A DNA stretch of 64,000 nucleotides, taken from contig JAFXSH010000078.1 in assembly GCA_017525805.1 (NCBI GenBank), positions 29,441 through 93,440 of the forward strand, given 5' to 3'. The stretch comes from Clostridia bacterium (GTDB lineage: Bacteria > Bacillota_A > Clostridia > Christensenellales > Aristaeellaceae). Positions 1 to 64,000 of the stretch are shown piece by piece; within the stretch, counting starts at the first letter, position 1; the number at the start of each line of letters is the position of its first letter. The translations under genes were made by a program, and so were the position numbers. The notes beneath the pieces are model-generated. The model had not been told where the DNA came from. It was given only the letters and a program-made list of their open reading frames with translations, and searched no databases.

Positions 1-443
1 GCATCGCGCCGTATTTGAAGGTGAGCGATTCTTCCGCCTCCGGCGCCACCGTGTCCGGCAGCTGCCTGGTGATGTTCGATCACGGCGACGCCCGGAGGGA
101 AGCGGCCTGGACCTTCGTGCAGTATTTGACCAGCGCGAAAGTACAGGCGGATTTCGCCTCGGGTACAGGCTATCTGCCCGCTAACCGGGAAGCCCAGGAA
201 AGCGAAACCTGGCAGGCCCTGATTGCCGAATATCCCGTATATCAGGCAGGCCTTGACCAGCTCCTGGAGACCCCGGACACCATGCGCAGCGTCACCGTGG
301 GCCCCTCCGCCGATTTCTACTACGGCATCATCAACGATATTTCCGATATGCTGGAAAGCGACCTGACCGTGGAGGAAACCGTGGACCTCATGGCGGACGA
401 CTTGGGCGGCATGCTGGCCCAGTATGCCAAGGCGAACCCGTAA
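1..443 (+). CDS. Sugar ABC transporter substrate-binding protein, C-terminal part
   Basis: This is the 3' end of a gene that starts before the window; about 147 residues are visible, in the frame that begins at base 3. The fragment has the C-terminal lobe pattern of family-1 extracellular binding proteins (UgpB/MalE type): a GATVSGSCLVMF segment, then AAWTFVQYLTSAKVQADFA, then a GYLPANREA segment. In this family the protein captures a sugar or glycerophospho compound outside the membrane and delivers it to an ABC permease. The lipoprotein or signal region is off the window. It lies 128 bases before a GH29 fucosidase on the same strand, so the ligand may be a fucosylated glycan; that is inference. 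Family assignment is fairly safe, the substrate is unknown. Confidence 0.85.
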   Translation, partial: IAPYLKVSDSSASGATVSGSCLVMFDHGDARREAAWTFVQYLTSAKVQADFASGTGYLPANREAQESETWQALIAEYPVYQAGLDQLLETPDTMRSVTVGPSADFYYGIINDISDMLESDLTVEETVDLMADDLGGMLAQYAKANP

Positions 444-516
444 GCATTGATAAAAAGTGAAAATTTGAACGGTGATCTCTTTACAGAGCCGCCAATCCTA
501 TTTTCAACTATCCAGC

Positions 517-545
517 TTTCCACTTTTCAATTTTCGCTTTACAAT
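517..545 (+). promoter_or_regulatory. Possible sigma-A promoter for the GH29 gene
   Basis: TTTCCA, 17 bases, TACAAT, in an AT-rich stretch (444-571) that stands out from the GC-rich genes. The -35 box is weak. The stretch also has a rough long inverted match between 453-470 and 521-540. Readthrough from the upstream binding-protein gene is equally possible. Confidence 0.35.
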
Positions 546-571
546 ATTTTGATTGTGAGAGGGGATTACAA

Positions 572-1924
572 ATGGCAGACGCGATCATCAACGGTATGCA
601 CGGATGCAGTCGGGAGGACGAATACGTTCGCCCCACCGACCCGCTGGTACAGGAAAAATTAGAATGGTTCCAGGATCAGAAGCTGGGCCTGATGATGCAC
701 TTCGGCATTTACTCTGAGCTGGGCATCTGCGAATCCTGGCCCCTGTCCGACGGCGACGCGGACTGGAGCCGGGGCGGCATTGATTGGGAAACGGACGGCA
801 AAGCCTTCCGCGCCCAATATGAGGGGCTGAAAAAGAGCTTTAATCCCGTGCGCCTCCAGCCCGAAAAATGGGCGGACGTGGCCGCGCGGAACGGCTTCAA
901 ATACCTGATCTTCACCACAAAGCACCACGACGGCTTCTGCCTGTACGATACCAAGTACACCGATTACAAGGTGACGGACGCGGAATGCCCCTTCCATACC
1001 CACAAATACGCCAACATCGCCAAGGCGGTGTTCGACGCTTTCCGGGCCCGGGGCATCGCCATCGCCCCGTACTTTTCCAAGCCGGACTGGCACTGCCCCT
1101 GGTATTGGGCGGAGGGTATGGAAAAGCCCGTGGCCTATGACCGCAATCCCACCTACGACCCCAAGGCCCATCCCGAAATCTGGGAGCAGTTCGTACAATA
1201 CACCCATCATCAGCTCATGGAGCTGGTGCGGGACCTGGGCCCCGTCGATATCCTGTGGCTGGACGGAGGCCAGGTAGGGCCCCAAAACGGTCAGGACATC
1301 CGTTTATCGGAATTCATGGCGGAGGCCCGGAAAATCCGCCCTGGCCTGATCAGTGCCGACCGCACCATCGGCGGGCCCAACGAAAACTACATCACCCCCG
1401 AGCAGAGCGTGCCCGTCGCCCCCATTCGGGTACCCTGGGAAAGCTGCGTCACCGTGGGCACGGCCTTTTCCTACCGATTCGACGAACAATACAAAACGCC
1501 CCGCCAGCTTGTTCATCTGCTGATCGACGTGGTGTGCCGGGGCGGCAACCTGGCCCTGAACATCGCGCCGCAGCCGGACGGCAGGCTGCCCGCTCCCGCG
1601 GTACGCGCGGTGGACGGCTTAGGCGCGTGGCTGAAAGACAACGGGGAAGCCATTTACGGCACCCGCCTGGCGGAACCCAACGAGCAAGGCGCTGTTGCCT
1701 TTACCCGCAAGGGCGATGTTCACTATGCCCTCCTGCGCCTGCCCGAAGGAGAGAAGCTGCCCTCCTCTCTGCTGATTCCCTGGCCCCACGGGGCACGCAA
1801 GCTCACCTTGCTGGGCCTGGAAGCTTCCCTGCCCTTTGAACGCACTGACAGTGGCTTACTGATTTATCTGCCCGAGATTCTGGTAGGCGGCAATCCCATT
1901 GCCCCGGCTTTCCGGATCGAATAA
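572..1924 (+). CDS. Alpha-L-fucosidase, glycoside hydrolase family 29
   Basis: A retaining exo-glycosidase that would remove terminal alpha-L-fucose. The 450-residue protein has the GH29 catalytic barrel: a LGLMMHFGIYSE segment near the N-terminus, the KHHDGFCLYDTKYTDY block near residue 115, and VDILWLDGG, in which Asp231 sits at the usual GH29 nucleophile position. There is no signal peptide or membrane segment, so it should act in the cytoplasm on imported oligosaccharides. The ATG is preceded by GAGAGGGG at a good distance. A sugar-binding protein gene ends 128 bases upstream and a strong terminator follows directly, so this appears to be the last gene of a sugar operon. Some GH29 members act on other substrates; fucose specificity is inferred from family only. 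Confidence 0.9.
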   Translation: MADAIINGMHGCSREDEYVRPTDPLVQEKLEWFQDQKLGLMMHFGIYSELGICESWPLSDGDADWSRGGIDWETDGKAFRAQYEGLKKSFNPVRLQPEKWADVAARNGFKYLIFTTKHHDGFCLYDTKYTDYKVTDAECPFHTHKYANIAKAVFDAFRARGIAIAPYFSKPDWHCPWYWAEGMEKPVAYDRNPTYDPKAHPEIWEQFVQYTHHQLMELVRDLGPVDILWLDGGQVGPQNGQDIRLSEFMAEARKIRPGLISADRTIGGPNENYITPEQSVPVAPIRVPWESCVTVGTAFSYRFDEQYKTPRQLVHLLIDVVCRGGNLALNIAPQPDGRLPAPAVRAVDGLGAWLKDNGEAIYGTRLAEPNEQGAVAFTRKGDVHYALLRLPEGEKLPSSLLIPWPHGARKLTLLGLEASLPFERTDSGLLIYLPEILVGGNPIAPAFRIE

Positions 1925-1930
1925 AACCGC

Positions 1931-1979
1931 AAAAAAACAGTACCGATCACCCGAAAAGGTGCAACGGTACTGTTTTTTG
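1931..1979. terminator. Bidirectional intrinsic terminator
   Basis: A perfect 14-base arm pair, AAAAAACAGTACCG and CGGTACTGTTTTTT, surrounds a loop. It carries a T-run in both directions, and so can end both the fucosidase transcript (plus) and the CDF transporter transcript (minus). Confidence 0.9.
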
Positions 1980-1993
1980 CGCATGCCGGGTAT

Positions 1994-2884
1994 CTATGCC
2001 CGCTTTTCATCCTCCACCGGGTTTTCGTGGATCATGATGTGCTTCACCTTGGAGAACTGCTTTTCAATATCGTCGTGCACCTGCTCGGCGATGGCGTGGG
2101 CCTCGTTGAGCGGCAGGCTCCCATCCACTGAAACCTCCATTTCTACGTACACCCGATTGCCGAACTGTCGGGTCATAAGCCGGTCCACGTTTTGAATGCC
2201 GGGATGGTTCATGGCGCAGTCCCTAAGAGCCTTTTCCGTCTCCGCATCGCAGCTCCTGTCAACCATTTTGTCGATGGCGTCCCGAAAAATATCGTAAGCC
2301 GCCTTGCCGATGAACAGGCAGATGCCCACGCTGGCGACGGGGTCCAATACCGGCAGGCCCATCCGAGCCCCGGCGATACCGATCAGCGCGCCGATGGAGC
2401 TCAGGGCGTCAGACCGGTGGTGCCAGGCGTCGGCTTTCAGGGCGTTGGAGTCGATAGCCTTGGCCGCCCTGACGGTGTATCGGTACATGCCCTCCTTCAC
2501 CGCAATGGACACGAGGGCGGCGATCAGGGCCAGCACGCCGGGGGCCTCCAGCGCCTCCGCATCGGCGGAAAAAACCTTCATGATGCCTTCATAGCCGATC
2601 ATCAGGCCGGTGATCAAGAGCACCACAGCCAGTACGATAGCCGCCACGCACTCCATGCGCTCGTGGCCGAAAGGGTGCTCCTTGTCGGAAGCCTTTTCCG
2701 CCGCCCGCACCCCGAACATGACGATCACCGTGCTGAACACGTCCGACATGGAATGCACCGCGTCGGACACCATGGCTCCCGAATGGGCCAATACCCCCGC
2801 CAGCAGCTTCACGGCGGACAGGGCCGTATTCCATAATATAGTCAGTTTGGAAACGCGCATGGCGACTTTCGCGGCGTTTTCCAT
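1994..2884 (-). CDS. Cation diffusion facilitator (CDF) metal exporter
   Basis: A 296-residue inner-membrane exporter that exchanges divalent metal ions (Zn, Co, Ni, Mn or Fe in this family) for protons. It has about six hydrophobic segments and the CDF metal-site signatures: D41 and D48 in the second helix (SDAVHSMSD), the DKEHPFGHERME loop, and H155/D159 in WHHRSDALSS. The C-terminal quarter matches the cytoplasmic ferredoxin-like regulatory domain (residues about 210-290). It is transcribed alone from its own consensus promoter at 3024-3052. It sits behind a roughly 130-base structured leader with an intrinsic terminator, which suggests metal-responsive attenuation. The start ATG has GGAAGGGG upstream. 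Which metal it exports cannot be read from the sequence. Confidence 0.92.
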   Translation of the reverse strand: MENAAKVAMRVSKLTILWNTALSAVKLLAGVLAHSGAMVSDAVHSMSDVFSTVIVMFGVRAAEKASDKEHPFGHERMECVAAIVLAVVLLITGLMIGYEGIMKVFSADAEALEAPGVLALIAALVSIAVKEGMYRYTVRAAKAIDSNALKADAWHHRSDALSSIGALIGIAGARMGLPVLDPVASVGICLFIGKAAYDIFRDAIDKMVDRSCDAETEKALRDCAMNHPGIQNVDRLMTRQFGNRVYVEMEVSVDGSLPLNEAHAIAEQVHDDIEKQFSKVKHIMIHENPVEDEKRA

Positions 2885-3018
2885 ATGCTCAACCCCTTCC
2901 AGAAAAACTTAACGCAAAAAAGCGGGAACGAAACAGTATATGTCTGTCCCGCGGAATACATGCTTTTTCCCGCTGCCGCTTTTGCGGCCCGGCTCCCAAA
3001 GGCCTGATCATTGAATTG
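2885..3018 (-). promoter_or_regulatory. Structured 5' leader of the CDF gene, candidate metal riboswitch
   Basis: The transcript from the minus promoter begins near 3018. In order it holds a GGCC...GGCC pairing, a perfect GCCGC-AAAA-GCGGC hairpin, and two copies of GCGGGA (near 2969 and 2952). It ends with a terminator whose 3' arm, TTCCCGC, is complementary to both copies. That gives two mutually exclusive folds: terminator formed, or 3' arm held by the first copy. CDF genes of Clostridia are known hosts of NiCo (czcD) riboswitches and other metal-sensing leaders. I cannot align this one to a consensus by eye, so the class is a suggestion. Confidence 0.5.
2914..2952 (-). terminator. Leader terminator ahead of the CDF gene
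   Basis: Read on the minus strand: GCGGGAC, loop, GTTCCCGC with one bulged base, then six T. It lies between the promoter and the start codon, so it can only be useful as an attenuator. Confidence 0.8.
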
Positions 3019-3023
3019 TCCCT

Positions 3024-3052
3024 ATTATATCGAAACAAAAGCAAAAAGGCAA
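3024..3052 (-). promoter_or_regulatory. Sigma-A promoter for the CDF gene
   Basis: On the minus strand: TTGCCT, 17 bases, TATAAT. Confidence 0.85.
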
Positions 3053-3077
3053 GACTAACTGTTCGGAGGCTTCACGA

Positions 3078-3665
3078 ATGCAAGAAAATGATTTGATTTT
3101 GAGAAAAAAGCGCCTGCGCCGGGAGGCCGCAGAATTGATCAGCGTTTTTCCGCCTGACGCCTTAAAAGAAGCCAGCGCAAGAATCGCGGACAGGGTGCTG
3201 TCTTCTCCTCTGTACCGGCAGGCTGCGTCTCTGTTCATCTATGTGAGCACGGACAGGGAGCCGGACACCCGCGCCCTGATTGAGGACGCTTGGCATGCTG
3301 GCAAAAAGGTTTACGTGCCCAAATGTTACGGGCAGGGCCGCATGGACGCCGTGCGCGTTTTTAGCTGGAACGATTTTACCTCCGGCGCGTATGGCATCCA
3401 GGAACCCATGAATGCCTCAATAGAAATCCCGTTTCCCACAATCGATTTGGCAATTGTGCCCTGCGTGCGCGCCACAACCGACGGGCGGCGGCTGGGCCAT
3501 GGAGCGGGGTATTACGACCGGTTCCTGCGCGCCCATCCCATGCCCTGCCTGTGCCTGTGCTTTCACGCTTTGCTGCTGGATGATCTGCCCACGGAACCGC
3601 TGGACGCGCCCATGGACGCGGTAATTACCGAAAAAGGCTTCTTTTCCAAAAACGATCGAGCCTGA
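3078..3665 (+). CDS. 5-formyltetrahydrofolate cyclo-ligase
   Basis: This cytoplasmic enzyme uses ATP to convert 5-formyl-THF to 5,10-methenyl-THF and so returns a storage folate to one-carbon metabolism. The 195-residue length is normal. The N-terminus has the basic LRKKRLRREA segment typical of the family. The diagnostic GHGAGYYDRFL phosphate-binding segment is at about residue 142, preceded by the PCVRAT strand. The ATG follows GGAGG by seven bases. It starts 26 bases from the divergent CDF promoter and ends a few bases before the promoter of the sugar ABC operon, so it is probably monocistronic. folD, another one-carbon gene, is in this window but 13 kb away. Confidence 0.93.
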   Translation: MQENDLILRKKRLRREAAELISVFPPDALKEASARIADRVLSSPLYRQAASLFIYVSTDREPDTRALIEDAWHAGKKVYVPKCYGQGRMDAVRVFSWNDFTSGAYGIQEPMNASIEIPFPTIDLAIVPCVRATTDGRRLGHGAGYYDRFLRAHPMPCLCLCFHALLLDDLPTEPLDAPMDAVITEKGFFSKNDRA

Positions 3666-3669
3666 CATA

Positions 3670-3698
3670 TTGACAAGCACAGCCCGCCGAAATACAAT
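3670..3698 (+). promoter_or_regulatory. Sigma-A promoter for the first sugar ABC operon
   Basis: TTGACA, 17 bases, TACAAT, starting five bases after the cyclo-ligase stop codon. The untranslated leader would be about 50 bases. Confidence 0.85.
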
Positions 3699-3753
3699 AA
3701 AGGCGGAAATCCAAGAGAATATAGTAATAAATTGTAAAAAGGGAAGGATTGCC

Positions 3754-4854
<1,101 letters not shown>

Positions 4855-4872
4855 GGGAAACGGAGGACGGCA

Positions 4873-5763
4873 ATGAAAAAGAGAAGTATGAAGGGCTGGC
4901 TGTACCTGCTGCCGGCCATGCTGTTCTTAGGCGCGTTCATGGTGTACCCCCTCATCGACGTGCTGGTGTATTCCTTTGAAGAAGGCTACAATTCAGCCAG
5001 CCAGACCTATTTCGGGGTGGGGCTGTACAATTATTCCTATGTGCTGAGGGACCCCTATTTCCTCCAGGCGGTGAAAAACACGTTCCTGCTGGTGATCATC
5101 ACAGTGCCCCTGTCCACTCTGATCGCGCTTGGCATTTCCCTTGGCCTCAACGCCATCAAGCCCCTGCGGAACCTCTACCAGACCGTGTATTTCCTGCCCT
5201 ACGTCACCAATACCCTGGCCGTGGGCCTGGTGTTCATGATCCTGTTCAAAAAGACCGCCTACACCGACGGCCTGATCAACCTGATGATCCAGTGGTTCGG
5301 CGGACAGAGCGTGGACTTTATCGACGGACCCTACTGGGCGAAAATGTTCGTGCTGTGCTTCTATACCATCTGGGTGGTCATGCCCTTCAAGATTCTGATT
5401 TTGACCAGCGCTCTGGCTTCCGTGAACCCGGAGTATTACAGCGCGGCCAAGATGGACGGCACCAAGTCCTTCCGCATCTTCTATAAAATCACCCTGCCCA
5501 TGATCTCCCCCATGATCTTCTATCTGGTGATCACGGGCTTCATCGGGGCTTTCAAGGCGTACAGCGACGCCATTGCCTTATTCGGCACCGACCTCAATTC
5601 CGCGGGCATGAACACCATCGTGGGCTACGTGTACGATATGCTGTACGGCAACAGCGGCGGCTATCCTTCCTTCGCTTCCGCCGCCGCGCTGATCCTGTTC
5701 GCCATCGTGCTGACCATCACCTGCATCAACCTGATGATCAGCAAGAAGAGCGTGCATTACTGA
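4873..5763 (+). CDS. Sugar ABC importer permease (MalF/UgpA type)
   Basis: This 296-residue integral membrane subunit has six predicted helices, the first at residues about 11-31. The EAA loop that docks on the ATPase is seen as EYYSAAKMDGTKSFRIFYKI near residue 187, followed by TLPMISP. It begins 18 bases after the ATPase gene with GGAGG upstream and is followed 15 bases later by the partner permease. Together they would form the heterodimeric channel of a family-1 carbohydrate importer. The substrate is unknown. Confidence 0.94.
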   Translation: MKKRSMKGWLYLLPAMLFLGAFMVYPLIDVLVYSFEEGYNSASQTYFGVGLYNYSYVLRDPYFLQAVKNTFLLVIITVPLSTLIALGISLGLNAIKPLRNLYQTVYFLPYVTNTLAVGLVFMILFKKTAYTDGLINLMIQWFGGQSVDFIDGPYWAKMFVLCFYTIWVVMPFKILILTSALASVNPEYYSAAKMDGTKSFRIFYKITLPMISPMIFYLVITGFIGAFKAYSDAIALFGTDLNSAGMNTIVGYVYDMLYGNSGGYPSFASAAALILFAIVLTITCINLMISKKSVHY

Positions 5764-5778
5764 GGGGAGGCGGGCGCA

Positions 5779-6654
5779 ATGGAAAAAAAGATGGATTTTG
5801 ACAAGATCGAACGCCGCGCCGCTTCCCGCAAGCGGGCCTTTACGGCGGCGGACTACGTGCTTTTGACGATATGGGCGTTGATGGTGCTCTTCCCCTTCTA
5901 CTGGATGCTGCTCACCTCCGTCAAAAGCTACAGTTCCTATAACGGCGAGTACATTCCCCGGTTCTTTACCCTGGCCCCCACCCTGCAAAACTACCAGGAC
6001 GCTTTCACCACCGTGTCCTTAGGCCGGTATTTCCTGAACACCATCATCTACACCGTGGTCACCACGGGGCTGATGATGGCGGTGATCATCCCGGCGGCTT
6101 TCGCTTTCGCCCGGCTGGATTTCCCGGGAAAAACGGTCGCTTTCACCCTGTTCCTGTCCCTCATGATGATCCCCAATGAACTGGTGGTGATCACCAATTT
6201 TGTCACCATCACCAATTTGAAACTGCGCAATACTTTCACAGGCCTGATCCTGCCCTCGGTGACCAGCGTGTTCTATATCTACCTGCTCAAGGAGAATTTT
6301 GAACAGATACCGGACGAGCTGTACAAGGCCGCCCGGGTGGACGGCACCTCGGATTTCAAATATCTCACCCGGGTCATGATTCCCATCAGCAAGCCCACGT
6401 TGGTGACCATCGTGATCCTCAAGGTGATCGAGTGCTGGAATTCCTATGTGTGGCCCCGCCTGATCACCGACAACCCCAATTACTATCTGGTTTCCAACGG
6501 CATTCAGGAAATCAGGGAAAACGGCTTCGGCCGGGAAAACATCCCCGCCATGATGGCGGCGGTGGTGGTCATTTCCGTGCCGCTGATCGTGCTGTTCCTG
6601 ATTTTCCGCAAAAAAGTCATGGCGGGGGTCTCCCGGGGAGGTACAAAGGGATGA
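5779..6654 (+). CDS. Sugar ABC importer permease (MalG/UgpE type)
   Basis: The second channel subunit, 291 residues and six predicted helices, with the EAA loop ELYKAARVDGTSDFKYLTRV followed by MIPISKP. The N-terminal tail of about 25 residues is charged and cytoplasmic. It starts 15 bases after the first permease behind GGGAGG, and its stop codon overlaps the ATG of the binding-protein gene (ATGA), which implies translational coupling. The C-terminal VMAGVSRGGTKG is typical of MalG-type subunits. Confidence 0.94.
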   Translation: MEKKMDFDKIERRAASRKRAFTAADYVLLTIWALMVLFPFYWMLLTSVKSYSSYNGEYIPRFFTLAPTLQNYQDAFTTVSLGRYFLNTIIYTVVTTGLMMAVIIPAAFAFARLDFPGKTVAFTLFLSLMMIPNELVVITNFVTITNLKLRNTFTGLILPSVTSVFYIYLLKENFEQIPDELYKAARVDGTSDFKYLTRVMIPISKPTLVTIVILKVIECWNSYVWPRLITDNPNYYLVSNGIQEIRENGFGRENIPAMMAAVVVISVPLIVLFLIFRKKVMAGVSRGGTKG

Positions 6655-8279
6655 AAAAGATCAGAATTTTCACGGTGTTCGCCCTGCTCCTGTCCCTGTG
6701 CCTGATCCTGACGGGCTGCCACGGCTCCCAGGATTCCAGCGCCTTCGCCGTTCCCGAAACCTTCGATACCAGCCGGGAATATGAAATCACCTTCTGGGCC
6801 AAGAACGACACCAACCGTTCCCAGACCGCCGTGTACGAAAAGGCGCTGGAGAGCTTCCAGGCCCTGTATCCCAACATCCACGTGAACATGCGCCTGTACA
6901 CCGATTACGGCCGCATTTACAACGACGTGGTCACCAACATTGCCACCAACACCACCCCCAACGTGTGCATCACCTACCCCGACCATATCGCCACCTACCT
7001 GACGGGCAGCAACGTGATCGCCCCTCTGGACGAGCTGTTCACCGACGAAAAGTACGGCTTAGGCGGCAGCGAGGTGCGGTTCGATTCGCCCGCCCTTTCC
7101 GAAATGGTGCCCCAGTTCCTGGAGGAATGCAGGATCGGGGGCCAGACCGTGGCCATTCCCTTCATGCGCTCCACCGAAGCTATGTATATCAACAAAACCT
7201 TCGTGGAAAAGTTAGGCTATACGGTGCCGGACGTGCTCACCTGGGATTTCGTGTGGGAGGTATCCGACGCCGCCGCGGCCAAGGATGAAAACGGCAATTT
7301 CATCCTCAACGGCCAGAAGACCATGATCCCCTTCATTTACAAGTCCACCGACAACATGATGATCCAGATGCTCAGGCAGAAGGATGCCCCCTACTCCACC
7401 GCTGCTGGGGAAATCCTGATCTTCAACGATACCACCAAGGAGCTGCTTTACACCGTGCGGGATCACGTGCAGGCCGGCGCTTTCTCCACCTTCAAAATCT
7501 CCAGCTATCCCGGCAACTTCCTGAATGCGGGCCAATGCGTTTTCGCGGCGGATTCCACCGCCGGGGCCACCTGGATGGGTCCCCACGCCCCTAATATGGA
7601 TATCGCCGCCGATCAGGTGGTGGATTTTGAGATCGTGGTGCGGCCCATTCCCCAGTTCGATACGGAACATCCCGTGATGATCTCCCAGGGACCCTCCGTT
7701 TGTGTCTTCAACAAGGAAGACCCCCAGGAGGTGCTGGCCAGCTGGCTCTTCGCCCAATACCTGCTCAGCGACGAAGTACAGGTGGGCTACGCCCTCACCG
7801 AGGGCTATGTGCCCGTGACCCTGAAAGCCCAGCAGGCCGCCGAATACCAGGATTACTTAGGCCGCAAGGGCGAGGGCAATGAAATGTATTACTCCGTCAA
7901 GCTGGACGCGGCGGAGCTGCTCATGGCCAACACCGCCAACACCTTCGTCACCCCGGTATTCAACGGCTCCGCCTCCCTGCGGGACGCCGCCGGGCAGCTG
8001 ATCGAGGAAGTGGTCAAATCCGTGCGCCGGAAAAAGACGGTGGACGACGCCTTTATCGATAACCTTTACAGTCAGATCAATTCCCTGTACCGTCTGGACC
8101 AGATCGCCAACGCGACCAACGAAGCGGGCAGCGGCAAGGCCCAGCTGGGCGAATTGCCCGGCACCGCCGTCGCTTTGCTTTCCGCGCTGGCCGCCGCTTG
8201 GGTGCTGATCGCGGCCTACTGGCTGCGCCAAACCGTCAAGCAGCGCCGCGCCCGCCAAAAACAGGAAAACAACGGATGA
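6651..8279 (+). CDS. Sugar-binding lipoprotein with an extra C-terminal membrane helix
   Basis: A 542-residue extracellular binding protein of the ABC operon. The N-terminus is a lipoprotein signal with lipobox LTGC (Cys near residue 23). The body has the family-1 binding-protein pattern (YEITFWAKND, FQALYPNIHV, CITYPDHIATY, FNGSASLRDAA). Unusually, the last 40 residues hold a clear membrane helix (ALLSALAAAWVLIAAYWL) followed by a basic tail (KQRRARQKQ), so the protein looks anchored at both ends. The ATG at 6651 overlaps the permease stop; an upstream in-frame extension lies inside the permease gene and is unlikely. The ligand is not identifiable. Confidence 0.93.
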   Translation: MKKIRIFTVFALLLSLCLILTGCHGSQDSSAFAVPETFDTSREYEITFWAKNDTNRSQTAVYEKALESFQALYPNIHVNMRLYTDYGRIYNDVVTNIATNTTPNVCITYPDHIATYLTGSNVIAPLDELFTDEKYGLGGSEVRFDSPALSEMVPQFLEECRIGGQTVAIPFMRSTEAMYINKTFVEKLGYTVPDVLTWDFVWEVSDAAAAKDENGNFILNGQKTMIPFIYKSTDNMMIQMLRQKDAPYSTAAGEILIFNDTTKELLYTVRDHVQAGAFSTFKISSYPGNFLNAGQCVFAADSTAGATWMGPHAPNMDIAADQVVDFEIVVRPIPQFDTEHPVMISQGPSVCVFNKEDPQEVLASWLFAQYLLSDEVQVGYALTEGYVPVTLKAQQAAEYQDYLGRKGEGNEMYYSVKLDAAELLMANTANTFVTPVFNGSASLRDAAGQLIEEVVKSVRRKKTVDDAFIDNLYSQINSLYRLDQIANATNEAGSGKAQLGELPGTAVALLSALAAAWVLIAAYWLRQTVKQRRARQKQENNG

Positions 8280-8304
8280 CAAAGGCGGCGGTTTGTGATA
8301 GAAT
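8276..8304 (+). promoter_or_regulatory. Possible promoter for the DegV gene
   Basis: ATGACA, 17 bases, TAGAAT, overlapping the stop codon of the binding-protein gene. Both boxes are one or two bases off consensus. Confidence 0.35.
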
Positions 8305-8305
8305 G

Positions 8306-8336
8306 GAAAAGCCCCTGAAAAGCGGGGCCTTTCTTC
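8306..8336 (+). terminator. Probable terminator of the first ABC operon
   Basis: GCCCC, eight-base loop, GGGGC, with A-rich left and T-rich (CTTTCTTC) right flanks, 30 bases after the stop codon. The stem is short and the T-run is broken, so it may be leaky. Confidence 0.5.
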
Positions 8337-8366
8337 ACAAGGACAGCCAGCCAAAGGAGACGGACT

Positions 8367-9209
8367 ATGAACATTAAAGTCACCTCGGACAGCACCTGCG
8401 ATTTATCCCCGGAGCTGCTTTCTCAATACGATGTCACCCTCATCCCCCTCTCTGTGATCAAGGACGGGCAGGCGTATCGGGACGGCGTGGATATCAACCC
8501 GGAAGCCATCTTCCGCCATGTGGACGCCGGCGGCGCCCTGTGCAGCACCTCCGCCGTGAACGTGGACAGCTACCGCGCAATATTCGGGCAGTTTTCTTCC
8601 CAGTACGACGCCGTGATCCACATTACCATCGGTTCCCTGTTTTCCGCCTGCTACCAAAACGCCACCATCGCCGCGGCAAATTACTCCAATGTGTACGTGG
8701 TGGACAGCATGAACCTATCCACCGGTCAGGGGCATCTGGTGATCGAGGCGGCCCAGCTGGCCGCCCAGGGTTTAGGCGCTTTGGAAATCTGTTCCCAACT
8801 CAATGCCATGCGGGGCCGGGTCAGCGCCAGCTTCATCATGGACCGGCTGGACTATATGCAGAAGGGCGGCCGCTGCTCCGCCGTTACGCTGCTGGGGAGC
8901 AAGCTGCTGAAAATCAAGCCCTGCATCGCCGTCCGTGACGGCGCCATGGGCGTGGTGGAAAAATACCGGGGCAATTTTGATAAGTGCGTGGAAAAGTATG
9001 TGAAGGACATGCTCAAGGACCGCAAGGGCCTGCGTCTGGACCGGGTTTTCATCACCCATACGCCGGTGCCGGACGGCGCGGTAGAAATCGCCCGGGAAAC
9101 GATCCGTAAATACGTGGCGTTTCAGAACATCTACGAAACCAACGCAGGCTGCACCGTGTCCTGCCACTGCGGGCCGGGCACGTTGGGCATTCTGTTTATC
9201 ACGAAATAA
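8367..9209 (+). CDS. DegV family fatty-acid-binding protein
   Basis: A 280-residue cytoplasmic protein of the DegV/FakB family, which binds a fatty acid; in the FakAB system it presents the fatty acid to the kinase FakA. It opens with the family strand VTSDSTCDLSPELL and the DVTLIPLSV segment. It has the ligand-contact block IHITIGSLFSACYQNA near residue 90 and the C-terminal CHCGPGTLGILF glycine-rich strand. Length is normal. The ATG follows AAAGGAG. It appears monocistronic. No FakA-like kinase is in the window, so a kinase-linked role cannot be supported locally. Confidence 0.93.
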   Translation: MNIKVTSDSTCDLSPELLSQYDVTLIPLSVIKDGQAYRDGVDINPEAIFRHVDAGGALCSTSAVNVDSYRAIFGQFSSQYDAVIHITIGSLFSACYQNATIAAANYSNVYVVDSMNLSTGQGHLVIEAAQLAAQGLGALEICSQLNAMRGRVSASFIMDRLDYMQKGGRCSAVTLLGSKLLKIKPCIAVRDGAMGVVEKYRGNFDKCVEKYVKDMLKDRKGLRLDRVFITHTPVPDGAVEIARETIRKYVAFQNIYETNAGCTVSCHCGPGTLGILFITK

Positions 9210-9220
9210 TAGAGTTTTTC

Positions 9221-9278
9221 TGGGGGAGCCTCTCTTTGATGCCCAAAGAGAGGTTCCTCCATTCCCGCTCCGAGAGAG
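9221..9278 (+). repeat. Dispersed palindrome, copy 1 (degenerate)
   Basis: Arms GGGGGAGCCTCTCTTTG and CAAAGAGAGGTTCCTCC are followed by a tail ATTCCCGCTCCGAGAGAG. It matches the four-copy family (also at 9587, 12333 and 30194) whose consensus is a roughly 20-base perfect arm pair plus a directional tail like CCCCCTTCCGAGAAA. This copy has the most mismatches. Its left arm can instead pair with AGAGAGGC at 9273-9280 just before a run of six T (9283-9288), which would make a terminator for the DegV gene. Confidence 0.75.
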
Positions 9279-9342
9279 GCGCTTTTTTAGCAAAGTCTGC
9301 AAACAAAATACCCGCTTTCCCCGGCAAAATAGCGGAATGATG

Positions 9343-9371
9343 TTGACAGCAGGGCGCTTCCCTTTTATAAT
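9343..9371 (+). promoter_or_regulatory. Consensus sigma-A promoter for hisS-aspS
   Basis: TTGACA, 17 bases, TATAAT: a perfect consensus. Transcription should start near 9378. Confidence 0.95.
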
Positions 9372-9586
9372 ACTGTTTGGGCCATGACGGGAACAGCTTT
9401 GCCGTCGGGCGGACAAAGAGAGCGCGTTCGCAGGCTGAAAGACGCGCGCCGTCCAGGCGAAGGAGACACCCCCGAGCCTTCCCGGAGATTTCCGGGCGCA
9501 TCCCCGCGTTATCGGGCAAAAGCGGCGTAGACTGAGAGACGTTTTAAGGGAAATAGGAAATGTGCTGATTTACATTTCCCTTATGG

Positions 9587-9648
9587 CTTTCTCGGAAGGG
9601 GGCCTGGGGGAAACCTCTCTTTGGCCTCCAAAGAGAGGTTTCCCCCAG
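9587..9648 (-). repeat. Dispersed palindrome, copy 2, inside the hisS T-box leader
   Basis: Arms CTGGGGGAAACCTCTCTTTGG and CCAAAGAGAGGTTTCCCCCAG are a perfect 21-base pair around a 3-base loop. The directional tail lies on the left (TTTCTCGGAAGGGGG), so this copy is inverted relative to copies 3 and 4. It lies about 25 bases before the T-box core. Confidence 0.9.
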
Positions 9649-9700
9649 AAAACTTCCCTCTGGCGCGCAAGCAGGGTGGCACCGCGAAGGTTTTCTTCGT

Positions 9701-9729
9701 CCCATGCGTTTGCATGGGCGTATTTTTTT
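9701..9729 (+). terminator. T-box regulated terminator
   Basis: CCCATGC, GTT, TGCATGGG, then CGTATTTTTTT. The left arm overlaps the CCC that would pair with the T-box core, which is the standard arrangement. Confidence 0.9.
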
Positions 9730-9746
9730 AAGGAGGGTTTTGCAAT

Positions 9747-11012
9747 ATGTTGACGCAAGCGCCCAAGGGCACCCGGGACATGCTTCCCCAGGACGCCTAC
9801 CTGTGGCAGTGGATCGAACAGAAGGAGCGGGAGGCGGCGAAGTTAGCGGGCTACCGGGAAATCCGCACCCCTGTTTTCGAGCATACCGAACTTTTCCTGC
9901 GCGGCGTGGGCGACACCACGGATATCGTGCAGAAGGAAATGTACACTTTCAAGGACAAGGGCGACCGGTCCATCACCTTGAAGCCCGAGGGCACAGCCGG
10001 GGCCGTGCGCGCTTTCATCGAAAACCACCTGTTCCAGGAAGCGCTACCGTGCAAGGTGTATTATTTGAACGCGCCCATTTTCCGCTATGAGAACCCCCAG
10101 AGCGGACGGCTTCGCGAACACCACCAGTTCGGCATGGAGTGCTTCGGCGGCAAGGAGCCCACGGTGGAAGCGGAGCTGATTTCCACCCTGTACGGCTTCC
10201 TCACGGGTCTGGGCCTCAAAAACCTGTGCGTGCACATCAATTCCATCGGCTGCCCGGAGTGCCGGCCCAAGTACCATCAGGCGCTGAAAAACTATCTGGG
10301 CGAGCGCATCCACGAAATGTGCGAAACCTGCCAGGGCCGGTTTGAGAAAAACCCCCTGCGCATTTTGGACTGCAAGGAAGAAAAGTGCAAGGCCATCGTG
10401 AAAGATGCGCCCCTGATCCTGGATTGCCTGTGCGACGAGTGCAGAGAGCACTTTGAACAGCTCCAGGCCCTTTTGACGGCCCAGGGCATCCCCTTCCAGA
10501 TCGACCCCCATATCGTGCGCGGACTGGATTACTACACCAAGACGGTGTTTGAAATCATCATGCAGGCGGGCCGGGAAGGCCTGGCCCTGTGCGGCGGCGG
10601 TCGGTACGACGGATTGGTGGAGCAGCTTGGCGGCCCCGCCACCCCCGCGGCAGGCTTCGGCATCGGCGCGGAGCGCATTTTGATGGAACTGCGCAACCAA
10701 AATCTGCTGCCGGAAGCGCCCTCCACCACCGACGTGTACGTGGCGAACTTGGGCGCGGACATGAAAATTCCCGCCTTCGCCTTCGCCCAGGCTCTGCGGG
10801 CAAAGGGCGTGAAGGCCGATTCCGATTTGGCGGGCCGTTCTTTGAAAGCGCAGTTCAAGTTCGCGGACAAAATCGGGGCCAAGTATATCGTCATCGTGGG
10901 CGGCGACGAATACGCCCGGGGCACGGTGAAGCTGCGGAACATGCAGACCAAGGAAGAACAGGAAATCCCGCTGGAAAAAGCGGCGGAAGAAATCGCTAAT
11001 ATTGCGTTTTAA
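9747..11012 (+). CDS. hisS: Histidyl-tRNA synthetase
   Basis: A class II synthetase that charges tRNA-His. The 421-residue length is standard. It opens with APKGTRDMLP, and has motif 2 with YRYENPQSGRLREHHQFGME, the HisA signature RGLDYYTKTVFE, and the CGGGRYDGL motif. The C-terminal anticodon-binding domain starts near residue 325 (TTDVYVANLG). The ATG at 9747 has AGGAGGG ten bases upstream, directly after the T-box terminator. aspS follows after 16 bases, a pairing common in Firmicutes. Expression should depend on tRNA-His charging through the T-box. Confidence 0.97.
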   Translation: MLTQAPKGTRDMLPQDAYLWQWIEQKEREAAKLAGYREIRTPVFEHTELFLRGVGDTTDIVQKEMYTFKDKGDRSITLKPEGTAGAVRAFIENHLFQEALPCKVYYLNAPIFRYENPQSGRLREHHQFGMECFGGKEPTVEAELISTLYGFLTGLGLKNLCVHINSIGCPECRPKYHQALKNYLGERIHEMCETCQGRFEKNPLRILDCKEEKCKAIVKDAPLILDCLCDECREHFEQLQALLTAQGIPFQIDPHIVRGLDYYTKTVFEIIMQAGREGLALCGGGRYDGLVEQLGGPATPAAGFGIGAERILMELRNQNLLPEAPSTTDVYVANLGADMKIPAFAFAQALRAKGVKADSDLAGRSLKAQFKFADKIGAKYIVIVGGDEYARGTVKLRNMQTKEEQEIPLEKAAEEIANIAF

Positions 11013-11028
11013 AAAGGAGAGCAAAGAA

Positions 11029-12318
11029 ATGGAACGTACTTTGATTGCCAACGTCGTCTGCGGCGAAACCAACAAAATCCAGGGCTTTGTGGAGAACCTG
11101 CGCAACAAGCGCACCATGGCCTTTCTGGTCATTCGTGACCACTCCGGCCGTCTGCAAGTGACCATTGAAAAGGAAAAGCACCCGGATTTAGCCGCCATCG
11201 TGGATCAGCTCACCGTGGAAAGCGTCGTCACCTGTGTGGGCCCTGTGGTGGAAAACGAATACGTGAAGATGGGCGGCAAAGAAATGCTGCCGGAGGAAAT
11301 GGAGATCCTCTCCATTGCCGAGCCTCTGCCCCTCACCAAGGACGCCGCCATCGACAGCCGCATGGACTACCGCTGGGTGGACCTGCGCAGCGATAAGAAC
11401 ACCCTGATCTTCAAGGCTCAGACTGAATTAGTCGGCTCCATGCGCGATTTCTGCCGGAACAAGGGTTTTATGGAAATCCACACGCCCAAACTCATCGGCG
11501 CGGCCAGCGAATCGGGCAGCGACGTGTTTGAGCTCAAATACTTCGACCGGAAAGCCTACCTCTCCCAAAGCCCCCAGTTCTACAAGCAGATGGCCATGGC
11601 CGCGGGCTTTGACCGCATCTTTGAAGTGGGCCCCGTGTTCCGTGCCGAAAAATCCTTCACCAACAAGCACGCCACCGAATTTACCGGCTTCGACGTGGAA
11701 ATGAGCTATATCACTTCCTTCCGGGACGTGATGGCCTTTGAAGCGGAACTTTTGCAATACGCCCTCAAAAACGTGCAGGAAAAGTACGGCGACCAGATCA
11801 AGGCCCTCTACGGCCTGGACACCGTCGTGCCCGCCCTGCCCTTCCCTGAAATGAAGCTTCAGGACGTATACAAAGAACTGGAAGAGCGCTACGGCTACAA
11901 GGTGGACGACAGCGAAAAGAATGACCTGACCACCGACGCGGAGCACCTCTGCGCCAAGCTGAGCATGGACAAGTTCGGCCACGAATTCCTGTTCGTCACG
12001 GATTACGGCCCCGAAAAGCGCGCATTCTACCACATGCGGGACGAGCATGGTATGCCCCTGGGCTACGACCTTATCTGGCGCGGCACCGAAATCACCACCG
12101 GCGCCCAGCGCGAACACCGCTATGAACAGCTCCGCAAGCAGGCCGATGAAAAGGGCCTGGGTGAAGACGTGAAATTCTACATGGATTTCTTCCGCTACGG
12201 CTGCCCGCCCCACGGCGGCTTCGGCTTGGGCGTGGACCGTTTGACCATGCTGCTGCTGGGTCTTAGCATCAAGGAAGTCATGTTCCTGTTCCGCGGCCCC
12301 AACCGCATCACGCCGTAA
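11029..12318 (+). CDS. aspS: Aspartyl-tRNA synthetase, archaeal-type short form
   Basis: A class II synthetase of 429 residues that charges tRNA-Asp. It lacks the bacterial-type insertion domain (usual bacterial AspRS is near 590 residues) and resembles the archaeal or non-discriminating form. It has an N-terminal OB-fold anticodon domain (KIQGFVENLRNKRTMAFLVI), motif 2 FRAEKSFTNKHATEFTGFDVE, and motif 3 GFGLGVDRLTMLLLG. The start at 11029 follows AAAGGAGA; an in-frame ATG at 11002 lies inside hisS and has no better ribosome site. Cotranscribed with hisS. Whether it also charges tRNA-Asn cannot be decided here, although that form often does in genomes lacking AsnRS. Confidence 0.93.
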   Translation: MERTLIANVVCGETNKIQGFVENLRNKRTMAFLVIRDHSGRLQVTIEKEKHPDLAAIVDQLTVESVVTCVGPVVENEYVKMGGKEMLPEEMEILSIAEPLPLTKDAAIDSRMDYRWVDLRSDKNTLIFKAQTELVGSMRDFCRNKGFMEIHTPKLIGAASESGSDVFELKYFDRKAYLSQSPQFYKQMAMAAGFDRIFEVGPVFRAEKSFTNKHATEFTGFDVEMSYITSFRDVMAFEAELLQYALKNVQEKYGDQIKALYGLDTVVPALPFPEMKLQDVYKELEERYGYKVDDSEKNDLTTDAEHLCAKLSMDKFGHEFLFVTDYGPEKRAFYHMRDEHGMPLGYDLIWRGTEITTGAQREHRYEQLRKQADEKGLGEDVKFYMDFFRYGCPPHGGFGLGVDRLTMLLLGLSIKEVMFLFRGPNRITP

Positions 12319-12332
12319 AAAAGAAAATTATT

Positions 12333-12393
12333 CCGGGGGAAACCGCTCTTTGTGACCAAAGAGCGGTTTCCCCCGGTCCCCCTTCCGAGAAAG
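12333..12393 (+). repeat. Dispersed palindrome, copy 3
   Basis: Arms CCGGGGGAAACCGCTCTTTG and CAAAGAGCGGTTTCCCCCGG surround a short loop, 14 bases after the aspS stop. The directional tail TCCCCCTTCCGAGAAAG follows on the right. There is no T-run directly after the stem, so it is not a plain terminator. Confidence 0.9.
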
Positions 12394-12457
12394 ACATAAA
12401 AGGGTAGTCTTATCAATAGCACTTTGCGCTGATTGCGTAGTTGAAAGTGAATTTGGG

Positions 12458-12722
12458 GTTACCATTCACATATTTTGAGAGCGTCCAAGCGACACGCAAA
12501 CAGGGGGTTCGTCAAGGGGTCTCCCCTTGACTGTAATCCGCAGGCGGCGGCATGTACGTCGCCGAGGAGCAACAGAATGTTGCTTCCTCTATCAATTTCT
12601 GGCCGTGAAATGAGCGTTTTCGCTTGCGAAAATGCCATTTCACAAGAAATTGATGCATCGAATGGAAGTGGAATCCCAATTCCACTTCCATTCGTACCAT
12701 TCAGCGTTAGCTGAATGGTAAC
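12458..12722. repeat. Nested multi-hairpin element with 11-base terminal inverted repeats
   Basis: The outer arms GTTACCATTCA (12458-12468) and TGAATGGTAAC (12712-12722) are perfect. Inside are consecutive hairpins: 12481-12497 (GCGT/ACGC), 12512-12530 (TCAAGGGG/CCCCTTGA), 12565-12587 (GCAACA/TGTTGC core), and 12591-12654 (a long stem with ATCAATTTCT/AGAAATTGAT outside and GTGAAATG/CATTTCAC inside). Then come 12659-12694 (perfect 16-base arms CGAATGGAAGTGGAAT) and 12696-12719 (ACCATTCAGC/GCTGAATGGT). The last hairpin uses the same bases as the right terminal arm, so the two pairings exclude each other. No coding potential is convincing. It could be a MITE-like mobile element or a structured RNA. 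Confidence 0.75.
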
Positions 12723-12730
12723 GATTTTAG

Positions 12731-12759
12731 TTGCCAAACGCCCCAAAATCTGCTATACT
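12731..12759 (+). promoter_or_regulatory. Sigma-A promoter for the Asp23 cluster
   Basis: TTGCCA, 17 bases, TATACT, with AAGGAGG and an ATG about 30 bases later. It starts nine bases after the multi-hairpin element. Confidence 0.8.
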
Positions 12760-12788
12760 GAATTATCCTTGCAAGGAGGTGCTTTTGT

Positions 12789-13553
12789 ATGCCGCAAAAA
12801 ACCCCGAAAAAAAACGCAAAGACAGAAAACCTCCCCGTCACCAAGGTGGACGTGGATTTGCAGAACGGCGGCACCATCAGTTATGCCAATGAAGTGATCG
12901 CCACCATCGCCGGCGTGGCGGCCAATGAAATTGAAGGCATCGCCGGCATGTGCGTCAGCGGCGGATTCAGCGAAATTTTGGGCCGCAACAAGAATATCAC
13001 CCGCGGCGTGAAGGTGGAGGTCGGCAGCCAGGAAGCCGCCGTGGATCTGTACATCATCGTGGAATACGGCTATCCCATCCAGAAGGTTTCCGCCGAGGTG
13101 CAGGAAAACGTACGCCGCGCCCTGGAAAGCCTCACCGGCCTGCATGTAGTGCGCGTGGACGTGCACGTGCAGGGCGTCAGCTTTGAAAAAGAAAAGAAAG
13201 CGACCCAGAACATCTTGGAAGCCTCCAAGAATCCCGTGCTGGCCGAGCCCGAAGCGGAAAAACCCGCCCCCGCGGAAGCGCCTGCTCCGGAAGAACCCAA
13301 AACCGCAGCCGAACCGGACGCCGCCGAAACGAAAGACGCCGCGCCTCAGGAAGAAGACGCGGAATTCGATAGCGCCGTGCTGACGGAGGAAGCCAGCTTG
13401 GAGGCCGATCCCCTGGACGCCGCCCAGGCAGCGGAAGAAACGCCCGCCGAAGCGGAAAGCCCCAATGACAAACACCAGAAAAAGACGCAGCCCGGGGAGG
13501 AAGCCAAACCGGAAAATCCCCCCAAACGGCCCCATGGCCGGATGCGCGCCTGA
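12789..13553 (+). CDS. Asp23/Gls24 family envelope-stress protein with acidic tail
   Basis: Residues about 18-125 are an Asp23 domain (GTISYANEVIATIAGVAANE, ITRGVKVEVGSQEAAVDLYI, VRRALESLTGLHVVRVDVHV). In Staphylococcus, Asp23 is a cytoplasmic filament-forming protein held at the membrane by AmaP and linked to cell-wall stress. Residues about 145-254 are a low-complexity tail rich in Glu, Ala and Pro, absent from the short classical Asp23. The protein has no signal or membrane segment. The ATG has GCAAGGAGG upstream and a strong promoter. AmaP and a DUF2273-like gene follow, the standard partner set. Confidence 0.92.
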   Translation: MPQKTPKKNAKTENLPVTKVDVDLQNGGTISYANEVIATIAGVAANEIEGIAGMCVSGGFSEILGRNKNITRGVKVEVGSQEAAVDLYIIVEYGYPIQKVSAEVQENVRRALESLTGLHVVRVDVHVQGVSFEKEKKATQNILEASKNPVLAEPEAEKPAPAEAPAPEEPKTAAEPDAAETKDAAPQEEDAEFDSAVLTEEASLEADPLDAAQAAEETPAEAESPNDKHQKKTQPGEEAKPENPPKRPHGRMRA

Positions 13554-13627
13554 TATGCCGATCAAATATTCTTGTGTGAAACGGCGCTTCCCGCGCCGGG
13601 TGCTGGTATAAGAAGGAGCGAATCCGT

Positions 13628-14557
13628 ATGAAAATCAAAATCCGGGATCGGCTGATCCTGTTTTGTGGCGCGCTGCTGACCATCGCTGCCGGGGTTATGC
13701 TGTTCATCCATGGCATACAGGAAAAAAACACGCTGTTTCTGGTCGGCGCCGTGGTCCTGGCGGCTTTCGGCGGTTATTTGATCGCGTTCCCCTTCCTTTA
13801 TAAGGCCAAGCGCAACGATTTCGTGATTCAGCGCACGGACAGCGGCGAGCTTCGCATCGCGGTAAAAGCCATCGAAAACCAGGTGCAGAAGTGCATCGAC
13901 CTGCACGAGGAAATTCAGGCCAGCGCCATGAAGATCCTGAGCAGCCGCGAAGGCGTGGTGGTGGACCTGACCGTCACCCTGTCCAACGATATTTCCATCC
14001 CCTTAGCGGTAGCTTCCCTGCAAAAGCAGATCAAGCAATATCTGATCGCTTCCTCCGGCATCGAAGTGAAGGAAGTGCGCGTATCCGTGGAATCCACCCA
14101 GGATTCCGTTTCTCCCGAAGCGCCGGAGGCGGAGGATGAGCAGCCGGCTGAAAAAAACGCCGCAATAGACGTGAAAGAAAAGAAAGCGCCCATGCATCAG
14201 CGTCTCTTCGGCAGGGCGGATGAACCCGCCATCGTGCCCGAGCCGCCCAAGGAAGAAGAACCGATGGAGGACGAGGAAACCGCCACGGAAGCCGAAACGG
14301 AAGAAGCGGCGGAAGTGGAAGAGGCCCGGGAACAGCCTGGCCTGATCCCGGACGAGCCTAAACAGGAAACGGACCTGCCGCCGGAAGAAACGCCCGCCGG
14401 AGAAATGGAAGAAGAAGCGCCCTCGGAAGATGATTCCATCCCGAAGGAAGAAATCCCGGAAGAGCCTGCAATCGAGGAAGAGGAACCGAAAAAAAAGCCC
14501 GAACCCCTTCCCGAATCGGATATCACACCGGAATCGGAGGAAAAGACCGATGAATGA
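13628..14557 (+). CDS. amaP: AmaP-like membrane anchor for Asp23, with acidic tail
   Basis: The 309-residue protein has two N-terminal membrane helices (residues about 8-30 and 36-58), then a conserved domain to about residue 160 (RIAVKAIENQVQKCIDLHEE, ISIPLAVASLQKQIKQYL). From about residue 165 a very Glu/Pro-rich tail runs to the end. In the Staphylococcus model AmaP recruits Asp23 to the membrane through its cytoplasmic part. The ATG at 13628 has AGAAGGAG upstream. It ends in an 8-base overlap with the next gene. The matching acidic tails in this protein and its neighbours are unusual and suggest a shared physical role. Confidence 0.85.
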   Translation: MKIKIRDRLILFCGALLTIAAGVMLFIHGIQEKNTLFLVGAVVLAAFGGYLIAFPFLYKAKRNDFVIQRTDSGELRIAVKAIENQVQKCIDLHEEIQASAMKILSSREGVVVDLTVTLSNDISIPLAVASLQKQIKQYLIASSGIEVKEVRVSVESTQDSVSPEAPEAEDEQPAEKNAAIDVKEKKAPMHQRLFGRADEPAIVPEPPKEEEPMEDEETATEAETEEAAEVEEAREQPGLIPDEPKQETDLPPEETPAGEMEEEAPSEDDSIPKEEIPEEPAIEEEEPKKKPEPLPESDITPESEEKTDE

Positions 14558-14897
14558 CCGCAAGGATCGACGTTCTCTGGCAAACGTTTTCAAGGTCGGC
14601 ACGCCGGAATGCGCCGTTTTTTGCGGCGCTTTGGCCATGGTGCTGGGCCTGCTGCTGCTGACAGTGGGCTTCTGGAACACCGTGTGGATCGCTCTGTTTG
14701 GGGCGGTCGGCGGCTTCTTAGGCGGGGTCAATGATAAAAAGCAAATCCTGAAAAATGTGCTCAATCGCGTGATCCCGGACAAGCGGGCCATGCCCTATCG
14801 GGAGCATCATCCCGATATCACCCGCGCCTTGCGGGACGCCGCTTCCAAGGATTCTTCCGCCGAGGATGAGGAAGAAAGCCAGTCCGAGCAGGAATAA
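14550..14897 (+). CDS. Small DUF2273-like membrane protein
   Basis: A 115-residue protein with two closely spaced hydrophobic segments (residues about 21-40 and 43-60, the second with GAVGGFLGGVND), the pattern of DUF2273 proteins found beside asp23 and amaP. The tail after residue 95 is acidic (SAEDEEESQSEQE), echoing the two upstream genes. It overlaps the end of amaP by 8 bases (ATGAATGA) with GGAGG upstream, so translation is coupled. It probably belongs to the same envelope-stress membrane complex. Its biochemical role is unknown. Confidence 0.8.
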   Translation: MNDRKDRRSLANVFKVGTPECAVFCGALAMVLGLLLLTVGFWNTVWIALFGAVGGFLGGVNDKKQILKNVLNRVIPDKRAMPYREHHPDITRALRDAASKDSSAEDEEESQSEQE

Positions 14898-14935
14898 ACG
14901 GCGCATTTTATTACAAAGGATCGGAGATAACATTC

Positions 14936-15349
14936 ATGTCGCGGAAATCGGCACGGGCTGCGGCCGTGCAAATGGTGTATGAGCAGATGCTGGGCGGCGA
15001 AGGCGGCGAAGAAACCCTGCGCGGCTTAATTGAATTTACCCCGGAGGAGGACGATCAGGCTTACATCGATTCCCTGCTTTCCGGGGTGGAAGCCCATGCG
15101 GATGATTTGGATGGGCAGATCGAAAAGTGCCTGAAAGGCTGGACCCTGGACCGCATCGCCAAGGTGGACCGGGCTGTGCTCCGCGTGGCTGCCTATGAGC
15201 TGTGCCACGACCGCAAGACCCCAGACGCCGTGGTAATCAACGAGGCCGTAGCCCTGGCCCAGCGCTTCGATTCCCCAACGGCTGCCAAGTTTGTCAACGG
15301 CGTATTGTCCACGCTGCTGGCAGAGCGGGATCAGGGAGAAAACGCCTGA
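14936..15349 (+). CDS. nusB: Transcription antitermination factor NusB
   Basis: A 137-residue all-helical RNA-binding protein that joins NusE (S10) on boxA RNA for antitermination of rRNA operons. Recognised by the opening RKSARAAAVQMVYEQML, the central LDGQIEKCLKGWTLDRIAKVDRAVLRVAAYEL, and PDAVVINEAVALAQRFDSPTAAKFVNGVL. The length is normal. It is 38 bases after the DUF2273-like gene, and its stop overlaps the next start (TGATG). The asp23-amaP-nusB order is common in Clostridia. Confidence 0.96.
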   Translation: MSRKSARAAAVQMVYEQMLGGEGGEETLRGLIEFTPEEDDQAYIDSLLSGVEAHADDLDGQIEKCLKGWTLDRIAKVDRAVLRVAAYELCHDRKTPDAVVINEAVALAQRFDSPTAAKFVNGVLSTLLAERDQGENA

Positions 15350-16332
15350 TGCTGGCTCTGGGCCTGGATACCAGCTGCTATACCACATCCGCCGCCCTGT
15401 GCGGCTTTGGCGGCCTGCCCCGGCAGGAAAGGCGGCTGCTTCCGGTACCAAAGGGTGAACGCGGCCTTCGCCAAAGCGAGGCCGTTTTTGCGCATGTAAG
15501 GCAGCTTCCAAAGGTGCTTTTGCCGCTGCTTTCGGAAAACAAGGAAAAAATCGATTGCGTGTGCGCCTCCGACCGGCCCCGGGATGGGGAAGAATCCTAT
15601 ATGCCCGTGTTTCAGGTGGGTGTTTCCCAGGGAAAAGCTATCGCGGCAGCGCTGAACGTGCCTTTTTTCACCACTACCCACCAGCGCGGACATATCGCCG
15701 CCGCCAAATACGGCACGGGCTTGGAAACGGACCGGTTCGTGGCCCTGCATCTCTCCGGCGGCACCACCGACACCCTGTTCATCGACGGGGACGCTTTAAC
15801 GCCGCTGGGCACTTCCTGCGATCTCCACGCCGGGCAGTTGGTGGATCGGATCGGCGTGAAGCTGGGCCTCCCCTTCCCCGCCGGGCCGTATTTGGAGGAA
15901 CTGGCGGTCAAAGGCCAAAACAAAAACCGTGTGCCGGTGAGTTTTGAATCAGACGGTCTGCGCTGCCATCTTTCCGGGGCGGAAGCCCAATTGCTGCGCT
16001 TGATCAAAATGGGCGAAGCATGGGAAAACGTGGCCGCCGAAGTATACGGCGTGCTGTGCCGCACGGTGCTGCGGCTGGTGCAGGCGGCGGCAGAGGCAGC
16101 CGATATCAAAGATGTGCTGATTGCCGGCGGCGTGGCGTCCTCCCGTTTATTGCGGGATATGCTGACGGAGCGGAACGAAAAGCGCCGGACGGGCTTAAAT
16201 CTGTATTTTGGCCGCCCCGAATTTTCCGGGGACAACGCCGTGGGCGTGGCGCTGATCGGACTGGAGCGTCTCAGGCAAGGAGGTCAGGATGGAATTCAGA
16301 AAGGTATTCGATACGATCCCCGAGCAATTTGA
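15349..16332 (+). CDS. TsaD/Kae1-like ASKHA-fold protein (paralog)
   Basis: A 327-residue protein of the TsaD/Kae1 family, whose founding members make the t6A base of tRNA. It begins LALGLDTSCYTTSAAL, has the metal-site histidine pair as THQRGH (TsaD normally has HxxxH here), a sugar-kinase-like phosphate loop LHLSGGTTDTLF, and VLIAGGVASSRLLRDML. It is shorter and more diverged than authentic TsaD and sits beside nusB and xseA, where Clostridia keep a second copy of unknown function. The start ATG at 15349 overlaps the nusB stop. The 3' end overlaps the methyltransferase gene by 44 bases. A genuine tsaD elsewhere in the genome is expected. Confidence 0.8.
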   Translation: MLALGLDTSCYTTSAALCGFGGLPRQERRLLPVPKGERGLRQSEAVFAHVRQLPKVLLPLLSENKEKIDCVCASDRPRDGEESYMPVFQVGVSQGKAIAAALNVPFFTTTHQRGHIAAAKYGTGLETDRFVALHLSGGTTDTLFIDGDALTPLGTSCDLHAGQLVDRIGVKLGLPFPAGPYLEELAVKGQNKNRVPVSFESDGLRCHLSGAEAQLLRLIKMGEAWENVAAEVYGVLCRTVLRLVQAAAEAADIKDVLIAGGVASSRLLRDMLTERNEKRRTGLNLYFGRPEFSGDNAVGVALIGLERLRQGGQDGIQKGIRYDPRAI

Positions 16333-17053
16333 CCGTTTCCGGCCCCGCTACTGCGAAGCGCTGTTTTCGGATTTGATTTCCTATGCCGGGATCGGACCGG
16401 GCAAAGCCGTGCTGGAGCTGGGCCCCGGCACGGGGCAGGCCACGGATCCCATCCTGAAAACCGGCTGCGATTACCTTGCCATTGAATTAGGGGCCCATCT
16501 GACCGGATTCATGCGGCAAAAGTACGGCTCCTTTCCCAATTTCCATATCGTGAACGACGATTTCATCACTCACGATTTCGGGAACCGGAAATTTGACGTG
16601 ATCTACTCCGCCGCGACGATCCAATGGATCCCGGAAGAAACCGCCTTCGCAAAAACGTTTGATCTGCTCAAACCCGGCGGAACGCTGGCCATGATGCTGA
16701 CCAGCGGCGATTATCGGACGCCCAACGAAGCGCTGTACCAAAAAATCCAGGCGGTATACGCCGCGTACTTCAAGCCGGAAACGCGCTACACCCACGGTTC
16801 CTTCCGATACGAAAACGCGCCGGATTATGGATACGTAGATTTTGAGAAGCGGGTGTATCATGGGGAGCGGGTATTCACCGCCGATGAATACGCGGCCTAC
16901 TGCGGCACCCATTGTGACCACATCGTGATTCCCGAGCCCTGTAAAAGTAAATTCTTTGAGGGCCTGAAAGAAGCGGTCCGGGAAGCGGGAAACCGCATCG
17001 TGTTTTCGGACACATACACTTTGTATCTGACTAAGAAACCGATCAAAAGCTGA
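16289..17053 (+). CDS. Class I SAM-dependent methyltransferase
   Basis: A 254-residue cytoplasmic methyltransferase of unknown substrate. Motif I is VLELGPGTGQAT near residue 40, followed by LAIELGAHL (motif II acidic residue), VNDDFITHDF, and the post-motif strand FDVIYSAATIQWI, then LKPGGTLAMM. The start at 16289 has AGGAGGTCAGG directly upstream, inside the end of the preceding TsaD-like gene (44-base overlap), so coupling is likely. It resembles small-molecule or trans-aconitate-type methyltransferases more than rRNA enzymes, but this is only a fold-level reading. Confidence 0.85.
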   Translation: MEFRKVFDTIPEQFDRFRPRYCEALFSDLISYAGIGPGKAVLELGPGTGQATDPILKTGCDYLAIELGAHLTGFMRQKYGSFPNFHIVNDDFITHDFGNRKFDVIYSAATIQWIPEETAFAKTFDLLKPGGTLAMMLTSGDYRTPNEALYQKIQAVYAAYFKPETRYTHGSFRYENAPDYGYVDFEKRVYHGERVFTADEYAAYCGTHCDHIVIPEPCKSKFFEGLKEAVREAGNRIVFSDTYTLYLTKKPIKS

Positions 17054-17065
17054 GGGAGAATGCGC

Positions 17066-17911
17066 ATGGCGATTTTGATGGACGGCAAGGTTTTAGCGGC
17101 GGAGCAGATGGCGGCGCTGAAAGAACGGGTAAACGCCCTGAAAGCGGCAGGCCGCACGGTGGGTCTTGCGGTGATCCTGGTAGGGGACGACCCCGCCAGT
17201 CAGGTATACGTCCGCAACAAGGGCAAAGCCTGCGAGGAACTGGGCATCCTGTCCGAAACCCTGCGCCTGCCCGCCGAAACCACCCAGGAAGAGTTGGAAG
17301 CGGAAATCGACCGCCTGAACCGGGACGAACGCATCGACGGCATCCTGGTGCAGCTTCCCCTGCCCAAACACCTGGATGAGGCCAAAGCCTTGGCAAAAAT
17401 CCTGCCCGAAAAGGACGTGGACGGCTTCCACATCGAAAACGCCGGGAAGCTGTTTACCGGCCAGCCCGGCGTGGTGGCCTGCACGCCCAAGGGCATTTTG
17501 CACATGCTGAAAGCCTGCGGCGTACCCCTCAAGGGCAAGGAAGCGGTTGTTATTGGCCGCAGCAACATCGTGGGCAAGCCCATCGCCATGCTGCTGCTGA
17601 ACGAAAACTGCACCGTGACGATCTGCCATTCCCGCACCGCCGATTTGGCCTCCCATACCCGCCGGGCGGATGTCTTAGTAGCCGCCGTGGGTAAGCCCCG
17701 GTTCGTCACCGCCGATATGGTGAAGCCCGGCGCCGCCGTAGTGGACGTGGGCATCAACCGGGTGGACGGCAAAGTGGTGGGCGACGTGGACTTTGAAGCC
17801 GTGGAAAAGGTCGCGGGGTACATCTCCCCCGTGCCCGGCGGCGTGGGCAAAATGACCATCTGCATGCTGATGGAAAACACTGTGGAAGCTGCCGAACGAA
17901 AGGCAAAGTGA
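17066..17911 (+). CDS. folD: Bifunctional methylene-THF dehydrogenase/cyclohydrolase
   Basis: This cytoplasmic enzyme interconverts 5,10-methylene-THF, 5,10-methenyl-THF and 10-formyl-THF. The 281-residue form shows [21 protein letters not shown] (catalytic Lys region), [19 protein letters not shown], the dinucleotide-binding [15 protein letters not shown], and the C-terminal [14 protein letters not shown]. An ATG at 17060 is also in frame, but GAGGGAG is best spaced for 17066. It is 13 bases after the methyltransferase gene and 4 bases before xseA. folD-xseA-xseB-ispA is a classic Firmicute order. Confidence 0.96.
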
Positions 17912-17914
17912 CCT

Positions 17915-19138
17915 ATGCCCTGGACGCTAACAGTTTCCGAACTGAATGATTACGTGCGCCGCACGTTAGCCAGCGATCCTTCGCTGCGGTTTCTTTCTCT
18001 GCGGGGAGAAATCAGCGATTTTAAGAAATACGCTTCCGGCCACTGGTATTTCACCTTGAAGGACGAAGCGTGCATGATCCAGTGCGTATGCTTCCGGCAG
18101 TATAACATGCGCCTGGATTTCCGCCCGGAAAACGGCATGAAGGTCGTTTTGACCGGCGCGGTGGGCCTGTATCCTGAACGAGGCAGCTACCAGTTTTACG
18201 CTGAATCCATCACCCGGGACGGGGTGGGCGAGCTGTTCCTCAAGCTGGAAGCGCTCAAAAACAAGCTGATGAAGGAAGGGCTGTTCGACGTAGCGAAAAA
18301 GCGGCCCCTTCCCCTGCTGCCGAGGGCCATCGGCGTGGTCACCTCCCGTTCCGGGGCGGTGATCCACGATATCGCCACCGTCACCCGCCGCCGGTTCCCG
18401 GCTATGCAGATCATCCTGCGGCCCGCCCAGGTGCAGGGCGAAGGCGCGGCGGAAGATATCGCCCAGGGCATCGCGGAAATATCGGCCCTGCCCCAGGTGG
18501 ACGTGATCATCGTGGGCCGGGGCGGTGGTTCGCTGGAAGATTTATGGGCCTTCAACGAGGAAATCGTGGTGCGCGCCATCGCCGCCTGCCAGGTGCCGGT
18601 GGTGTCGGCAGTGGGCCACGAAGTGGACGTGACGCTGGCCGACCTGGCGGCGGACGTGCGGGCCGCCACTCCTTCCGTGGCGGCGGAGGTATGCGTGCCG
18701 GAAAAAGACGCGCTCCTGGCAACCATTCAAAAAATGCGGGAAAGCATGGAACGGGCCGGGGAAAACCTGATTTTAGCCCGCCGGTCCCGGCTGGCGCAGT
18801 GCGAAAAGCGCCTGGCCGCCCGGCACCCCGCCGCCCTGCTCCGGGATACACGGGCCAGGGCCGAGCTGCTGGGCCATCGCCTGCAAGCCCTGGCCGAACG
18901 AAAACTGGTCCTGCTCAAAGCCCAAACCGCCGCTCTCACGGATAAGCTGAACGCCTTGGGGCCCCGGCAGGCCCTGAACCGGGGCTATGCTATCCTGTTG
19001 AACGGAAAAACCGCCGTGACCCAGGTGGACCAGGCGGCGGACCGAATGACGGTGCTTTTGCAGGACGGCGTGCTGCGCGTGCAAACGCTGGACAAACGGA
19101 AGGAGGATCCTTTTGGCGAAGAAGCAAGCATCCTTTGA
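17915..19138 (+). CDS. xseA: Exonuclease VII large subunit
   Basis: The catalytic subunit of exonuclease VII, which degrades single-stranded DNA from both ends. The 407 residues hold an N-terminal OB-fold (TVSELNDYVRRTL, LRGEISDFKKYASGHWYFTLKD) and the catalytic core (IGVVTSRSGAVIHDI, VDVIIVGRGGGSLEDLWAFNEE, VVSAVGHEVDVTLADLAADVRA). A long charged coiled coil follows from about residue 265 to 350, then the GPRQALNRGYAIL C-terminus. It starts three bases after folD and overlaps xseB by 26 bases. Confidence 0.96.
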   Translation: MPWTLTVSELNDYVRRTLASDPSLRFLSLRGEISDFKKYASGHWYFTLKDEACMIQCVCFRQYNMRLDFRPENGMKVVLTGAVGLYPERGSYQFYAESITRDGVGELFLKLEALKNKLMKEGLFDVAKKRPLPLLPRAIGVVTSRSGAVIHDIATVTRRRFPAMQIILRPAQVQGEGAAEDIAQGIAEISALPQVDVIIVGRGGGSLEDLWAFNEEIVVRAIAACQVPVVSAVGHEVDVTLADLAADVRAATPSVAAEVCVPEKDALLATIQKMRESMERAGENLILARRSRLAQCEKRLAARHPAALLRDTRARAELLGHRLQALAERKLVLLKAQTAALTDKLNALGPRQALNRGYAILLNGKTAVTQVDQAADRMTVLLQDGVLRVQTLDKRKEDPFGEEASIL

Positions 19139-19331
19139 GGACCGGCTGATGGAGCTGGAGGATTTGGTGAAAAAAATGGAGGGAGGCTCCCTTCCGCTGA
19201 ACGAAGCCCTGACCGCTTACGAGGCGGGCATGAAGCTTTCCCGGCAATTGACCGAAGAATTGGACGCGGCGGAAAAACGCATGTTGGAGCTTTCCGGCGG
19301 GCAAACCATACCGATGGAGGACGCGCCATGA
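19113..19331 (+). CDS. xseB: Exonuclease VII small subunit
   Basis: A 72-residue coiled-coil subunit that decorates the XseA coiled coil. It shows the family pattern SFEDRLMELEDLVKKMEGG, LPLNEALTAYEAGMKL and LDAAEKRMLEL. The start is a TTG at 19113, chosen because AGGAGG precedes it by six bases and the sequence gives the canonical N-terminus. It lies inside the 3' end of xseA, and its own stop overlaps the ispA start by four bases (ATGA), so all three genes should be translated in a coupled way. Confidence 0.94.
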   Translation: MAKKQASFEDRLMELEDLVKKMEGGSLPLNEALTAYEAGMKLSRQLTEELDAAEKRMLELSGGQTIPMEDAP

Positions 19332-20194
19332 ACATGAAAGAAACGCTGAACGCCTGCAAGGACCGGCTGGAAGCCTATTTGGACGCCCTGCCCTTTCCCG
19401 GCGCGCCGGACATCCTGCGGGATGCCATGCGGTACAGCCTGCTGGGCGGCGGCAAGCGCCTGCGGGGCTGTCTGCTGCTTTCCTCCTGCGAGCTGGCAGG
19501 GGGCGATCTGAAAGACGCGCTGCCCTTTGCCGCGGCGCTGGAAATGATCCACGCTTCTTCCCTGATTTTCGACGATCTTCCGGCCATGGACAACGATACC
19601 ATGCGCCGGGGCAAGCCCACCAATCATGTGGTATTCGGCGAGGCCATGGCCATTCTGGCGGGCGATGGGCTGCTGACCCACGCTTTTGAAATCATGGCCG
19701 AATCCAGCCATCCCAAAGCTTTCCGCGCTTTAGGCGAAATCGCCAGAGCCGCGGGCGTGGGGGGCGTGCTGGCGGGGCAGACCTTAGACGTGACCATGGA
19801 AGGGTCCGCGCCTGACCGGGCGCTGGTGGAAGAAATCCAGCGGGGCAAAACCGCCGCCCTGATCACCGCCCCCGTCACCGCCGGGCTGATCCTCGGCGGA
19901 GCGGATGAAAAGCAGATCGAAGCGGGCCGCGCTTATGGCTATCACTTGGGCATGGCTTTCCAGATCGTGGACGATATCCTGGATTTGGAAGGTGATCCCG
20001 CCTTGATGGGCAAAACGCTGGGGAAGGACGTGGAGGAAGGAAAGCTCACCTGGCCCGCCTGCGTAGGGCTGGAGCAGGCCAAAAAAGACGCCGCAGCCCA
20101 TATTGACGCCGCGGCGAAGGCCCTGGATCTTTTCGACGGCAAGGCGGATTTCCTGAAAGCGCTTGCTTTTTCTTCCCTGCATCGCGTACAATAG
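19328..20194 (+). CDS. ispA: Short-chain polyprenyl diphosphate synthase (farnesyl type)
   Basis: Condenses isopentenyl diphosphate with allylic diphosphates in the cytoplasm. The 288-residue protein has GGGKRLRG (residues 40-47), the first aspartate-rich motif DDLPAMD (residues 82-88), GDGLLTHAFE, the KTAALITA segment and the second motif DDILD. The residues before the first DDxxxxD (HASSLIF) fit a farnesyl- or geranyl-type product, but length specificity is inferred. ATGA overlap with xseB. Farnesyl diphosphate would feed undecaprenyl phosphate and cell-wall synthesis. Confidence 0.93.
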   Translation: MNMKETLNACKDRLEAYLDALPFPGAPDILRDAMRYSLLGGGKRLRGCLLLSSCELAGGDLKDALPFAAALEMIHASSLIFDDLPAMDNDTMRRGKPTNHVVFGEAMAILAGDGLLTHAFEIMAESSHPKAFRALGEIARAAGVGGVLAGQTLDVTMEGSAPDRALVEEIQRGKTAALITAPVTAGLILGGADEKQIEAGRAYGYHLGMAFQIVDDILDLEGDPALMGKTLGKDVEEGKLTWPACVGLEQAKKDAAAHIDAAAKALDLFDGKADFLKALAFSSLHRVQ

Positions 20195-20211
20195 AACGAG
20201 AGGCGATCTTC

Positions 20212-20658
20212 ATGCAGTTTTTTGCTGATCTATGGTCCAACGGGCCGCTAAGATGCGGCTTTTTCTCCTGGGCCGCGGCACAGTTCATTAAAGTGCTCAT
20301 CAACCTGTGGCTGAATAAAAAACTGGATTGGCGGCGCTGCTTCGGCATGGGCGGCATGCCTTCTTCCCATACGGCGTTGGTCGTTTCCCTGGTGATTTCC
20401 ATTGCCTTTCAGGAAGGCGTTCATTCCAGCATGTTCGCCATAGCGCTCGCCCTGGCTGCCGTGGTGATCTATGACGCTCTGGGCGTGCGGAGGGAAACGG
20501 GGCGTCAAAGCGAGGTGCTGAACCAGATCATCACGCAGATGCTGGTAGAGGGCAAGCCCATTACGGAAAAACAGCTCAAGGAACTGGTGGGCCATACCCC
20601 CCTGGAGGTGCTGGGCGGGCTGATCGTGGGCATCACAGTCACGCTGATTTTCATCTGA
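20212..20658 (+). CDS. DUF212/YuiD-like PAP2-related membrane protein
   Basis: A 148-residue membrane protein with about four hydrophobic segments. It carries the family hallmark GMGGMPSSHTALVVSLVI (a PSSH phosphatase-like motif, residues about 45-62), VIYDALGVRRETGRQSEVLNQI, and a C-terminal GHTPLEVLGGLIVGI. Members of this family are often annotated as divergent PAP2 or acid phosphatase relatives. Its position right after ispA suggests, but does not prove, activity on isoprenoid or lipid phosphates. The ATG follows AGAGGCG with 17 bases between genes. Confidence 0.88.
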   Translation: MQFFADLWSNGPLRCGFFSWAAAQFIKVLINLWLNKKLDWRRCFGMGGMPSSHTALVVSLVISIAFQEGVHSSMFAIALALAAVVIYDALGVRRETGRQSEVLNQIITQMLVEGKPITEKQLKELVGHTPLEVLGGLIVGITVTLIFI

Positions 20659-20699
20659 GGAAAGAATCATATTTTCAATTTTGAAGGAGGATACCCGCA

Positions 20700-21260
20700 A
20701 TGATGGATCAATTCCTGGAACAGGTCGTTACCAAACAGAACCGAACCATGCAGACGATCACCTATATCTGCGCATGGATCGTGCTGATCCTGTTTGGCTT
20801 TATGGCGTTTTTTCAGTTCACCTCCATCACCGCCGTGCTGAGCCAGTACGGCTTTGGCTTGGAGTTCTTTATCACCTTAGCGCAGCTGGTGGTATTTGGC
20901 GGGCTGGCGGTGCTCATGTACCTGTACAAGGACCGCATCAAGCTGGAATATGAATACACCTTCACCAACAGTCAATTGGATTTCGCCCAGGTGTTCAACA
21001 ACAAAAAGCGCAAGAACTTAGGCACCATGAACATCAAGAACTTAGAAGCCTGCGGCCTGGTATCCTCCGGTTCCTTCAACCGCTATATCAACATGCAGGG
21101 TATCAAGCGCACCAACTGGTTTCTGAACCGGGAAGCGGAGCTGCTCTATTTCTACTATCAGAAGGACGGGCAGAAGCGCATCATCATCATTGAACCCAAC
21201 GAAGAAATGATCGCCCTGATCAAGCGGAATCTGCCCCAGGGCGTGTGGCAGAACAATTGA
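20700..21260 (+). CDS. Uncharacterised two-helix membrane protein
   Basis: A 186-residue protein with two membrane helices (residues about 20-42 and 52-76) and a cytoplasmic C-terminal domain of about 110 residues. The domain contains YTFTNSQLDFAQVFNNKKRKNL and ends in a hydrophobic strand run (KRIIIIEPNEEMIALIKR). This resembles a family of short Clostridial proteins with a PH-like soluble domain, although I cannot name it with certainty. The ATG follows AAGGAGG. It sits between the DUF212 gene and the cysteine desulfurase in one transcription unit. No function is assigned. Confidence 0.8.
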   Translation: MMDQFLEQVVTKQNRTMQTITYICAWIVLILFGFMAFFQFTSITAVLSQYGFGLEFFITLAQLVVFGGLAVLMYLYKDRIKLEYEYTFTNSQLDFAQVFNNKKRKNLGTMNIKNLEACGLVSSGSFNRYINMQGIKRTNWFLNREAELLYFYYQKDGQKRIIIIEPNEEMIALIKRNLPQGVWQNN

Positions 21261-21262
21261 TT

Positions 21263-22399
21263 ATGTCCATTTACTTAGACAACAGCGCCACCACCCGTGT
21301 GTGCGCCGAAGCCGCCGACGCCATGGTGCGGTGTATGCGGGAAGAGTTTTACAATCCTTCCGCCCTGTACGCTCCCGCCCTGGCGGCGCAGAAAGCCATG
21401 CGGGCCTGCCGGGATGAAATCATGAAGGCCGTCCACGCGCCGATGGGTGCCAAGACCGTGTTCACCTCCGGGGGCACGGAGGCGGATAATTTAGCCATTT
21501 TAGGCCGCGCCTCCAAGGTGCGGCAGGGTAAGGTTTTATACAGCGCCGGAGAGCACCCCGCCGTGAAGGAAGCCTGTCAAAGCTGCGGGCTGGAGGCCAT
21601 TGAAATTCCCTATGATCACCGGGGAATCGTGAACCTGGAAGCCCTGAACAGCTTGCTGTCCTCGGATGTAATGCTCATTTGCTGCATGCAGGTGAACAAC
21701 GAAACCGGGGCCATCCAGCCCTTGAAAGAAATCGGCAAATTACGGGATGAGAAAGTCCCCCACGCCCACTTTCACGTGGACGGAGTGCAGGGCTTTCTGC
21801 GGGTTCCTTTCGATATGACGTCCTGCGGAGCCGATACTTACGCCCTGTCCGGCCACAAGATCCACGCCCCCAAGGGTATCGGCGCGCTGGTCATGGGGCC
21901 ACGGGTGCAGCTCAATCCTCGCCAGATGGGCGGCGGTCAGGAAGGGGCCCTGCGCTCCGGCACGGAAAACACGCCGGGTATCGCGGGCCTGCTGGCGGCC
22001 ATCCAGGCGTATCCCAAAGAAAACGGCATGCGGGAAAATAAGCTGCTGCTGTGGCAACTGATCCGGGAAGCGATCCCCGAGGCCCAAGTCAACGGCCCGG
22101 AACCGGACGGAGAACTTTCCGCGCCCCACATCCTGAATGTATCCCTGCCCCCCGTGCGTTCTGAAACCATGCTCCACGCTTTGGAGGGCGAAGGGGTGTA
22201 TGTAGGCATGGGCTCCGCCTGCTCCTCTTACAAGCAGCGGATCAGCGCGGTCTTGAAGGCCATGAACACGCCCCAGAAGTACGCAGAAACCGCCCTGCGC
22301 TTCTCCCTGTCGCCCGAAAATACGGCGGAGGAAATGCATAAGACGGTGGAATCCATTCAGCGCCAATACGCCATTTTGTCCAAATATCAACGACGGTAA
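21263..22399 (+). CDS. Cysteine desulfurase (NifS/IscS-like)
   Basis: A PLP enzyme of 378 residues that takes sulfur from cysteine as a persulfide. It shows IYLDNSATT at the start, VFTSGGTEADNLAI, HVDGVQG, the PLP-binding lysine in ALSGHKIHAPKGIGAL, the substrate arginine region GGGQEGALRSGTEN, and the catalytic cysteine in GMGSACSSYK. ATG 21263 is used; GTG 21245 is in frame but lies inside the upstream gene, and neither has a strong ribosome site. thiI follows after 15 bases, so the sulfur is probably for tRNA 4-thiouridine or thiazole. Confidence 0.95.
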   Translation: MSIYLDNSATTRVCAEAADAMVRCMREEFYNPSALYAPALAAQKAMRACRDEIMKAVHAPMGAKTVFTSGGTEADNLAILGRASKVRQGKVLYSAGEHPAVKEACQSCGLEAIEIPYDHRGIVNLEALNSLLSSDVMLICCMQVNNETGAIQPLKEIGKLRDEKVPHAHFHVDGVQGFLRVPFDMTSCGADTYALSGHKIHAPKGIGALVMGPRVQLNPRQMGGGQEGALRSGTENTPGIAGLLAAIQAYPKENGMRENKLLLWQLIREAIPEAQVNGPEPDGELSAPHILNVSLPPVRSETMLHALEGEGVYVGMGSACSSYKQRISAVLKAMNTPQKYAETALRFSLSPENTAEEMHKTVESIQRQYAILSKYQRR

Positions 22400-22414
22400 A
22401 AGAGGGAAAAGCCC

Positions 22415-23566
22415 ATGCGGAAGCTGCTCATGGTTCGCTACGGCGAAATTTATTTGAAGGGCCTGAACCGGCCCTATTTTCTCAAGGCTCTGGTCAAGCG
22501 CGTGAAGGAAGCCGCCAAGCCCTTCGGGGGCGACGTGTGGCTGCATGACGCCCGCGTTTTCATCAGCGGCGCGGAGGATTTGGAGGGCTGCATGCAGCGG
22601 GTCTCCAAGGTCTTCGGCGTGCACTCCATCGCCCCTGCCATCGAAATGGAAAAGGACAACTTCGAAGGCATTTGTGAACAGGCCAACGAATTGATGCAGG
22701 GCCTGTCCGGCACCTTCAAGGTGGAGGCCCGCCGGGCGGACAAGCATTATTTTCTGGATTCCCCCCAGATCAACGCCAAGGTGGGCGAATACGTGCTCAT
22801 GCGCAACGAAGACCATTTGAAGGTGGACGTGCGCAAGCCTCAGCATATCCTGTCCATCGAGATCCGGGATCAGGCGTACCTGTACTGCACGGTTTATCCC
22901 GCCGTGGGCGGCATGCCCGTGGGCACCGGGGGCAAGGCGGCGCTGCTGCTGTCCGGCGGCATCGACAGCCCGGTGGCGGGCTACATGATCGCCAAGCGCG
23001 GCGTGCAGCTGGTGGCCGTTCACTATCATTCCTTCCCCTATACCAGCGAGTTCGCCAAGCAGAAGGTGCTGGATTTAGCCAAAATTCTGTCCGAATACTG
23101 CTGCGGCTTAAAGGTCTACGTGGTTCCCTTCACGGACATTCAGATGCAGATTCACGAAAAGTGCCCGGAGGATTACACCACCCTCATCATGCGGCGCTAC
23201 ATGATGCGCATTGCCGAGCGCGTCGCCCAAAAAGAGGAAGCCATGGCCCTCATCACCGGGGAATCCATCGGCCAGGTGGCCAGCCAGACCATGGAAGCCC
23301 TGATCACCACCAACGAAGTAGTGAAAACCATGCCGGTGTACCGGCCCCTCATCGGCTTTGACAAAATCGACATCATGGAGTACGCCAAAAAAATCGGCAC
23401 CTATGACACCTCCATCCTGCCTTACGAGGACTGCTGCACCGTGTTCACCCCCCGCCATCCCGCCACCAAGCCCAAGGAAGCGCTGATCAAAAAAGGCGAG
23501 GATCAGTTGGATCAGGAAACGTTGATTCAAACCGCCATCGAAAACTCAGAGATCGTGGAAGTGTAA
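22415..23566 (+). CDS. thiI: tRNA 4-thiouridine synthase ThiI
   Basis: A 383-residue cytoplasmic enzyme. It has an N-terminal ferredoxin-like part (MVRYGEIYLKGLNRPYF), a THUMP domain to about residue 165, then a PP-loop ATPase (LLLSGGIDSPVAGYMIAKRG) that adenylates uridine 8 of tRNA. The C-terminal block YEDCCTVFTPRHPATKP is typical. There is no rhodanese domain, as in other Gram-positive ThiI, so the sulfur would come directly from the adjacent cysteine desulfurase. The ATG follows AAGAGGGAAAAG. Confidence 0.96.
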   Translation: MRKLLMVRYGEIYLKGLNRPYFLKALVKRVKEAAKPFGGDVWLHDARVFISGAEDLEGCMQRVSKVFGVHSIAPAIEMEKDNFEGICEQANELMQGLSGTFKVEARRADKHYFLDSPQINAKVGEYVLMRNEDHLKVDVRKPQHILSIEIRDQAYLYCTVYPAVGGMPVGTGGKAALLLSGGIDSPVAGYMIAKRGVQLVAVHYHSFPYTSEFAKQKVLDLAKILSEYCCGLKVYVVPFTDIQMQIHEKCPEDYTTLIMRRYMMRIAERVAQKEEAMALITGESIGQVASQTMEALITTNEVVKTMPVYRPLIGFDKIDIMEYAKKIGTYDTSILPYEDCCTVFTPRHPATKPKEALIKKGEDQLDQETLIQTAIENSEIVEV

Positions 23567-23596
23567 TCCGAAAAAAACCGAAAGGCGAAAACTCTT

Positions 23597-24271
23597 ATGG
23601 CATGGAGAATATTCGGCAAAAAAAATGAAAAAAACGCCATAGACCTTTCTACAGTTTTAGAAGAGGCTGCAAGAATCAGCAAGGAGCAGCCTATCGTGAA
23701 ACCCTATGAAATAAAGGATACCCTCGGCAAGGAGTTTGACAGCGTATTCAATTCCGCTTTCTGCGTGTACAAAACAAGCGATTACATTATACAGCTGGCG
23801 CAGCTGGAGCGGGAACGGAACGACGTGAAGCAGATCAAGATGGGCACGGTGACGTTTCAGGATACGTACTATATCGATTTATTAGGGAAATATCAGCTCG
23901 AAGCCGCGCATCATGCCTACGCCATCGGCAGGGCAATGAAGAATCCCCTGATGGATTATACCTTTTACGTGATTGATAATCCCCTCGGCAGCAGAGTGGG
24001 CGTGGTAAAAATGCAAAACCTGTCCGCCTACGCCAGACATTTCGATTTGGATCAGGTGCTGCAGAAGGTAAAGGACCAGCTGTGCGATTCCGTGCTGGAT
24101 TTGGCCAAGTTCGACGTGTTTGTGCCGCTGAGAGGTCTGATGTACAGCGAACAAAAGATGGATTTCAAGCTGCTGGAATATGACGATGTGCGCGTTCAGG
24201 CATTTTCCACCTATAAGCAAAAAGATGAATACATCGCTTCGGTGCAGGCTCTGCTGAAGGCCGGGCAGTAA
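23597..24271 (+). CDS. Unrecognised cytoplasmic protein
   Basis: A 224-residue protein with no signal peptide or membrane segment and mixed alpha/beta composition. The N-terminus (MAWRIFGKKNEKN) is basic. A glycine-containing segment, DYTFYVIDNPLGSRVGVVKMQNL, sits near residue 125 and FDVFVPLRGLMYSEQ near residue 175. I do not recognise the family. It is less GC-rich than thiI, and starts 30 bases after thiI behind a modest GAAAGG site. It may open a different unit with the two secreted proteins downstream. The long open frame in good codon usage supports a real gene. Confidence 0.75.
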   Translation: MAWRIFGKKNEKNAIDLSTVLEEAARISKEQPIVKPYEIKDTLGKEFDSVFNSAFCVYKTSDYIIQLAQLERERNDVKQIKMGTVTFQDTYYIDLLGKYQLEAAHHAYAIGRAMKNPLMDYTFYVIDNPLGSRVGVVKMQNLSAYARHFDLDQVLQKVKDQLCDSVLDLAKFDVFVPLRGLMYSEQKMDFKLLEYDDVRVQAFSTYKQKDEYIASVQALLKAGQ

Positions 24272-24303
24272 CACCGAGCGGGATGAAAGAAAAGGAGGAC
24301 ATT

Positions 24304-25110
24304 ATGCGCACTTTTCTGAAAAGAAGCTTCCTTCTGCTCCTGATCATCATGACCGTGGGCGTTGCCGCTGCTGAAATCGTTGATCTGCCTGCTTTCCATT
24401 CCTTTGTGTGGGGCTATATTCCCGTTGCCCATAAGGAAGAAAACGCTTCCTATACCGTGTATACATGGAAGGTTACCCCAGATATAGGCAGGGAAACGAT
24501 CCTGGAATATATGGACGCCCTGCGTGACCAGTATTCCGCACAGGAGCTTGTCCGCGTAGAAAATGAGGCGACGGGTGATCTCACCGTGGGCTATTCTCTG
24601 CCCGATTGCTCAGAAATGGGTTTTCGCGCAAAGATCGGTGAACAAACCGTGCGTGGTTGTCATACGCTGCTGATTTGGCAAACTGACAGGGAGACCTCCG
24701 GTGGCGGTACGCTGTATCTCTATTTGAACCGTGGCCTGACGCTAAATGACACTGGTATCCATACAGTCTTGCTGCCTTCGCCAACGCCAGTTCCTACTCC
24801 AAAGCCAACGCCGCGCCGCACGTCGGCGCCCATCCGATACACCACTCCTCCCTATCCGACGTCCAATCCAAATCCCAATCCCTATCCTACCCCTACTGAA
24901 AAAGCAAAATCCAAGTGCCCATATTGCAATAACGGGTACCGGGATTGTATGACGTGCAATGGCAAAGGATACATAGAAACCAAAGTCGTGGTGCCCAATT
25001 ACGGCGGAAACAACTATGGCACAACAATCGAGCGCAAATCATGTCCCAATATCAATTGCCAAAACGGAAAAGTAAAATGCACCATGTGCCAGGGCACTGG
25101 CTACCGATGA
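24304..25110 (+). CDS. Secreted protein with DnaJ-like cysteine-rich zinc motifs
   Basis: A 268-residue exported protein. Residues 1-23 are a signal peptide (LLLLIIMTVGVAAAE). Residues about 30-160 form a soluble domain I do not recognise, followed by a Pro/Thr/Asn linker (about residues 160-205). The C-terminus has four cysteine pairs in the DnaJ CxxCxGxG style: CPYCNNGY, CMTCNGKGY, CPNINCQNGK and CTMCQGTGY. Such motifs bind two zinc ions in DnaJ; outside the membrane their role would be different. I chose ATG 24304 because AAAGGAGG lies upstream; an in-frame ATG at 24283 has none. Lower GC than its surroundings. Confidence 0.8.
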   Translation: MRTFLKRSFLLLLIIMTVGVAAAEIVDLPAFHSFVWGYIPVAHKEENASYTVYTWKVTPDIGRETILEYMDALRDQYSAQELVRVENEATGDLTVGYSLPDCSEMGFRAKIGEQTVRGCHTLLIWQTDRETSGGGTLYLYLNRGLTLNDTGIHTVLLPSPTPVPTPKPTPRRTSAPIRYTTPPYPTSNPNPNPYPTPTEKAKSKCPYCNNGYRDCMTCNGKGYIETKVVVPNYGGNNYGTTIERKSCPNINCQNGKVKCTMCQGTGYR

Positions 25111-25144
25111 TCCAAACAGCCGAGAAAAAAAGGAGGTTCTTCCC

Positions 25145-26047
25145 ATGAAAAAATCGTGCTCATTATTTCTTGCCCTCATCCTGCTGCTCAATTTTTCCTC
25201 TGCTATGGCATCAGGACTGCCCGATTTGAGCGGTAGCAAATTGCCGGATCTCCCCGGTTCTTTACCCACTATCCTAGCCCCTCTCCCCGATCCTGCGGAA
25301 AGCCTGGGCAGCATAGGGAAAAGCTATCAGGAGAACTATACTTACAACGATGGAACCTATAATCTGTTCCTGTATTCCCAACCTCATCCCGCAATAGGGT
25401 TTATAAATGCCTACACCCAAGCCGCGCAGGATGCGGGATATCAGGTAACGAAAGGCATGGAACAAGATACCTATGACGCTCTCTACATTACCGGAGATGG
25501 CCTTACCGCAATTCTGATGTACGAATACCAGGGGTATATGCTGTTTATGGTGCCTACGGAAGCCGATTTTATGCTGCGGTCCAAAGTTTCCCCCATTCGG
25601 ACAAAGCTGACATACTTTGCCCTGGATTTGGATGGAATCCACTATGAAGCCTACGCAAATTCAGTAGTTCCTATCACGAAAGGAGTGCCCAAAGTTACAT
25701 GCTATATCGCGTTTACCGGCGCTCCGTTCTCCCATATTTGGCTCACACTGCCTGTTGCGCTAAAAAAAGGTGTAACATTTACCTTCAACAAGAAGATTTC
25801 AGATGAAATAGATTTCTATTTTGATCTGTGCAACTATGATTACCTGATCAAGGCAGGCAATTTTGATGGAAGACATAAGTCCAATTCCAATAACAGCGAC
25901 TATTTCACCTTGACGATTACCAGCGTGTGGGATTCACCGGACAACGGAAAGCTGATTGAAGGCACCTTTGAGTGCGTGATGGATTCCAACGAAAAAAAGC
26001 TGGAGATCAAAAACGGCGCTTTTTGGATGTACTTGGATACAATTTGA
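25145..26047 (+). CDS. Secreted protein of unknown function
   Basis: A 300-residue protein with a clear signal peptide (SLFLALILLLNFSSAMAS), then a Leu/Pro/Asp-rich stretch (residues about 22-55) and a mature domain of mixed strands. There are no recognisable catalytic motifs. It opens with AAAAAAGGAGG upstream, 34 bases after the cysteine-motif protein. The first residues of the mature domain (YTYNDGTYNLFLYSQPHP) look like a carbohydrate- or peptide-binding beta fold, but that is a guess. A strong terminator lies 62 bases after the stop. Confidence 0.75.
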   Translation: MKKSCSLFLALILLLNFSSAMASGLPDLSGSKLPDLPGSLPTILAPLPDPAESLGSIGKSYQENYTYNDGTYNLFLYSQPHPAIGFINAYTQAAQDAGYQVTKGMEQDTYDALYITGDGLTAILMYEYQGYMLFMVPTEADFMLRSKVSPIRTKLTYFALDLDGIHYEAYANSVVPITKGVPKVTCYIAFTGAPFSHIWLTLPVALKKGVTFTFNKKISDEIDFYFDLCNYDYLIKAGNFDGRHKSNSNNSDYFTLTITSVWDSPDNGKLIEGTFECVMDSNEKKLEIKNGAFWMYLDTI

Positions 26048-26108
26048 CGCTTTCCTCTATTGAAACATTTTTACATTCTGTCGCGTGTGCGAAATGCGCG
26101 CTTCCTCC

Positions 26109-26148
26109 GTCGGCCTGTTGGAACAATCCAGCAGGCCGACAGATTTTT
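26109..26148 (+). terminator. Intrinsic terminator after the secreted gene pair
   Basis: GTCGGCCTGTTGGA, ACAA, TCCAGCAGGCCGAC (14-base arms, one G-T pair), then AGATTTTTC. Confidence 0.85.
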
Positions 26149-26205
26149 CATGAATTTCCAATCATGCTTTTTTCCTGCCGACTTTCTAACAATTTTGTAA
26201 CATTA

Positions 26206-26234
26206 TGGACTTTGATGCGCTTTTTTAGTATAAT
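26206..26234 (+). promoter_or_regulatory. Possible promoter for the RDD gene
   Basis: A clean TATAAT at 26229-26234 with a poor -35 (TGGACT at 26206, 17-base spacer), in an AT-rich stretch 65 bases before the start codon. Confidence 0.4.
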
Positions 26235-26297
26235 CAATTTGTACAGTTTTGCGAATTTGAATGAAAAAGGTTTTCAACGGAAAGGAGACCTTTTCCC

Positions 26298-27059
26298 ATG
26301 GATGATGAACTGCAAAAGGCCAGCATGTGGAAACGCATCTCCGCCTTTTTGTTTGATGTTATTATGTTGGGCATCGTGGCGGTGCTGATCGGCTGGGGCC
26401 TGTCCGCCGTGACGGGGTATGACAATTACAGCCGCATGGTGACGGACAGCTACGCGCGATACGGCGAGGAATACGGCGTCGATCTGCGTCTGACCCAAAC
26501 GGAATACGAAGCCCTGTCCGAGGAGGAAGCCCGGAGGGTGGACGCGGGCTTTGCCGCCCTGAACGCCGATACCGCCGCCCTGCGCGCCAACCAGATGATG
26601 CTCCAATTATCCATATTGATCATTTCCCTGGGCTTCTTTTTCGCCTATCTGATCTGGGAATTCCTGCTGCCCCTGAAATTGGGCACAGGGCAAACCTTGG
26701 GCAAAAAAATCTTCGGCGTGGGCCTCATGAAAACCGACGGGGTGAAAGTAAACGGCGTTACCCTGTTCGTACGGGCCATCCTTGGCAAATACACCATCGA
26801 AACCATGATCCCCGTGCTGATCATCCTGATGATCTACTGGGGCACCATCGGCGTGGTGGGCCCGGCGGTGCTTTTCCTGATCCTGCTGACGGAAATCATC
26901 GTCATGATCGCCACCAAAACCAATTCCCTGATCCACGATCTGCTGGCGGGCACGGTAGCCATCGACGCGGCCAGCCAGCGCATTTTCGATACGCCGCAGG
27001 AACGGGCCGCCTACAAAGCCAAAATCGCCGCGGAGCTGGCCCAAAAACAGGAATACTGA
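26298..27059 (+). CDS. RDD family membrane protein
   Basis: A 253-residue integral membrane protein with about four helices. The first helix starts with the RDD-type sequence KRISAFLFDVIMLGIVAVLI (Arg and Asp of the name), and a later segment GQTLGKKIFGVGLMKTDG is the usual cytoplasmic RDD loop. LIHDLLAGTVAIDA near residue 215 is also typical. RDD proteins are poorly understood; some are linked to ion transport or sit beside secreted proteins. The ATG follows AAAGGAG. It lies 67 bases before the second sugar ABC operon and may share its transcript. Confidence 0.9.
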   Translation: MDDELQKASMWKRISAFLFDVIMLGIVAVLIGWGLSAVTGYDNYSRMVTDSYARYGEEYGVDLRLTQTEYEALSEEEARRVDAGFAALNADTAALRANQMMLQLSILIISLGFFFAYLIWEFLLPLKLGTGQTLGKKIFGVGLMKTDGVKVNGVTLFVRAILGKYTIETMIPVLIILMIYWGTIGVVGPAVLFLILLTEIIVMIATKTNSLIHDLLAGTVAIDAASQRIFDTPQERAAYKAKIAAELAQKQEY

Positions 27060-27126
27060 ACCAAAGCCGCGTTCCTGAGCGGGAGCGCGCCGCAAGATAC
27101 ATTCGCAAAGGAGGAAGGGGAACCGT

Positions 27127-28230
<1,104 letters not shown>

Positions 28231-28232
28231 GT

Positions 28233-29177
28233 ATGGTAGAAAGCAAACAACAGTGGAAAGCCTGGTTGTACCTGGCCCCCGCCATCGTGCTGCTGCTGAT
28301 CTTCACCGTGTGGCCCATCATCAACACCGTGGCCATGGCGTTCATGGAGGATTACAGCGGCCTGGCGAAAATCGGCGGCGATACGTCTTTCCATTTCGGC
28401 TTCGGCAACTTCGTGAAGGTGGCCCAGAACGCCGAATTCAAGCAGGCGTTGACCAACACCATTTTCCTGTGCCTGATCACCGTGCCGGTGAGCACCGTGC
28501 TGGCCCTGCTCATCGCCGTGGCCCTGCACGCCATCAAACCCTTGCAAAAGGCGTTGCAGACCATCTTCTTCCTGCCCTACGTGACCAACTCCATCGCTAT
28601 CGGCATGGTGTTCGCCGCCATGTTCAACGTGATCGGCAGCGTGGGCACCCGCCGTCCCCTCATCAGCAGCTACGGCATCGTGAACGACATCATCCGCTTC
28701 TTCGGCGGCACCTGGGTGAACTGGATCAACTCCGGTTCCGATTACTGGGCCAACATGTTCGTGCTGATCGTGTACATCGTATGGAACGCCCTGCCCTTCA
28801 AGATTTTGATCCTGCTGGGCGGCCTGACCAGCATCAACAAGCAGTATTATGAAGCCGCCAAGGTGGATTCCACCCCCCGCTGGCGGGTGCTCACCCGGAT
28901 CACCGTGCCCCTGCTCTCCCCCATGCTGGCCTACGTGGTCATTACCGGCTTCATCGCCGGGTTCAAGGAATACACCAGCATCGTGGGTATCTTCGGCGAA
29001 TCCATGGGCCCCGTGCATGAAGCCCACCGGCTGAACACCATGGTGGGGCTGATCTACGATTCCCTGGCCAGCAACAACCAGGGCCGGGCCAGCGCCGCCG
29101 CCCTGATCCTGTTCGGCATCATTCTTGTGGTCACCCTGATCAACCTGTGGGTGAGCAAGAAGCGCGTGCACTACTGA
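28233..29177 (+). CDS. Sugar ABC importer permease (MalF/UgpA type), second operon
   Basis: This 314-residue membrane protein with six predicted helices has the EAA loop QYYEAAKVDSTPRWRVLTRI followed by TVPLLSP. The ATG at 28233 fits the GAGGTG eight bases upstream; a GTG at 28227 lies inside the ATPase gene. Ends in WVSKKRVHY, very like the first operon's permease (SKKSVHY), so the two operons probably arose by duplication. The substrate is unknown. Confidence 0.94.
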   Translation: MVESKQQWKAWLYLAPAIVLLLIFTVWPIINTVAMAFMEDYSGLAKIGGDTSFHFGFGNFVKVAQNAEFKQALTNTIFLCLITVPVSTVLALLIAVALHAIKPLQKALQTIFFLPYVTNSIAIGMVFAAMFNVIGSVGTRRPLISSYGIVNDIIRFFGGTWVNWINSGSDYWANMFVLIVYIVWNALPFKILILLGGLTSINKQYYEAAKVDSTPRWRVLTRITVPLLSPMLAYVVITGFIAGFKEYTSIVGIFGESMGPVHEAHRLNTMVGLIYDSLASNNQGRASAAALILFGIILVVTLINLWVSKKRVHY

Positions 29178-29192
29178 GAAGGAGGGATATGT

Positions 29193-30086
29193 ATGTCGCA
29201 GAATACCATGCAGGTGATGCATGCCCGGGATATGCAGAAAACCTCCGGCAGGCAGAAGATCCTGAAAGTGCTGGGCCAATTCGGCATTTACCTGTTCCTG
29301 ATCGTCATGGCCGCCATCGTGCTCTTCCCCTTCTACTGGATGATCATTTCTTCCCTGAAATCCCTGGCTGAATACCGTTTGAGCCCGCCCACCTTCTGGC
29401 CCATGCAGGTATTGATCTCCAACTACGCCGACGCCTTTACCACCGCCAGCCTCGGCGTGCTGTTCAAGAACACCATGATCGTGGGCATCATTTCCACCCT
29501 GCTTTCCCTGGTGATCACCGTGTTCACGGCCTTTGCCTTCGCGCGCCTGGAATTCAAGGGCAAGGAGCTGCTCTTCGCCGCCCTGCTGGCCACCATGATG
29601 ATCCCCGGCGAGCTCTTCACCATCACCAACTTTGCCACCGTCACCAATTTGGGCTGGCGCAACACCTACACCGTGCTGATCGTGCCCTTCCTGGTGAGCG
29701 TGTTCTACATCTACCTCCTGCGGCAGAACTTCCTGCAAATTCCCAATGAGCTGTACCTTGCCGCCAAGGTGGACGGCACCAGCGACCTGAAATACCTGTG
29801 GAAGGTCATGGTGCCCCTCTCTCTGCCCACGCTCATTTCCATTACCATCCTCAAGATGATGGGCGCGTGGAACAGTTACATCTGGCCCCGCCTGGTCGCC
29901 AACGACGAGGCCCACCGCCTGATCACCAACGGTCTGCGCAATGCCTTCACCGATACCACCGGCGACGTGAATTATCCCGTGCAGATGGCCGCCGTGGCTC
30001 TGGTCAGCGCTCCCCTGTTCCTGGTGTTCGTGTTCCTGCGCAAGTACATCATGTCCGGTGTCAGCAGGAGCGGCATCAAGGGATGA
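29193..30086 (+). CDS. Sugar ABC importer permease (MalG/UgpE type), second operon
   Basis: The 297-residue partner channel subunit has six predicted helices and the EAA loop ELYLAAKVDGTSDLKYLWKV with MVPLSLP. The ATG is preceded by AGAAGGAGG. The C-terminus MSGVSRSGIKG mirrors that of the first operon's MalG-type subunit. It is followed directly by a 16-base-pair hairpin and a dispersed palindrome before the binding-protein gene, an unusual 250-base gap within the operon. Confidence 0.94.
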   Translation: MSQNTMQVMHARDMQKTSGRQKILKVLGQFGIYLFLIVMAAIVLFPFYWMIISSLKSLAEYRLSPPTFWPMQVLISNYADAFTTASLGVLFKNTMIVGIISTLLSLVITVFTAFAFARLEFKGKELLFAALLATMMIPGELFTITNFATVTNLGWRNTYTVLIVPFLVSVFYIYLLRQNFLQIPNELYLAAKVDGTSDLKYLWKVMVPLSLPTLISITILKMMGAWNSYIWPRLVANDEAHRLITNGLRNAFTDTTGDVNYPVQMAAVALVSAPLFLVFVFLRKYIMSGVSRSGIKG

Positions 30087-30125
30087 ACCGCCGATTGCCG
30101 CCAGTGGCGGCAACAAATCGGCGGT
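30087..30125 (+). other. Post-permease mRNA hairpin
   Basis: Right after the permease stop: ACCGCCGATT GCCGCC, AGT, GGCGGC (ACA) AATCGGCGGT, a 16-base-pair stem with a small bulge and no T-run. A second hairpin, CTGCCC/GGGCAG, is at 30149-30165. Such stems often protect the upstream mRNA or set the ratio of binding protein to permease; that role is inference. Confidence 0.65.
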
Positions 30126-30193
30126 GAAATCAGCCGAAACAAGCGATCTGCCCATGAAGGGCAGTCGCGCCGATTGAGGCTGCGGGGGGTATG

Positions 30194-30255
30194 CTGGGGG
30201 AAACCGCTCTTTGGAAGCCAAAGAGCGGTTTCCCCCAGACCCCCTTCCGAGAAAA
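30194..30255 (+). repeat. Dispersed palindrome, copy 4
   Basis: Arms CTGGGGGAAACCGCTCTTTGG and CCAAAGAGCGGTTTCCCCCAG are a perfect 21-base pair around AAG. The directional tail ACCCCCTTCCGAGAAAAC follows on the right. It lies between the permease and binding-protein genes of the second sugar operon. Confidence 0.92.
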
Positions 30256-30271
30256 CTGCTCTTTGCTTTGG

Positions 30272-30301
30272 TTATCTGGCCTTGTGCCTGTAACATATAC
30301 T
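30272..30301 (+). promoter_or_regulatory. Possible extra promoter for the binding-protein gene
   Basis: TATACT at 30296-30301 with a weak TTATCT 18 bases upstream, about 36 bases before the start codon. It would let the binding protein be made in excess. Confidence 0.35.
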
Positions 30302-30337
30302 ACCCATTCAACCAACAAGGAAGGAAGGAAAACCAAG

Positions 30338-31720
30338 ATGAAAAAAATCGTCTCTCTGCTCCTGCTTCTCGTCATGCTGCTGAGCGTGTGCGGCTTCGCC
30401 ACCGCCGAAACCGCTCCCGCTTATGACGGCAGCGACGTGACCATCACCTTCTACCACACCATGGGCAGCAACCTGACCACCGTGCTGGACGCCTACATCG
30501 AAGAATTCAACAAGCTCTATCCCAACATTCACGTGCAGTACACCGCCGTAGGCAGCTATGACGACGTGCGCGACCAGGTATCCACCGAAATCACTGTGGG
30601 CACCCAGCCCAACATCGCTTACTGCTACCCGGACCACGTGGCCCTGTACAACCTGGCCAAGGCCGTGCAGACCCTGGATAAGTACATCGACAGCGAAGCG
30701 GTTGTCACCCGCACCGACGGCACCACCGAAATCCTGGGCCTGACCGCCGAGCAGAAAGCCGACTTCATCGAGGGTTACTACAACGAAGGTATGGAATACG
30801 GCGACGGCAAAATGTATACCATGCCGCTCTCCAAGTCCACCGAAGTGCTCTACTATAACAAGACCTTCTTCGACGCCAACGGCATTTCCGTGCCCACCAC
30901 CTGGGACGAACTGGAAGCCGTCTGCGCCAAGATCGTGGAAATCGATCCCATGAGCATCCCGCTGGGCTATGACAGCGAGGCCAACTGGTTCATCACCATG
31001 ACCGAGCAGCTGGGCACCCCCTACACCAGCGCCACCGAACCCCACTTCCTGTTCAACACCCCCGAAAACCAGGCGTTCATCAAGCAGTTCCGCGAATGGT
31101 ATCAGGAAGGCTACCTGACCACCCAGAAGCTGTACGGCGCTTACACCTCCGGCCTGTTCACCTCTACCAGCGAAATCAAGAGCTACATGAGCATCGGCTC
31201 CTCCGCCGGCGCCACCTATCAGCGCCCCGCCAAGGACGCGGACGGCAACTATCCCTTTGAAGTGGGCATCGCCACCATTCCCCAGGCCAATCCCGACAAC
31301 CGCAAGGTCATTTCCCAGGGTCCCTCCCTGTGCATCTTCAAGAAGGCCAACGAGCAGGAAGTGATCGCCTCCTGGCTGTTCGTCAAGTTCCTCACCACCA
31401 ACGTGGAATTCCAGGCGGAGTTTTCGATGGCCTCCGGCTATGTGCCCGTGATCAAGTCCGTGGCTGAAAACGAAGTGTACGCCGACTTCCTGGCCAAGGC
31501 CGACGGCGGCAACTACGTATCCGCCCTCTCCGCCAAGGTCTGCCTGGAGCAGCAGGACGCTTACTACACCTCTCCCGCGTTCAACGGCTCCTCCACCGCC
31601 CGTGACGAAGTGGCCGCTCTGCTGCCCGCCTGCCTCACCGTGCCCGACGGCGCGGACGTGGACGCCGAAATCGCCAACCTCTTCCAGAAAGCCATTGACG
31701 CCTGCGAATACAGCCTGTAA
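30338..31720 (+). CDS. Sugar ABC importer substrate-binding protein, second operon
   Basis: A 460-residue secreted binding protein. The N-terminus is a signal peptide (SLLLLLVMLLSVCGFATAET). It has LSVC, which is a poor lipobox because of Val at -1, so cleavage after ATA by signal peptidase I is as likely. The body has the family-1 pattern: YPNIHVQYTAVG, NIAYCYPDHVALY, MPLSKSTEVLYYNKTFFD, and FNGSSTARDEVAALLPACL. The ATG at 30338 is preceded by AAGGAAGGAAG. An in-frame upstream extension to 30191 runs through the palindrome and is rejected. No basic membrane tail is present, unlike the first operon's binding protein. Confidence 0.94.
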   Translation: MKKIVSLLLLLVMLLSVCGFATAETAPAYDGSDVTITFYHTMGSNLTTVLDAYIEEFNKLYPNIHVQYTAVGSYDDVRDQVSTEITVGTQPNIAYCYPDHVALYNLAKAVQTLDKYIDSEAVVTRTDGTTEILGLTAEQKADFIEGYYNEGMEYGDGKMYTMPLSKSTEVLYYNKTFFDANGISVPTTWDELEAVCAKIVEIDPMSIPLGYDSEANWFITMTEQLGTPYTSATEPHFLFNTPENQAFIKQFREWYQEGYLTTQKLYGAYTSGLFTSTSEIKSYMSIGSSAGATYQRPAKDADGNYPFEVGIATIPQANPDNRKVISQGPSLCIFKKANEQEVIASWLFVKFLTTNVEFQAEFSMASGYVPVIKSVAENEVYADFLAKADGGNYVSALSAKVCLEQQDAYYTSPAFNGSSTARDEVAALLPACLTVPDGADVDAEIANLFQKAIDACEYSL

Positions 31721-31742
31721 TACGATTTGAAAGGAGAACGCC

Positions 31743-33068
31743 ATGAAAACAATTCTTCGTTGCATGGCCCTCCTGGCAGTTTCCGTCCTGCTGGCGGTTA
31801 CCCCGCGCGTTCCGGCATGGAGCGAAGAAACGTTCGTTGACTACGCTTCCCAGGTCCGCTTGGATACGCGCGCTGAAACCCTCCAGCAGGAGGTTACGGT
31901 GCATGTCTTTGTGGACGGCGATACCACGCATTTCAACGTGCCGAAAAGCGTAAACCCCGAAGGCGTGCTGAAAGCCCGCTATATCGCCATCAATACCCCG
32001 GAATCCACCGGACGGATCGAGGAATGGGGTAAAAAAGCCTCCGCCTTCACCAAGGAAAAGCTGCAAAGTGCCGATTCGATCATCATCGAATCGGACACCG
32101 CCGACTGGAACCTGGATTCCACCTCCACAAGAGATCTGGTGTGGGTCTGGTACCGTCCGCAAGGAGAAAACCAATACCGCAATCTGAACATTGAACTGCT
32201 GCAAAATGGCCTGGCGATCGCCAATTCCGCCGCCCAGAACCGCTACGGCGAAACATGCGTGGCAGCCATCGCCCAGGCCAGGGCCTGGAAGCTGAACATC
32301 TATTCCGGCCAGAAGGACCCGGATTTCTTCTATGGCGACGCCATCGAGCTGACCATTCGGGAGCTGCGGCTGCATCCGGAGGAATACAACGGCAAGAAGG
32401 TCGCATTCTCCGGCGTCGTAACCCTGGACCACACCAACACCGTGCTTGTGGAGGATTACGACGAGGAAACGGGCCTGTACTTCGGTATTCCCGCTTACTA
32501 CGGCTTCAACATGAGCGGCGGCGGGCTGGAGGTGCTCACCCCGGGGAACCTGGTGCGCATCGTGGGCATCATGCAGTATTACGAGGCCGGCCAGGCCTGG
32601 CAGATTTCCGGCATGAACTACCGCATGATGAAGCCCAAGGATCCCGGCAATATCCAGATCATCAGCCAGGGGCACGCCCCCGCCTGGAAGGAAACCGACC
32701 CGGAAAGCTTCTGGGAATCTGTTGCCCTGGATACGGAAAACGGCCCGGAAGTCTACGATTTCGCTTATCTGGCGCTGGGCACTTCGGTATCCATGACGGC
32801 GAAAGCGGAAATGGTGGACAGCGTATCCTCCGAGCTGATTTGCCTTGAATGCTCAGACTGCGGACCGGACAGCGTGAAGGTATGCGCGCCGCCCCTTTAC
32901 GACGAAACGGGCCGCGCGCTAACTGCCGAAGACTTTTGCGTAACAGTGGATGAGGAGCGCGGCGTCACGTCCGCCCGGCTGATCCAGGTACACGGCATCG
33001 TGGATTACTATGACGGCGAATACTATATTCGCGTTTACACTCAGGACGGGATCACCTTCCTGGATTAA
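31743..33068 (+). CDS. Secreted staphylococcal-nuclease-like protein with OB-fold extension
   Basis: A 441-residue exported protein with a signal peptide at 1-29. Residues about 45-200 match the staphylococcal nuclease fold: VDGDTTHF, ARYIAINTPES (Arg and Glu of the active site, but Asn in place of the usual Asp of DTPE), KKASAFTKEKL, and TRDLVWVWY, which supplies the second Arg. This family cleaves DNA or RNA with Ca; the Asp-to-Asn change at a Ca ligand may alter activity. Residues about 205-300 (KKVAFSGVVTLDHTNTVLVE) look like an OB-fold and the rest is unrecognised. It starts 22 bases after the binding-protein gene with AAGGAG upstream. Confidence 0.82.
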   Translation: MKTILRCMALLAVSVLLAVTPRVPAWSEETFVDYASQVRLDTRAETLQQEVTVHVFVDGDTTHFNVPKSVNPEGVLKARYIAINTPESTGRIEEWGKKASAFTKEKLQSADSIIIESDTADWNLDSTSTRDLVWVWYRPQGENQYRNLNIELLQNGLAIANSAAQNRYGETCVAAIAQARAWKLNIYSGQKDPDFFYGDAIELTIRELRLHPEEYNGKKVAFSGVVTLDHTNTVLVEDYDEETGLYFGIPAYYGFNMSGGGLEVLTPGNLVRIVGIMQYYEAGQAWQISGMNYRMMKPKDPGNIQIISQGHAPAWKETDPESFWESVALDTENGPEVYDFAYLALGTSVSMTAKAEMVDSVSSELICLECSDCGPDSVKVCAPPLYDETGRALTAEDFCVTVDEERGVTSARLIQVHGIVDYYDGEYYIRVYTQDGITFLD

Positions 33069-33088
33069 TCGACAAAGGAGAAATAGCC

Positions 33089-34468
33089 ATGAAAAAAATC
33101 ATTGCCCTGCTGCTGGCCCTGTGCATGGTGCTCAGCGCCTGCGTTGCTCTTGCGGACGAAACCGAGGGCCTCAAGGACGCCCGCAGCTACATTAACCTCA
33201 TGTACAAGAAAAAGCCCGCCTCCACCCCCAAGGACTATGAACTGATCGGCTCCGTTCCCGGCGACAGCGAAACCTACACCGTGGAATGGTCCACCGATTC
33301 CGATACCATCGCCATTACCCGGCTGGACAGCGGCATGGTGAAGATCGACGTGGACGAAAACAACCCCAAGGTGGTGGAATACAAGCTCACCGCCACCGTC
33401 AAGGACGCCGCTGGCAACGAAACCTCCATTTCCTTTGACCGCTTCGTGCCCGCCGCCATCAATCTGGACATCATGACGGAAGAAGAGATCGTGGAAACGG
33501 CCTACGGTTTGGACGACGGCGCCGCGCTGCCCACTGCCACCGTACTGACCGGCACCATCGTAGCCATCCCCTCCGCGTACAGCGAGCAGTATGATAACAT
33601 CACCGTGAACATTCAGGTGGGTGATCTGGCTGATAAGCCCATCCAGTGCTACCGCCTCATGGGCGGCTCCTCCCTCCAGGTGGGCGACGAAATCACCGTG
33701 CTCGGCACCATCAAGAACTACAAGGGCACCATCGAATTCGACAAGGGCTGCTATACGATCGAACCCGAATACGCCCAGAGCGCCCGGGTGGTCCTGTTCG
33801 CCTACAGCCTGGAAGACGGCGCGGCCCTGAGCCATGAATCCACCGTCACCGGCGTGATCTCCGCCATTCCTTCCGCTTACAGCGCCGATTACGGCAATAT
33901 CACCGTGAATATCGACGTGCCCGGTCTGGCCGGCGGCGACTACACCGTGCAGTGCTACCGCCTGACGGGCGGCGAAGACCTGGCCGAGGGCGATGAAATC
34001 ACTGTGACCGGCACCATCAAGAACTACAAGGGCACCATCGAATTCGACAAGGGCTGCACCTATGTGAAGGGCGCTCCCGCTGCGGAGGAAGAAGCCGTGC
34101 TGGGAGAACTGGAAGCCCTGCTGAACGGTGAAGGCGGCGATGACTTTGGCTCCATCCTGAACAGCCTCCTGGGCCTGCTTGGCACGGAAGAAGGCGCCGG
34201 TGAAAGTGCCGGTGCGGAAGATATCCTGGGCGGTCTGTCCGGCCTGTTCGGCGGCGATGAATCCGGCGAAGGCGGCGGTTTCCTCGACAGCCTGTCCGGC
34301 CTGTTTGGCGGCGATGAATCCGGCGAAGGCGGCGACATCATGGGCCTTCTGTCCGGCCTGTTCGGCGATACGGCCGGCGGCGAACGCTCCGGGGAAGAAC
34401 AGCAAATGACCGAAGAAGACTGGGACGCGCTGATCAATGAGCTTTTAGGTCTGTTCACCCAGGAATAA
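33089..34468 (+). CDS. Exported protein with duplicated OB-like domain and Gly-rich tail
   Basis: A 459-residue protein. The signal region ends in LSAC (canonical lipobox), although ALADE just after could be a signal peptidase I site. Residues about 20-130 hold an Ig-like strand domain. Two repeats of about 85 residues follow, each with IPSAYS, NITVN, QCYRL and the shared GTIKNYKGTIEFDKGC, near residues 150-230 and 240-325; they resemble OB-folds like the one in the upstream nuclease-like protein. The tail from about residue 340 is low-complexity with repeated SGLFGGDESGEGG units. It starts 20 bases after the nuclease-like gene. Function is unknown. Confidence 0.8.
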   Translation: MKKIIALLLALCMVLSACVALADETEGLKDARSYINLMYKKKPASTPKDYELIGSVPGDSETYTVEWSTDSDTIAITRLDSGMVKIDVDENNPKVVEYKLTATVKDAAGNETSISFDRFVPAAINLDIMTEEEIVETAYGLDDGAALPTATVLTGTIVAIPSAYSEQYDNITVNIQVGDLADKPIQCYRLMGGSSLQVGDEITVLGTIKNYKGTIEFDKGCYTIEPEYAQSARVVLFAYSLEDGAALSHESTVTGVISAIPSAYSADYGNITVNIDVPGLAGGDYTVQCYRLTGGEDLAEGDEITVTGTIKNYKGTIEFDKGCTYVKGAPAAEEEAVLGELEALLNGEGGDDFGSILNSLLGLLGTEEGAGESAGAEDILGGLSGLFGGDESGEGGGFLDSLSGLFGGDESGEGGDIMGLLSGLFGDTAGGERSGEEQQMTEEDWDALINELLGLFTQE

Positions 34469-34483
34469 TTTCCCTGCTTAACG

Positions 34484-34513
34484 AAAAAGGACCGCATCAC
34501 GCGGTCCTTTTTC
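34484..34513. terminator. Bidirectional intrinsic terminator
   Basis: AAAAAGGACCGC, ATCAC, GCGGTCCTTTTT. It serves the second ABC operon (plus) and the converging DUF4003-like gene (minus). Confidence 0.92.
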
Positions 34514-34528
34514 AGTTTTGAAAAATGA

Positions 34529-35512
34529 TCAATGGCTGCTGGAGGCGGCAGCGGAAGCTGTGGTACTCGCCATCACGGCGATCATAGCCATTTGCTGGGC
34601 GATGATCATGGCCAGGGTGCCCGCCATGGCGGCTGTGTCCACCTGCTCCCTCCGGGCGTACTGATCAGACACGATCATGGCCGCGTGCATGGCGCGGACG
34701 CCCTTGCCGGGGCCGAAGAAGCCGTAGCCCTTCTGCGTGGACAGGAATTCGTCCACTTCGCAAATTTCAGCCGTGACCGCGGGCAGCTCCACATCCATCA
34801 CCGCCAATGCCGCCAGGGTGGCCAATTCGTAATATTTGCCATACTTCACGTCCGCGTTCCGCAGCGCTTCGTACAGGGAAATCACCCGCTCCACCTTTTC
34901 CGCTGGCGTGCCGGAAGCCATGGCCAGCACATGGGAGGCCGTCTGCACGCTGTCGCCAATGGAGAACTTGGCCTTTAATCCCTCATAGCAGGCTTCCATA
35001 TCCTCGATCAGCGCGTCGTCCGTTTTTTCGGAAAAGGCCATCATCACGGCGAATACGCTGTCCTCAGAGGACGTGAGGAAGGGATGCTCCTTCTTCATCC
35101 GCTGATAGATGGTTTTGCCCCGGCCCGCCTTTTCCTCCACCTGGTACGTATCGGCGATATCCGTCAGCAAAAAGGCCACCAGCGCCAAATATTCCGAGCC
35201 CCAGAAGTCCCGCTTCAAAATCTGATAATTCTCCAGCGCCTGGCTCATCTTTTCCTCCGGCCGTTCCCCCGCCGCCAGCATAGCGGTCAGGGCGGGCCGC
35301 AGATTGCCACGGAAGTTGGAAAGGATACCGGTCTGGTTTTTGATGATTTCCTTGCATTTCTGGAGCCTGTCCATATCCATTGTCATGCCCCGCGCGCAGA
35401 AGATATTGGCGCACAGTGGATGTACGGCGTCCGAATCCCACTTAAACGCTTGTCGGGCGATATCCCGGTTGTTGATGAACAGTTCGCACAGGCTCTGCAG
35501 TTCCGCTTTCAT
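34529..35512 (-). CDS. DUF4003-like protein
   Basis: A 327-residue, mostly helical cytoplasmic protein. The pattern (LCELFINNRDIARQAFKWD at the start, ILSNFRGNLRPALTAML near residue 70, LALVAFLLTDIADT near 110, RMKKEHPFLTSSEDSVFAVMMA near 140, EICEVDEFLSTQKGYGFFGPGK near 250) fits the DUF4003 family as I remember it; its function is unknown. The tail is rich in Ala, Met and Ser and weakly hydrophobic. AAGGAGG is best spaced for the ATG at 35512 rather than 35518. It is 104 bases downstream of the phosphoesterase pair and could be in the same minus-strand transcript. Confidence 0.82.
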   Translation of the reverse strand: MKAELQSLCELFINNRDIARQAFKWDSDAVHPLCANIFCARGMTMDMDRLQKCKEIIKNQTGILSNFRGNLRPALTAMLAAGERPEEKMSQALENYQILKRDFWGSEYLALVAFLLTDIADTYQVEEKAGRGKTIYQRMKKEHPFLTSSEDSVFAVMMAFSEKTDDALIEDMEACYEGLKAKFSIGDSVQTASHVLAMASGTPAEKVERVISLYEALRNADVKYGKYYELATLAALAVMDVELPAVTAEICEVDEFLSTQKGYGFFGPGKGVRAMHAAMIVSDQYARREQVDTAAMAGTLAMIIAQQMAMIAVMASTTASAAASSSH

Positions 35513-35616
35513 GGTCATGCCTCCTTGTTCTCGCGATAGTGTCATGATAGCGTATTCAAGAGAAAAAGCCATAGAAAACGGGCAAACGATACATTTTTGC
35601 GCTTCAATTGTCATTT

Positions 35617-36603
35617 CTACAGCCATCCCTGATGGCTTTCCTTGTATTCCTGGGCTTCCTCGTCCGCTTCCCGGATCAGGGCGAGCATTTCTTCCCGGCT
35701 GTACGCGGTGGCCCCGGCGGCGCGGGCGTGGCCGCCGCCGCGATGGCGCTCGGCTACCTGGTTGACAGTCATAAACCGGCTGCGCAGACGCACGCGGGTG
35801 CCCTCCTTGGGATCGTCGCTGTCGATGAAGGCCAGCCAGCACAGGCACCCTTTGATATTTTCCAGGTAGGAAACCACGCTGCTGGCCGTTTCCAGGCTCA
35901 GGCCAAACTGCCGCCGGATGTCCCCGGTGATATGGATGTAAGCCACGCCGTTTTCCGTGCGCTGCATATGCTCGTATACGTAGGCTTTGAATTTTACCGC
36001 CTCGTAGTCCATCAGGTACAGCTGTGCGTACAGCGTTTCCGTATCCACCCCGGCGTCCAGCATCGCCCCCGCCAGGCGCATGCTCTCTCCCGTGATGCTG
36101 CTGAAACGGAAGCGGCCCGAATCTGTCACCATGCCCAAATAAACGCAGGTGGCCGCTTTCACGGTCAGCACCCATTGATCACGGAAGGAAACATACAGGT
36201 CTGCTATCATCTCACACGCGGAGGACCTGTCCTCCTCCACCCAGTTCAAATCGCCGTATGGGTCCACAGCGATGTGATGATCAATTTTGATCACTTCCCG
36301 GCACAGGGCATATTTTTGATTGGATATCCTGCTCCTGTCGGACGTATCCACCACGATCGCCAGGGCCTCCCGATAGATTTCATCGGGTACAGGGCCGTCG
36401 TCGTCCCCTAAGAACGCCAGATAATCCGAATGCTGACCGTCCACCAATAAAACTTCCTTGTCCGGAAAGGTGGCTTTCAGCATTTCTTTCAATCCCTTGC
36501 TGGCCCCCATGCAGTCTCCGTCCATGCGGATATGGCGGAACAGCATAATCCTTTTGTATTCCTTGATTTTTTCCAGGATCGCACGCTTGATCATTTCGTT
36601 CAT
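35617..36603 (-). CDS. DHH-family phosphoesterase (NrnA-like), second of a tandem pair
   Basis: A 328-residue cytoplasmic phosphoesterase. It has a DHH domain with RHIRMDGDCMGASKGLK near residue 23, VDTSDRSRI, the DHH motif in KIDHHIAVDPYGD, and a C-terminal DHHA1 domain ending RHRGGGHARAAGATA. Relatives (NrnA) degrade short oligoribonucleotides and 3'-phosphoadenosine 5'-phosphate with Mn. Here the first motif reads MDGDCMGAS where family members usually have PDGDAxGS. It overlaps the upstream paralog by four bases (ATGA), so they are translated together. Confidence 0.9.
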   Translation of the reverse strand: MNEMIKRAILEKIKEYKRIMLFRHIRMDGDCMGASKGLKEMLKATFPDKEVLLVDGQHSDYLAFLGDDDGPVPDEIYREALAIVVDTSDRSRISNQKYALCREVIKIDHHIAVDPYGDLNWVEEDRSSACEMIADLYVSFRDQWVLTVKAATCVYLGMVTDSGRFRFSSITGESMRLAGAMLDAGVDTETLYAQLYLMDYEAVKFKAYVYEHMQRTENGVAYIHITGDIRRQFGLSLETASSVVSYLENIKGCLCWLAFIDSDDPKEGTRVRLRSRFMTVNQVAERHRGGGHARAAGATAYSREEMLALIREADEEAQEYKESHQGWL

Positions 36604-37541
36604 TGGTTTTCCTCCGCCATTTGGTCCAGGTCGGAAAGCATGCGCATGGCTTCCTCCCGATCCTTTAAGGTAGCGCCGCTGGCTTTCATATGGCCGCCGC
36701 CGCCGTATTTCACCGCAATGGGGTTAATATTATACCGCCCGGAGCGCAGCTCGCACAGCACACCCTGCTCCGCTTCCGTAAAATTCACCCAGATATCCAC
36801 GTCCCGGATCTCGTTCATCAGGCTCACCATGCCCCGGGAAATGGAAAACAGGTCTGATTTGATCTCCGCCATTTCCTCCCGGGTAGTATAAATATAAGCT
36901 ACGCGGTGCTTCGTCAATTTAATTTTCTGGGTGAAGGCGGCCCGAAGCTGCAACTGGTCCAGATCGGCGGCATACAGCTGCCGGTAAATTTCGTTGGTAT
37001 CAATGCCCTGCTCAAGCAGGTATGCAGCCAGACGGAAGGTGCGGGCCGATGTGGAATCGTACCGGAACCTGCCCGAATCCGTCACCATGCCAGTAAACAG
37101 AGATTGGGCGGCCAAAAACGGCACGCGCCAGCCGCATTCCAGCGCCATAGCCGCGATCAGACCGCAGCAGCTTTCAAAGCTGCTGTCGATGGCTTCGATC
37201 TGGCAAATGGGCTCGATAAACAGATGATGGTCCATGCGGGCGGTGGTTTTCGCCGTTTCAAATCGGCTGTCGCTGATCAGGCTCCGGCCCGAAGTATCCA
37301 GCACGATGGCAAGAGCGTTTTCGTAAGCTTTATCCGGCACCTCATCCATGGCCGAATCCGCCATGAAAGCGTATCGTCCGGCCCCGTCTCCTACCGCATA
37401 TACCTGCTTGCCGGGATAGTTTTCCCTGATCAGGTGCTTTAAGCCCACCTGGCTTCCCAGGGCGTCCCCGTCCGGGGTGGCGTGGCGGTGAATGATCACG
37501 GTTTCATGCTCTTCAATGGCTTTTTTGACAGCTTCAAACAT
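36600..37541 (-). CDS. DHH-family phosphoesterase (NrnA-like), first of a tandem pair
   Basis: A 313-residue paralog of the gene it overlaps. Motifs are RHATPDGDALGSQVGLK (canonical), LDTSGRSLI, the DHH motif in RMDHHLFIEP, TGMVTDSGRFRYDST, and KYGGGGHMKASGATL at the C-terminus. Expected to hydrolyse small RNA fragments or pAp in the cytoplasm. It has its own minus-strand promoter at 37575-37603, and the start follows a modest AACGGGGAAACG site. The two copies differ widely outside the motifs, suggesting separate substrates or a heteromer. Confidence 0.9.
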   Translation of the reverse strand: MFEAVKKAIEEHETVIIHRHATPDGDALGSQVGLKHLIRENYPGKQVYAVGDGAGRYAFMADSAMDEVPDKAYENALAIVLDTSGRSLISDSRFETAKTTARMDHHLFIEPICQIEAIDSSFESCCGLIAAMALECGWRVPFLAAQSLFTGMVTDSGRFRYDSTSARTFRLAAYLLEQGIDTNEIYRQLYAADLDQLQLRAAFTQKIKLTKHRVAYIYTTREEMAEIKSDLFSISRGMVSLMNEIRDVDIWVNFTEAEQGVLCELRSGRYNINPIAVKYGGGGHMKASGATLKDREEAMRMLSDLDQMAEENQ

Positions 37542-37574
37542 CGGCGTTTCCCCGTTCTTTCGTATGCTTTCTTT

Positions 37575-37603
37575 ATTTTACCCCATGAACCGGCTTTTGG
37601 AAA
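37575..37603 (-). promoter_or_regulatory. Promoter for the DHH pair
   Basis: On the minus strand: TTTCCA, 17 bases, TAAAAT. Confidence 0.55.
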
Positions 37604-37630
37604 CCCTTTTACCGCTTTTTTTCAAATTTC

Positions 37631-37659
37631 GTGACAATTTCTCCAAATCGTGCTATAAT
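37631..37659 (+). promoter_or_regulatory. Promoter for the M16C peptidase gene
   Basis: GTGACA, 17 bases, TATAAT with an extended TGC in front of the -10 box. Confidence 0.8.
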
Positions 37660-37692
37660 TCCCTCATCTATTCCATCTTAGGAGGCTGCCCC

Positions 37693-40600
37693 ATGAAAAA
37701 AATGCTTTCTCTGTTCCTCGCGCTGATCATGGCTTTCAGCGCTGTGTCTGCCCTGGCGGAAGCGCTGCCGAAGGATGACGCGCTGCCCCAGACAGGCGAT
37801 GTGATCTACGGCTTTGAAGCCAAAGAGATCCGCGAATTCCCGCTGATCGGCGCGCAGATCGTACTGTTTGAGCACCAAAAGACCGGCGCGCAGGTGACGT
37901 ATATCGCCAACAGCGATACCAACCGTGCGTTCCAGCTGACCTTCACCACCCGGCCCATCGACAACACGGGCCTGCCCCATGTGTTTGAACACGCGCTCAC
38001 TTCCGGCTCTGAAAAATACCCCTCCACCAACATCTGGATGAACGTGGCATATCAGACCTATAACACCTATATCAACGCTTACACCACCGACGCCATGACC
38101 TGCTATCCCGTCGCGTCCCTTTCGGAGGAGCAGCTGCTGCATTTGGCCGATTTTTACATCAGCATGTGCTTTGAGCCCCTGATCCTGAGAGACGAAAGCA
38201 TTTACCGCACGGAAGCCTGGCGCTACAATATGGCGGACACGGACGACGAGCTGACCATCAAAGGCACCGTGTATACCGAAATGCAGGGCGCTTATACCCT
38301 GAGCCGCGCCGCCTTGCTGAACGCCAACCGGGCCACTTTCCCCGGCGGTTCCCTGTGCTATGATTACGGCGGAGACCCGGACTATATCCCCGATATGACC
38401 TATGAAGCCCTCAAGAGCTATCACGAACTGTTCTATCATCCCTCCAACTGCATGGCCTATCTGTACGGCGATCTGGAGGATTACGGGGCGTTCCTGGCTC
38501 TGCTGGACGCGGCCTTCTCGCCCTATGAAAAATCCGATTTCACCTATGAGCAGGTGGATTATACCCGCATCACCGAGCCCGTGACCGCCGAATACCCCTT
38601 TGCCATGGCCGAGGGATCGGACACGGAGAACCAGTCTTATATCTATTACTACATCGTTTGCCCCGGCCTGCGGGAAAACCTGGAGCAGGAGAGCGTCGTG
38701 GATCACCTGTGCAGCCTGCTTTCTCTGAAATCTTCCCCGCTGATGCAGAACCTGCTGAAAGCCCTGCCCACCGGTTCGTTCAGCGTGGGCCGTGAGCTGG
38801 CCGCGCCGGATGACGCCATCCTGTTCCTGGCGGCCAACGTGAACCAGGGCGACGCGGACCTGTTCAAAGAAACGGTGGACTTATCCCTGCGGGAAATCGC
38901 GGAAACCGGCTTTGCCCAGGATATGGTGGACGCCGCCATGACCTCCCTGAACATCAGCTCCAAGCTGGCTCCCGAAAGCGGCAATCCCGTGGAGGGCGTG
39001 ATTTACAGCATGGCCTATGATTACGTGGTCACGGGCAATCCCTTCGACTATGTGGAGGGAACCGCCGCCCTGGAAGACATCGACGAGGAAAACCAGCAGG
39101 GCCTGTACAAAGCGGCTATCGCCGATTGGCTGCTGGATCAGGAACTGTACACCCTGACCACCACTTATCCCGCCCCCGGCATGAAGGAAGAGCATGACGC
39201 TGCCCTGGCGGAATATCTGGCCGGCGTCAAGGCCCAGATGACCGAGGAAGAAAAGCAGGCCATCATCGACATGACCAACGCGGAACCCGTGACCGACGAC
39301 ACCAGCGAAATGATGGCCCAGATCAAGGCCATCACCGTGGAAAGCCTGCCCGAGGAAGCCCGGGTATATCCCGTCAGCGACTTGACCGGGGAAGACGGCA
39401 TCCGCCGCATCGACGTAACCGCCGGAGTAGATGGCATCGGATATGCCGCCGTATATTTTGATGCTGCCACCCTGCCCCAGGAGGACATCCACTGGATGCG
39501 CCTGTTCACCCGCCTGCTGGGGACCCTGGATACCGACGCCCACACCAAGGAAGAACTGGATGTGCTGGTCAGCCGCTACCTGTACGATAAAACCATCGGC
39601 GTTTCTGTGGATAGGCTGGCGGACGGCACCATTCATCCCTATCTGATCGTAAGCTGGTATGCCCTGGACGACGATCTGGCCGCGGGCTACGATCTGATGA
39701 ACGAGCTGCTGTTCCACACCCAGTTCACTGATACCCAGAAGCTGCTGGAGCGGGTGCAGGCCCAGAAAGCCTCTGTCCGCAGCACCATCAACAGCAGCGC
39801 CTACAGCATCATGCTGTACCGGGGCCTGGCGGCGGACGATCCCTTCTCCCTCTATTACGGTTACCTGAACTTTGTGGATTACTATGCTTTCCTGGAAGAC
39901 CTGGAAGCCCAGCTGAACGAGGATCCGGAAAGCGTGACCGCCCGGTTCCAGGCCGTTCAAAAGTTCTTTGCCAACAACGCCGGGGCCATTTCCGCCTTCG
40001 CGGGCAATGAGGAGAGCATCGCCCTGAACCGTCCCCTGGCCGACGCCTTCCTTTCCGCTCTCCCCCACGAGGAACGGGAAGCCGCTGTCTACGATCTGCC
40101 CATCCCCGCCGAACGGGAAGCGATGATCATCGATTCCAACATCCAGTTCAACAGCGTCATCGCTTCCTTGAAGGACCTGGGCCTGGAAGACAACGACCTG
40201 TCTCTGTCCGTAGTTACTACCCTGGTGGCCGATCAGATCCTCACGCCGGTGCTGCGCGACCAGTTGGGCGTATACACTCCCCTTAACAATTATACGACAG
40301 ACAAGGGCATGTATCTGATCACCAACCGTGATCCCAACCTGGCTGACACCTTCGCGGTCTATCAGTCGCTGCCCGAATGGATCGCCGCTATGGAAGTTGA
40401 GCAGGACACCCTGGACGGCTATATCATGAGCGTTTACTCTGAACTGGCCAAGCAGGAGGGCGAGCTGACCGGCGCGGTAAGCGCCATTTCCACGGTCCTC
40501 GACGGCAAGGCCCAGGATGAAAAGCTGGCATATATGGAGCAGATCAAGGCTGTCACCCCCGAAGCCGTGCAGGCCGCCGCCGCGTACTATCAGAAAGCCT

Positions 40601-41106
40601 GGGACAACGGCGTACACAGCTCTGCTGGCAGCGCCGCCGCCATCAACGCCAACGCCGATTTGTTCGACGTGATTCTGAATCCCTTCGGCGCGGTGGACGC
40701 CTCTCAGGTTGAATTGACCGATGTGCCCGAGGGCAGCGAATTGTATGACGCCGTCCGGTTCGTGTTCGAGGAGGGCCTCATGTCTGCCAAGACCGAGGAT
40801 ACATTCGGTGTGGACGAAACCGCCACGGCAGGCGACCTTTACGGCGCGCTGTACGTGATCATCGGCGGCAGCCCCAACGCAGGCGAGGAAGCCATGGAAT
40901 ACTTAGGCCAGTTCGGCCTGGTGCCCGATGGACTGACCGTGGATACCGAGCTGACCAACGGCATGAGCGACCAGATTTTTGTGATGTTCGGCATGGCCAT
41001 TGGCATGGAACTCCAGGCGGATGAGCCTAACGAAACCACAAATCAGCCCATTACCCGCGGCGAAATGGCTGAACAGCTCTTGCTACTGTGCTCGTTGCTG
41101 CAATAA
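37693..41106 (+). CDS. Secreted M16C metallopeptidase with SLH-like C-terminal region
   Basis: A 1137-residue exported zinc peptidase of the PreP/insulinase group. Signal peptide 1-22. The inverted zinc motif HxxEH is H96-V-F-E99-H100, followed by ALTSGSEKYPSTN, and the downstream block GTVYTEMQGAY matches the PreP family; the remaining M16 repeats fill residues to about 1010. Such clam-shell enzymes degrade peptides of up to about 70 residues. The last 110 residues (AVRFVFEEGLMSAKTEDTFG, then PITRGEMAEQLLLL) look like one or two SLH modules, which would bind the cell-wall polymer. ATG 37693 has TAGGAGG upstream; an earlier in-frame start lies upstream of the promoter. Confidence 0.9.
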   Translation: MKKMLSLFLALIMAFSAVSALAEALPKDDALPQTGDVIYGFEAKEIREFPLIGAQIVLFEHQKTGAQVTYIANSDTNRAFQLTFTTRPIDNTGLPHVFEHALTSGSEKYPSTNIWMNVAYQTYNTYINAYTTDAMTCYPVASLSEEQLLHLADFYISMCFEPLILRDESIYRTEAWRYNMADTDDELTIKGTVYTEMQGAYTLSRAALLNANRATFPGGSLCYDYGGDPDYIPDMTYEALKSYHELFYHPSNCMAYLYGDLEDYGAFLALLDAAFSPYEKSDFTYEQVDYTRITEPVTAEYPFAMAEGSDTENQSYIYYYIVCPGLRENLEQESVVDHLCSLLSLKSSPLMQNLLKALPTGSFSVGRELAAPDDAILFLAANVNQGDADLFKETVDLSLREIAETGFAQDMVDAAMTSLNISSKLAPESGNPVEGVIYSMAYDYVVTGNPFDYVEGTAALEDIDEENQQGLYKAAIADWLLDQELYTLTTTYPAPGMKEEHDAALAEYLAGVKAQMTEEEKQAIIDMTNAEPVTDDTSEMMAQIKAITVESLPEEARVYPVSDLTGEDGIRRIDVTAGVDGIGYAAVYFDAATLPQEDIHWMRLFTRLLGTLDTDAHTKEELDVLVSRYLYDKTIGVSVDRLADGTIHPYLIVSWYALDDDLAAGYDLMNELLFHTQFTDTQKLLERVQAQKASVRSTINSSAYSIMLYRGLAADDPFSLYYGYLNFVDYYAFLEDLEAQLNEDPESVTARFQAVQKFFANNAGAISAFAGNEESIALNRPLADAFLSALPHEEREAAVYDLPIPAEREAMIIDSNIQFNSVIASLKDLGLEDNDLSLSVVTTLVADQILTPVLRDQLGVYTPLNNYTTDKGMYLITNRDPNLADTFAVYQSLPEWIAAMEVEQDTLDGYIMSVYSELAKQEGELTGAVSAISTVLDGKAQDEKLAYMEQIKAVTPEAVQAAAAYYQKAWDNGVHSSAGSAAAINANADLFDVILNPFGAVDASQVELTDVPEGSELYDAVRFVFEEGLMSAKTEDTFGVDETATAGDLYGALYVIIGGSPNAGEEAMEYLGQFGLVPDGLTVDTELTNGMSDQIFVMFGMAIGMELQADEPNETTNQPITRGEMAEQLLLLCSLLQ

Positions 41107-41121
41107 CCCCTGAAGATGCGT

Positions 41122-41164
41122 GGGAGGAAGCCGGTTCCGGCTTCCTCCCCCTCTTCTTTTTTTA
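41122..41164 (+). terminator. Terminator after the M16C peptidase gene
   Basis: GGAGGAAGCCGG, TT, CCGGCTTCCTCC, then CCCTCTTCTTTTTTT. Confidence 0.9.
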
Positions 41165-41167
41165 AGT

Positions 41168-42427
41168 TTATTCAGCAAAATATGCCCGGATATCCCGCAG
41201 CCGCGCCGTTTCCTCCGCGCTTGTGATTTCCACGGCGAGTTTGCCCGTGCGGATGGCCGGGAACAGGCAGACGGCCTTGTGGCCGATGGTTTCACCCTGG
41301 TACACGCAGATGCTTTCCCCGCTGTACCCCGGCAGCTGGGCGTACACCCGGAAGGAACGAACCGCCTCCCCCACGCTCATGTCCTCCCGGATCGCCAGCC
41401 GGTTCACCAGGGGCTTTGCTTCCCCCTCGCGCAGGCTGATCGTCCAGGTATGATCGCTTTCTTTTTTCATATCCCCGAAGGCCGCTAATGGATGTCCATA
41501 GCGCTTTTTCAGCAGCGCGCCGAATTCCAGCACCCGCAGCCGGTCCTTTTCATTCAGCAGGCCGTGGCGGTTAGGTCCCAAATTCAGCAGGAAATTGGCT
41601 CCCCGGCCCACGCTCATTTCGTACATGCCCATGAGCTCTTCCGCCGTTTTGATGCTGTCCTCGTTGTCCGCGCAGTCGAACCAGGTGTCCCGCAGCTTGC
41701 AGTCGCATTCGGCGGGCAAAAAGCGGGCCTCCTCCAGCGTTTCCTTTTCCGCGGTCATCACGGAAAAATCCAGGGCGGAGCGCACGTTCGGGTTGTTCAT
41801 GGGGGCGTATCCGTCCTCGTTGCCGATCCAGCGGGTATCCGGGTCCCACATGTTGAAGATCAGGATATCAGGCTGCAAAGAACGAATGGCCCGGATGATG
41901 CGCGGTTTGTCAAATTCGTGCTTTTCCGACCCGCAGCCGTCGAACCACAGGTAATCGATTTTTCCATAATCGGAAAGCAGCTCCGTGATCTGGCCGATGA
42001 AGTAATCATCATAGGTTTTCGCGTCCCCGAAGGATGTTTCTCCGCCCCACTGGGCCGGAGAATAATACAAACCCACTTTGAGGCCGTATTCCTGGCAGGC
42101 GTCCACAAACTCCCGCACCACGTCGCCCTTTCCGTTTTTCCAGGGCGTATACTGCACGCTGTAATGAGAATATTTTGTGGGCCAGTTGGCGAAGCCGTCG
42201 TGATGCTTGCACACTAAGATGGCATAAGCAGCCCCCGCCTCCTTCACCGTGCCGATCCACTGGCGGCAGTCCAGCCGATCCGGGTTGAACGCGTCCGCCG
42301 GCATGGGTTTGTTATCCCAGTCCGTATGGCCGGGAAAAAAGCTCCGGATACCAAAATGAAAAAACGCGCCGAATTCCCAATCCATGAAGCACAATTGTTT
42401 TTCGCTGGGCCGCAAAGCTTTTATCAT
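41168..42427 (-). CDS. GH29-type alpha-L-fucosidase, second copy
   Basis: A 419-residue cytoplasmic glycosidase with the GH29 barrel: FGAFFHFGIRSFFPG (residues 19-33), the CKHHDGFANWPTKYSHYSV block near 73-91, and IDYLWFDGCG with the likely nucleophile Asp163. The C-terminal 90 residues form a beta-sandwich-like region. It shares only the motifs with the fucosidase at 572 and probably has different specificity. The ATG follows ATAGGAGG. It is third in a minus-strand cluster after a GPH symporter and an alpha/beta hydrolase, but a terminator sits just ahead of it, so its expression may be partly uncoupled. Confidence 0.9.
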   Translation of the reverse strand: MIKALRPSEKQLCFMDWEFGAFFHFGIRSFFPGHTDWDNKPMPADAFNPDRLDCRQWIGTVKEAGAAYAILVCKHHDGFANWPTKYSHYSVQYTPWKNGKGDVVREFVDACQEYGLKVGLYYSPAQWGGETSFGDAKTYDDYFIGQITELLSDYGKIDYLWFDGCGSEKHEFDKPRIIRAIRSLQPDILIFNMWDPDTRWIGNEDGYAPMNNPNVRSALDFSVMTAEKETLEEARFLPAECDCKLRDTWFDCADNEDSIKTAEELMGMYEMSVGRGANFLLNLGPNRHGLLNEKDRLRVLEFGALLKKRYGHPLAAFGDMKKESDHTWTISLREGEAKPLVNRLAIREDMSVGEAVRSFRVYAQLPGYSGESICVYQGETIGHKAVCLFPAIRTGKLAVEITSAEETARLRDIRAYFAE

Positions 42428-42438
42428 GGCTTCCTCCT

Positions 42439-42474
42439 ATAAAAACGGCAGACGGCATTTGCTGTCCGTCTGCC
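42439..42474 (-). terminator. Terminator between hydrolase and GH29 genes
   Basis: Minus strand: GGCAGACGG, ACAGCAAATG, CCGTCTGCC, then GTTTTTAT. The T-run abuts the ribosome site of the GH29 gene, so it could act as an attenuator within the cluster. Confidence 0.75.
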
Positions 42475-42481
42475 TGCTTGT

Positions 42482-43474
42482 TCATTCCGCGCCTTTCTTC
42501 AAAAACGCAAGCACATCGTGCCACCAGGGAAACAGCACGTCGTCGGTGGACCGGTAAATTTCGTGCCGGGAGCCCTTCACAAGCGCCCATTCCCCCTGCT
42601 TCACCCGGTTAATGAACTGCTTCTGGAGTTCTGGATATACGCAGGCGTCTTCATCGGCGGTATACAGCTTGACGGGGCAGGCAATCTTTTCCGCCGCGCC
42701 GGGGGACAACAGCCATTTGGTCACCTTGATGGCTTCCAGTGTCCAGGAATAGGAGGGACCGTTATTCCAGTACTCCTTGTGATCGTGCTTCACCTTGTCA
42801 TACCAGTCAAAGCGCTCCCGGCTGGTGGCAAAGCCGGTATTGAAATCCTCCGGGCCAGCGTAGGGTTTGGAGATGAACACCCGCTTGCTGCCCATGCCGA
42901 TCAACTTGAAGCAGCGGCACATGGCATTGACCACAGGGCCGGGGATGTTGCCCAAAATGGCCGCGATCATGGGCGCGCACAGGGCCGCCCGGCTGAAAAC
43001 GTCCGGGTGGCGCTCCAAAAACAGGGACGTCACAGCCCCGCCCATGGAGTGCGCGAAAATCATCCAGGGCTTGGGCATTTTTTTCAGCACCGCGCCGCAA
43101 ACCGCCAAAAGGTCCTGCTCGTATTCGTTGAAATCGCTCACGTGGGTCAGGGAAACGTCCTTTTTCGCCGCGTCGTCCCGCCAGGAATGCCCGTGGCCCC
43201 GCTGATCGTAGGCTACCACGGAAAAGCCGTTCCGCACCAGGGAATACGTAAGCTCCGCAAATTTTTCGGCGCATTCCGTAAACCCGTGCAGCACCAGCAC
43301 CGTGCCCTTGGGCGCGTCCGCGTCATAGCGCAAGCAGTACAGGGGCTTTCCACCCTGCCCTTCCACGGTTTGGGCCTGTTCCCGCTGTTTCAGGAAAGGC
43401 AGCACGGCTTTTTCCATGGTGGAGGCGTAGTTTTCCGAAAGAACCAGCCCGTCCGCATTGAAACGCTCGTCCAT
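42482..43474 (-). CDS. Alpha/beta hydrolase (monoglyceride lipase/lysophospholipase-like)
   Basis: A 330-residue cytoplasmic serine hydrolase. It shows the oxyanion strand VLHGFTECAEKF, YDQRGHGHSW, the nucleophile Ser143 in AHSMGGAVTS, the acid in LYTADEDACVYPE, and the histidine in KGSRHEIYR. The pattern is that of bacterial monoacylglycerol lipases and related esterases; next to a glycoside symporter it could deacylate imported glycosides, which is inference. ATG 43474 is preferred because GGGAG lies eight bases upstream; the GTG at 43483 overlaps that site. It lies 16 bases after the symporter gene. Confidence 0.9.
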   Translation of the reverse strand: MDERFNADGLVLSENYASTMEKAVLPFLKQREQAQTVEGQGGKPLYCLRYDADAPKGTVLVLHGFTECAEKFAELTYSLVRNGFSVVAYDQRGHGHSWRDDAAKKDVSLTHVSDFNEYEQDLLAVCGAVLKKMPKPWMIFAHSMGGAVTSLFLERHPDVFSRAALCAPMIAAILGNIPGPVVNAMCRCFKLIGMGSKRVFISKPYAGPEDFNTGFATSRERFDWYDKVKHDHKEYWNNGPSYSWTLEAIKVTKWLLSPGAAEKIACPVKLYTADEDACVYPELQKQFINRVKQGEWALVKGSRHEIYRSTDDVLFPWWHDVLAFLKKGAE

Positions 43475-43490
43475 TTTGATCACTCCCGGA

Positions 43491-44855
43491 TTATTTCATG
43501 ATCTTGCTGTACACCCGTTTTTCATTGTAAGCCAGGAACAGCAGGCCGCCGATGACGCACACCACCGCCGCGCAGATGGCTACAATGCGGTAGCCGAGGC
43601 CAATATCCTGCCGGATGGTGCCCAGACTGGTCACCAGCAGCATGGCAACCGCCTGGCCCATTTTCATGGAGAAGGTGCGGGCGGCGTAGAACATGCCGCT
43701 TCGGTTCTCCTTGGTCTCGATCTCGTCGCATTCCGCGATATCCGCCACCACCGCCTGGGGCAGGATGCCGAAAATGGCCATGGCCGGGGCGGCCAGCACG
43801 CAAAGGATATAGCCCTGAATTTCCGCGTCCACAGGCAGGAACGCGCCCAAGGTGGCGGTATAGGCGAAAGCCACGGTGAAAATGCCGAACGCGATCAGGA
43901 TCAGCTTCTTCTTGCCCATTTTGGGGGTCAGCTTGCTCACCAGCGGGTAGAACAGCACGGACAGCGCCGTCATGCCCACGAAATAGGTAGTGCTCATGGC
44001 CTCGGGGAGCTTCAGCAGCGCCGTGACGAAATACAGCATGGCGTTCTGGAACATGGTGATGCCAAGGAAATAGATAATATCAGAGGCAACGAAAATGCGG
44101 AAATCCTTGTTGCGGAAAGTCGCTTTTAAAGAGGAAAAGGCGGTGGACTGGCTGGGCTGGGCGGTCACGTAATCCGTTTCCTTGATGGTGAACACTGGAA
44201 CGAACATGCACACGCAGCCGATCAGGCTCATGACCGTGAAGGTGACGCGGATGGCCAGCACCCGGTCCCCTACCACGCCCTCCAGCATGCCCCAGATCAC
44301 CGGGGCCATGTAGGCCACCGCCATACCGGCGATGAATGTGAAGGAAATGGAGGTGGAAATGGCCATGCGGGTCTTTTGGTCCGTGCCCAATTCGGGGATC
44401 AGGGCGTTATAGGGCGTGCAGTACATGGTCATGAACAGGTAGAACAGCGTGAGCATCAGGAACAGGAAGCCCGCGTTCAGCCAGCTTTCGCTGCCCACAG
44501 GGCTCCAGAAGGTGAGCACCGTCGCCACGGCAAAAGGAATGGCCGCGATACGCATAAAGGGGATGCGCCGCCCGGCCTTGGATTTGCACCGGTCGGACAG
44601 GGAGGCGATCCAGGGATCGGTGACGGCGTCGAAAATGCGGCCAAACCAAGTGATTGCGCCTAAAATGGTGAGAATGCCGAAAATCACCAGACCCTGTGGA
44701 ATAAAAATGGGCTGGCCCGCCGCCTGGGTCGCCAGGTCCGGCTGATAATAGCTGACCAGGAAGCTGGAAATCAGCGCGCTCAAAATTGACCAGCCGAACT
44801 GGCCGATGGCAAAGCACCATACCTTGCCTCTGGAAAGCTTCTTCTTTTCGCTCAT
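43491..44855 (-). CDS. GPH-family sugar:cation symporter (MFS)
   Basis: A 454-residue transporter with about 12 membrane helices of the glycoside-pentoside-hexuronide family, which move melibiose, xylosides or uronides with Na or H. Recognised by the opening FAIGQFGWSILSALISSFLVSYY, the DPWIASLSDR loop (DPxxGxxSDR type) with KAGRRIPFM, and DIAECDEIETKENRSGMFYAA in the second half. It leads a minus-strand cluster with a hydrolase and a fucosidase, so the cargo is probably a glycoside cleaved inside. The ATG follows AGAGAGGGG; a good promoter is upstream. Confidence 0.93.
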   Translation of the reverse strand: MSEKKKLSRGKVWCFAIGQFGWSILSALISSFLVSYYQPDLATQAAGQPIFIPQGLVIFGILTILGAITWFGRIFDAVTDPWIASLSDRCKSKAGRRIPFMRIAAIPFAVATVLTFWSPVGSESWLNAGFLFLMLTLFYLFMTMYCTPYNALIPELGTDQKTRMAISTSISFTFIAGMAVAYMAPVIWGMLEGVVGDRVLAIRVTFTVMSLIGCVCMFVPVFTIKETDYVTAQPSQSTAFSSLKATFRNKDFRIFVASDIIYFLGITMFQNAMLYFVTALLKLPEAMSTTYFVGMTALSVLFYPLVSKLTPKMGKKKLILIAFGIFTVAFAYTATLGAFLPVDAEIQGYILCVLAAPAMAIFGILPQAVVADIAECDEIETKENRSGMFYAARTFSMKMGQAVAMLLVTSLGTIRQDIGLGYRIVAICAAVVCVIGGLLFLAYNEKRVYSKIMK

Positions 44856-44893
44856 AGTAAATTACCCCTCTCTGAGATTTCATCTGTGTAACA

Positions 44894-44922
44894 ATTTTAC
44901 CATATCGTACATTTCTTGACAA
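44894..44922 (-). promoter_or_regulatory. Promoter for the GPH symporter cluster
   Basis: On the minus strand: TTGTCA, 17 bases, TAAAAT, about 40 bases before the start codon. Confidence 0.75.
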
Positions 44923-44993
44923 GCAAAAAAAACAGCTGCCGCCGCCTGCGACGGACGAAAAAAGTCGAAAACCCACTTGTTTTGCCGTTTCTC

Positions 44994-45023
44994 TTTACGA
45001 ATAGGAGCATACTGTGCTATAAT
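44994..45023 (+). promoter_or_regulatory. Promoter for the small membrane protein gene
   Basis: TTTACG, 18 bases, TATAAT with an extended TGTGC before the -10 box. Confidence 0.65.
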
Positions 45024-45106
45024 TGGAACGCAATCCCCACTATTGCCTCAAAAATCTGTTATCACAACAGTGTCATTCCCACTTTTTCGGGAAAGAAGGA
45101 GTTCTT

Positions 45107-45592
45107 ATGATGTATCGGAATTCGCGGCCCCGCATGCAGCTCTCCAACGCTGATCTGCGTTTGCAGCGGCGGGTGCTGCTGATCGCCTGCGCGGTGTTTT
45201 TGACCGCCGCCGTGGTTCTCGGGGCGCTGTACGTGCCCAGCAGGTCCTACCACAATCAGGTGCAGGTGCAGATCCGCCAGCGCATGTACAGCACCTGTTC
45301 CTCCGCCATTGACGAGGTGAACCGGCTGGGCAGCATCGTCACTTCCAGCGCTTCCTCCCGCATCGGGCGGGTGCGGCAATATATTTATTATATGGAGCAA
45401 TTGAACGCCATCAACGTGTCCCTGGACGGAAAAGGGGCCAGCCTGGTGCCGGACGACGTTTTCCCCACCCTGTACAGCGATCTGGAAACATTGGAGGAAC
45501 TGATCCTGCAATCCACTTCCCCCACCTTGGACGCCCGCTCCACCCTGCTGTCCCATCTGCAAACCCTGCAAACCCATTTAGGGCAGCAGTAA
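45107..45592 (+). CDS. Unrecognised single-helix membrane protein
   Basis: A 161-residue protein with a basic N-terminus, one membrane helix (residues about 23-45), then an extracytoplasmic, mainly helical domain (NQVQVQIRQRMYSTCSSAIDE to the end) with coiled-coil character. I do not recognise the family. It is flanked by its own promoter and a strong terminator, so it is monocistronic. The start follows AAGAAGGAG; a second in-frame ATG is one codon later. The arrangement (short anchor plus coiled coil) is reminiscent of cell-division or sensor stalks but nothing supports a specific role. Confidence 0.72.
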   Translation: MMYRNSRPRMQLSNADLRLQRRVLLIACAVFLTAAVVLGALYVPSRSYHNQVQVQIRQRMYSTCSSAIDEVNRLGSIVTSSASSRIGRVRQYIYYMEQLNAINVSLDGKGASLVPDDVFPTLYSDLETLEELILQSTSPTLDARSTLLSHLQTLQTHLGQQ

Positions 45593-45603
45593 GCTTTGCG
45601 AAC

Positions 45604-45637
45604 GCCTCCCGATGGACTTCTGTCGGGAGGCTTTTTT
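45604..45637. terminator. Intrinsic terminator between converging genes
   Basis: GCCTCCCGA, TGGACTTCTG, TCGGGAGGC, then TTTTTTA. Confidence 0.9.
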
Positions 45638-45640
45638 ATG

Positions 45641-46129
45641 TCAGGCTTTCTCTATGCTGGCGCAGAATTCCGCGATCTTCCCGTCGTTTTCCTGATTGGG
45701 CCTGTCCTTGGGATCGATCAGGCTGAGAGATGCGGCAAAGGCCGGAATACCCAGTTCCATTTTCAGCTTATCCAGCGCCTTGCCCGGACCGCCGCCGGAA
45801 CAGATAAAAGCGGCGACGCGCTTTTCCTTCCATTGGCCCGCGTTTTCCCGGATCAGGGTGCGCAGGGGCGGCGCGAAGGTGCCTGCCCAGACGGGGGTGC
45901 CCAAAATCACGCAATCGTAATCCGCAAGCTGAAAGGGCTGGTTCGTCAGTGCGGGCGTTTCCCCCATCACAGCGCTTTTCCCGCCCCAGAAGAATTTGCG
46001 GAAGCCGGAATCCGGGTAGGCCTTTTCCGGCTCCAATCGAATGAGATCAGCGTCCAATTTTTCCGCTATCCGCTTTGCGGCGAAATCCGCGTTGCCGGTC
46101 AGGGAATAATACACAACGGCTGTTTTCAT
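45641..46129 (-). CDS. Flavodoxin-like protein
   Basis: A 162-residue FMN-binding protein. It opens with TAVVYYSLTGNADFAAKRIAE, where the loop after the first strand would hold the FMN phosphate, then DYDCVILGTPVWAGTFAPPL (second FMN loop with the aromatic residue) and VAAFICSGGGPG. Such proteins shuttle electrons or act as small flavoproteins. It lies downstream of ackA, on the same strand but after a terminator. The ATG at 46129 follows AGAGAAACG, a weak site; an upstream in-frame start would run through the ackA terminator and is rejected. Confidence 0.88.
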   Translation of the reverse strand: MKTAVVYYSLTGNADFAAKRIAEKLDADLIRLEPEKAYPDSGFRKFFWGGKSAVMGETPALTNQPFQLADYDCVILGTPVWAGTFAPPLRTLIRENAGQWKEKRVAAFICSGGGPGKALDKLKMELGIPAFAASLSLIDPKDRPNQENDGKIAEFCASIEKA

Positions 46130-46151
46130 GGCGTTTCTCTCTTTCTTTGCC

Positions 46152-46181
46152 AAAAACCCCAAGGGACAGCATCCCTTGGGG
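46152..46181 (-). terminator. ackA terminator
   Basis: Minus strand: CCCCAAGGGA, TGCTG, TCCCTTGGGG, then TTTTTGG. Confidence 0.9.
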
Positions 46182-46201
46182 CAGAATCGCAAACGGAAAA
46201 G

Positions 46202-47416
46202 TTACTTGGTCACCAGTTCTAAGGTATCCCGGGCGATGGCGATTTCTTCGTTGGTAGGGATCACTAAGATCTTCACCCGGCTGCCCTCGGCGGTCAGGTC
46301 GGTATCCTCGGCATGGCCGGGCTTCATGGCGGCATTCTTTTCGTGGTCGATGGCGATGCCCATCCAGGAGAGGCCGTCGATCACCTGCTCGCGCAGCCGG
46401 TTGGTGTTTTCACCGATGCCGCCGGTGAACACGATGGCTTCCACGCCGTTCATGCCCGCAATGTAGGAACCGATGTACTTGGTGATTTCATAAATCAGCA
46501 TATCCCAGGCCAGCTTGGCGCGGGGATTCTTATCCACGAAAGTGGCCTTTTCGATGTCGCGCATGTCGTTGCTGAGGCCGGAAATACCCAGCAGGCCGGA
46601 TTTTTTATTGCAGATATTCAGCATTTCGTCCACGGAAATGTGGTCGTTATTGCAGATATACTGGACCACAGCGGGGTCCATCACGCCGGAGCGGGTGCCC
46701 ATGATCATACCTTCCAAAGGCGTGATGCCCATGGAGGTGTCCACGCACTTGCCGTAAGCCACGGCGGCCAGGGAGGAGCCGTTGCCCAGGTGGCAGGTGA
46801 TGATGCGCACGTCCTCGGGCTTTACGCCCATGAATTCCGCCGCGTGCTTGCTCACAAACCGGTGGCTGGTGCCGTGGAAGCCGTAGCGGCGCACATGCAG
46901 CCTTTCATAATAATCATAGGGCACGCCGTACATGTAGGCCTTGGGGGGCATGGTCTGATGGAAGGCGGTATCGAACACGGCCACCATGGGAGTGCCGGGC
47001 ATGACCTCCTGGCAGGCCTTGATGCCCATCAGGTTGGCGGGATTGTGCAGGGGGCCCAGGGGAATGAATTCCTCGATGGCGGCCAGCACATCGTCGTTGA
47101 TGATCACGGATTCGGAGAACTTATTGCCGCCGTGCAGCACGCGGTGGCCCACAGCGCCGATTTCCTTCATGTCCTTCACAACGCCCTTTTCGGGGTCGGT
47201 CAGGAAGCCTAACATCAGATGGCAGGCTTTCACGTGGTCCGGGATGGGCTCCACCACGTCGCAGACCGTTTTATCGTCCACCTTCATGTTGGCGTGGCCG
47301 TCGCCGCCCATGCCGATGCGCTCCACCAAGCCTTTGGCCAGGGTGGATTCATCTTCCATGTCGATGAGCTGATATTTCAGCGAGGAAGAACCGGCGTTGA
47401 CGATCAAAATTTTCAT
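46202..47416 (-). CDS. ackA: Acetate kinase
   Basis: Converts acetyl phosphate and ADP to acetate and ATP, the energy-yielding step of acetate fermentation. The 404-residue protein shows NAGSSSLKYQLID at the start, GHRVLHGG, the GFHGTSHRFVSKH block, HLGNGSSLAAV (phosphate loop), GTRSGVMDPAV and FTGGIGENTNRLRE. No pta gene is beside it. A consensus promoter lies 40 bases upstream. The divergent gene is an Rrf2-type regulator with its own promoter, so any regulatory link is speculative. Confidence 0.97.
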   Translation of the reverse strand: MKILIVNAGSSSLKYQLIDMEDESTLAKGLVERIGMGGDGHANMKVDDKTVCDVVEPIPDHVKACHLMLGFLTDPEKGVVKDMKEIGAVGHRVLHGGNKFSESVIINDDVLAAIEEFIPLGPLHNPANLMGIKACQEVMPGTPMVAVFDTAFHQTMPPKAYMYGVPYDYYERLHVRRYGFHGTSHRFVSKHAAEFMGVKPEDVRIITCHLGNGSSLAAVAYGKCVDTSMGITPLEGMIMGTRSGVMDPAVVQYICNNDHISVDEMLNICNKKSGLLGISGLSNDMRDIEKATFVDKNPRAKLAWDMLIYEITKYIGSYIAGMNGVEAIVFTGGIGENTNRLREQVIDGLSWMGIAIDHEKNAAMKPGHAEDTDLTAEGSRVKILVIPTNEEIAIARDTLELVTK

Positions 47417-47455
47417 TGGAATCGACTCCCCTTTTTCGTTAAAAATTTCAACTTT

Positions 47456-47484
47456 ATTATACAGGATGCGAAAAGGATTTGCAA
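47456..47484 (-). promoter_or_regulatory. ackA promoter
   Basis: On the minus strand: TTGCAA, 17 bases, TATAAT. Confidence 0.85.
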
Positions 47485-47539
47485 GGAAAAAAAGAGATTT
47501 ATGGCAGGAAGCAAAGCCAGATGAAGCGGGAAATACCGC

Positions 47540-47568
47540 TTGCCTTGTCCATGCATTTACTGTACAAT
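47540..47568 (+). promoter_or_regulatory. Promoter for the Rrf2-DUF89-protease unit
   Basis: TTGCCT, 17 bases, TACAAT with an extended TG before the -10 box. Confidence 0.7.
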
Positions 47569-47592
47569 ATCACTGAAGGGAGGGGACGACGA

Positions 47593-48039
47593 ATGAAATT
47601 TTCTACTCGAGGGCGGTACGCGATCCGAATCCTGCTGGATATCGCCATGCACCAGGAAAAAGGTTACGTGGCCATGAAGGATATTGCCAGGCGGCAGCAG
47701 ATATCCAAAAAATACAGCGATCAAATCGGGATGCAGCTCTCCCAGGCAGGCATCCTGCTGGCGGCCCGGGGGCGTCAGGGCGGCTATCGCCTGATCCCGG
47801 CGGCCAAAGATATCACCGTGCTGCAAATCCTGAAAACCATGGAAGGTTCCCTGGCCCCGGTGCAATGCCTGGAAACCGACCCCAATTTTTGTGACCGCTG
47901 CGGCTTTTGCATCACCCTGCCCATGTGGACCGGCCTGAACCAGGTGGTGAACGATTATTTGGGCCATATCACCCTGCAAAGCCTGATCGACCAGGCCCCG
48001 CCGCAGCCCGAATTGGCGGATATGCCCATCCCGGATTGA
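47593..48039 (+). CDS. Rrf2 family transcriptional regulator
   Basis: A 148-residue DNA-binding regulator. The N-terminal winged helix is typical (MKFSTRGRYAIRILLDIA, MKDIARRQQISKKYSDQI, ARGRQGGYRL). The C-terminal part has four cysteines in CLETDPNFCDRCGFC; IscR, NsrR and CymR relatives use this region for Fe-S binding or cysteine sensing, so an Fe-S cluster is plausible but unproven. The ATG at 47593 follows GGAGGGGACGACGA. It is first in a three-gene unit and divergent from ackA. Target genes are unknown; no obvious operator palindrome was found. Confidence 0.93.
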   Translation: MKFSTRGRYAIRILLDIAMHQEKGYVAMKDIARRQQISKKYSDQIGMQLSQAGILLAARGRQGGYRLIPAAKDITVLQILKTMEGSLAPVQCLETDPNFCDRCGFCITLPMWTGLNQVVNDYLGHITLQSLIDQAPPQPELADMPIPD

Positions 48040-48067
48040 ACTGTATAACCAAGAGGGGGAATTTTTT

Positions 48068-48913
48068 GTGCGGATACCGGAAAGCTGCGCCAAGTGCCTG
48101 TACGACAGGCAATGCAGGCGGATGCCGGACGAGGGGTATTTGGCCGAAGTGCAGGCGCTGATTGAAAACCGGGGAGAAAACGATACGTCGCCCCTGCTGG
48201 TTTACCGGTTCAACCAGGCCTTCACCCGGCGTTTCGGCGCGTCGGACGGCTACGCGGAGGTGAAACGCCTCTCCAACGATTTGGTGCTGGGCATGGCGGA
48301 GCAGCTTCGGGCACAAATCGAGGCGGCGGCTGACCCTGTGGCGGCGGCCCTGGCCTATGCCCGCGTGGGCAACTACATCGATTACGGGGCCATGGATACC
48401 GTGGAGGAACAAACCTTTTTAAGCCTATTTGAAAAGGCCGGGCTCCGGGCGGAGGAAATGGAAACGTACAGGCATTTCCGAGCCGCCTGCGAAAACGGAA
48501 AGCGGTTTTTGCTGATTGCCGACAACTGCGGGGAAATCGTGCTGGACCGGCTGCTGCTGGAGCAATTGAAAATACGTTTCCCCCATCTGCGGCTGCAAGT
48601 GCTGGTGCGGGAAAAAGACGTGCTGAACGACGTGACGCCCCAGGACGCCGAATATGTAGGAATCGACCGGGTGGCGGAGATCCTCTCCAACGGCGCGGCG
48701 ATTGCCGGAACGGTATACCATATGCTGCCGGAGAAAGCCCAAAAGGCGCTGGATACGGCGGACGTGATCTTAGCGAAAGGCCAGGGCAATTATGAATCCC
48801 TTACCGGCCAGGGCTGGCACATCTTCTACGCTTTCCTGTGCAAATGCGAGCTGTTTACCAGCCGTTTCCATGTTCCGCCGCTGACGGGAATGTTGGTGGA
48901 GGAAATGGCGTAA
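48068..48913 (+). CDS. DUF89/ARMT1-like metal-dependent phosphatase
   Basis: A 281-residue cytoplasmic protein of the DUF89 family, damage-control phosphatases that remove harmful sugar phosphates or related esters with Co, Ni or Mn. It carries the signature LIADNCGEIVLDRLLLE near residue 150 (metal-binding Asp and Asn), the YGAMDTVE segment, and the second motif LAKGQGNYESL. An N-terminal CAKCLYDRQC cysteine cluster is typical of the bacterial subgroup and may bind metal. The start is a GTG at 48068 with AAGAGGGGG upstream. It lies 28 bases after the Rrf2 gene. Confidence 0.88.
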   Translation: MRIPESCAKCLYDRQCRRMPDEGYLAEVQALIENRGENDTSPLLVYRFNQAFTRRFGASDGYAEVKRLSNDLVLGMAEQLRAQIEAAADPVAAALAYARVGNYIDYGAMDTVEEQTFLSLFEKAGLRAEEMETYRHFRAACENGKRFLLIADNCGEIVLDRLLLEQLKIRFPHLRLQVLVREKDVLNDVTPQDAEYVGIDRVAEILSNGAAIAGTVYHMLPEKAQKALDTADVILAKGQGNYESLTGQGWHIFYAFLCKCELFTSRFHVPPLTGMLVEEMA

Positions 48914-48928
48914 CGAAGGGGATACGAT

Positions 48929-49810
48929 ATGAGCAGCAGACGTTTTTTCACGGTTTTCGTCCTTATGGTCCTGACGGCATCTTTTTTGCTGGCGGGCACG
49001 GCTTACGCGGAATACAGCTTTTCCAACGACCCGGACGCGGTGGAAAAAGCCGCCGATTCGGTGTTCATGCTGGAAATCTATGACGCTTATAACCGGAAGA
49101 TCGCGTCGGGCAGCGGATTTGTGATTTTTCAGTCTTCGATTATGGCCACAAACTACCACGTGATCGAGGATGGCGCTTACGTGATCGCCATCAGCGACGA
49201 TTCGGATAAATACTACATCGACGAGGTCTGCGCATCCGATAAAAAGCAGGACCTGGCGCTGCTCCGGTTTGATCCTTCCATCGCCGTACGGCCCTTGGAA
49301 TACGACGCGGCGGATGAGCTCAAGCGGTCCCAGCCCGTGGTGGCCATCGGCAGCCCGGCGGGGCTGAAAAACACGGTGTCCATCGGGAATATCAGCGCGT
49401 TCTACGACGAAGGGAAAAAGAACTGGATCCAGTTTACCGCGCCCATCTCCGCCGGCAGCAGCGGCGGCGCGCTGCTCAACGATCAGGGGAAGGTGATCGG
49501 CATCACCACCGCCACCTACGCTTCCACCCAAAATGTCAATTTGGCAGTGCGCGTGTCGGCGCTGAAAGCGCTGTACGAGCAATGGGACGGCCATGCGGCC
49601 CGGAAGTTAGGCCAAGTCACCGGCAGCGGCGGAGCGCAGGCCAGCTTCGCCACAGCCGCTCCCAGCGCCACGGGAAAGGTATGGGTCACCAAAAACGGGA
49701 AGAAATACCACAACAACCCCAACTGCTCCCAAATGAAATCTCCCATCGAAATGGATTTGCTGGAGGCCATCGAAAAGGGGTACGAACCCTGCGGGAAATG
49801 CTACAAATAG
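48929..49810 (+). CDS. Secreted HtrA-like trypsin-fold protease with C-terminal Cys/His module
   Basis: A 293-residue exported serine protease. Signal peptide 1-28 (LTASFLLAGTAYAE). The catalytic triad is visible: His in TNYHVIED, Asp in KQDLALLRFD, Ser in AGSSGGALLND. There is no PDZ domain. The C-terminal 45 residues carry a small module, KYHNNPNCSQM and later GYEPCGKCYK, a His/Cys pattern often attached to secreted Firmicute nucleases and proteases and presumably metal- or wall-binding. It ends a three-gene unit, with a terminator directly after. The ATG follows AAGGGG. Confidence 0.88.
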   Translation: MSSRRFFTVFVLMVLTASFLLAGTAYAEYSFSNDPDAVEKAADSVFMLEIYDAYNRKIASGSGFVIFQSSIMATNYHVIEDGAYVIAISDDSDKYYIDEVCASDKKQDLALLRFDPSIAVRPLEYDAADELKRSQPVVAIGSPAGLKNTVSIGNISAFYDEGKKNWIQFTAPISAGSSGGALLNDQGKVIGITTATYASTQNVNLAVRVSALKALYEQWDGHAARKLGQVTGSGGAQASFATAAPSATGKVWVTKNGKKYHNNPNCSQMKSPIEMDLLEAIEKGYEPCGKCYK

Positions 49811-49820
49811 GTACAGAAAA

Positions 49821-49860
49821 ACGATCCTGCGGGAGACTTTCCGCAGGATCGCGTGTTTTT
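49821..49860. terminator. Intrinsic terminator between converging units
   Basis: CGATCCTGCGG, GAGACTTT, CCGCAGGATCG, then CGTGTTTTT. Confidence 0.85.
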
Positions 49861-49867
49861 GGAAGAA

Positions 49868-51292
49868 TTATAAGGTCACGCCGCTTTTGAAAATGGCGAT
49901 TTCCCGGTAGCCGTGCTGTTCGGCCTTGGTCTCCTTGCCGCTGGCGGTTTCCAGCACCAGCTGGAATAACTGTTTGGCCGCGTCCTCCATGGTGACGCCC
50001 TGCAAAAGCTGCCCGGCGTTGAAGTCGATCCAGCCCTGCTTCTTCTGGGCCAGGGCGGCATTGGTGGCCACCTTCATGGTAGGGGCGGGGCCGCCAAGGG
50101 GCGTGCCCCGGCCGGTGGTGAACAGGATGAGCTGGGCTCCGGAGGCGGTCAGAGACGTGACGGCGCAGATATCGTTGCCGGGTCCCCAGACCAGGTTCAA
50201 ACCGGGGTGCGTGACGGGCTCGGTATATTGCAGCACGTCCTGTACCTCGCCCAGGCCCCCCTTCTGGGTGCAGCCCAGGGACTTTTCTTCCAGGGTGGTA
50301 ATGCCGCCCGCCTTGTTGCCGGGAGAGGGATTCTCGTACACCGGCATGTGGTTTTCAATGTAATACTGCTTGAAGCCGTTGATGAGATCGCAGGTTTTTT
50401 GGAAGATTTCCTTGTTTTTGCACCGGCCCATGATCAGCGATTCCGCGCCGAACATTTCCGGTACTTCGGTGAGCAGGGCGGTGCCCCCCGCGGCGCAGAT
50501 GCCGTCGCTGACCGCGCCCAAAAGGGGATTGGCGGTGATGCCGGAAAAACCGTCGCTGCCGCCGCATTTGAGGCCGATCACCAGCTTGGAAACGGGCTGA
50601 GGCGTGCGCTTGTCCTTTTTCAATTCTTCCTGCAATTGCCCGATCAGTTCCAGCGCCGCCGCTTCCTCGTCCTCGTGCTCCTGGCAGACCAGGAACTTGA
50701 CCCGCTTTTCGTTGACGGGGCCCAAATGCTCCTTGAAGGCGTCCAACGTGTTGTTTTCACAGCCAAGGGACAGCACCAGCACGCCGCCGGCGTTGGGATG
50801 GCGCACCAGGGCGCAGAGCACTTCCCGGGTTCTGGCGTGGTCGTCGCCCAGCTGGCTGCACCCGTAGGGGTGCGGGAAGGTGTACACCGGGGCGGGGCCC
50901 AATTTGCTGCCCGCTTCCGCGATGCGCTGGGCGGTGTGGTTCACGCAGCCAACCAACGGCAAAATCCAAATCTCGTTCCGAACGCCCACCTTGCCGTCTT
51001 CCCGCTCGTAGCCCATGAAGGAGCCGGTAAAGGGCGCGGCCCGATGGATGGGCTGGGGCTCATAGGTATATTCTTTTTCGCCGCTCAGGGCGGTTTTCAG
51101 GTTGTGGGAATGAATCCACTCCCCCGCCTTGATGTCGGTCTGAGCGGTGCCGATGGGGCAGCCGTACTTGATCACCTTTTCGCCCTTGGCGATGTCCCGC
51201 AGGGCGATCTTGTGCCCGGCGGGGATGCCCTCCCGGGGGGTGATCAGCACGCCTACGTTATCCAGTTCATGGAGCTTGATGTAATCGCTCAT
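49868..51292 (-). CDS. uxaA: Altronate dehydratase (UxaA family)
   Basis: Dehydrates D-altronate to 2-keto-3-deoxygluconate in the cytoplasm, with Fe or Mn. The 474-residue protein has an N-terminal SAF-type domain (VGVLITPREGIPAGHKIALRDI, residues about 12-90) and the long C-terminal catalytic domain (FTGSFMGYEREDGKVGVRN, TFPHPYGCSQLGDDHA, LVIGLKCGGSDGFSGITANP). The ATG at 51292 lies two bases after the uxaB stop, with GGGAG from the end of uxaB as ribosome site. Third in uxaC-uxaB-uxaA. Some UxaA-family members take mannonate-type or galactarate-type acids, but the operon favours altronate. Confidence 0.93.
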   Translation of the reverse strand: MSDYIKLHELDNVGVLITPREGIPAGHKIALRDIAKGEKVIKYGCPIGTAQTDIKAGEWIHSHNLKTALSGEKEYTYEPQPIHRAAPFTGSFMGYEREDGKVGVRNEIWILPLVGCVNHTAQRIAEAGSKLGPAPVYTFPHPYGCSQLGDDHARTREVLCALVRHPNAGGVLVLSLGCENNTLDAFKEHLGPVNEKRVKFLVCQEHEDEEAAALELIGQLQEELKKDKRTPQPVSKLVIGLKCGGSDGFSGITANPLLGAVSDGICAAGGTALLTEVPEMFGAESLIMGRCKNKEIFQKTCDLINGFKQYYIENHMPVYENPSPGNKAGGITTLEEKSLGCTQKGGLGEVQDVLQYTEPVTHPGLNLVWGPGNDICAVTSLTASGAQLILFTTGRGTPLGGPAPTMKVATNAALAQKKQGWIDFNAGQLLQGVTMEDAAKQLFQLVLETASGKETKAEQHGYREIAIFKSGVTL

Positions 51293-51294
51293 GT

Positions 51295-52743
51295 TTATTT
51301 CTCCCACGTTTTCCGCATGGCACAGCGGATGCAGCCCTCGGAGATGTTCTTGAGCTGAGCGGCCACCTTGGCTTCCAGGCCGGGGATGGCGGTGAGGTCC
51401 TCGCCCCACAGGGCGGCGTTGCTGAGGACGGCGTGAGCGTCGGGCTCGGTCTGGGCGGCGAAGAAGGTGAGCACATGGGCGTCGTCCTTGACGGGATAGG
51501 GCTTGCCGTCCCGCAGGCCCTCGTAGTCGCCCGCTTCGTTCTGCTTGATGCCGGTATAGAAGCAGATGAGGGAAGCAAGGCCGAAAGCCAAACAGGCGGG
51601 AATTTCGCCGGTCTTTTTCTGGTAATCCTTCAAGGTAGGCAGCACGCGGGCGGTCCACTTGCTGACGGAATTCAGGGCGATGGAAAGCAGCTCGTGGCGG
51701 TTGAAGGGGTTTTCAAAGCGCAGCATCACGGCGTCCGCGAATGCCTTGACCTCGTCCTGAGGCAGGGGCACGTTGGGCATGATTTCGTCGCTGAGGGCAT
51801 GCTCTAAGAAGGGCCGCACGTCCTTGTCCGCCATGCATTCGCCCACGGTGTCCAGGCCCGCTAAATACGCGCCCAGCACCATGGTAGTGTGGGCACCGTT
51901 GAGCATGCGGACCTTGCGCAGCTTGTAGGGCTTCACATTGTCGGTGAAGATCACCGGGTTCACCTTGTCCAGCGGGATTTCCTTTTTCACCTGCTCCGGG
52001 CCCTCGATCACCCACAGGCCAAAGGGTTCGGCGGTATCCAGCTGCTGATCCTCATAGCCCAGTTCATCGAACACGCCGGGCACTTCCTTCCGGGGGAAGC
52101 CGGTAACGATACGGTCAACCAAGGTTGAGCAGAAGATGTTGTCCTTTTCCAGCCAAGCAAGGAACTTATCGCCCAAATCCCACTGCTTCGCGGTCTTGAA
52201 CACGGCGTCCTTCAAATGGTAGCCGTTGTCGTCGATCAGCTCGCAGGGCAGGATGATGAAGCCGGGCTTGCCCAGCAGGAAGCGTTCATGCAGGAACCGG
52301 GTCAGCTTGCCGGGATAGGAAGACTGGGGCTTATCGTCGTAATTGTCGGTGCCGGTGTATACGATGCCCGCCTCGGTGGTGTTGCTGACGATGAAGCGCA
52401 GGGTGTCGAGCTTCGCAAGGTCCAGATAGGCTTGGAAATCGGCGTAGGGCTCCACGGTCTTGAGCACCGTGCCCACGACCTTCACCTTTTTCACGTCGCC
52501 TTTTTCTTCCCGGCCCCGCAGCATCACGGTGTACAGGCAGTCCTGATCCCGAAGCATCTGGCACATGCCGCGTTCCAGAGGCTGCACGATGGCCACGCCG
52601 TAGTCGCCGCCGCATTGGGTGTTCAGGTTATCCAGCATTTCATCCACAAAGGCGCGCAGGAAGCCGCCCTCGCCGAACTGCATCACCCGGATGTTCTGGG
52701 GCCGCTTGACCTGGGGAACCAAAGCCTGATTCAACTTTTCCAT
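51295..52743 (-). CDS. uxaB: Tagaturonate/fructuronate reductase (mannitol dehydrogenase family)
   Basis: An NADH-dependent reductase that makes D-altronate from D-tagaturonate. The 482-residue protein opens with the dinucleotide-binding VMQFGEGGFLRAFVDEML and has SNTTEAGI, the CELIDDNGYHLKDAV block, the catalytic lysine region KLRKVRMLNGAHT and VLPTLKDY. Sequence alone cannot separate altronate (UxaB) from mannonate (UxuB) use with certainty. Pairing with UxaA suggests UxaB. It lies between uxaC and uxaA. The start follows AAACGGAGTGGATGGACA. Confidence 0.9.
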   Translation of the reverse strand: MEKLNQALVPQVKRPQNIRVMQFGEGGFLRAFVDEMLDNLNTQCGGDYGVAIVQPLERGMCQMLRDQDCLYTVMLRGREEKGDVKKVKVVGTVLKTVEPYADFQAYLDLAKLDTLRFIVSNTTEAGIVYTGTDNYDDKPQSSYPGKLTRFLHERFLLGKPGFIILPCELIDDNGYHLKDAVFKTAKQWDLGDKFLAWLEKDNIFCSTLVDRIVTGFPRKEVPGVFDELGYEDQQLDTAEPFGLWVIEGPEQVKKEIPLDKVNPVIFTDNVKPYKLRKVRMLNGAHTTMVLGAYLAGLDTVGECMADKDVRPFLEHALSDEIMPNVPLPQDEVKAFADAVMLRFENPFNRHELLSIALNSVSKWTARVLPTLKDYQKKTGEIPACLAFGLASLICFYTGIKQNEAGDYEGLRDGKPYPVKDDAHVLTFFAAQTEPDAHAVLSNAALWGEDLTAIPGLEAKVAAQLKNISEGCIRCAMRKTWEK

Positions 52744-52770
52744 TGTCCATCCACTCCGTTTTCTGTATTT

Positions 52771-54177
52771 TTAGATGCCAAAGTATTCCTTGGCGTTGTT
52801 GTAACTGATATCCCGCACCATGGCTTTGAGGAATTCAATATCGTTGGGATACTCGCCGTTTTCCACCCACTGGCCGATGAGATTGCACAGGATGCGGCGG
52901 AAATACTCGTGGCGGGGATAGCTGATAAAGGAACGGCTGTCGGTGAGCATGCCCACGAACGCGCCCAGCACGCCAAGGGCGGCCAGGGTCTTCATCTGCT
53001 CCTGCATGCCCTCCTTTTGATCCAGGAACCACCAGGCGGAACCCATCTGGATTTTGCCCTTCACGCCGCTCTGCTGGAAATTGCCCAGCATGGTGCCCAC
53101 GGCGTGGTTAGCGGCCTGATTCAGGCAGTACAGGATGGTTTTGGGCAGCTGGCCCTGGGAATCCTGCAAATCCATCAGGCGGGACAGGTTATGAGCGATG
53201 GGATTGTCGATGATGGAATCGAAGCCCACGTCCGGCCCGTAGCGGCGGAACATGGCGGTGTTGTTATTGCGCATGGCCCCGATGTGGTACTGCTGCACCC
53301 AGCCCCGCTGGGCGTACATGCCGCCAAGGCCCGCCAGCAGCACGGTGCGGTAGCTTTCGATGTGCTTCTGCTTCATTTCCTCCCCTGCCATGGCGGCGTG
53401 GAACGCCTTGTCCGCCTGTTTGAAGGAGGGTTCGCCCCACGGCACAGTGTCCAAAGCATGGTCGGAAATGCGGGAGCCGCACACGTGGAAGTACTCCACC
53501 CGGCGCTCCAAGGCGGTGAGCACGTCGGCGGTGGAATTGATTTCCATGCCCGCCACCCGGGACAGCTGGCGGATGTAATCCACGAAGCCCGCCCGGTCGA
53601 TATTGATGGCCTTGTCGGGCCGGAAAGCGGGGTATACCTTGGCTTTCAAGCCGTCCCCGGCGGCGATGGTCTGGTGGAAGGAAAGGTCGTCCGCCGGATC
53701 GTCGGTGGTGCACAGGTAGTCCACGTTGAATTTGTCGATCAGGGCCTGGGCGCGGAAATCGTCCCCCTGGAGCATTTCGCTGGCCTGATCGTAAATCTTC
53801 CCGGCGCTTTCCTTATTGAGGGGCGTGCTGATCCCGAACACCCGCTGCAATTCCAAATGCGTCCAGTGATAAAGCGGATTGCCGATGGCGTGGGATACGG
53901 CGTCGGCAAAGGCGATGAACTTTTCCTTGGGATCGCCATCGCCCCGGATCAGCTTTTCATCCACACCCCAGCTCAGCATGGCGCGCCATTTGTAATGATC
54001 TCCGCCTAACATGAGATGGGTGATATTATCAAATTTGATATTCTGCGCAATTTCCTTGGGAGAAAGATGACAGTGGTAGTCGATAATCGGCATATCCTTG
54101 GCCGCTTCATGATACAGCGTCCGCGCGGTTTTCGTGCCGAGGAGAAAATTCTCGTTCATGAAAGACTGCATCGCCAT
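52771..54177 (-). CDS. uxaC: Glucuronate/galacturonate isomerase
   Basis: Isomerises D-glucuronate to D-fructuronate and D-galacturonate to D-tagaturonate, the first step of hexuronate use. The 468-residue protein has the amidohydrolase-like metal motif DYHCHLSPKEIAQN near residue 29, LMLGGDHYKWRAML, YLCTTDDPADDLSFH and MLTDSRSFISYPRHEYFRR. The ATG at 54177 has GGAGG upstream; the longer in-frame start at 54282 precedes the promoter and is rejected. It is first in the uxa operon, divergent from a GH9 glycosidase gene. No KDG kinase or aldolase is in the window, so later steps must be encoded elsewhere. Confidence 0.95.
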   Translation of the reverse strand: MAMQSFMNENFLLGTKTARTLYHEAAKDMPIIDYHCHLSPKEIAQNIKFDNITHLMLGGDHYKWRAMLSWGVDEKLIRGDGDPKEKFIAFADAVSHAIGNPLYHWTHLELQRVFGISTPLNKESAGKIYDQASEMLQGDDFRAQALIDKFNVDYLCTTDDPADDLSFHQTIAAGDGLKAKVYPAFRPDKAINIDRAGFVDYIRQLSRVAGMEINSTADVLTALERRVEYFHVCGSRISDHALDTVPWGEPSFKQADKAFHAAMAGEEMKQKHIESYRTVLLAGLGGMYAQRGWVQQYHIGAMRNNNTAMFRRYGPDVGFDSIIDNPIAHNLSRLMDLQDSQGQLPKTILYCLNQAANHAVGTMLGNFQQSGVKGKIQMGSAWWFLDQKEGMQEQMKTLAALGVLGAFVGMLTDSRSFISYPRHEYFRRILCNLIGQWVENGEYPNDIEFLKAMVRDISYNNAKEYFGI

Positions 54178-54201
54178 GGGATCAACCTCCTTTTTTCTTT
54201 C

Positions 54202-54230
54202 ATTATAAAGCCCAAAATAAGGAAAGTCAA
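54202..54230 (-). promoter_or_regulatory. uxa operon promoter
   Basis: On the minus strand: TTGACT, 17 bases, TATAAT, 25 bases before the start codon. Confidence 0.88.
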
Positions 54231-54300
54231 GAGCAGCCGTCACGTCTGTCACAGCGCCAATTCGACCGCGGACAAAAGGCAAAAATATCCAGATTAGACA

Positions 54301-54329
54301 TTGCCGCCACCTGGATAAAATGCTATAAT
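54301..54329 (+). promoter_or_regulatory. GH9 gene promoter
   Basis: TTGCCG, 17 bases, TATAAT with TGC before the -10 box. It is about 70 bases from the divergent uxa promoter. Confidence 0.85.
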
Positions 54330-54386
54330 ACTGTCAAATCATCCGTTTATATAGTTTTCGCCCCCTGCTGGAAAGGAAGGAACAGC

Positions 54387-56762
54387 ATGGAAGAAAGACT
54401 GCAAAAGCTCATTGAATCCTCCCGCCGCGCGCACGTGATCATGCCCTATGACGAAACCGAAACCACCGATTACCGGCTGGAAAAAAAACCGGTGCTGGAA
54501 TCTGTGCTGCTGGACGGCTGCGACAGCTTAGCGCATTGGGAAGCCGTATCTCCTTACGCCAGGGTAAGCCTGTCCGGCAGGGAATCCCTGGATGGCGCAT
54601 GCAGCGTTCTTTTCCAGGCGCCCACCAACTTGAAGGAATGGCTGCCCGGCCGCGCCAAGGGCCGGATTTATTATGAACCCAAGGCCATGCGGAAGCTGGA
54701 TCACGCCGATTTGACCGCCTATAACCGCCTTTCCGTATGGATCAAGCCCGATGTGCCGGGCATGCGCTCCATTGCGGCGCGGCTGCAATTGCACAATGAA
54801 GGGCCCCATCCGGTGCCGGACCGGTTTGAACGGGAAGGGCACCACAACGTGAACCTGAAAAACGGGGAATGGAATCACGTCACCTGCGAGATAGAACAGC
54901 TTGATCGAAACGACGTGGTGGGCATCGCCATCGAATACGATATGTGCGGCCACGAATTCGACGCTGCGGACGAAATCAAATGGTACATCGACCGGCTGGA
55001 GCTGCAAAAGGTGCAATGCGACATGTACGCGGGCTGGACGCCGGGGCCGGGCCGCATCGCTTTTTCAGGCAGCGGCTACAGGCCGGACTCGGAAAAGCTG
55101 GCCGTGATGCGTTCCGACAGTGCCGGGGATACCTTCCGGGTGATCGAAACGGAAACGGGCCGCGTGGTGCTGGAAAAGAGAACAGAAAAGGCAAACGACT
55201 GCAACCTGCTGGATTTTTCCGAGGTTCGGAAAGAAGGCCGTTATCTGCTGCTGTGCGGGGATACCGTGTCCCGCGCCTTTGATATCGGCGGCCCCGTATG
55301 GCAGCCCTCCGCCTGGAAGGTGCTGAATTTTTATCTGTCCCAGCGCTGTGGCTTCGAGGTGCCCGGCAAGCATCACGCCTGCCACAGCGATTTGCTTTTG
55401 ACCCACAACGGGAAGTCCATCGTCGCCAACGGCGGCTGGCACGATGCCGCCGACCTGGCCCAGGGCATGGGCAACACCTGCAACGGCACCATCGCCCTGT
55501 TCCTGCTGGCAAAACGCCTGAAAGGCCGGGAAGGCACGGACGCGCTGCTGTATGAGCGGGTGATGGAGGAAGCGCGGTGGGGCCTAAACTACGTGCTGAA
55601 AACGCGCTTCGGGGACGGATGGCGTTCCCAGTACTCTTCTTTGTCCATCTGGACGGACGGCGTGATCGGCACGGGCGACGATGTGGCCAGTGTTCCCGGC
55701 CCCGATCCCCACGCCAACTTCGCCTCCGCCTGCGCGGAAGCCTTAGGCGCGCGGCTCCTTGAGGATACCGATCCCGCTTACGCCGCTTACTGCCTGAAAA
55801 CCGCCCGGGAGGATTTCCACTTTGCCGAGGAGCAATGGCAGGAAGCGAACGGAAAAACCGAAAAAGCGGAAGTGCTGTTTTCCCGCAGCGGCAACGAACC
55901 TGTAAAGCTGGTCGCTCTGGCCTGCGCGGCATCGGCCCTCATCGCGGCGGCGGGCGATAAGGATTATCTGAAAATCGCCGCGGCCTACGCCCGGCAGCTC
56001 AAAGCATGTCAGCAGCAGGAGCGCACCGATTGGGATATCCCCCTCACCGGCTTCTTCTGGAAATCCAAGGATCATTTGATCCCCAGCCATCACGCCCATC
56101 ATTCTTACGAGCAATTCCTCACCATGGGGCCCGCCCTGCTGCTTTCCCTCGCCCCGGAGCATCCGGACGCGGCGGAGTGGAAAAACCTCCTGTCCCTTTA
56201 CTGCGGTTATTCCAAGCAGATTGCCTCATACACCGCTCCCTGGTATATGCTGCCCGAAGGCGTATACCATGAACAGGAAGCCGAACAATATCCCGACGCG
56301 GTAAAACGCGGCATCATCGCCTGCGACGACGCGTGCCTCAAGGATTTCGCCCCGCAGGTGCGAAATGGCGTTCCCCTGGGCAAGGGCTGGTATCTGCGCC
56401 GTTTCCCGGTGTGGTTCTCCTTCCGGGGCAACTGCAACGTGATGCTTTCCCAGGCCAGCGCCTTGGCCCAGGCCGCAAACGCCGTCGGCGACCTGGATGC
56501 CTTGGCGCTTGCGGAAAAGCAGCTTCAATGGGTGGTGGGAAACAATCCCTTCGCTCAATCCCTGCTGTTTGGCGAGGGCTACGATTGGACCAACGAATAC
56601 TGCGTCCAGCCCGGGCAGACGGTGGGCCAGCTGCCGGTGGGCATCCAAAGCTATTTCAACGAGGATATTCCCTATTGGCCGCAAATCTGCACGGCCACCT
56701 ATAAGGAAGTGTGGATCGAACCGGCAAACAAGTGGATGTGGACGCTGTCGCAGCTGATTTAA
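54387..56762 (+). CDS. Glycoside hydrolase family 9 enzyme, cytoplasmic type
   Basis: A 791-residue protein with no signal peptide. Residues about 30-215 form a jelly-roll, carbohydrate-binding-like domain (LSVWIKPDVPGMRSIAARLQL). Residues about 215-300 are an Ig-like CelD-N-type domain, and the rest an (alpha/alpha)6 GH9 barrel. The barrel has GGWHDAADLAQG (catalytic Asp motif, normally DAGD), and the C-terminal VVGNNPFAQSLLFGEGYDWTNEY and YKEVWIEPANKWMW, which should carry the proton donor Glu. GH9 covers endoglucanases and exo-acting glucosaminidases or cellodextrinases; a cytoplasmic form would act on imported oligosaccharides. The GGAAAGGAAGG site supports the ATG. It is divergent from the uxa operon. 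Confidence 0.88.
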   Translation: MEERLQKLIESSRRAHVIMPYDETETTDYRLEKKPVLESVLLDGCDSLAHWEAVSPYARVSLSGRESLDGACSVLFQAPTNLKEWLPGRAKGRIYYEPKAMRKLDHADLTAYNRLSVWIKPDVPGMRSIAARLQLHNEGPHPVPDRFEREGHHNVNLKNGEWNHVTCEIEQLDRNDVVGIAIEYDMCGHEFDAADEIKWYIDRLELQKVQCDMYAGWTPGPGRIAFSGSGYRPDSEKLAVMRSDSAGDTFRVIETETGRVVLEKRTEKANDCNLLDFSEVRKEGRYLLLCGDTVSRAFDIGGPVWQPSAWKVLNFYLSQRCGFEVPGKHHACHSDLLLTHNGKSIVANGGWHDAADLAQGMGNTCNGTIALFLLAKRLKGREGTDALLYERVMEEARWGLNYVLKTRFGDGWRSQYSSLSIWTDGVIGTGDDVASVPGPDPHANFASACAEALGARLLEDTDPAYAAYCLKTAREDFHFAEEQWQEANGKTEKAEVLFSRSGNEPVKLVALACAASALIAAAGDKDYLKIAAAYARQLKACQQQERTDWDIPLTGFFWKSKDHLIPSHHAHHSYEQFLTMGPALLLSLAPEHPDAAEWKNLLSLYCGYSKQIASYTAPWYMLPEGVYHEQEAEQYPDAVKRGIIACDDACLKDFAPQVRNGVPLGKGWYLRRFPVWFSFRGNCNVMLSQASALAQAANAVGDLDALALAEKQLQWVVGNNPFAQSLLFGEGYDWTNEYCVQPGQTVGQLPVGIQSYFNEDIPYWPQICTATYKEVWIEPANKWMWTLSQLI

Positions 56763-56807
56763 CAGGGCGCTGCGTTTCGTGGCCTGTTTCCGACCACATT
56801 TCCCCGC

Positions 56808-56836
56808 TTGTGCAATGGGGCGAAACGTGCTATAAA
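56808..56836 (+). promoter_or_regulatory. Promoter for the MATE gene
   Basis: TTGTGC, 17 bases, TATAAA with TGC before it. The leader has a small hairpin, GCAAAG/CTTTGC, at 56843-56860. Confidence 0.7.
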
Positions 56837-56880
56837 GTGCGTGCAAAGCACGAGCTTTGCGGAAAAGGAAGGAAACAGTT

Positions 56881-58248
56881 ATGTCCCGTACCATGACCCG
56901 CGATCTGACGACCGGAAACCCCATGAAACTGGTGGTTTCCTTTGCAGCGCCGCTGCTGTTCGGCGTTTTGTTTCAGCAATTATACAGCTTTGTGGATACG
57001 GCCATCGTGGGCCGTTACCTTGGCGCGTCCAAATTGGCGGCGGTGGGCGCCACCGGCTCCGTCAATTTCCTGATCATCGGCCTTTGCCTCGGCTTCTGCT
57101 CCGGCTTCTCCATTCCCATCGCCCAGGACTTCGGCGCGAAGAACGAACCGGGCCTGCGCCGCCACGTATGGCACGCCATCGTGCTCAGCGCGGTGATCAG
57201 CATCTTGCTGGGCCTGGCCGCCACGCTGCTGTGTAAGCCGCTGCTGCGGCTCATGAACACGCCGGAGGAAATTTTAGACGCCTCGGCCAGCTATATCCGC
57301 ATCATTTTCGCCGCCATCCCCTGCTGCGTGCTGTACAACATGGCAAGCGGCATCCTGCGCGCCTTGGGCGACAGCAAAACGCCGGTGTTCTTTCTCATTC
57401 TCGCATCCCTGGTGAATATCGCCCTGGACCTGCTTTTGATCATCGTGTTCAAAATGGACGTAGCCGGGGCGGCTGTGGCTACGGCGGTCAGCCAGTTAGT
57501 ATCAGGCATCGGCTGCGTGATCGTGATGCAGCGCCGGTTCCCCATCCTGCGCCTTCAGCCGGAGGATAAGCGGCTTTTCCTTTCCACAGCGGGAAAAATG
57601 TTAGGCGTGGGCCTGCCCATGGGCCTGCAGTTCTCCATCACGGCCATCGGCTCCGTCATGGTGCAGACCTCCGTGAACGGGCTTGGTGTTGACGCGGTGG
57701 CCGCCGTCAGCGCCGCAGGCAAATTAAGCGCGCTGTTCGCCTGCGTGTTTGACGCCCTGGCCTCCACCATGGCTACCTTCGCTGGGCAAAACATGGGGGC
57801 GCGGAAGCTGAACCGGGTGAACGAGGGCCTGCGCGACGCGGCGATCTTAGGAATGGGCTACTGCGTGCTGGCGTTTCTGGTGGTGCTGCTGTTCGTCCGC
57901 CCCTTGCTGGGCCTGTTCGTCGATAGTCAGGCGGAAGCGGCAGTGACGGATATGGGCGCGCAGTTCTTAACCATTAACGCCGCCTTCTATATCCCCCTGC
58001 TGTTCGTGAACATCGTGCGCCTGTCCATTCAGGGCATGGGCTACACCCGGGTGGCCATGCTGGCCGGACTGTTTGAAATGATCGCCCGCACCGCCGTAGC
58101 CGTGCTGCTGGTGCCCGCCGTGGGCTTTACCGGCGCGTGCTTTGCCAACCCCGCCGCCTGGGTGCTGGCGGACCTGTTCCTGTTCCCCTGCTACCGGCGC
58201 GTCATGCGCGCCCTGCGGGTCAAGGCCGGGGCAATGCCCGAAGCATAG
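56881..58248 (+). CDS. MATE family efflux transporter
   Basis: A 455-residue, 12-helix cation-coupled exporter. It shows LTTGNPMKLVVSFAAPLLFGVLFQQLYSFVDTAIVGRYLG at the N-terminus and the homologous second half starting near residue 240 (GKMLGVGLPMGLQFSITAIG). VFDALASTMATFAGQNMGA is also typical. Members export drugs, peptides or dyes; the substrate here is unknown. The ATG at 56881 has AAGGAAGG upstream. An earlier in-frame TTG (56857) lies in the leader hairpin. It has its own promoter, so it is not firmly linked to the GH9 gene. Confidence 0.93.
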   Translation: MSRTMTRDLTTGNPMKLVVSFAAPLLFGVLFQQLYSFVDTAIVGRYLGASKLAAVGATGSVNFLIIGLCLGFCSGFSIPIAQDFGAKNEPGLRRHVWHAIVLSAVISILLGLAATLLCKPLLRLMNTPEEILDASASYIRIIFAAIPCCVLYNMASGILRALGDSKTPVFFLILASLVNIALDLLLIIVFKMDVAGAAVATAVSQLVSGIGCVIVMQRRFPILRLQPEDKRLFLSTAGKMLGVGLPMGLQFSITAIGSVMVQTSVNGLGVDAVAAVSAAGKLSALFACVFDALASTMATFAGQNMGARKLNRVNEGLRDAAILGMGYCVLAFLVVLLFVRPLLGLFVDSQAEAAVTDMGAQFLTINAAFYIPLLFVNIVRLSIQGMGYTRVAMLAGLFEMIARTAVAVLLVPAVGFTGACFANPAAWVLADLFLFPCYRRVMRALRVKAGAMPEA

Positions 58249-58348
58249 AGATGGCGTCCTTTATTTACAGAAAAAGCGACAAGAGTGAAACTGGCGAAGG
58301 TTGCCGGTGAAAAAACACAAATGCCTTTTCATGGCTTTGTCCAAGGGC

Positions 58349-58377
58349 TGGCACCGAGTCTGGAGCCGATTTATAAT
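58349..58377 (+). promoter_or_regulatory. Possible promoter for the GHL10-type gene
   Basis: A good TATAAT at 58372-58377 with a weak TGGCAC 17 bases upstream. The 58249-58348 interval shows nothing else recognisable. Confidence 0.4.
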
Positions 58378-58421
58378 CATAGCGTAGTCTGATTAAAAAG
58401 GAAAAAGGAGGCGGCTACCGT

Positions 58422-59645
58422 ATGCCGATGCTCGGGGTTTGGATGTGGCCGGAAAGTGTGGAAAAACGAGGTGCGCGGGAAACGGTCAGCCGATGCGTCA
58501 AAATCGGCGTTACCGATATCTTTTTTCTTGCCAAGGGGTTATCGGGCCTTGTTTCCTATCACAGCGGCATCGCGCCGCGCGGTCAGGAACGGGACCTGCT
58601 GAGGGAGTTGCTGTCCGCCGCCCACGAACGGGGCGTTCGCGTGCACGCCTGGTTTACTTCCGCAAATGACGAATCCTACAAAGCAGCCCATCCGGAAAGC
58701 GGGCGCTGCCATTATGTGCGGGGCAGGGACAAAGGCTTGATCTCTCTGCGGGACGAAGGATACCTGTCCTATATGCAGGGCATTCTGCGGGAAGCAGCGC
58801 GGAATTATGATATCGACGGCCTGCACCTGGATTATATCCGGTACAACCATCTGACATACGGCTGGGACGAAGAGGACAAGCGACGCTACGCGGCAGCCGG
58901 AGCGGACCTAAAGCATGTGTGCGCCTTGATGGACCGCACCTTCTTTCAGGGTGAAAAGAACGAGGAAAACTGCATTTTTGACGCGCTGCGCGCCGGCGAT
59001 GAAAGCGTTCGTGCCGTGGCAAGGGTCCGGCGGGAGGACGTAAAACGCTTTGCCCGCGAACTGATCCTGCCGGTCCGCAGCGAGCGAAAACAAATCACCG
59101 TTACCGCAGCCCTGATGCCCGAAGGCGCGTATGACGATACCGCCTTTGCAGACCTGCATTACGGTCAAAGTTATGAAGACGCCGCAGTTCTGTACGATTA
59201 CGTCCTTCCCATGGCTTATTCCCGGGCTTACGAACAGGATAGCGCCTGGGTGCGCCGGGTGGCAGAAGGGGCGCATGCCAAGAATGTTCGAACGGTCATG
59301 GGCCTTCACGCCTTTGAGGGCGGAACCGGCGTTTCCCTCCTTCAGGATATCCGCTCGCTGCAAGGCGCGCCTACGGAAGGAATCTGCCTGTTCAGGGACG
59401 GCACGTTTGTGATGGCACGCGCCGATGGCGGCTGTTTGTGGCTGTATAACCCGATGCCCGCGCCCGTTACCGCCGTAATGGCCGACGAAAGGCGCCTCCC
59501 GCTGGATACGCCCCTGCTGGAAGCGGAGGAAAGAAGCGTCCCGTTTGCTGTGTCCCCAAAGAACCTGCGGGCTTTTGCGGGAGAAAAAGAAGTGTGCGTC
59601 TACCTGGCGGGTACGGACGCCCCGGCGCGAGGAGAAAACCAATAA
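58422..59645 (+). CDS. GHL10-type glycosyl-hydrolase-like protein
   Basis: A 407-residue TIM-barrel protein of the family-10-like glycosylhydrolases (UPF0748/DUF187 group). The barrel opens with MLGVWMWPESVEKRG and has RGVRVHAWFTSAND, the family hallmark YDIDGLHLDYIRYN near residue 135, YDYVLPMAYS and a C-terminal beta region after residue 325. There is no signal peptide, whereas most members are secreted, so the product may be cytoplasmic. The substrate is not established for the family. The ATG has AAGGAGG nine bases upstream. It stands alone after the MATE gene. Confidence 0.85.
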   Translation: MPMLGVWMWPESVEKRGARETVSRCVKIGVTDIFFLAKGLSGLVSYHSGIAPRGQERDLLRELLSAAHERGVRVHAWFTSANDESYKAAHPESGRCHYVRGRDKGLISLRDEGYLSYMQGILREAARNYDIDGLHLDYIRYNHLTYGWDEEDKRRYAAAGADLKHVCALMDRTFFQGEKNEENCIFDALRAGDESVRAVARVRREDVKRFARELILPVRSERKQITVTAALMPEGAYDDTAFADLHYGQSYEDAAVLYDYVLPMAYSRAYEQDSAWVRRVAEGAHAKNVRTVMGLHAFEGGTGVSLLQDIRSLQGAPTEGICLFRDGTFVMARADGGCLWLYNPMPAPVTAVMADERRLPLDTPLLEAEERSVPFAVSPKNLRAFAGEKEVCVYLAGTDAPARGENQ

Positions 59646-59743
59646 TTTGTGAAAGACAAACACAGCGCCGATATCTAAAAAAAGCACCGGATTGCTCCGA
59701 CGGGCAAAAAACCTATATCCTTCAATCTCAGCCTTTTTTGCGT

Positions 59744-59772
59744 TTTTCAGTGTTTTTTGAAAGCGCTATTAT
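59744..59772 (+). promoter_or_regulatory. Possible promoter overlapping a cre-like site
   Basis: TTTTCA, 17 bases, TATTAT; weak. TGAAAGCGCTATTA at 59758-59771 matches most of the CcpA cre pattern and overlaps it. Both calls are tentative. The 59646-59743 stretch shows nothing else. Confidence 0.3.
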
Positions 59773-59790
59773 TACTTTTTCGACATTTAT

Positions 59791-60096
59791 TTGACATCTA
59801 CTTTCTATCCATTGCCAAGCAATGATTGCTTAAGTTGCAATTTTGTTTGGTCATCGCTGATTGGCAAAACGCCGGAAGAAGCGAACGCCGTGGTTTCATC
59901 GCGGTATGAGCAGTTTGCGTTTCTCGGAAAAAAAGTCCGGCAGTATCCGACCTATTGCTTTGGCTGCTACATGTGGGGCCTGGTTGATTTGAAGTATGGG
60001 AAAGACAAGGTTTTTGACGCCATTCTTGACCCGACGCTTTTTGTCGAGCGCTATAAGCAAGCGGCAGAAGAAAAATATCGGCTTTGTGATCAATGA
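59791..60096 (+). CDS. Short unrecognised protein, possibly a gene remnant
   Basis: An open frame of 101 codons from a TTG with no ribosome site. Composition is protein-like: SRYEQFAFLGKKVRQYPTYCFGCYMWGL, then KVFDAILDPTLFVERYKQA. The C-terminal two thirds read like the end of a soluble enzyme, while the first 20 residues look random, so it may be a 5'-truncated gene. It has no ATG in frame upstream before a stop. The stop lies 14 bases before the methyltransferase start and just ahead of its ribosome site. Confidence 0.4.
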   Translation: MTSTFYPLPSNDCLSCNFVWSSLIGKTPEEANAVVSSRYEQFAFLGKKVRQYPTYCFGCYMWGLVDLKYGKDKVFDAILDPTLFVERYKQAAEEKYRLCDQ

Positions 60097-60110
60097 TCGG
60101 AGGAATACGC

Positions 60111-60830
60111 ATGACGGAAAAAACAGTACAGGAGAACCAAGCCTTGATCGCGTTCTGGGACAAAGCGTTCGTTCTCTCCGAAAAGGATCAGGCTCGGGAG
60201 CGCGAAAGCGGCGGGTCGGATTGGAAAGAACTGGCCCCTTCCGAAAAACTGTATCTGGCTGCCTGCTCTCTGGGGCGGCGAAAAAAGGTACTGGACTACG
60301 GCTGCGGCAGCGCATGGGCCAGTATCATTGCCGCGAAAAGCGGCTGCACTGACGTAATTGCTGTGGATGCGGCACCCGGCGCTGTTCAGGCGGCCCGGCT
60401 TTCAACTGTGCGTTACAGCGTTTTGGACCGCGTTCATGTATCCCGCGTATCGTCCGACTGGCTGCAAAGCATCCCTTCCGACACGTTTGACGGCTTGATT
60501 TGCTCCAACGTGCTGGACGTGATCCCGCCGGAAACGGCGGAAGAAATCATCCGGGAATCGGCGCGCGTCCTGACGCGGGACGGCAGCGCGATCATCGGCT
60601 TGAATTATTACCTGCCCCCGGAAGCAGCCGCCGCAAGAAATATGGATTTGGCGGACGGAAACCGGCTTTATATCGATGGCGTTCTTCGCCTCGTCTCCCG
60701 AACGGATGAAGAATGGGCGCGCATCTTTTCGCCCTGGTATGCCGTCGATCATCTGGAGCATTTTGCGTGGCCGGGAGAAGCGGAAGCGCGAAGACGCTTA
60801 TTCTGGCTGAGGAAGCGGGAGGATGTTTGA
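60111..60830 (+). CDS. Class I SAM-dependent methyltransferase
   Basis: A 239-residue cytoplasmic methyltransferase of unknown substrate. Motif I is VLDYGCGSAWASI near residue 64, followed by VIAVDAAPGAVQAA, LQSIPSDTFDGLICSNVLDVIP and ARVLTRDGSAIIGLNYYLPP. The start at 60111 has GGAGGAATACGC upstream; an earlier ATG at 60093 overlaps the preceding stop and has no site. Intact in a neighbourhood of broken genes. Confidence 0.88.
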   Translation: MTEKTVQENQALIAFWDKAFVLSEKDQARERESGGSDWKELAPSEKLYLAACSLGRRKKVLDYGCGSAWASIIAAKSGCTDVIAVDAAPGAVQAARLSTVRYSVLDRVHVSRVSSDWLQSIPSDTFDGLICSNVLDVIPPETAEEIIRESARVLTRDGSAIIGLNYYLPPEAAAARNMDLADGNRLYIDGVLRLVSRTDEEWARIFSPWYAVDHLEHFAWPGEAEARRRLFWLRKREDV

Positions 60831-60832
60831 CA

Positions 60833-61118
60833 ATGGAACATAAATTCAGCCCAGTCGTTGAAAGCCGAAACCAGCCAAGCCGCGGATAACCCGAAGCGAT
60901 GCCAGCGGAACGCGGGCAAGCAGATGGCACGCGCCGGTATTGGCACAAAGTCGCAGCAGGACCTGCAAATGCAATTGGAACAGACCAAGCAGGAGCATAA
61001 AGTGAAAAGCCGGGAACAGAAACTGGCGGAGATTGAACGGCAATTCGCGCTGAAGCAGCAGAAAAAAAGAGAAAAGCATAAAGGATATTACGGAAAGGAG
61101 CAGCCATGTTTGAATTGA
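60833..61118 (+). pseudogene. yjdF: Truncated and frameshifted YjdF remnant
   Basis: The frame ending at 61118 encodes DNPKRCQRNAGKQMARAGIG, TKSQQDLQMQLEQTKQEH and REQKLAEIERQFALKQQKKR, the highly charged C-terminal half of YjdF (DUF2992) proteins. The family normally has about 60 more residues at the N-terminus, which are absent. A second frame, from the ATG at 60833, reads MEHKFSPVVE, which resembles the residues that should precede this block; joining them needs a frameshift near 60858. YjdF genes in Firmicutes are often controlled by a ligand-sensing RNA; none is seen here. The 3' end overlaps the next gene by 13 bases. Confidence 0.75.
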
Positions 61119-61777
61119 ACAGCTATCTGCATGAATTGATTTCATGCTGTCAGGCATCCTTTGGTGATCGCCTGTTGTATGTTGGGCTGCAGGGCAGCTA
61201 TCTGCGCGGAGAAGCCCATGAGGGCAGCGATATCGACGTGATGGTGATCCTGGATCGGTTTTCTGTGGAAGATATGGATCTATACCGCGAGATCCTGAAA
61301 AAGATCGGCTTCTATGAGAAATCCTGCGGCTTTATCTGCGGAAAAGAGGAAATGCAGCGCTGGAATCTCCTGGAGGTTTGCCAGCTGCGCCATACGACGA
61401 TGGATTTGTTCGGCGTTTTGACGGATTATCTCCCCTCCGCGACGCGGGAAGACGAGATCAATTATGTCAAGCTCAGCCTGGGGAATCTGTATCATGAAAT
61501 CTGCCATCGTTATATTCATGCGGACAGGGACAAAAATGTCAGAAAGTTTCGGGATACCTGCAAAAGCGTATTTTTCCTCATGCAGAATCTGCATTATCTG
61601 GAGAGCGGCAGTTTTGTTCTCACCAAACGGGAATTGAAGGAGGCTGTTTCGCCGGAGGACCGCCGGGTTTTGGAATTGCCGGAACTGCCGGACGGATTTG
61701 ATTTCGATCAAGCATTAGCCGCTTTGTTTTCCTGGTGTCAGGCGGCTTTCACGCGGATCGACAGAATACACGAATAA
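61106..61777 (+). CDS. Nucleotidyltransferase-domain protein
   Basis: A 223-residue protein with the minimal nucleotidyltransferase fold: LLYVGLQGSYLRGEAHEGSDIDVMVIL (GS loop and the two catalytic Asp in SDID) at residues about 23-50, and a third acidic position likely in LLEVCQLRHTTMDLFG. The second half is helical (NLYHEICHRYIHADRD). Such proteins modify antibiotics, RNA or proteins by nucleotide transfer; no substrate can be assigned. The start has GGAAAGGAG upstream and lies in the end of the YjdF remnant. Confidence 0.88.
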   Translation: MFELNSYLHELISCCQASFGDRLLYVGLQGSYLRGEAHEGSDIDVMVILDRFSVEDMDLYREILKKIGFYEKSCGFICGKEEMQRWNLLEVCQLRHTTMDLFGVLTDYLPSATREDEINYVKLSLGNLYHEICHRYIHADRDKNVRKFRDTCKSVFFLMQNLHYLESGSFVLTKRELKEAVSPEDRRVLELPELPDGFDFDQALAALFSWCQAAFTRIDRIHE

Positions 61778-61810
61778 AGCTTCACGGAGACAAAGTCAAT
61801 AAAAACCGGA

Positions 61811-62044
61811 ATGAGCAGAGAAGCGGAACAGATCATGCGGGAACGCTTTGGAAAAGACAATGTAATAGCCTTGGCGACGGAAGAAAACGGCGTTCCGTAT
61901 GTGCGGTATGTGAACGCTTATTATGAAAACGACTGCTTTTATGTGATCACCTACGCGCTCTCCAAAACAATGCCAAAACGCGGGAAAGTCCTTCTGGTTC
62001 AAGGAAACAGGATCACGCTTCAAAAAGGATGGAACCCTTTATAA
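61811..62044 (+). pseudogene. Pyridoxamine-phosphate-oxidase-like gene, truncated
   Basis: The first 50 codons (MSREAEQIMRERFGKDN, IALATEENGVPYVRYVNAYY, FYVITYALS) match the N-terminal half of small flavin-reductase/PNPOx-like proteins, which are usually about 140 residues. The frame then runs into an unrelated basic tail and stops at 77 residues, missing the rest of the split-barrel. A deletion or frameshift after about residue 52 is the simplest reading. No in-frame continuation was found in the next 60 bases. No clear ribosome site. Confidence 0.65.
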
Positions 62045-62133
62045 AATCAATCCCTATCAGCAGCACAGCATGGCAAAAGCGTGCGGAATTGACATGATGC
62101 GCTGAATCATAGTTTGCGGAGAGGAATTGCGGG

Positions 62134-62325
62134 ATGAAAATCGATTGCAGAAAAGCAAATGCTGAAAATAAAGAAGAGAATGTGAAATTCTATCTGATAG
62201 TCGAATCTGAAAGGGATCATACTTTTTCGGATATGCTGCAATATATGAAAGAGGACGACATACCGCTTGCCGGTGCCGTGTATGATTATTCCTGCCCCCA
62301 GACCGGGAAGATTCAAAGGCGATAG
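62134..62325 (+). pseudogene. Small fragment resembling an effector-binding domain
   Basis: Sixty-three codons; the second half, TFSDMLQYMKEDDIPLAGAVYDYSCPQTGKI, resembles the middle of GyrI-like or AraC-type effector-binding domains. The first 20 residues are not recognisable. GAGGAATTGCGGG precedes the ATG, so it could still be translated. Called a remnant because the expected flanking strands are absent and the neighbours are also broken. Confidence 0.4.
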
Positions 62326-62349
62326 GCTGAAAACGCGGAGGACAGAAGG

Positions 62350-62502
62350 ATGGCTTTCGATTTCAAGAAAGAATACAAAGAATTTTATCTGCCGAAAAAC
62401 CAACCGTCCATTGTGACGGTGCCGCCCATGAACTATATCGCTGTCCGCGGCGAAGGAGATCCCAACGCGGAGGACGGCGCATACACCATGAAATCTATCT
62501 AA
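62350..62502 (+). pseudogene. GyrI-like protein, N-terminal remnant
   Basis: Fifty codons reading MAFDFKKEYKEFYLPKN, then IVTVPPMNYIAVRGEGDPN, the typical N-terminus of GyrI-like small-molecule-binding proteins of about 200 residues. A stop follows directly after AYTMKSI. The rest of the gene is missing from the next 400 bases. The ATG has ACAGAAGG upstream. Confidence 0.7.
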
Positions 62503-62920
62503 GCGATGCCCGAAAGGTTGCACCCGAGAGACTGAAAACTGTCATCCGGCATCCGATCAGGAAGGCATGACAGAAGACCAGATATGTTGAGCATATGAGA
62601 AAAACTATCGGCTCAATATTCCTGGATTGCCGGGCTTAGGATGATGGACATAACAGCGGGAAGGAATGGCTATGCCTGCAGATCAGGGGAAGGAATGGAC
62701 GTTAGATACAGTGGCGTCCTCTATGAAAAGATTCGTCCACGCTACTGTTATGAGAATAGTATAAACGGCGCTAAATTCGTTATGCTGAAAAAAAGAAAAC
62801 CGCGCAAAACGCGGTCTGCCGCCCGGATATCGAAAGCTGTCGATTTGCACAAAATGCCAGCGTATTTTCGCCCGGATCGGTGAAAATAGCATTGATCCTG
62901 AATGAAGGAGGTGAAATGCT
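62503..62920. other. Gene-poor stretch before the SASP genes
   Basis: No convincing gene. A reading frame of 80 codons at 62641-62883 lacks a ribosome site and family resemblance. On the minus strand ACCGCG/CGCGGT at 62799-62815 followed by TTTTCTTTTTTTC looks like an intrinsic terminator, so a vanished minus-strand gene may have ended here. Confidence 0.5.
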
Positions 62921-63136
62921 ATGAACCAGTCTGGCAGCAATTCCGGCAGCCGGGTCAACGTGCCCGAAGCCCGGGGCGCCCTGGACAACATGAAGTTTGA
63001 AATCGCCCGCGAACTGGGCATCAACTTCAAACAGGGCTACAACGGCGACCTCACCAGCCGCGAAAACGGCTATGTGGGCGGATACATGGTCAAGCGCCTG
63101 ATCGAGCAGGCAGAAAAGCAAATGGCGGGTAAGTAA
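62921..63136 (+). CDS. Small acid-soluble spore protein, alpha/beta type
   Basis: A 71-residue DNA-binding spore protein. It carries the family core NVPEARGALDNMKFEIARELGI, including the Glu-Ile cleavage site for the germination protease GPR, and the second conserved block GYVGGYMVKRLIEQAEKQM. Such proteins coat spore DNA and protect it from UV and heat. The ATG follows a very strong GAAGGAGGTG. Expression by sigma-G is expected from the family; I could not define a convincing sigma-G promoter. Confidence 0.95.
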   Translation: MNQSGSNSGSRVNVPEARGALDNMKFEIARELGINFKQGYNGDLTSRENGYVGGYMVKRLIEQAEKQMAGK

Positions 63137-63454
63137 GGAAATGTGGGAGAAGCGCGCCTGACGATCAGCGGCGGAAGAATTCCGTACAGCGCCGCGCTGC
63201 TTTGGAAGGACGGATATCATCCGCCCGGACAGAGGAGGGCAGAGCTGTTCCGGTCAGGCGGGAAAAAAGCCGCGCTGCTTCTTGGGTAACCAAGGGCTGC
63301 ATGGTGGTTTTGCATGATCGAATCGGGCGGATGATATCCATCCTTTCTGTCTGGCGCGTTTCCTCCCTTTCCAGCCGGGGAGCGGCAAAAAGCCGCACGA
63401 TCCGGCATGAACCCCGCATAGTCATGAAAAAAATTTAAACAGGAGGGAATTGTC
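63137..63454. other. Inter-SASP region with a long inverted repeat
   Basis: No gene. Arms at 63206-63227 (AAGGACGGATATCATCCGCCCG) and 63324-63345 match over 22 bases with one mismatch, 96 bases apart; the core GGATATC/GATATCC is itself nearly palindromic. GCCGCGCTGCTT also occurs twice (63191 and about 63270). The role is unknown. Confidence 0.6.
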
Positions 63455-63709
63455 ATGTTCAATTCCAACAACGGTTCTATGCCCGCTTCCAGCGGCTCCA
63501 GCTCCAATTCCAGCAACTCCAACCGCGCCAACGTGCCCGAAGCCCGCGCCGCCCTGGACAATATGAAGTATGAAATCGCCAGTGAACTGGGCATCAACCT
63601 CAAGCAGGGCTACAACGGCGATCTGCCTTCCCGTCAGGCTGGCTATATCGGCGGCTACATGGTCAAGCGCATGATCGAGCAGCAGGAACGCCAGATGAGT
63701 GGCAAATAA
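63455..63709 (+). CDS. Small acid-soluble spore protein, alpha/beta type, second copy
   Basis: An 84-residue paralog of the previous SASP. The core ANVPEARAALDNMKYEIASELGI keeps the GPR cleavage site, followed by KQGYNGDLPSRQAGYIGGYMVKRMIEQ. The N-terminus is longer and very rich in Ser, Asn and Gly. The ATG follows ACAGGAGGG. Tandem SASP genes are common; both should be expressed late in the forespore. Confidence 0.95.
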   Translation: MFNSNNGSMPASSGSSSNSSNSNRANVPEARAALDNMKYEIASELGINLKQGYNGDLPSRQAGYIGGYMVKRMIEQQERQMSGK

Positions 63710-63761
63710 GCGCCCGTTTAAAAGGGGTTCCGAATACGCATAAGCCCTCCAGAACCTCTTC

Positions 63762-63798
63762 CGCCCGCTTTCCGGGAAACCGGAGGCGGGCGTTTGTT
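63762..63798 (+). terminator. Probable terminator after the second SASP gene
   Basis: CGCCCGC TTTCCGG, GAAA, CCGGAGGCGGGCG, then TTTGTTG; the T-run is short. Confidence 0.65.
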
Positions 63799-64000
63799 GC
63801 CCAATCGTGATTTCAGCCAGGGGGCAGAAACCGGGTATCACCGCTACGTTGACCGAAATGAAGCAACGCCAGGGCGGAAAAGACACCCAAAGATGATAAG
63901 ATTTTACTGTGAAAGTCTCCAAAATTCAACCATATATCACATGAACTGATGACTTTCATTTATCGTGGTGCCCCTTGGGGCATGGACATTTAGATTGAGA
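63799..64000. other. End of window, no gene recognised
   Basis: No open frame with family resemblance. A small TGCCCC/GGGGCA hairpin lies near 63970-63983. Base composition falls to AT-rich after 63890. Confidence 0.5.

Follow-up and report, generated by a model that had tools for sequence, protein, structure and literature searches.

A hairpin-rich, MITE-like element family of gut and rumen Clostridia with one modular core, two end types, and two target habits

Introduction

Upstream of the asp23 cluster in the 64,000-nucleotide stretch of Clostridia DNA analyzed here (the window) lies a non-coding sequence of 265 bp crowded with nested hairpins. A preliminary description made from the sequence alone placed it between a dispersed palindrome (12333–12376) and the promoter of the cluster, where we also find these neighbors (the promoter by eye), and offered three readings: a MITE-like element, a structured RNA, or a recombination site recognized by its secondary structure. 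Which of these accounts for the element, and how did it reach this site?

Results and Discussion

Anatomy of the element and its competing folds

The terminal inverted repeats are perfect over 11 nt, exactly as first described, and at least five internal hairpins had been claimed where we located six (H1–H6; Table 1), among them the predicted hairpins of 16 perfect pairs and of 64 nt. None of 200 dinucleotide shuffles folds as stably as the element (z-score −11.0). The direct repeat TACCATTCA starts at 12460 and 12695, as described, and the right terminal arm doubles as an arm of the last local hairpin; via the direct repeat, the left arm is a second possible partner, and the two terminal folds are mutually exclusive. 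Folded as RNA they are predicted to be nearly equal in energy, at −127.6 kcal/mol with the local last hairpin and −127.5 kcal/mol with the terminal arms paired, whereas the local hairpin is favored in DNA folding (−78.4 versus −72.5). The competing terminal arms are, at least on paper, a real feature of the element. The denial of any coding sense also holds in substance: open reading frames of 62–95 amino acids run mechanically across the element, and core lengths among copies differ by non-multiples of three. No second copy was found within the 64-kb window.

Table 1. Coordinates of the element, its flanks, and other features of the window.
Feature	Position	Strand	Remarks
Full class-1 element	12458..12722	+	265 bp; non-coding
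Left terminal arm GTTACCATTCA	12458..12468	+	Matches class-1 left ends
Hairpin H1, sequence variable	12511..12531	+	115 distinct H1 segments pair near-perfectly
Hairpin H2	12543..12563	+	Absent from RNAalifold consensus of core alignment
Hairpin H3, covarying stem with near-invariant G.U	12564..12589	+	Alignment columns 34-56; G.U at 35-55 in 56/58
Hairpin H4, long	12590..12655	+	64-nt hairpin of the preliminary description is 12591-12654
Hairpin H5, 16 perfect pairs	12659..12694	+	
Hairpin H6, right terminal arm in common	12695..12720	+	
Right terminal arm TGAATGGTAAC	12712..12722	+	Class-1 right end
Left target-duplication copy GAATTTGG	12449..12456	.	Single G separates copy from element; 6/8 vs right copy
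Right target-duplication copy GATTTTAG	12723..12730	.	Adjoins element
Asp23 promoter-like TTGCCA-17-TATACT	12731..12759	+	Just downstream of element; read by eye
Dispersed palindromes, GGGGGAAACC-CTCTTTG...CAAAGAG-GGTTTCCCCC type	9219-9264, 9604-9649, 12332-12377, 30194-30239		Second family; four window copies
NiCo riboswitch	2942-3019	-	Rfam, 51.7 bits vs cut-off 37

A dispersed family with a restricted host range

The N-terminal part of the neighboring Asp23 protein retrieved 60 loci, the closest 93–94% identical, mostly in metagenome-assembled genomes (MAGs) of rumen and gut Clostridia (two are titled Christensenellaceae). Thirty genomes, taken from 30 of these loci, were searched with the element DNA, and 29 contain matches (G028 has none); in one orthologous pair (L061/L062) the window unit is present at 86% over query positions 1–262. 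We aligned the H2–H4 core of 58 copies (alignment A1) and built from it a covariance model, R1, which omits H2 because the RNAalifold structure of the alignment leaves this hairpin out. The core of the window element scores 142.9 bits against R1. Among 100 relatives of one host, 34 have matches to the model, with at least 35 matches in each of the best genomes. Scoring stopped at 25 candidates per genome in the DNA search and at 35 in the R1 search; per-genome copy numbers from both are lower bounds. The 34 positive relatives are the 29 genomes of the first set and five others, two of which have a single weak match, and most other relatives among the 100 have no R1 match. This is, then, a dispersed family of restricted range.

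Searches of plasmid and phage collections with the element gave no matches. We did identify a copy (L293:4196-4322) in a viral contig of 5 kb, IMGVR_UViG_3300021387_000748, where the genes on its two sides match the PHROGs families of a major head protein (E 8.7e-55) and a head maturation protease (E 7.9e-68). The element therefore passes between replicons.

Class-1 copies and their 8-bp target duplications

Ends of two types, CAGACTGTC-type and GTTACC-type, occur across the family. The window copy belongs to class 1, with ends GTTACCATTCA...TGAATGGTAAC and an 8-bp target duplication. Both ends were called in 23 class-1 copies, and 22 remained after removal of a miscalled class-2 copy (L162), which stays in the null. 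The flanks of 15 of the 22, including two from one orthologous site (L061/L062), match at 7–8 of 8 bases, compared with 1.4% of mismatched pairings. Perfect duplications are present in 8 of the 22, compared with 0.4% of those pairings; one pair in the set (L124/L125) has identical flanks. The duplication of the window copy is imperfect (6 of 8 bases). A similar flank without the element, ...ATCGGAATTTAGTTGCC, occurs at L001, where comparison by eye gives GGAATTTAGTTGCC as the empty site; R1 finds no match in this locus.

At the same site, L002 carries a related element whose duplication matches at only 4 of 8 bases. Its left arm (GTTACTACTCA), the 5′ arm of its last hairpin (GTTACTAC), and its right arm (TGAGTAGTAAC) differ from those of the window copy in a concerted three-way change. 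L027 and, in degenerate form, L022 hold further members of the family at a similar position ahead of the asp23 promoter, which may therefore be a site of repeated insertion.

The interior of class-1 copies is modular. Short forms carry H1–H3 only (L306, L309, L310, and L313), and others have quite different hairpin blocks (L311 and L314). In the search for a gene-bearing copy, the right end lies within about 480 nt of the left end in all eight class-1 loci read, of 50 left-end matches in seven genomes.

The MITE-like reading

The suggestion of a MITE-like element is supported by these data. Like MITEs, the copies are short, non-coding, numerous, and dispersed, and have terminal inverted repeats; their fold is conserved and covarying, class 1 has 8-bp duplications, and an empty site exists. 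The family has been mobile in evolution, with two end types and two target habits around a common modular core, although class 2 (below) departs from the fixed-length duplication expected of MITEs. We consider it very probable that the window copy is a non-autonomous MITE-like DNA element with an interior of hairpin modules, inserted upstream of asp23 by a trans-acting transposase that duplicated about 8 bp. Each end type would have its own transposase acting in trans, and pairing of the hairpins and terminal arms may matter for excision or end recognition. Against the MITE-like reading stand the imperfect duplications of the window copy and of its same-site relative in L002, the failure to find a transposase or an autonomous copy with matching ends, and cores that are unchanged at five of nine comparable orthologous sites despite changed flanks. 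The last is not what simple decay of a dead insertion predicts.

Many class-2 copies lie between duplicated terminator-like hairpins

A sister class (class 2) combines the core of class 1 with CAGACTGTCGA-type ends. Here too, the left arm is similar to the 5′ arm of the last hairpin in the copies read. The class-2 survey covered 161 copies including that of the window; contig ends truncated 19 of these, and two more were skipped by hand (L264, and L290, which repeats L078). Flanks were long enough in 140, of which 63 carried class-2 ends on both sides. A direct duplication abuts the element within 3 nt in 37 of the 63, with a score that exceeds the 99.9th percentile for mismatched flanks (15.05); the highest mismatched pair reaches 24.5, above some positives, because terminators resemble one another. 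One genome, G016, contributes 16 of the 37 positives. The other 26 copies are negative, among them two pairs, the orthologous L117/L121 and L254/L259, and in several of the 26 the hairpin on one side appears by eye to be degenerate or absent.

The class-2 duplications are 18–41 bp long (median 25), and 23 of the 37 are perfect. All but one (36/37) fold as a hairpin that runs foot to foot across the duplication. Furthermore, an A-tract or T-tract adjoins 35 of the 37, whereas each tract type occurs in about 8–9% of random 12-mers. These flanking tracts give the class-2 targets the look of intrinsic terminators. The habit of landing on terminators and duplicating the terminator hairpin is unusual, and our literature search (open-licence papers, by titles and abstract openings) found no description of the element family or of terminator-hairpin duplication.

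Genome G016 has near-identical copies at different terminators, with plain ends and duplications, and a scan for the left end (up to 3 mismatches) gave 84 matches versus one for the reversed pattern. These copies make the class-2 mechanism testable. Four G016 copies cut by contig ends (L224, L226, L228, and L229), also of class 2, carry a near-identical 'TATTCCGCGAGCTCAAAGGTCG...' block in the loop of H1.

Orthologous sites without the element carry a single hairpin where the filled sites have two copies: L250 compared with L103, and L295 and L296 compared with L260. Both flanks of L250, L295, and L296 align to the filled sites. Other DNA lies beside the single hairpin, however: another palindrome in L250, and a stretch of several hundred bases in each of L295 and L296. 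These empty class-2 sites are therefore good but not clean. For L103, four genomes were compared, of which G003 was usable, one had no match, and two could be aligned just on the gene side; for L260, of four genomes, G003 and G001 were usable and two could be aligned just on the other side. The same test of L147 in five genomes yielded no usable site.

How could class-2 insertion duplicate a hairpin?

Because duplication length follows the hairpin, integration appears to be guided by structure. The simplest reading of the class-2 duplications is foot cuts and repair of a recognized palindrome: an integrase would act on the terminator palindrome, extruded or otherwise recognized, make staggered cuts with each strand opened at the foot of the hairpin, and leave gap filling or repair to duplicate the hairpin whole. 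We lean, by a small margin of confidence, toward a system in gut and rumen Clostridia that recognizes the folded shape of a terminator and cuts at its feet to duplicate a hairpin of any sequence or length (18–41 bp), with a cargo in common with the 8-bp MITE class. If so, the size of the hairpin would determine the duplication, in place of a constant stagger, and the system would choose its targets in a distinct way. The host would also keep a terminator on either side of the insertion, and the choice of target is possibly harmless because of this. For the window copy, the secondary-structure recombination site first suggested is not demonstrated, even though copies of the sister class do insert at hairpins.

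An ordinary long-duplication transposase of the IS1202 group could instead move class 2 without true hairpin recognition, the terminators being merely tolerated. The group has duplications of 16–28 bp, unusually long as in class 2, and no specific target was found for it (PMC10132070). It encodes a transposase, unlike the elements described here, and it is the nearest lead for the mobilizing enzyme. However, class-2 duplications vary in length (18–41 bp), and all but one of the 37 are foot-to-foot hairpins. A search of the 30 genomes with the ISNCY model NF033594, which may not cover IS1202, gave weak matches in five and none over the cut-off. We regard mobilization of this kind as improbable.

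Group IIC introns use terminators as targets, and CRISPR spacer integration by Cas1–Cas2 duplicates the repeat. The likeness of class-2 targets to terminators, and of the duplicated hairpin to a duplicated palindromic repeat, would fit insertion mediated by RNA (reverse transcription, or a group-IIC-like route at terminators) or by a Cas1-like enzyme. Foot cutting as proposed above would resemble Cas1–Cas2 repeat duplication, but on terminators. Reverse transcriptase (RVT_1, PF00078) was detected in only 6 of the 30 genomes and Cas1 (PF01867) in 3, neither of them in G016 with its 84 left-end matches, although MAGs may be incomplete. Intron ribozyme features were sought via Rfam, where no family passes the cut-off at the element. 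We rejected both a retroelement or group IIC intron and casposon- or CRISPR-type integration as candidates, and an RNA-mediated or Cas1-like route is very unlikely.

The remaining two of the five enzyme models searched did not track the element either, and the search yielded no mobilizing enzyme. The Y1_Tnp domain (PF01797) was identified in 10 of the 30 genomes, G016 among them, and an R1 scan of six Y1 and five ISNCY loci gave only one match, at chance level (E 0.75). These results and the existence of target duplications led us to reject membership in the IS200/IS605-RAYT (REP-like) group. Likewise, the ISAs1-family transposase (PF13808) occurs in one genome of 30. In the 20 stretches read among the 84 left-end matches in G016, no copy with a core or an element-like interior contains a gene, several being cut by contig ends, and no autonomous relative with matching ends was found at the sites inspected in these fragmented MAGs. 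Two coreless left-end matches within open frames (L211 at 2735 and L216 at 1352) look like chance.

Conserved pairing, RNA function, and the origin of perfect stems

Covariance modeling of the copies predicts 36 pairs in the 58-copy core alignment, and in 25 of these both sides have changed in compensation at least once. Near-invariant G.U pairs stand at columns 35–55 (56/58 copies) and 60–138 (57/58). This strong covariation and the two conserved pairs favor a folded single strand, as would be expected if the core were a functional structured RNA, acting as a cis element or sRNA, that mobile ends have spread and on which selection acts. Furthermore, G.T (G.U) exceeds A.C by 101 to 42 over all hairpins measured (p=9e-7). 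The excess is concentrated in H4 (75 to 26, a single sequence context supplying 29 of the 75) and in conserved G.U pairs, however, and shrinks once G.U-majority pairs are set aside: the whole core then gives 22 to 16, and H4 gives 19 to 12 (p=0.28). H1, H5, and H6 give 26 to 16 (p=0.16), and the Rfam search returned no family above cut-off at the element. What stands of the structured-RNA suggestion is that pairing is kept by compensatory change with an overall G.U excess, whereas no clear strand bias is seen outside G.U-majority pairs; we consider selection on an RNA unlikely.

Orthologous copies bear on the same question. Of 15 orthologous element pairs, we excluded two, L124/L125 and L254/L259, whose identical flanks mark them as likely mis-binned contigs, and compared core and flanks in the others. 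Seven pairs at five sites (L061/L062, L064/L065, L117/L121, L131/L132/L133, and L256/L262) have no core changes although their flanks differ by about 1 to 14%, in keeping with a constrained RNA. The unchanged cores could result from constraint, but equally from conversion, from recent transfer, or from assembly. By eye, the intergenic sequence around the element also looks nearly unchanged in L131/L132 and L256/L262. Six pairs at four sites have diverged cores; one such group differs by a 69-nt module present in L105 and L120 and absent from L096 at one orthologous site. Extra structured modules, such as GGGCCCGAAGCGCCCGGAAAAC...GGGCGGGCCGGAAGGCCCCGGGCA, also lie inside or between hairpins in L098, L099, L105, L120, L127, L140, L148, L218, and L223.

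The hairpins could also stay perfect without selection on pairing, through templated (hairpin-copying) mutation or the swapping of whole modules. The stems of H1, H5, and H6 are near-perfect Watson–Crick helices with few wobble intermediates, and copies such as L002, L311, L313, and L314 differ by whole blocks. Such processes leave unexplained the motifs conserved across the 58 core copies, some of them unpaired in the model, and we rate them as somewhat doubtful. With its many variants, the family lends itself to testing whether selection, templated mutation, or module exchange maintains the perfect stems of bacterial repeats.

Comparison with known repeats and other features of the window

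The closest parallels by description are the BOX and RUP repeats of Streptococcus pneumoniae. These are short and strongly folded, with a modular organization (BOX), terminal repeats that pair mutually, target duplications, and insertion into one another (PMC3049150). The likeness to our family is drawn from these descriptions; the host clade is another, and here one core is combined with two kinds of ends, one of which duplicates terminator hairpins. SPRITE repeats of S. pneumoniae are associated with terminators and gene 3′ ends, but SPRITE is itself a terminator-like hairpin for which duplication could not be established (PMC3049150). The class-2 element, in contrast, is distinct from the host terminator, a copy of which lies on each side of it.

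The NiCo riboswitch is the sole Rfam family above cut-off across the window and lies away from the element (Table 1). A weak match to Clostridiales-2 RNA (RF02937) at 12497–12572 has two hairpins of similar spacing, but its 20.4 bits are far below the 58.6-bit cut-off and it covers only H1–H2; it is probably chance or remote. Palindromes similar to the second dispersed family of the window occur in the relatives L002, L004, L022, and L250, and that of L250 adjoins the empty class-2 site.
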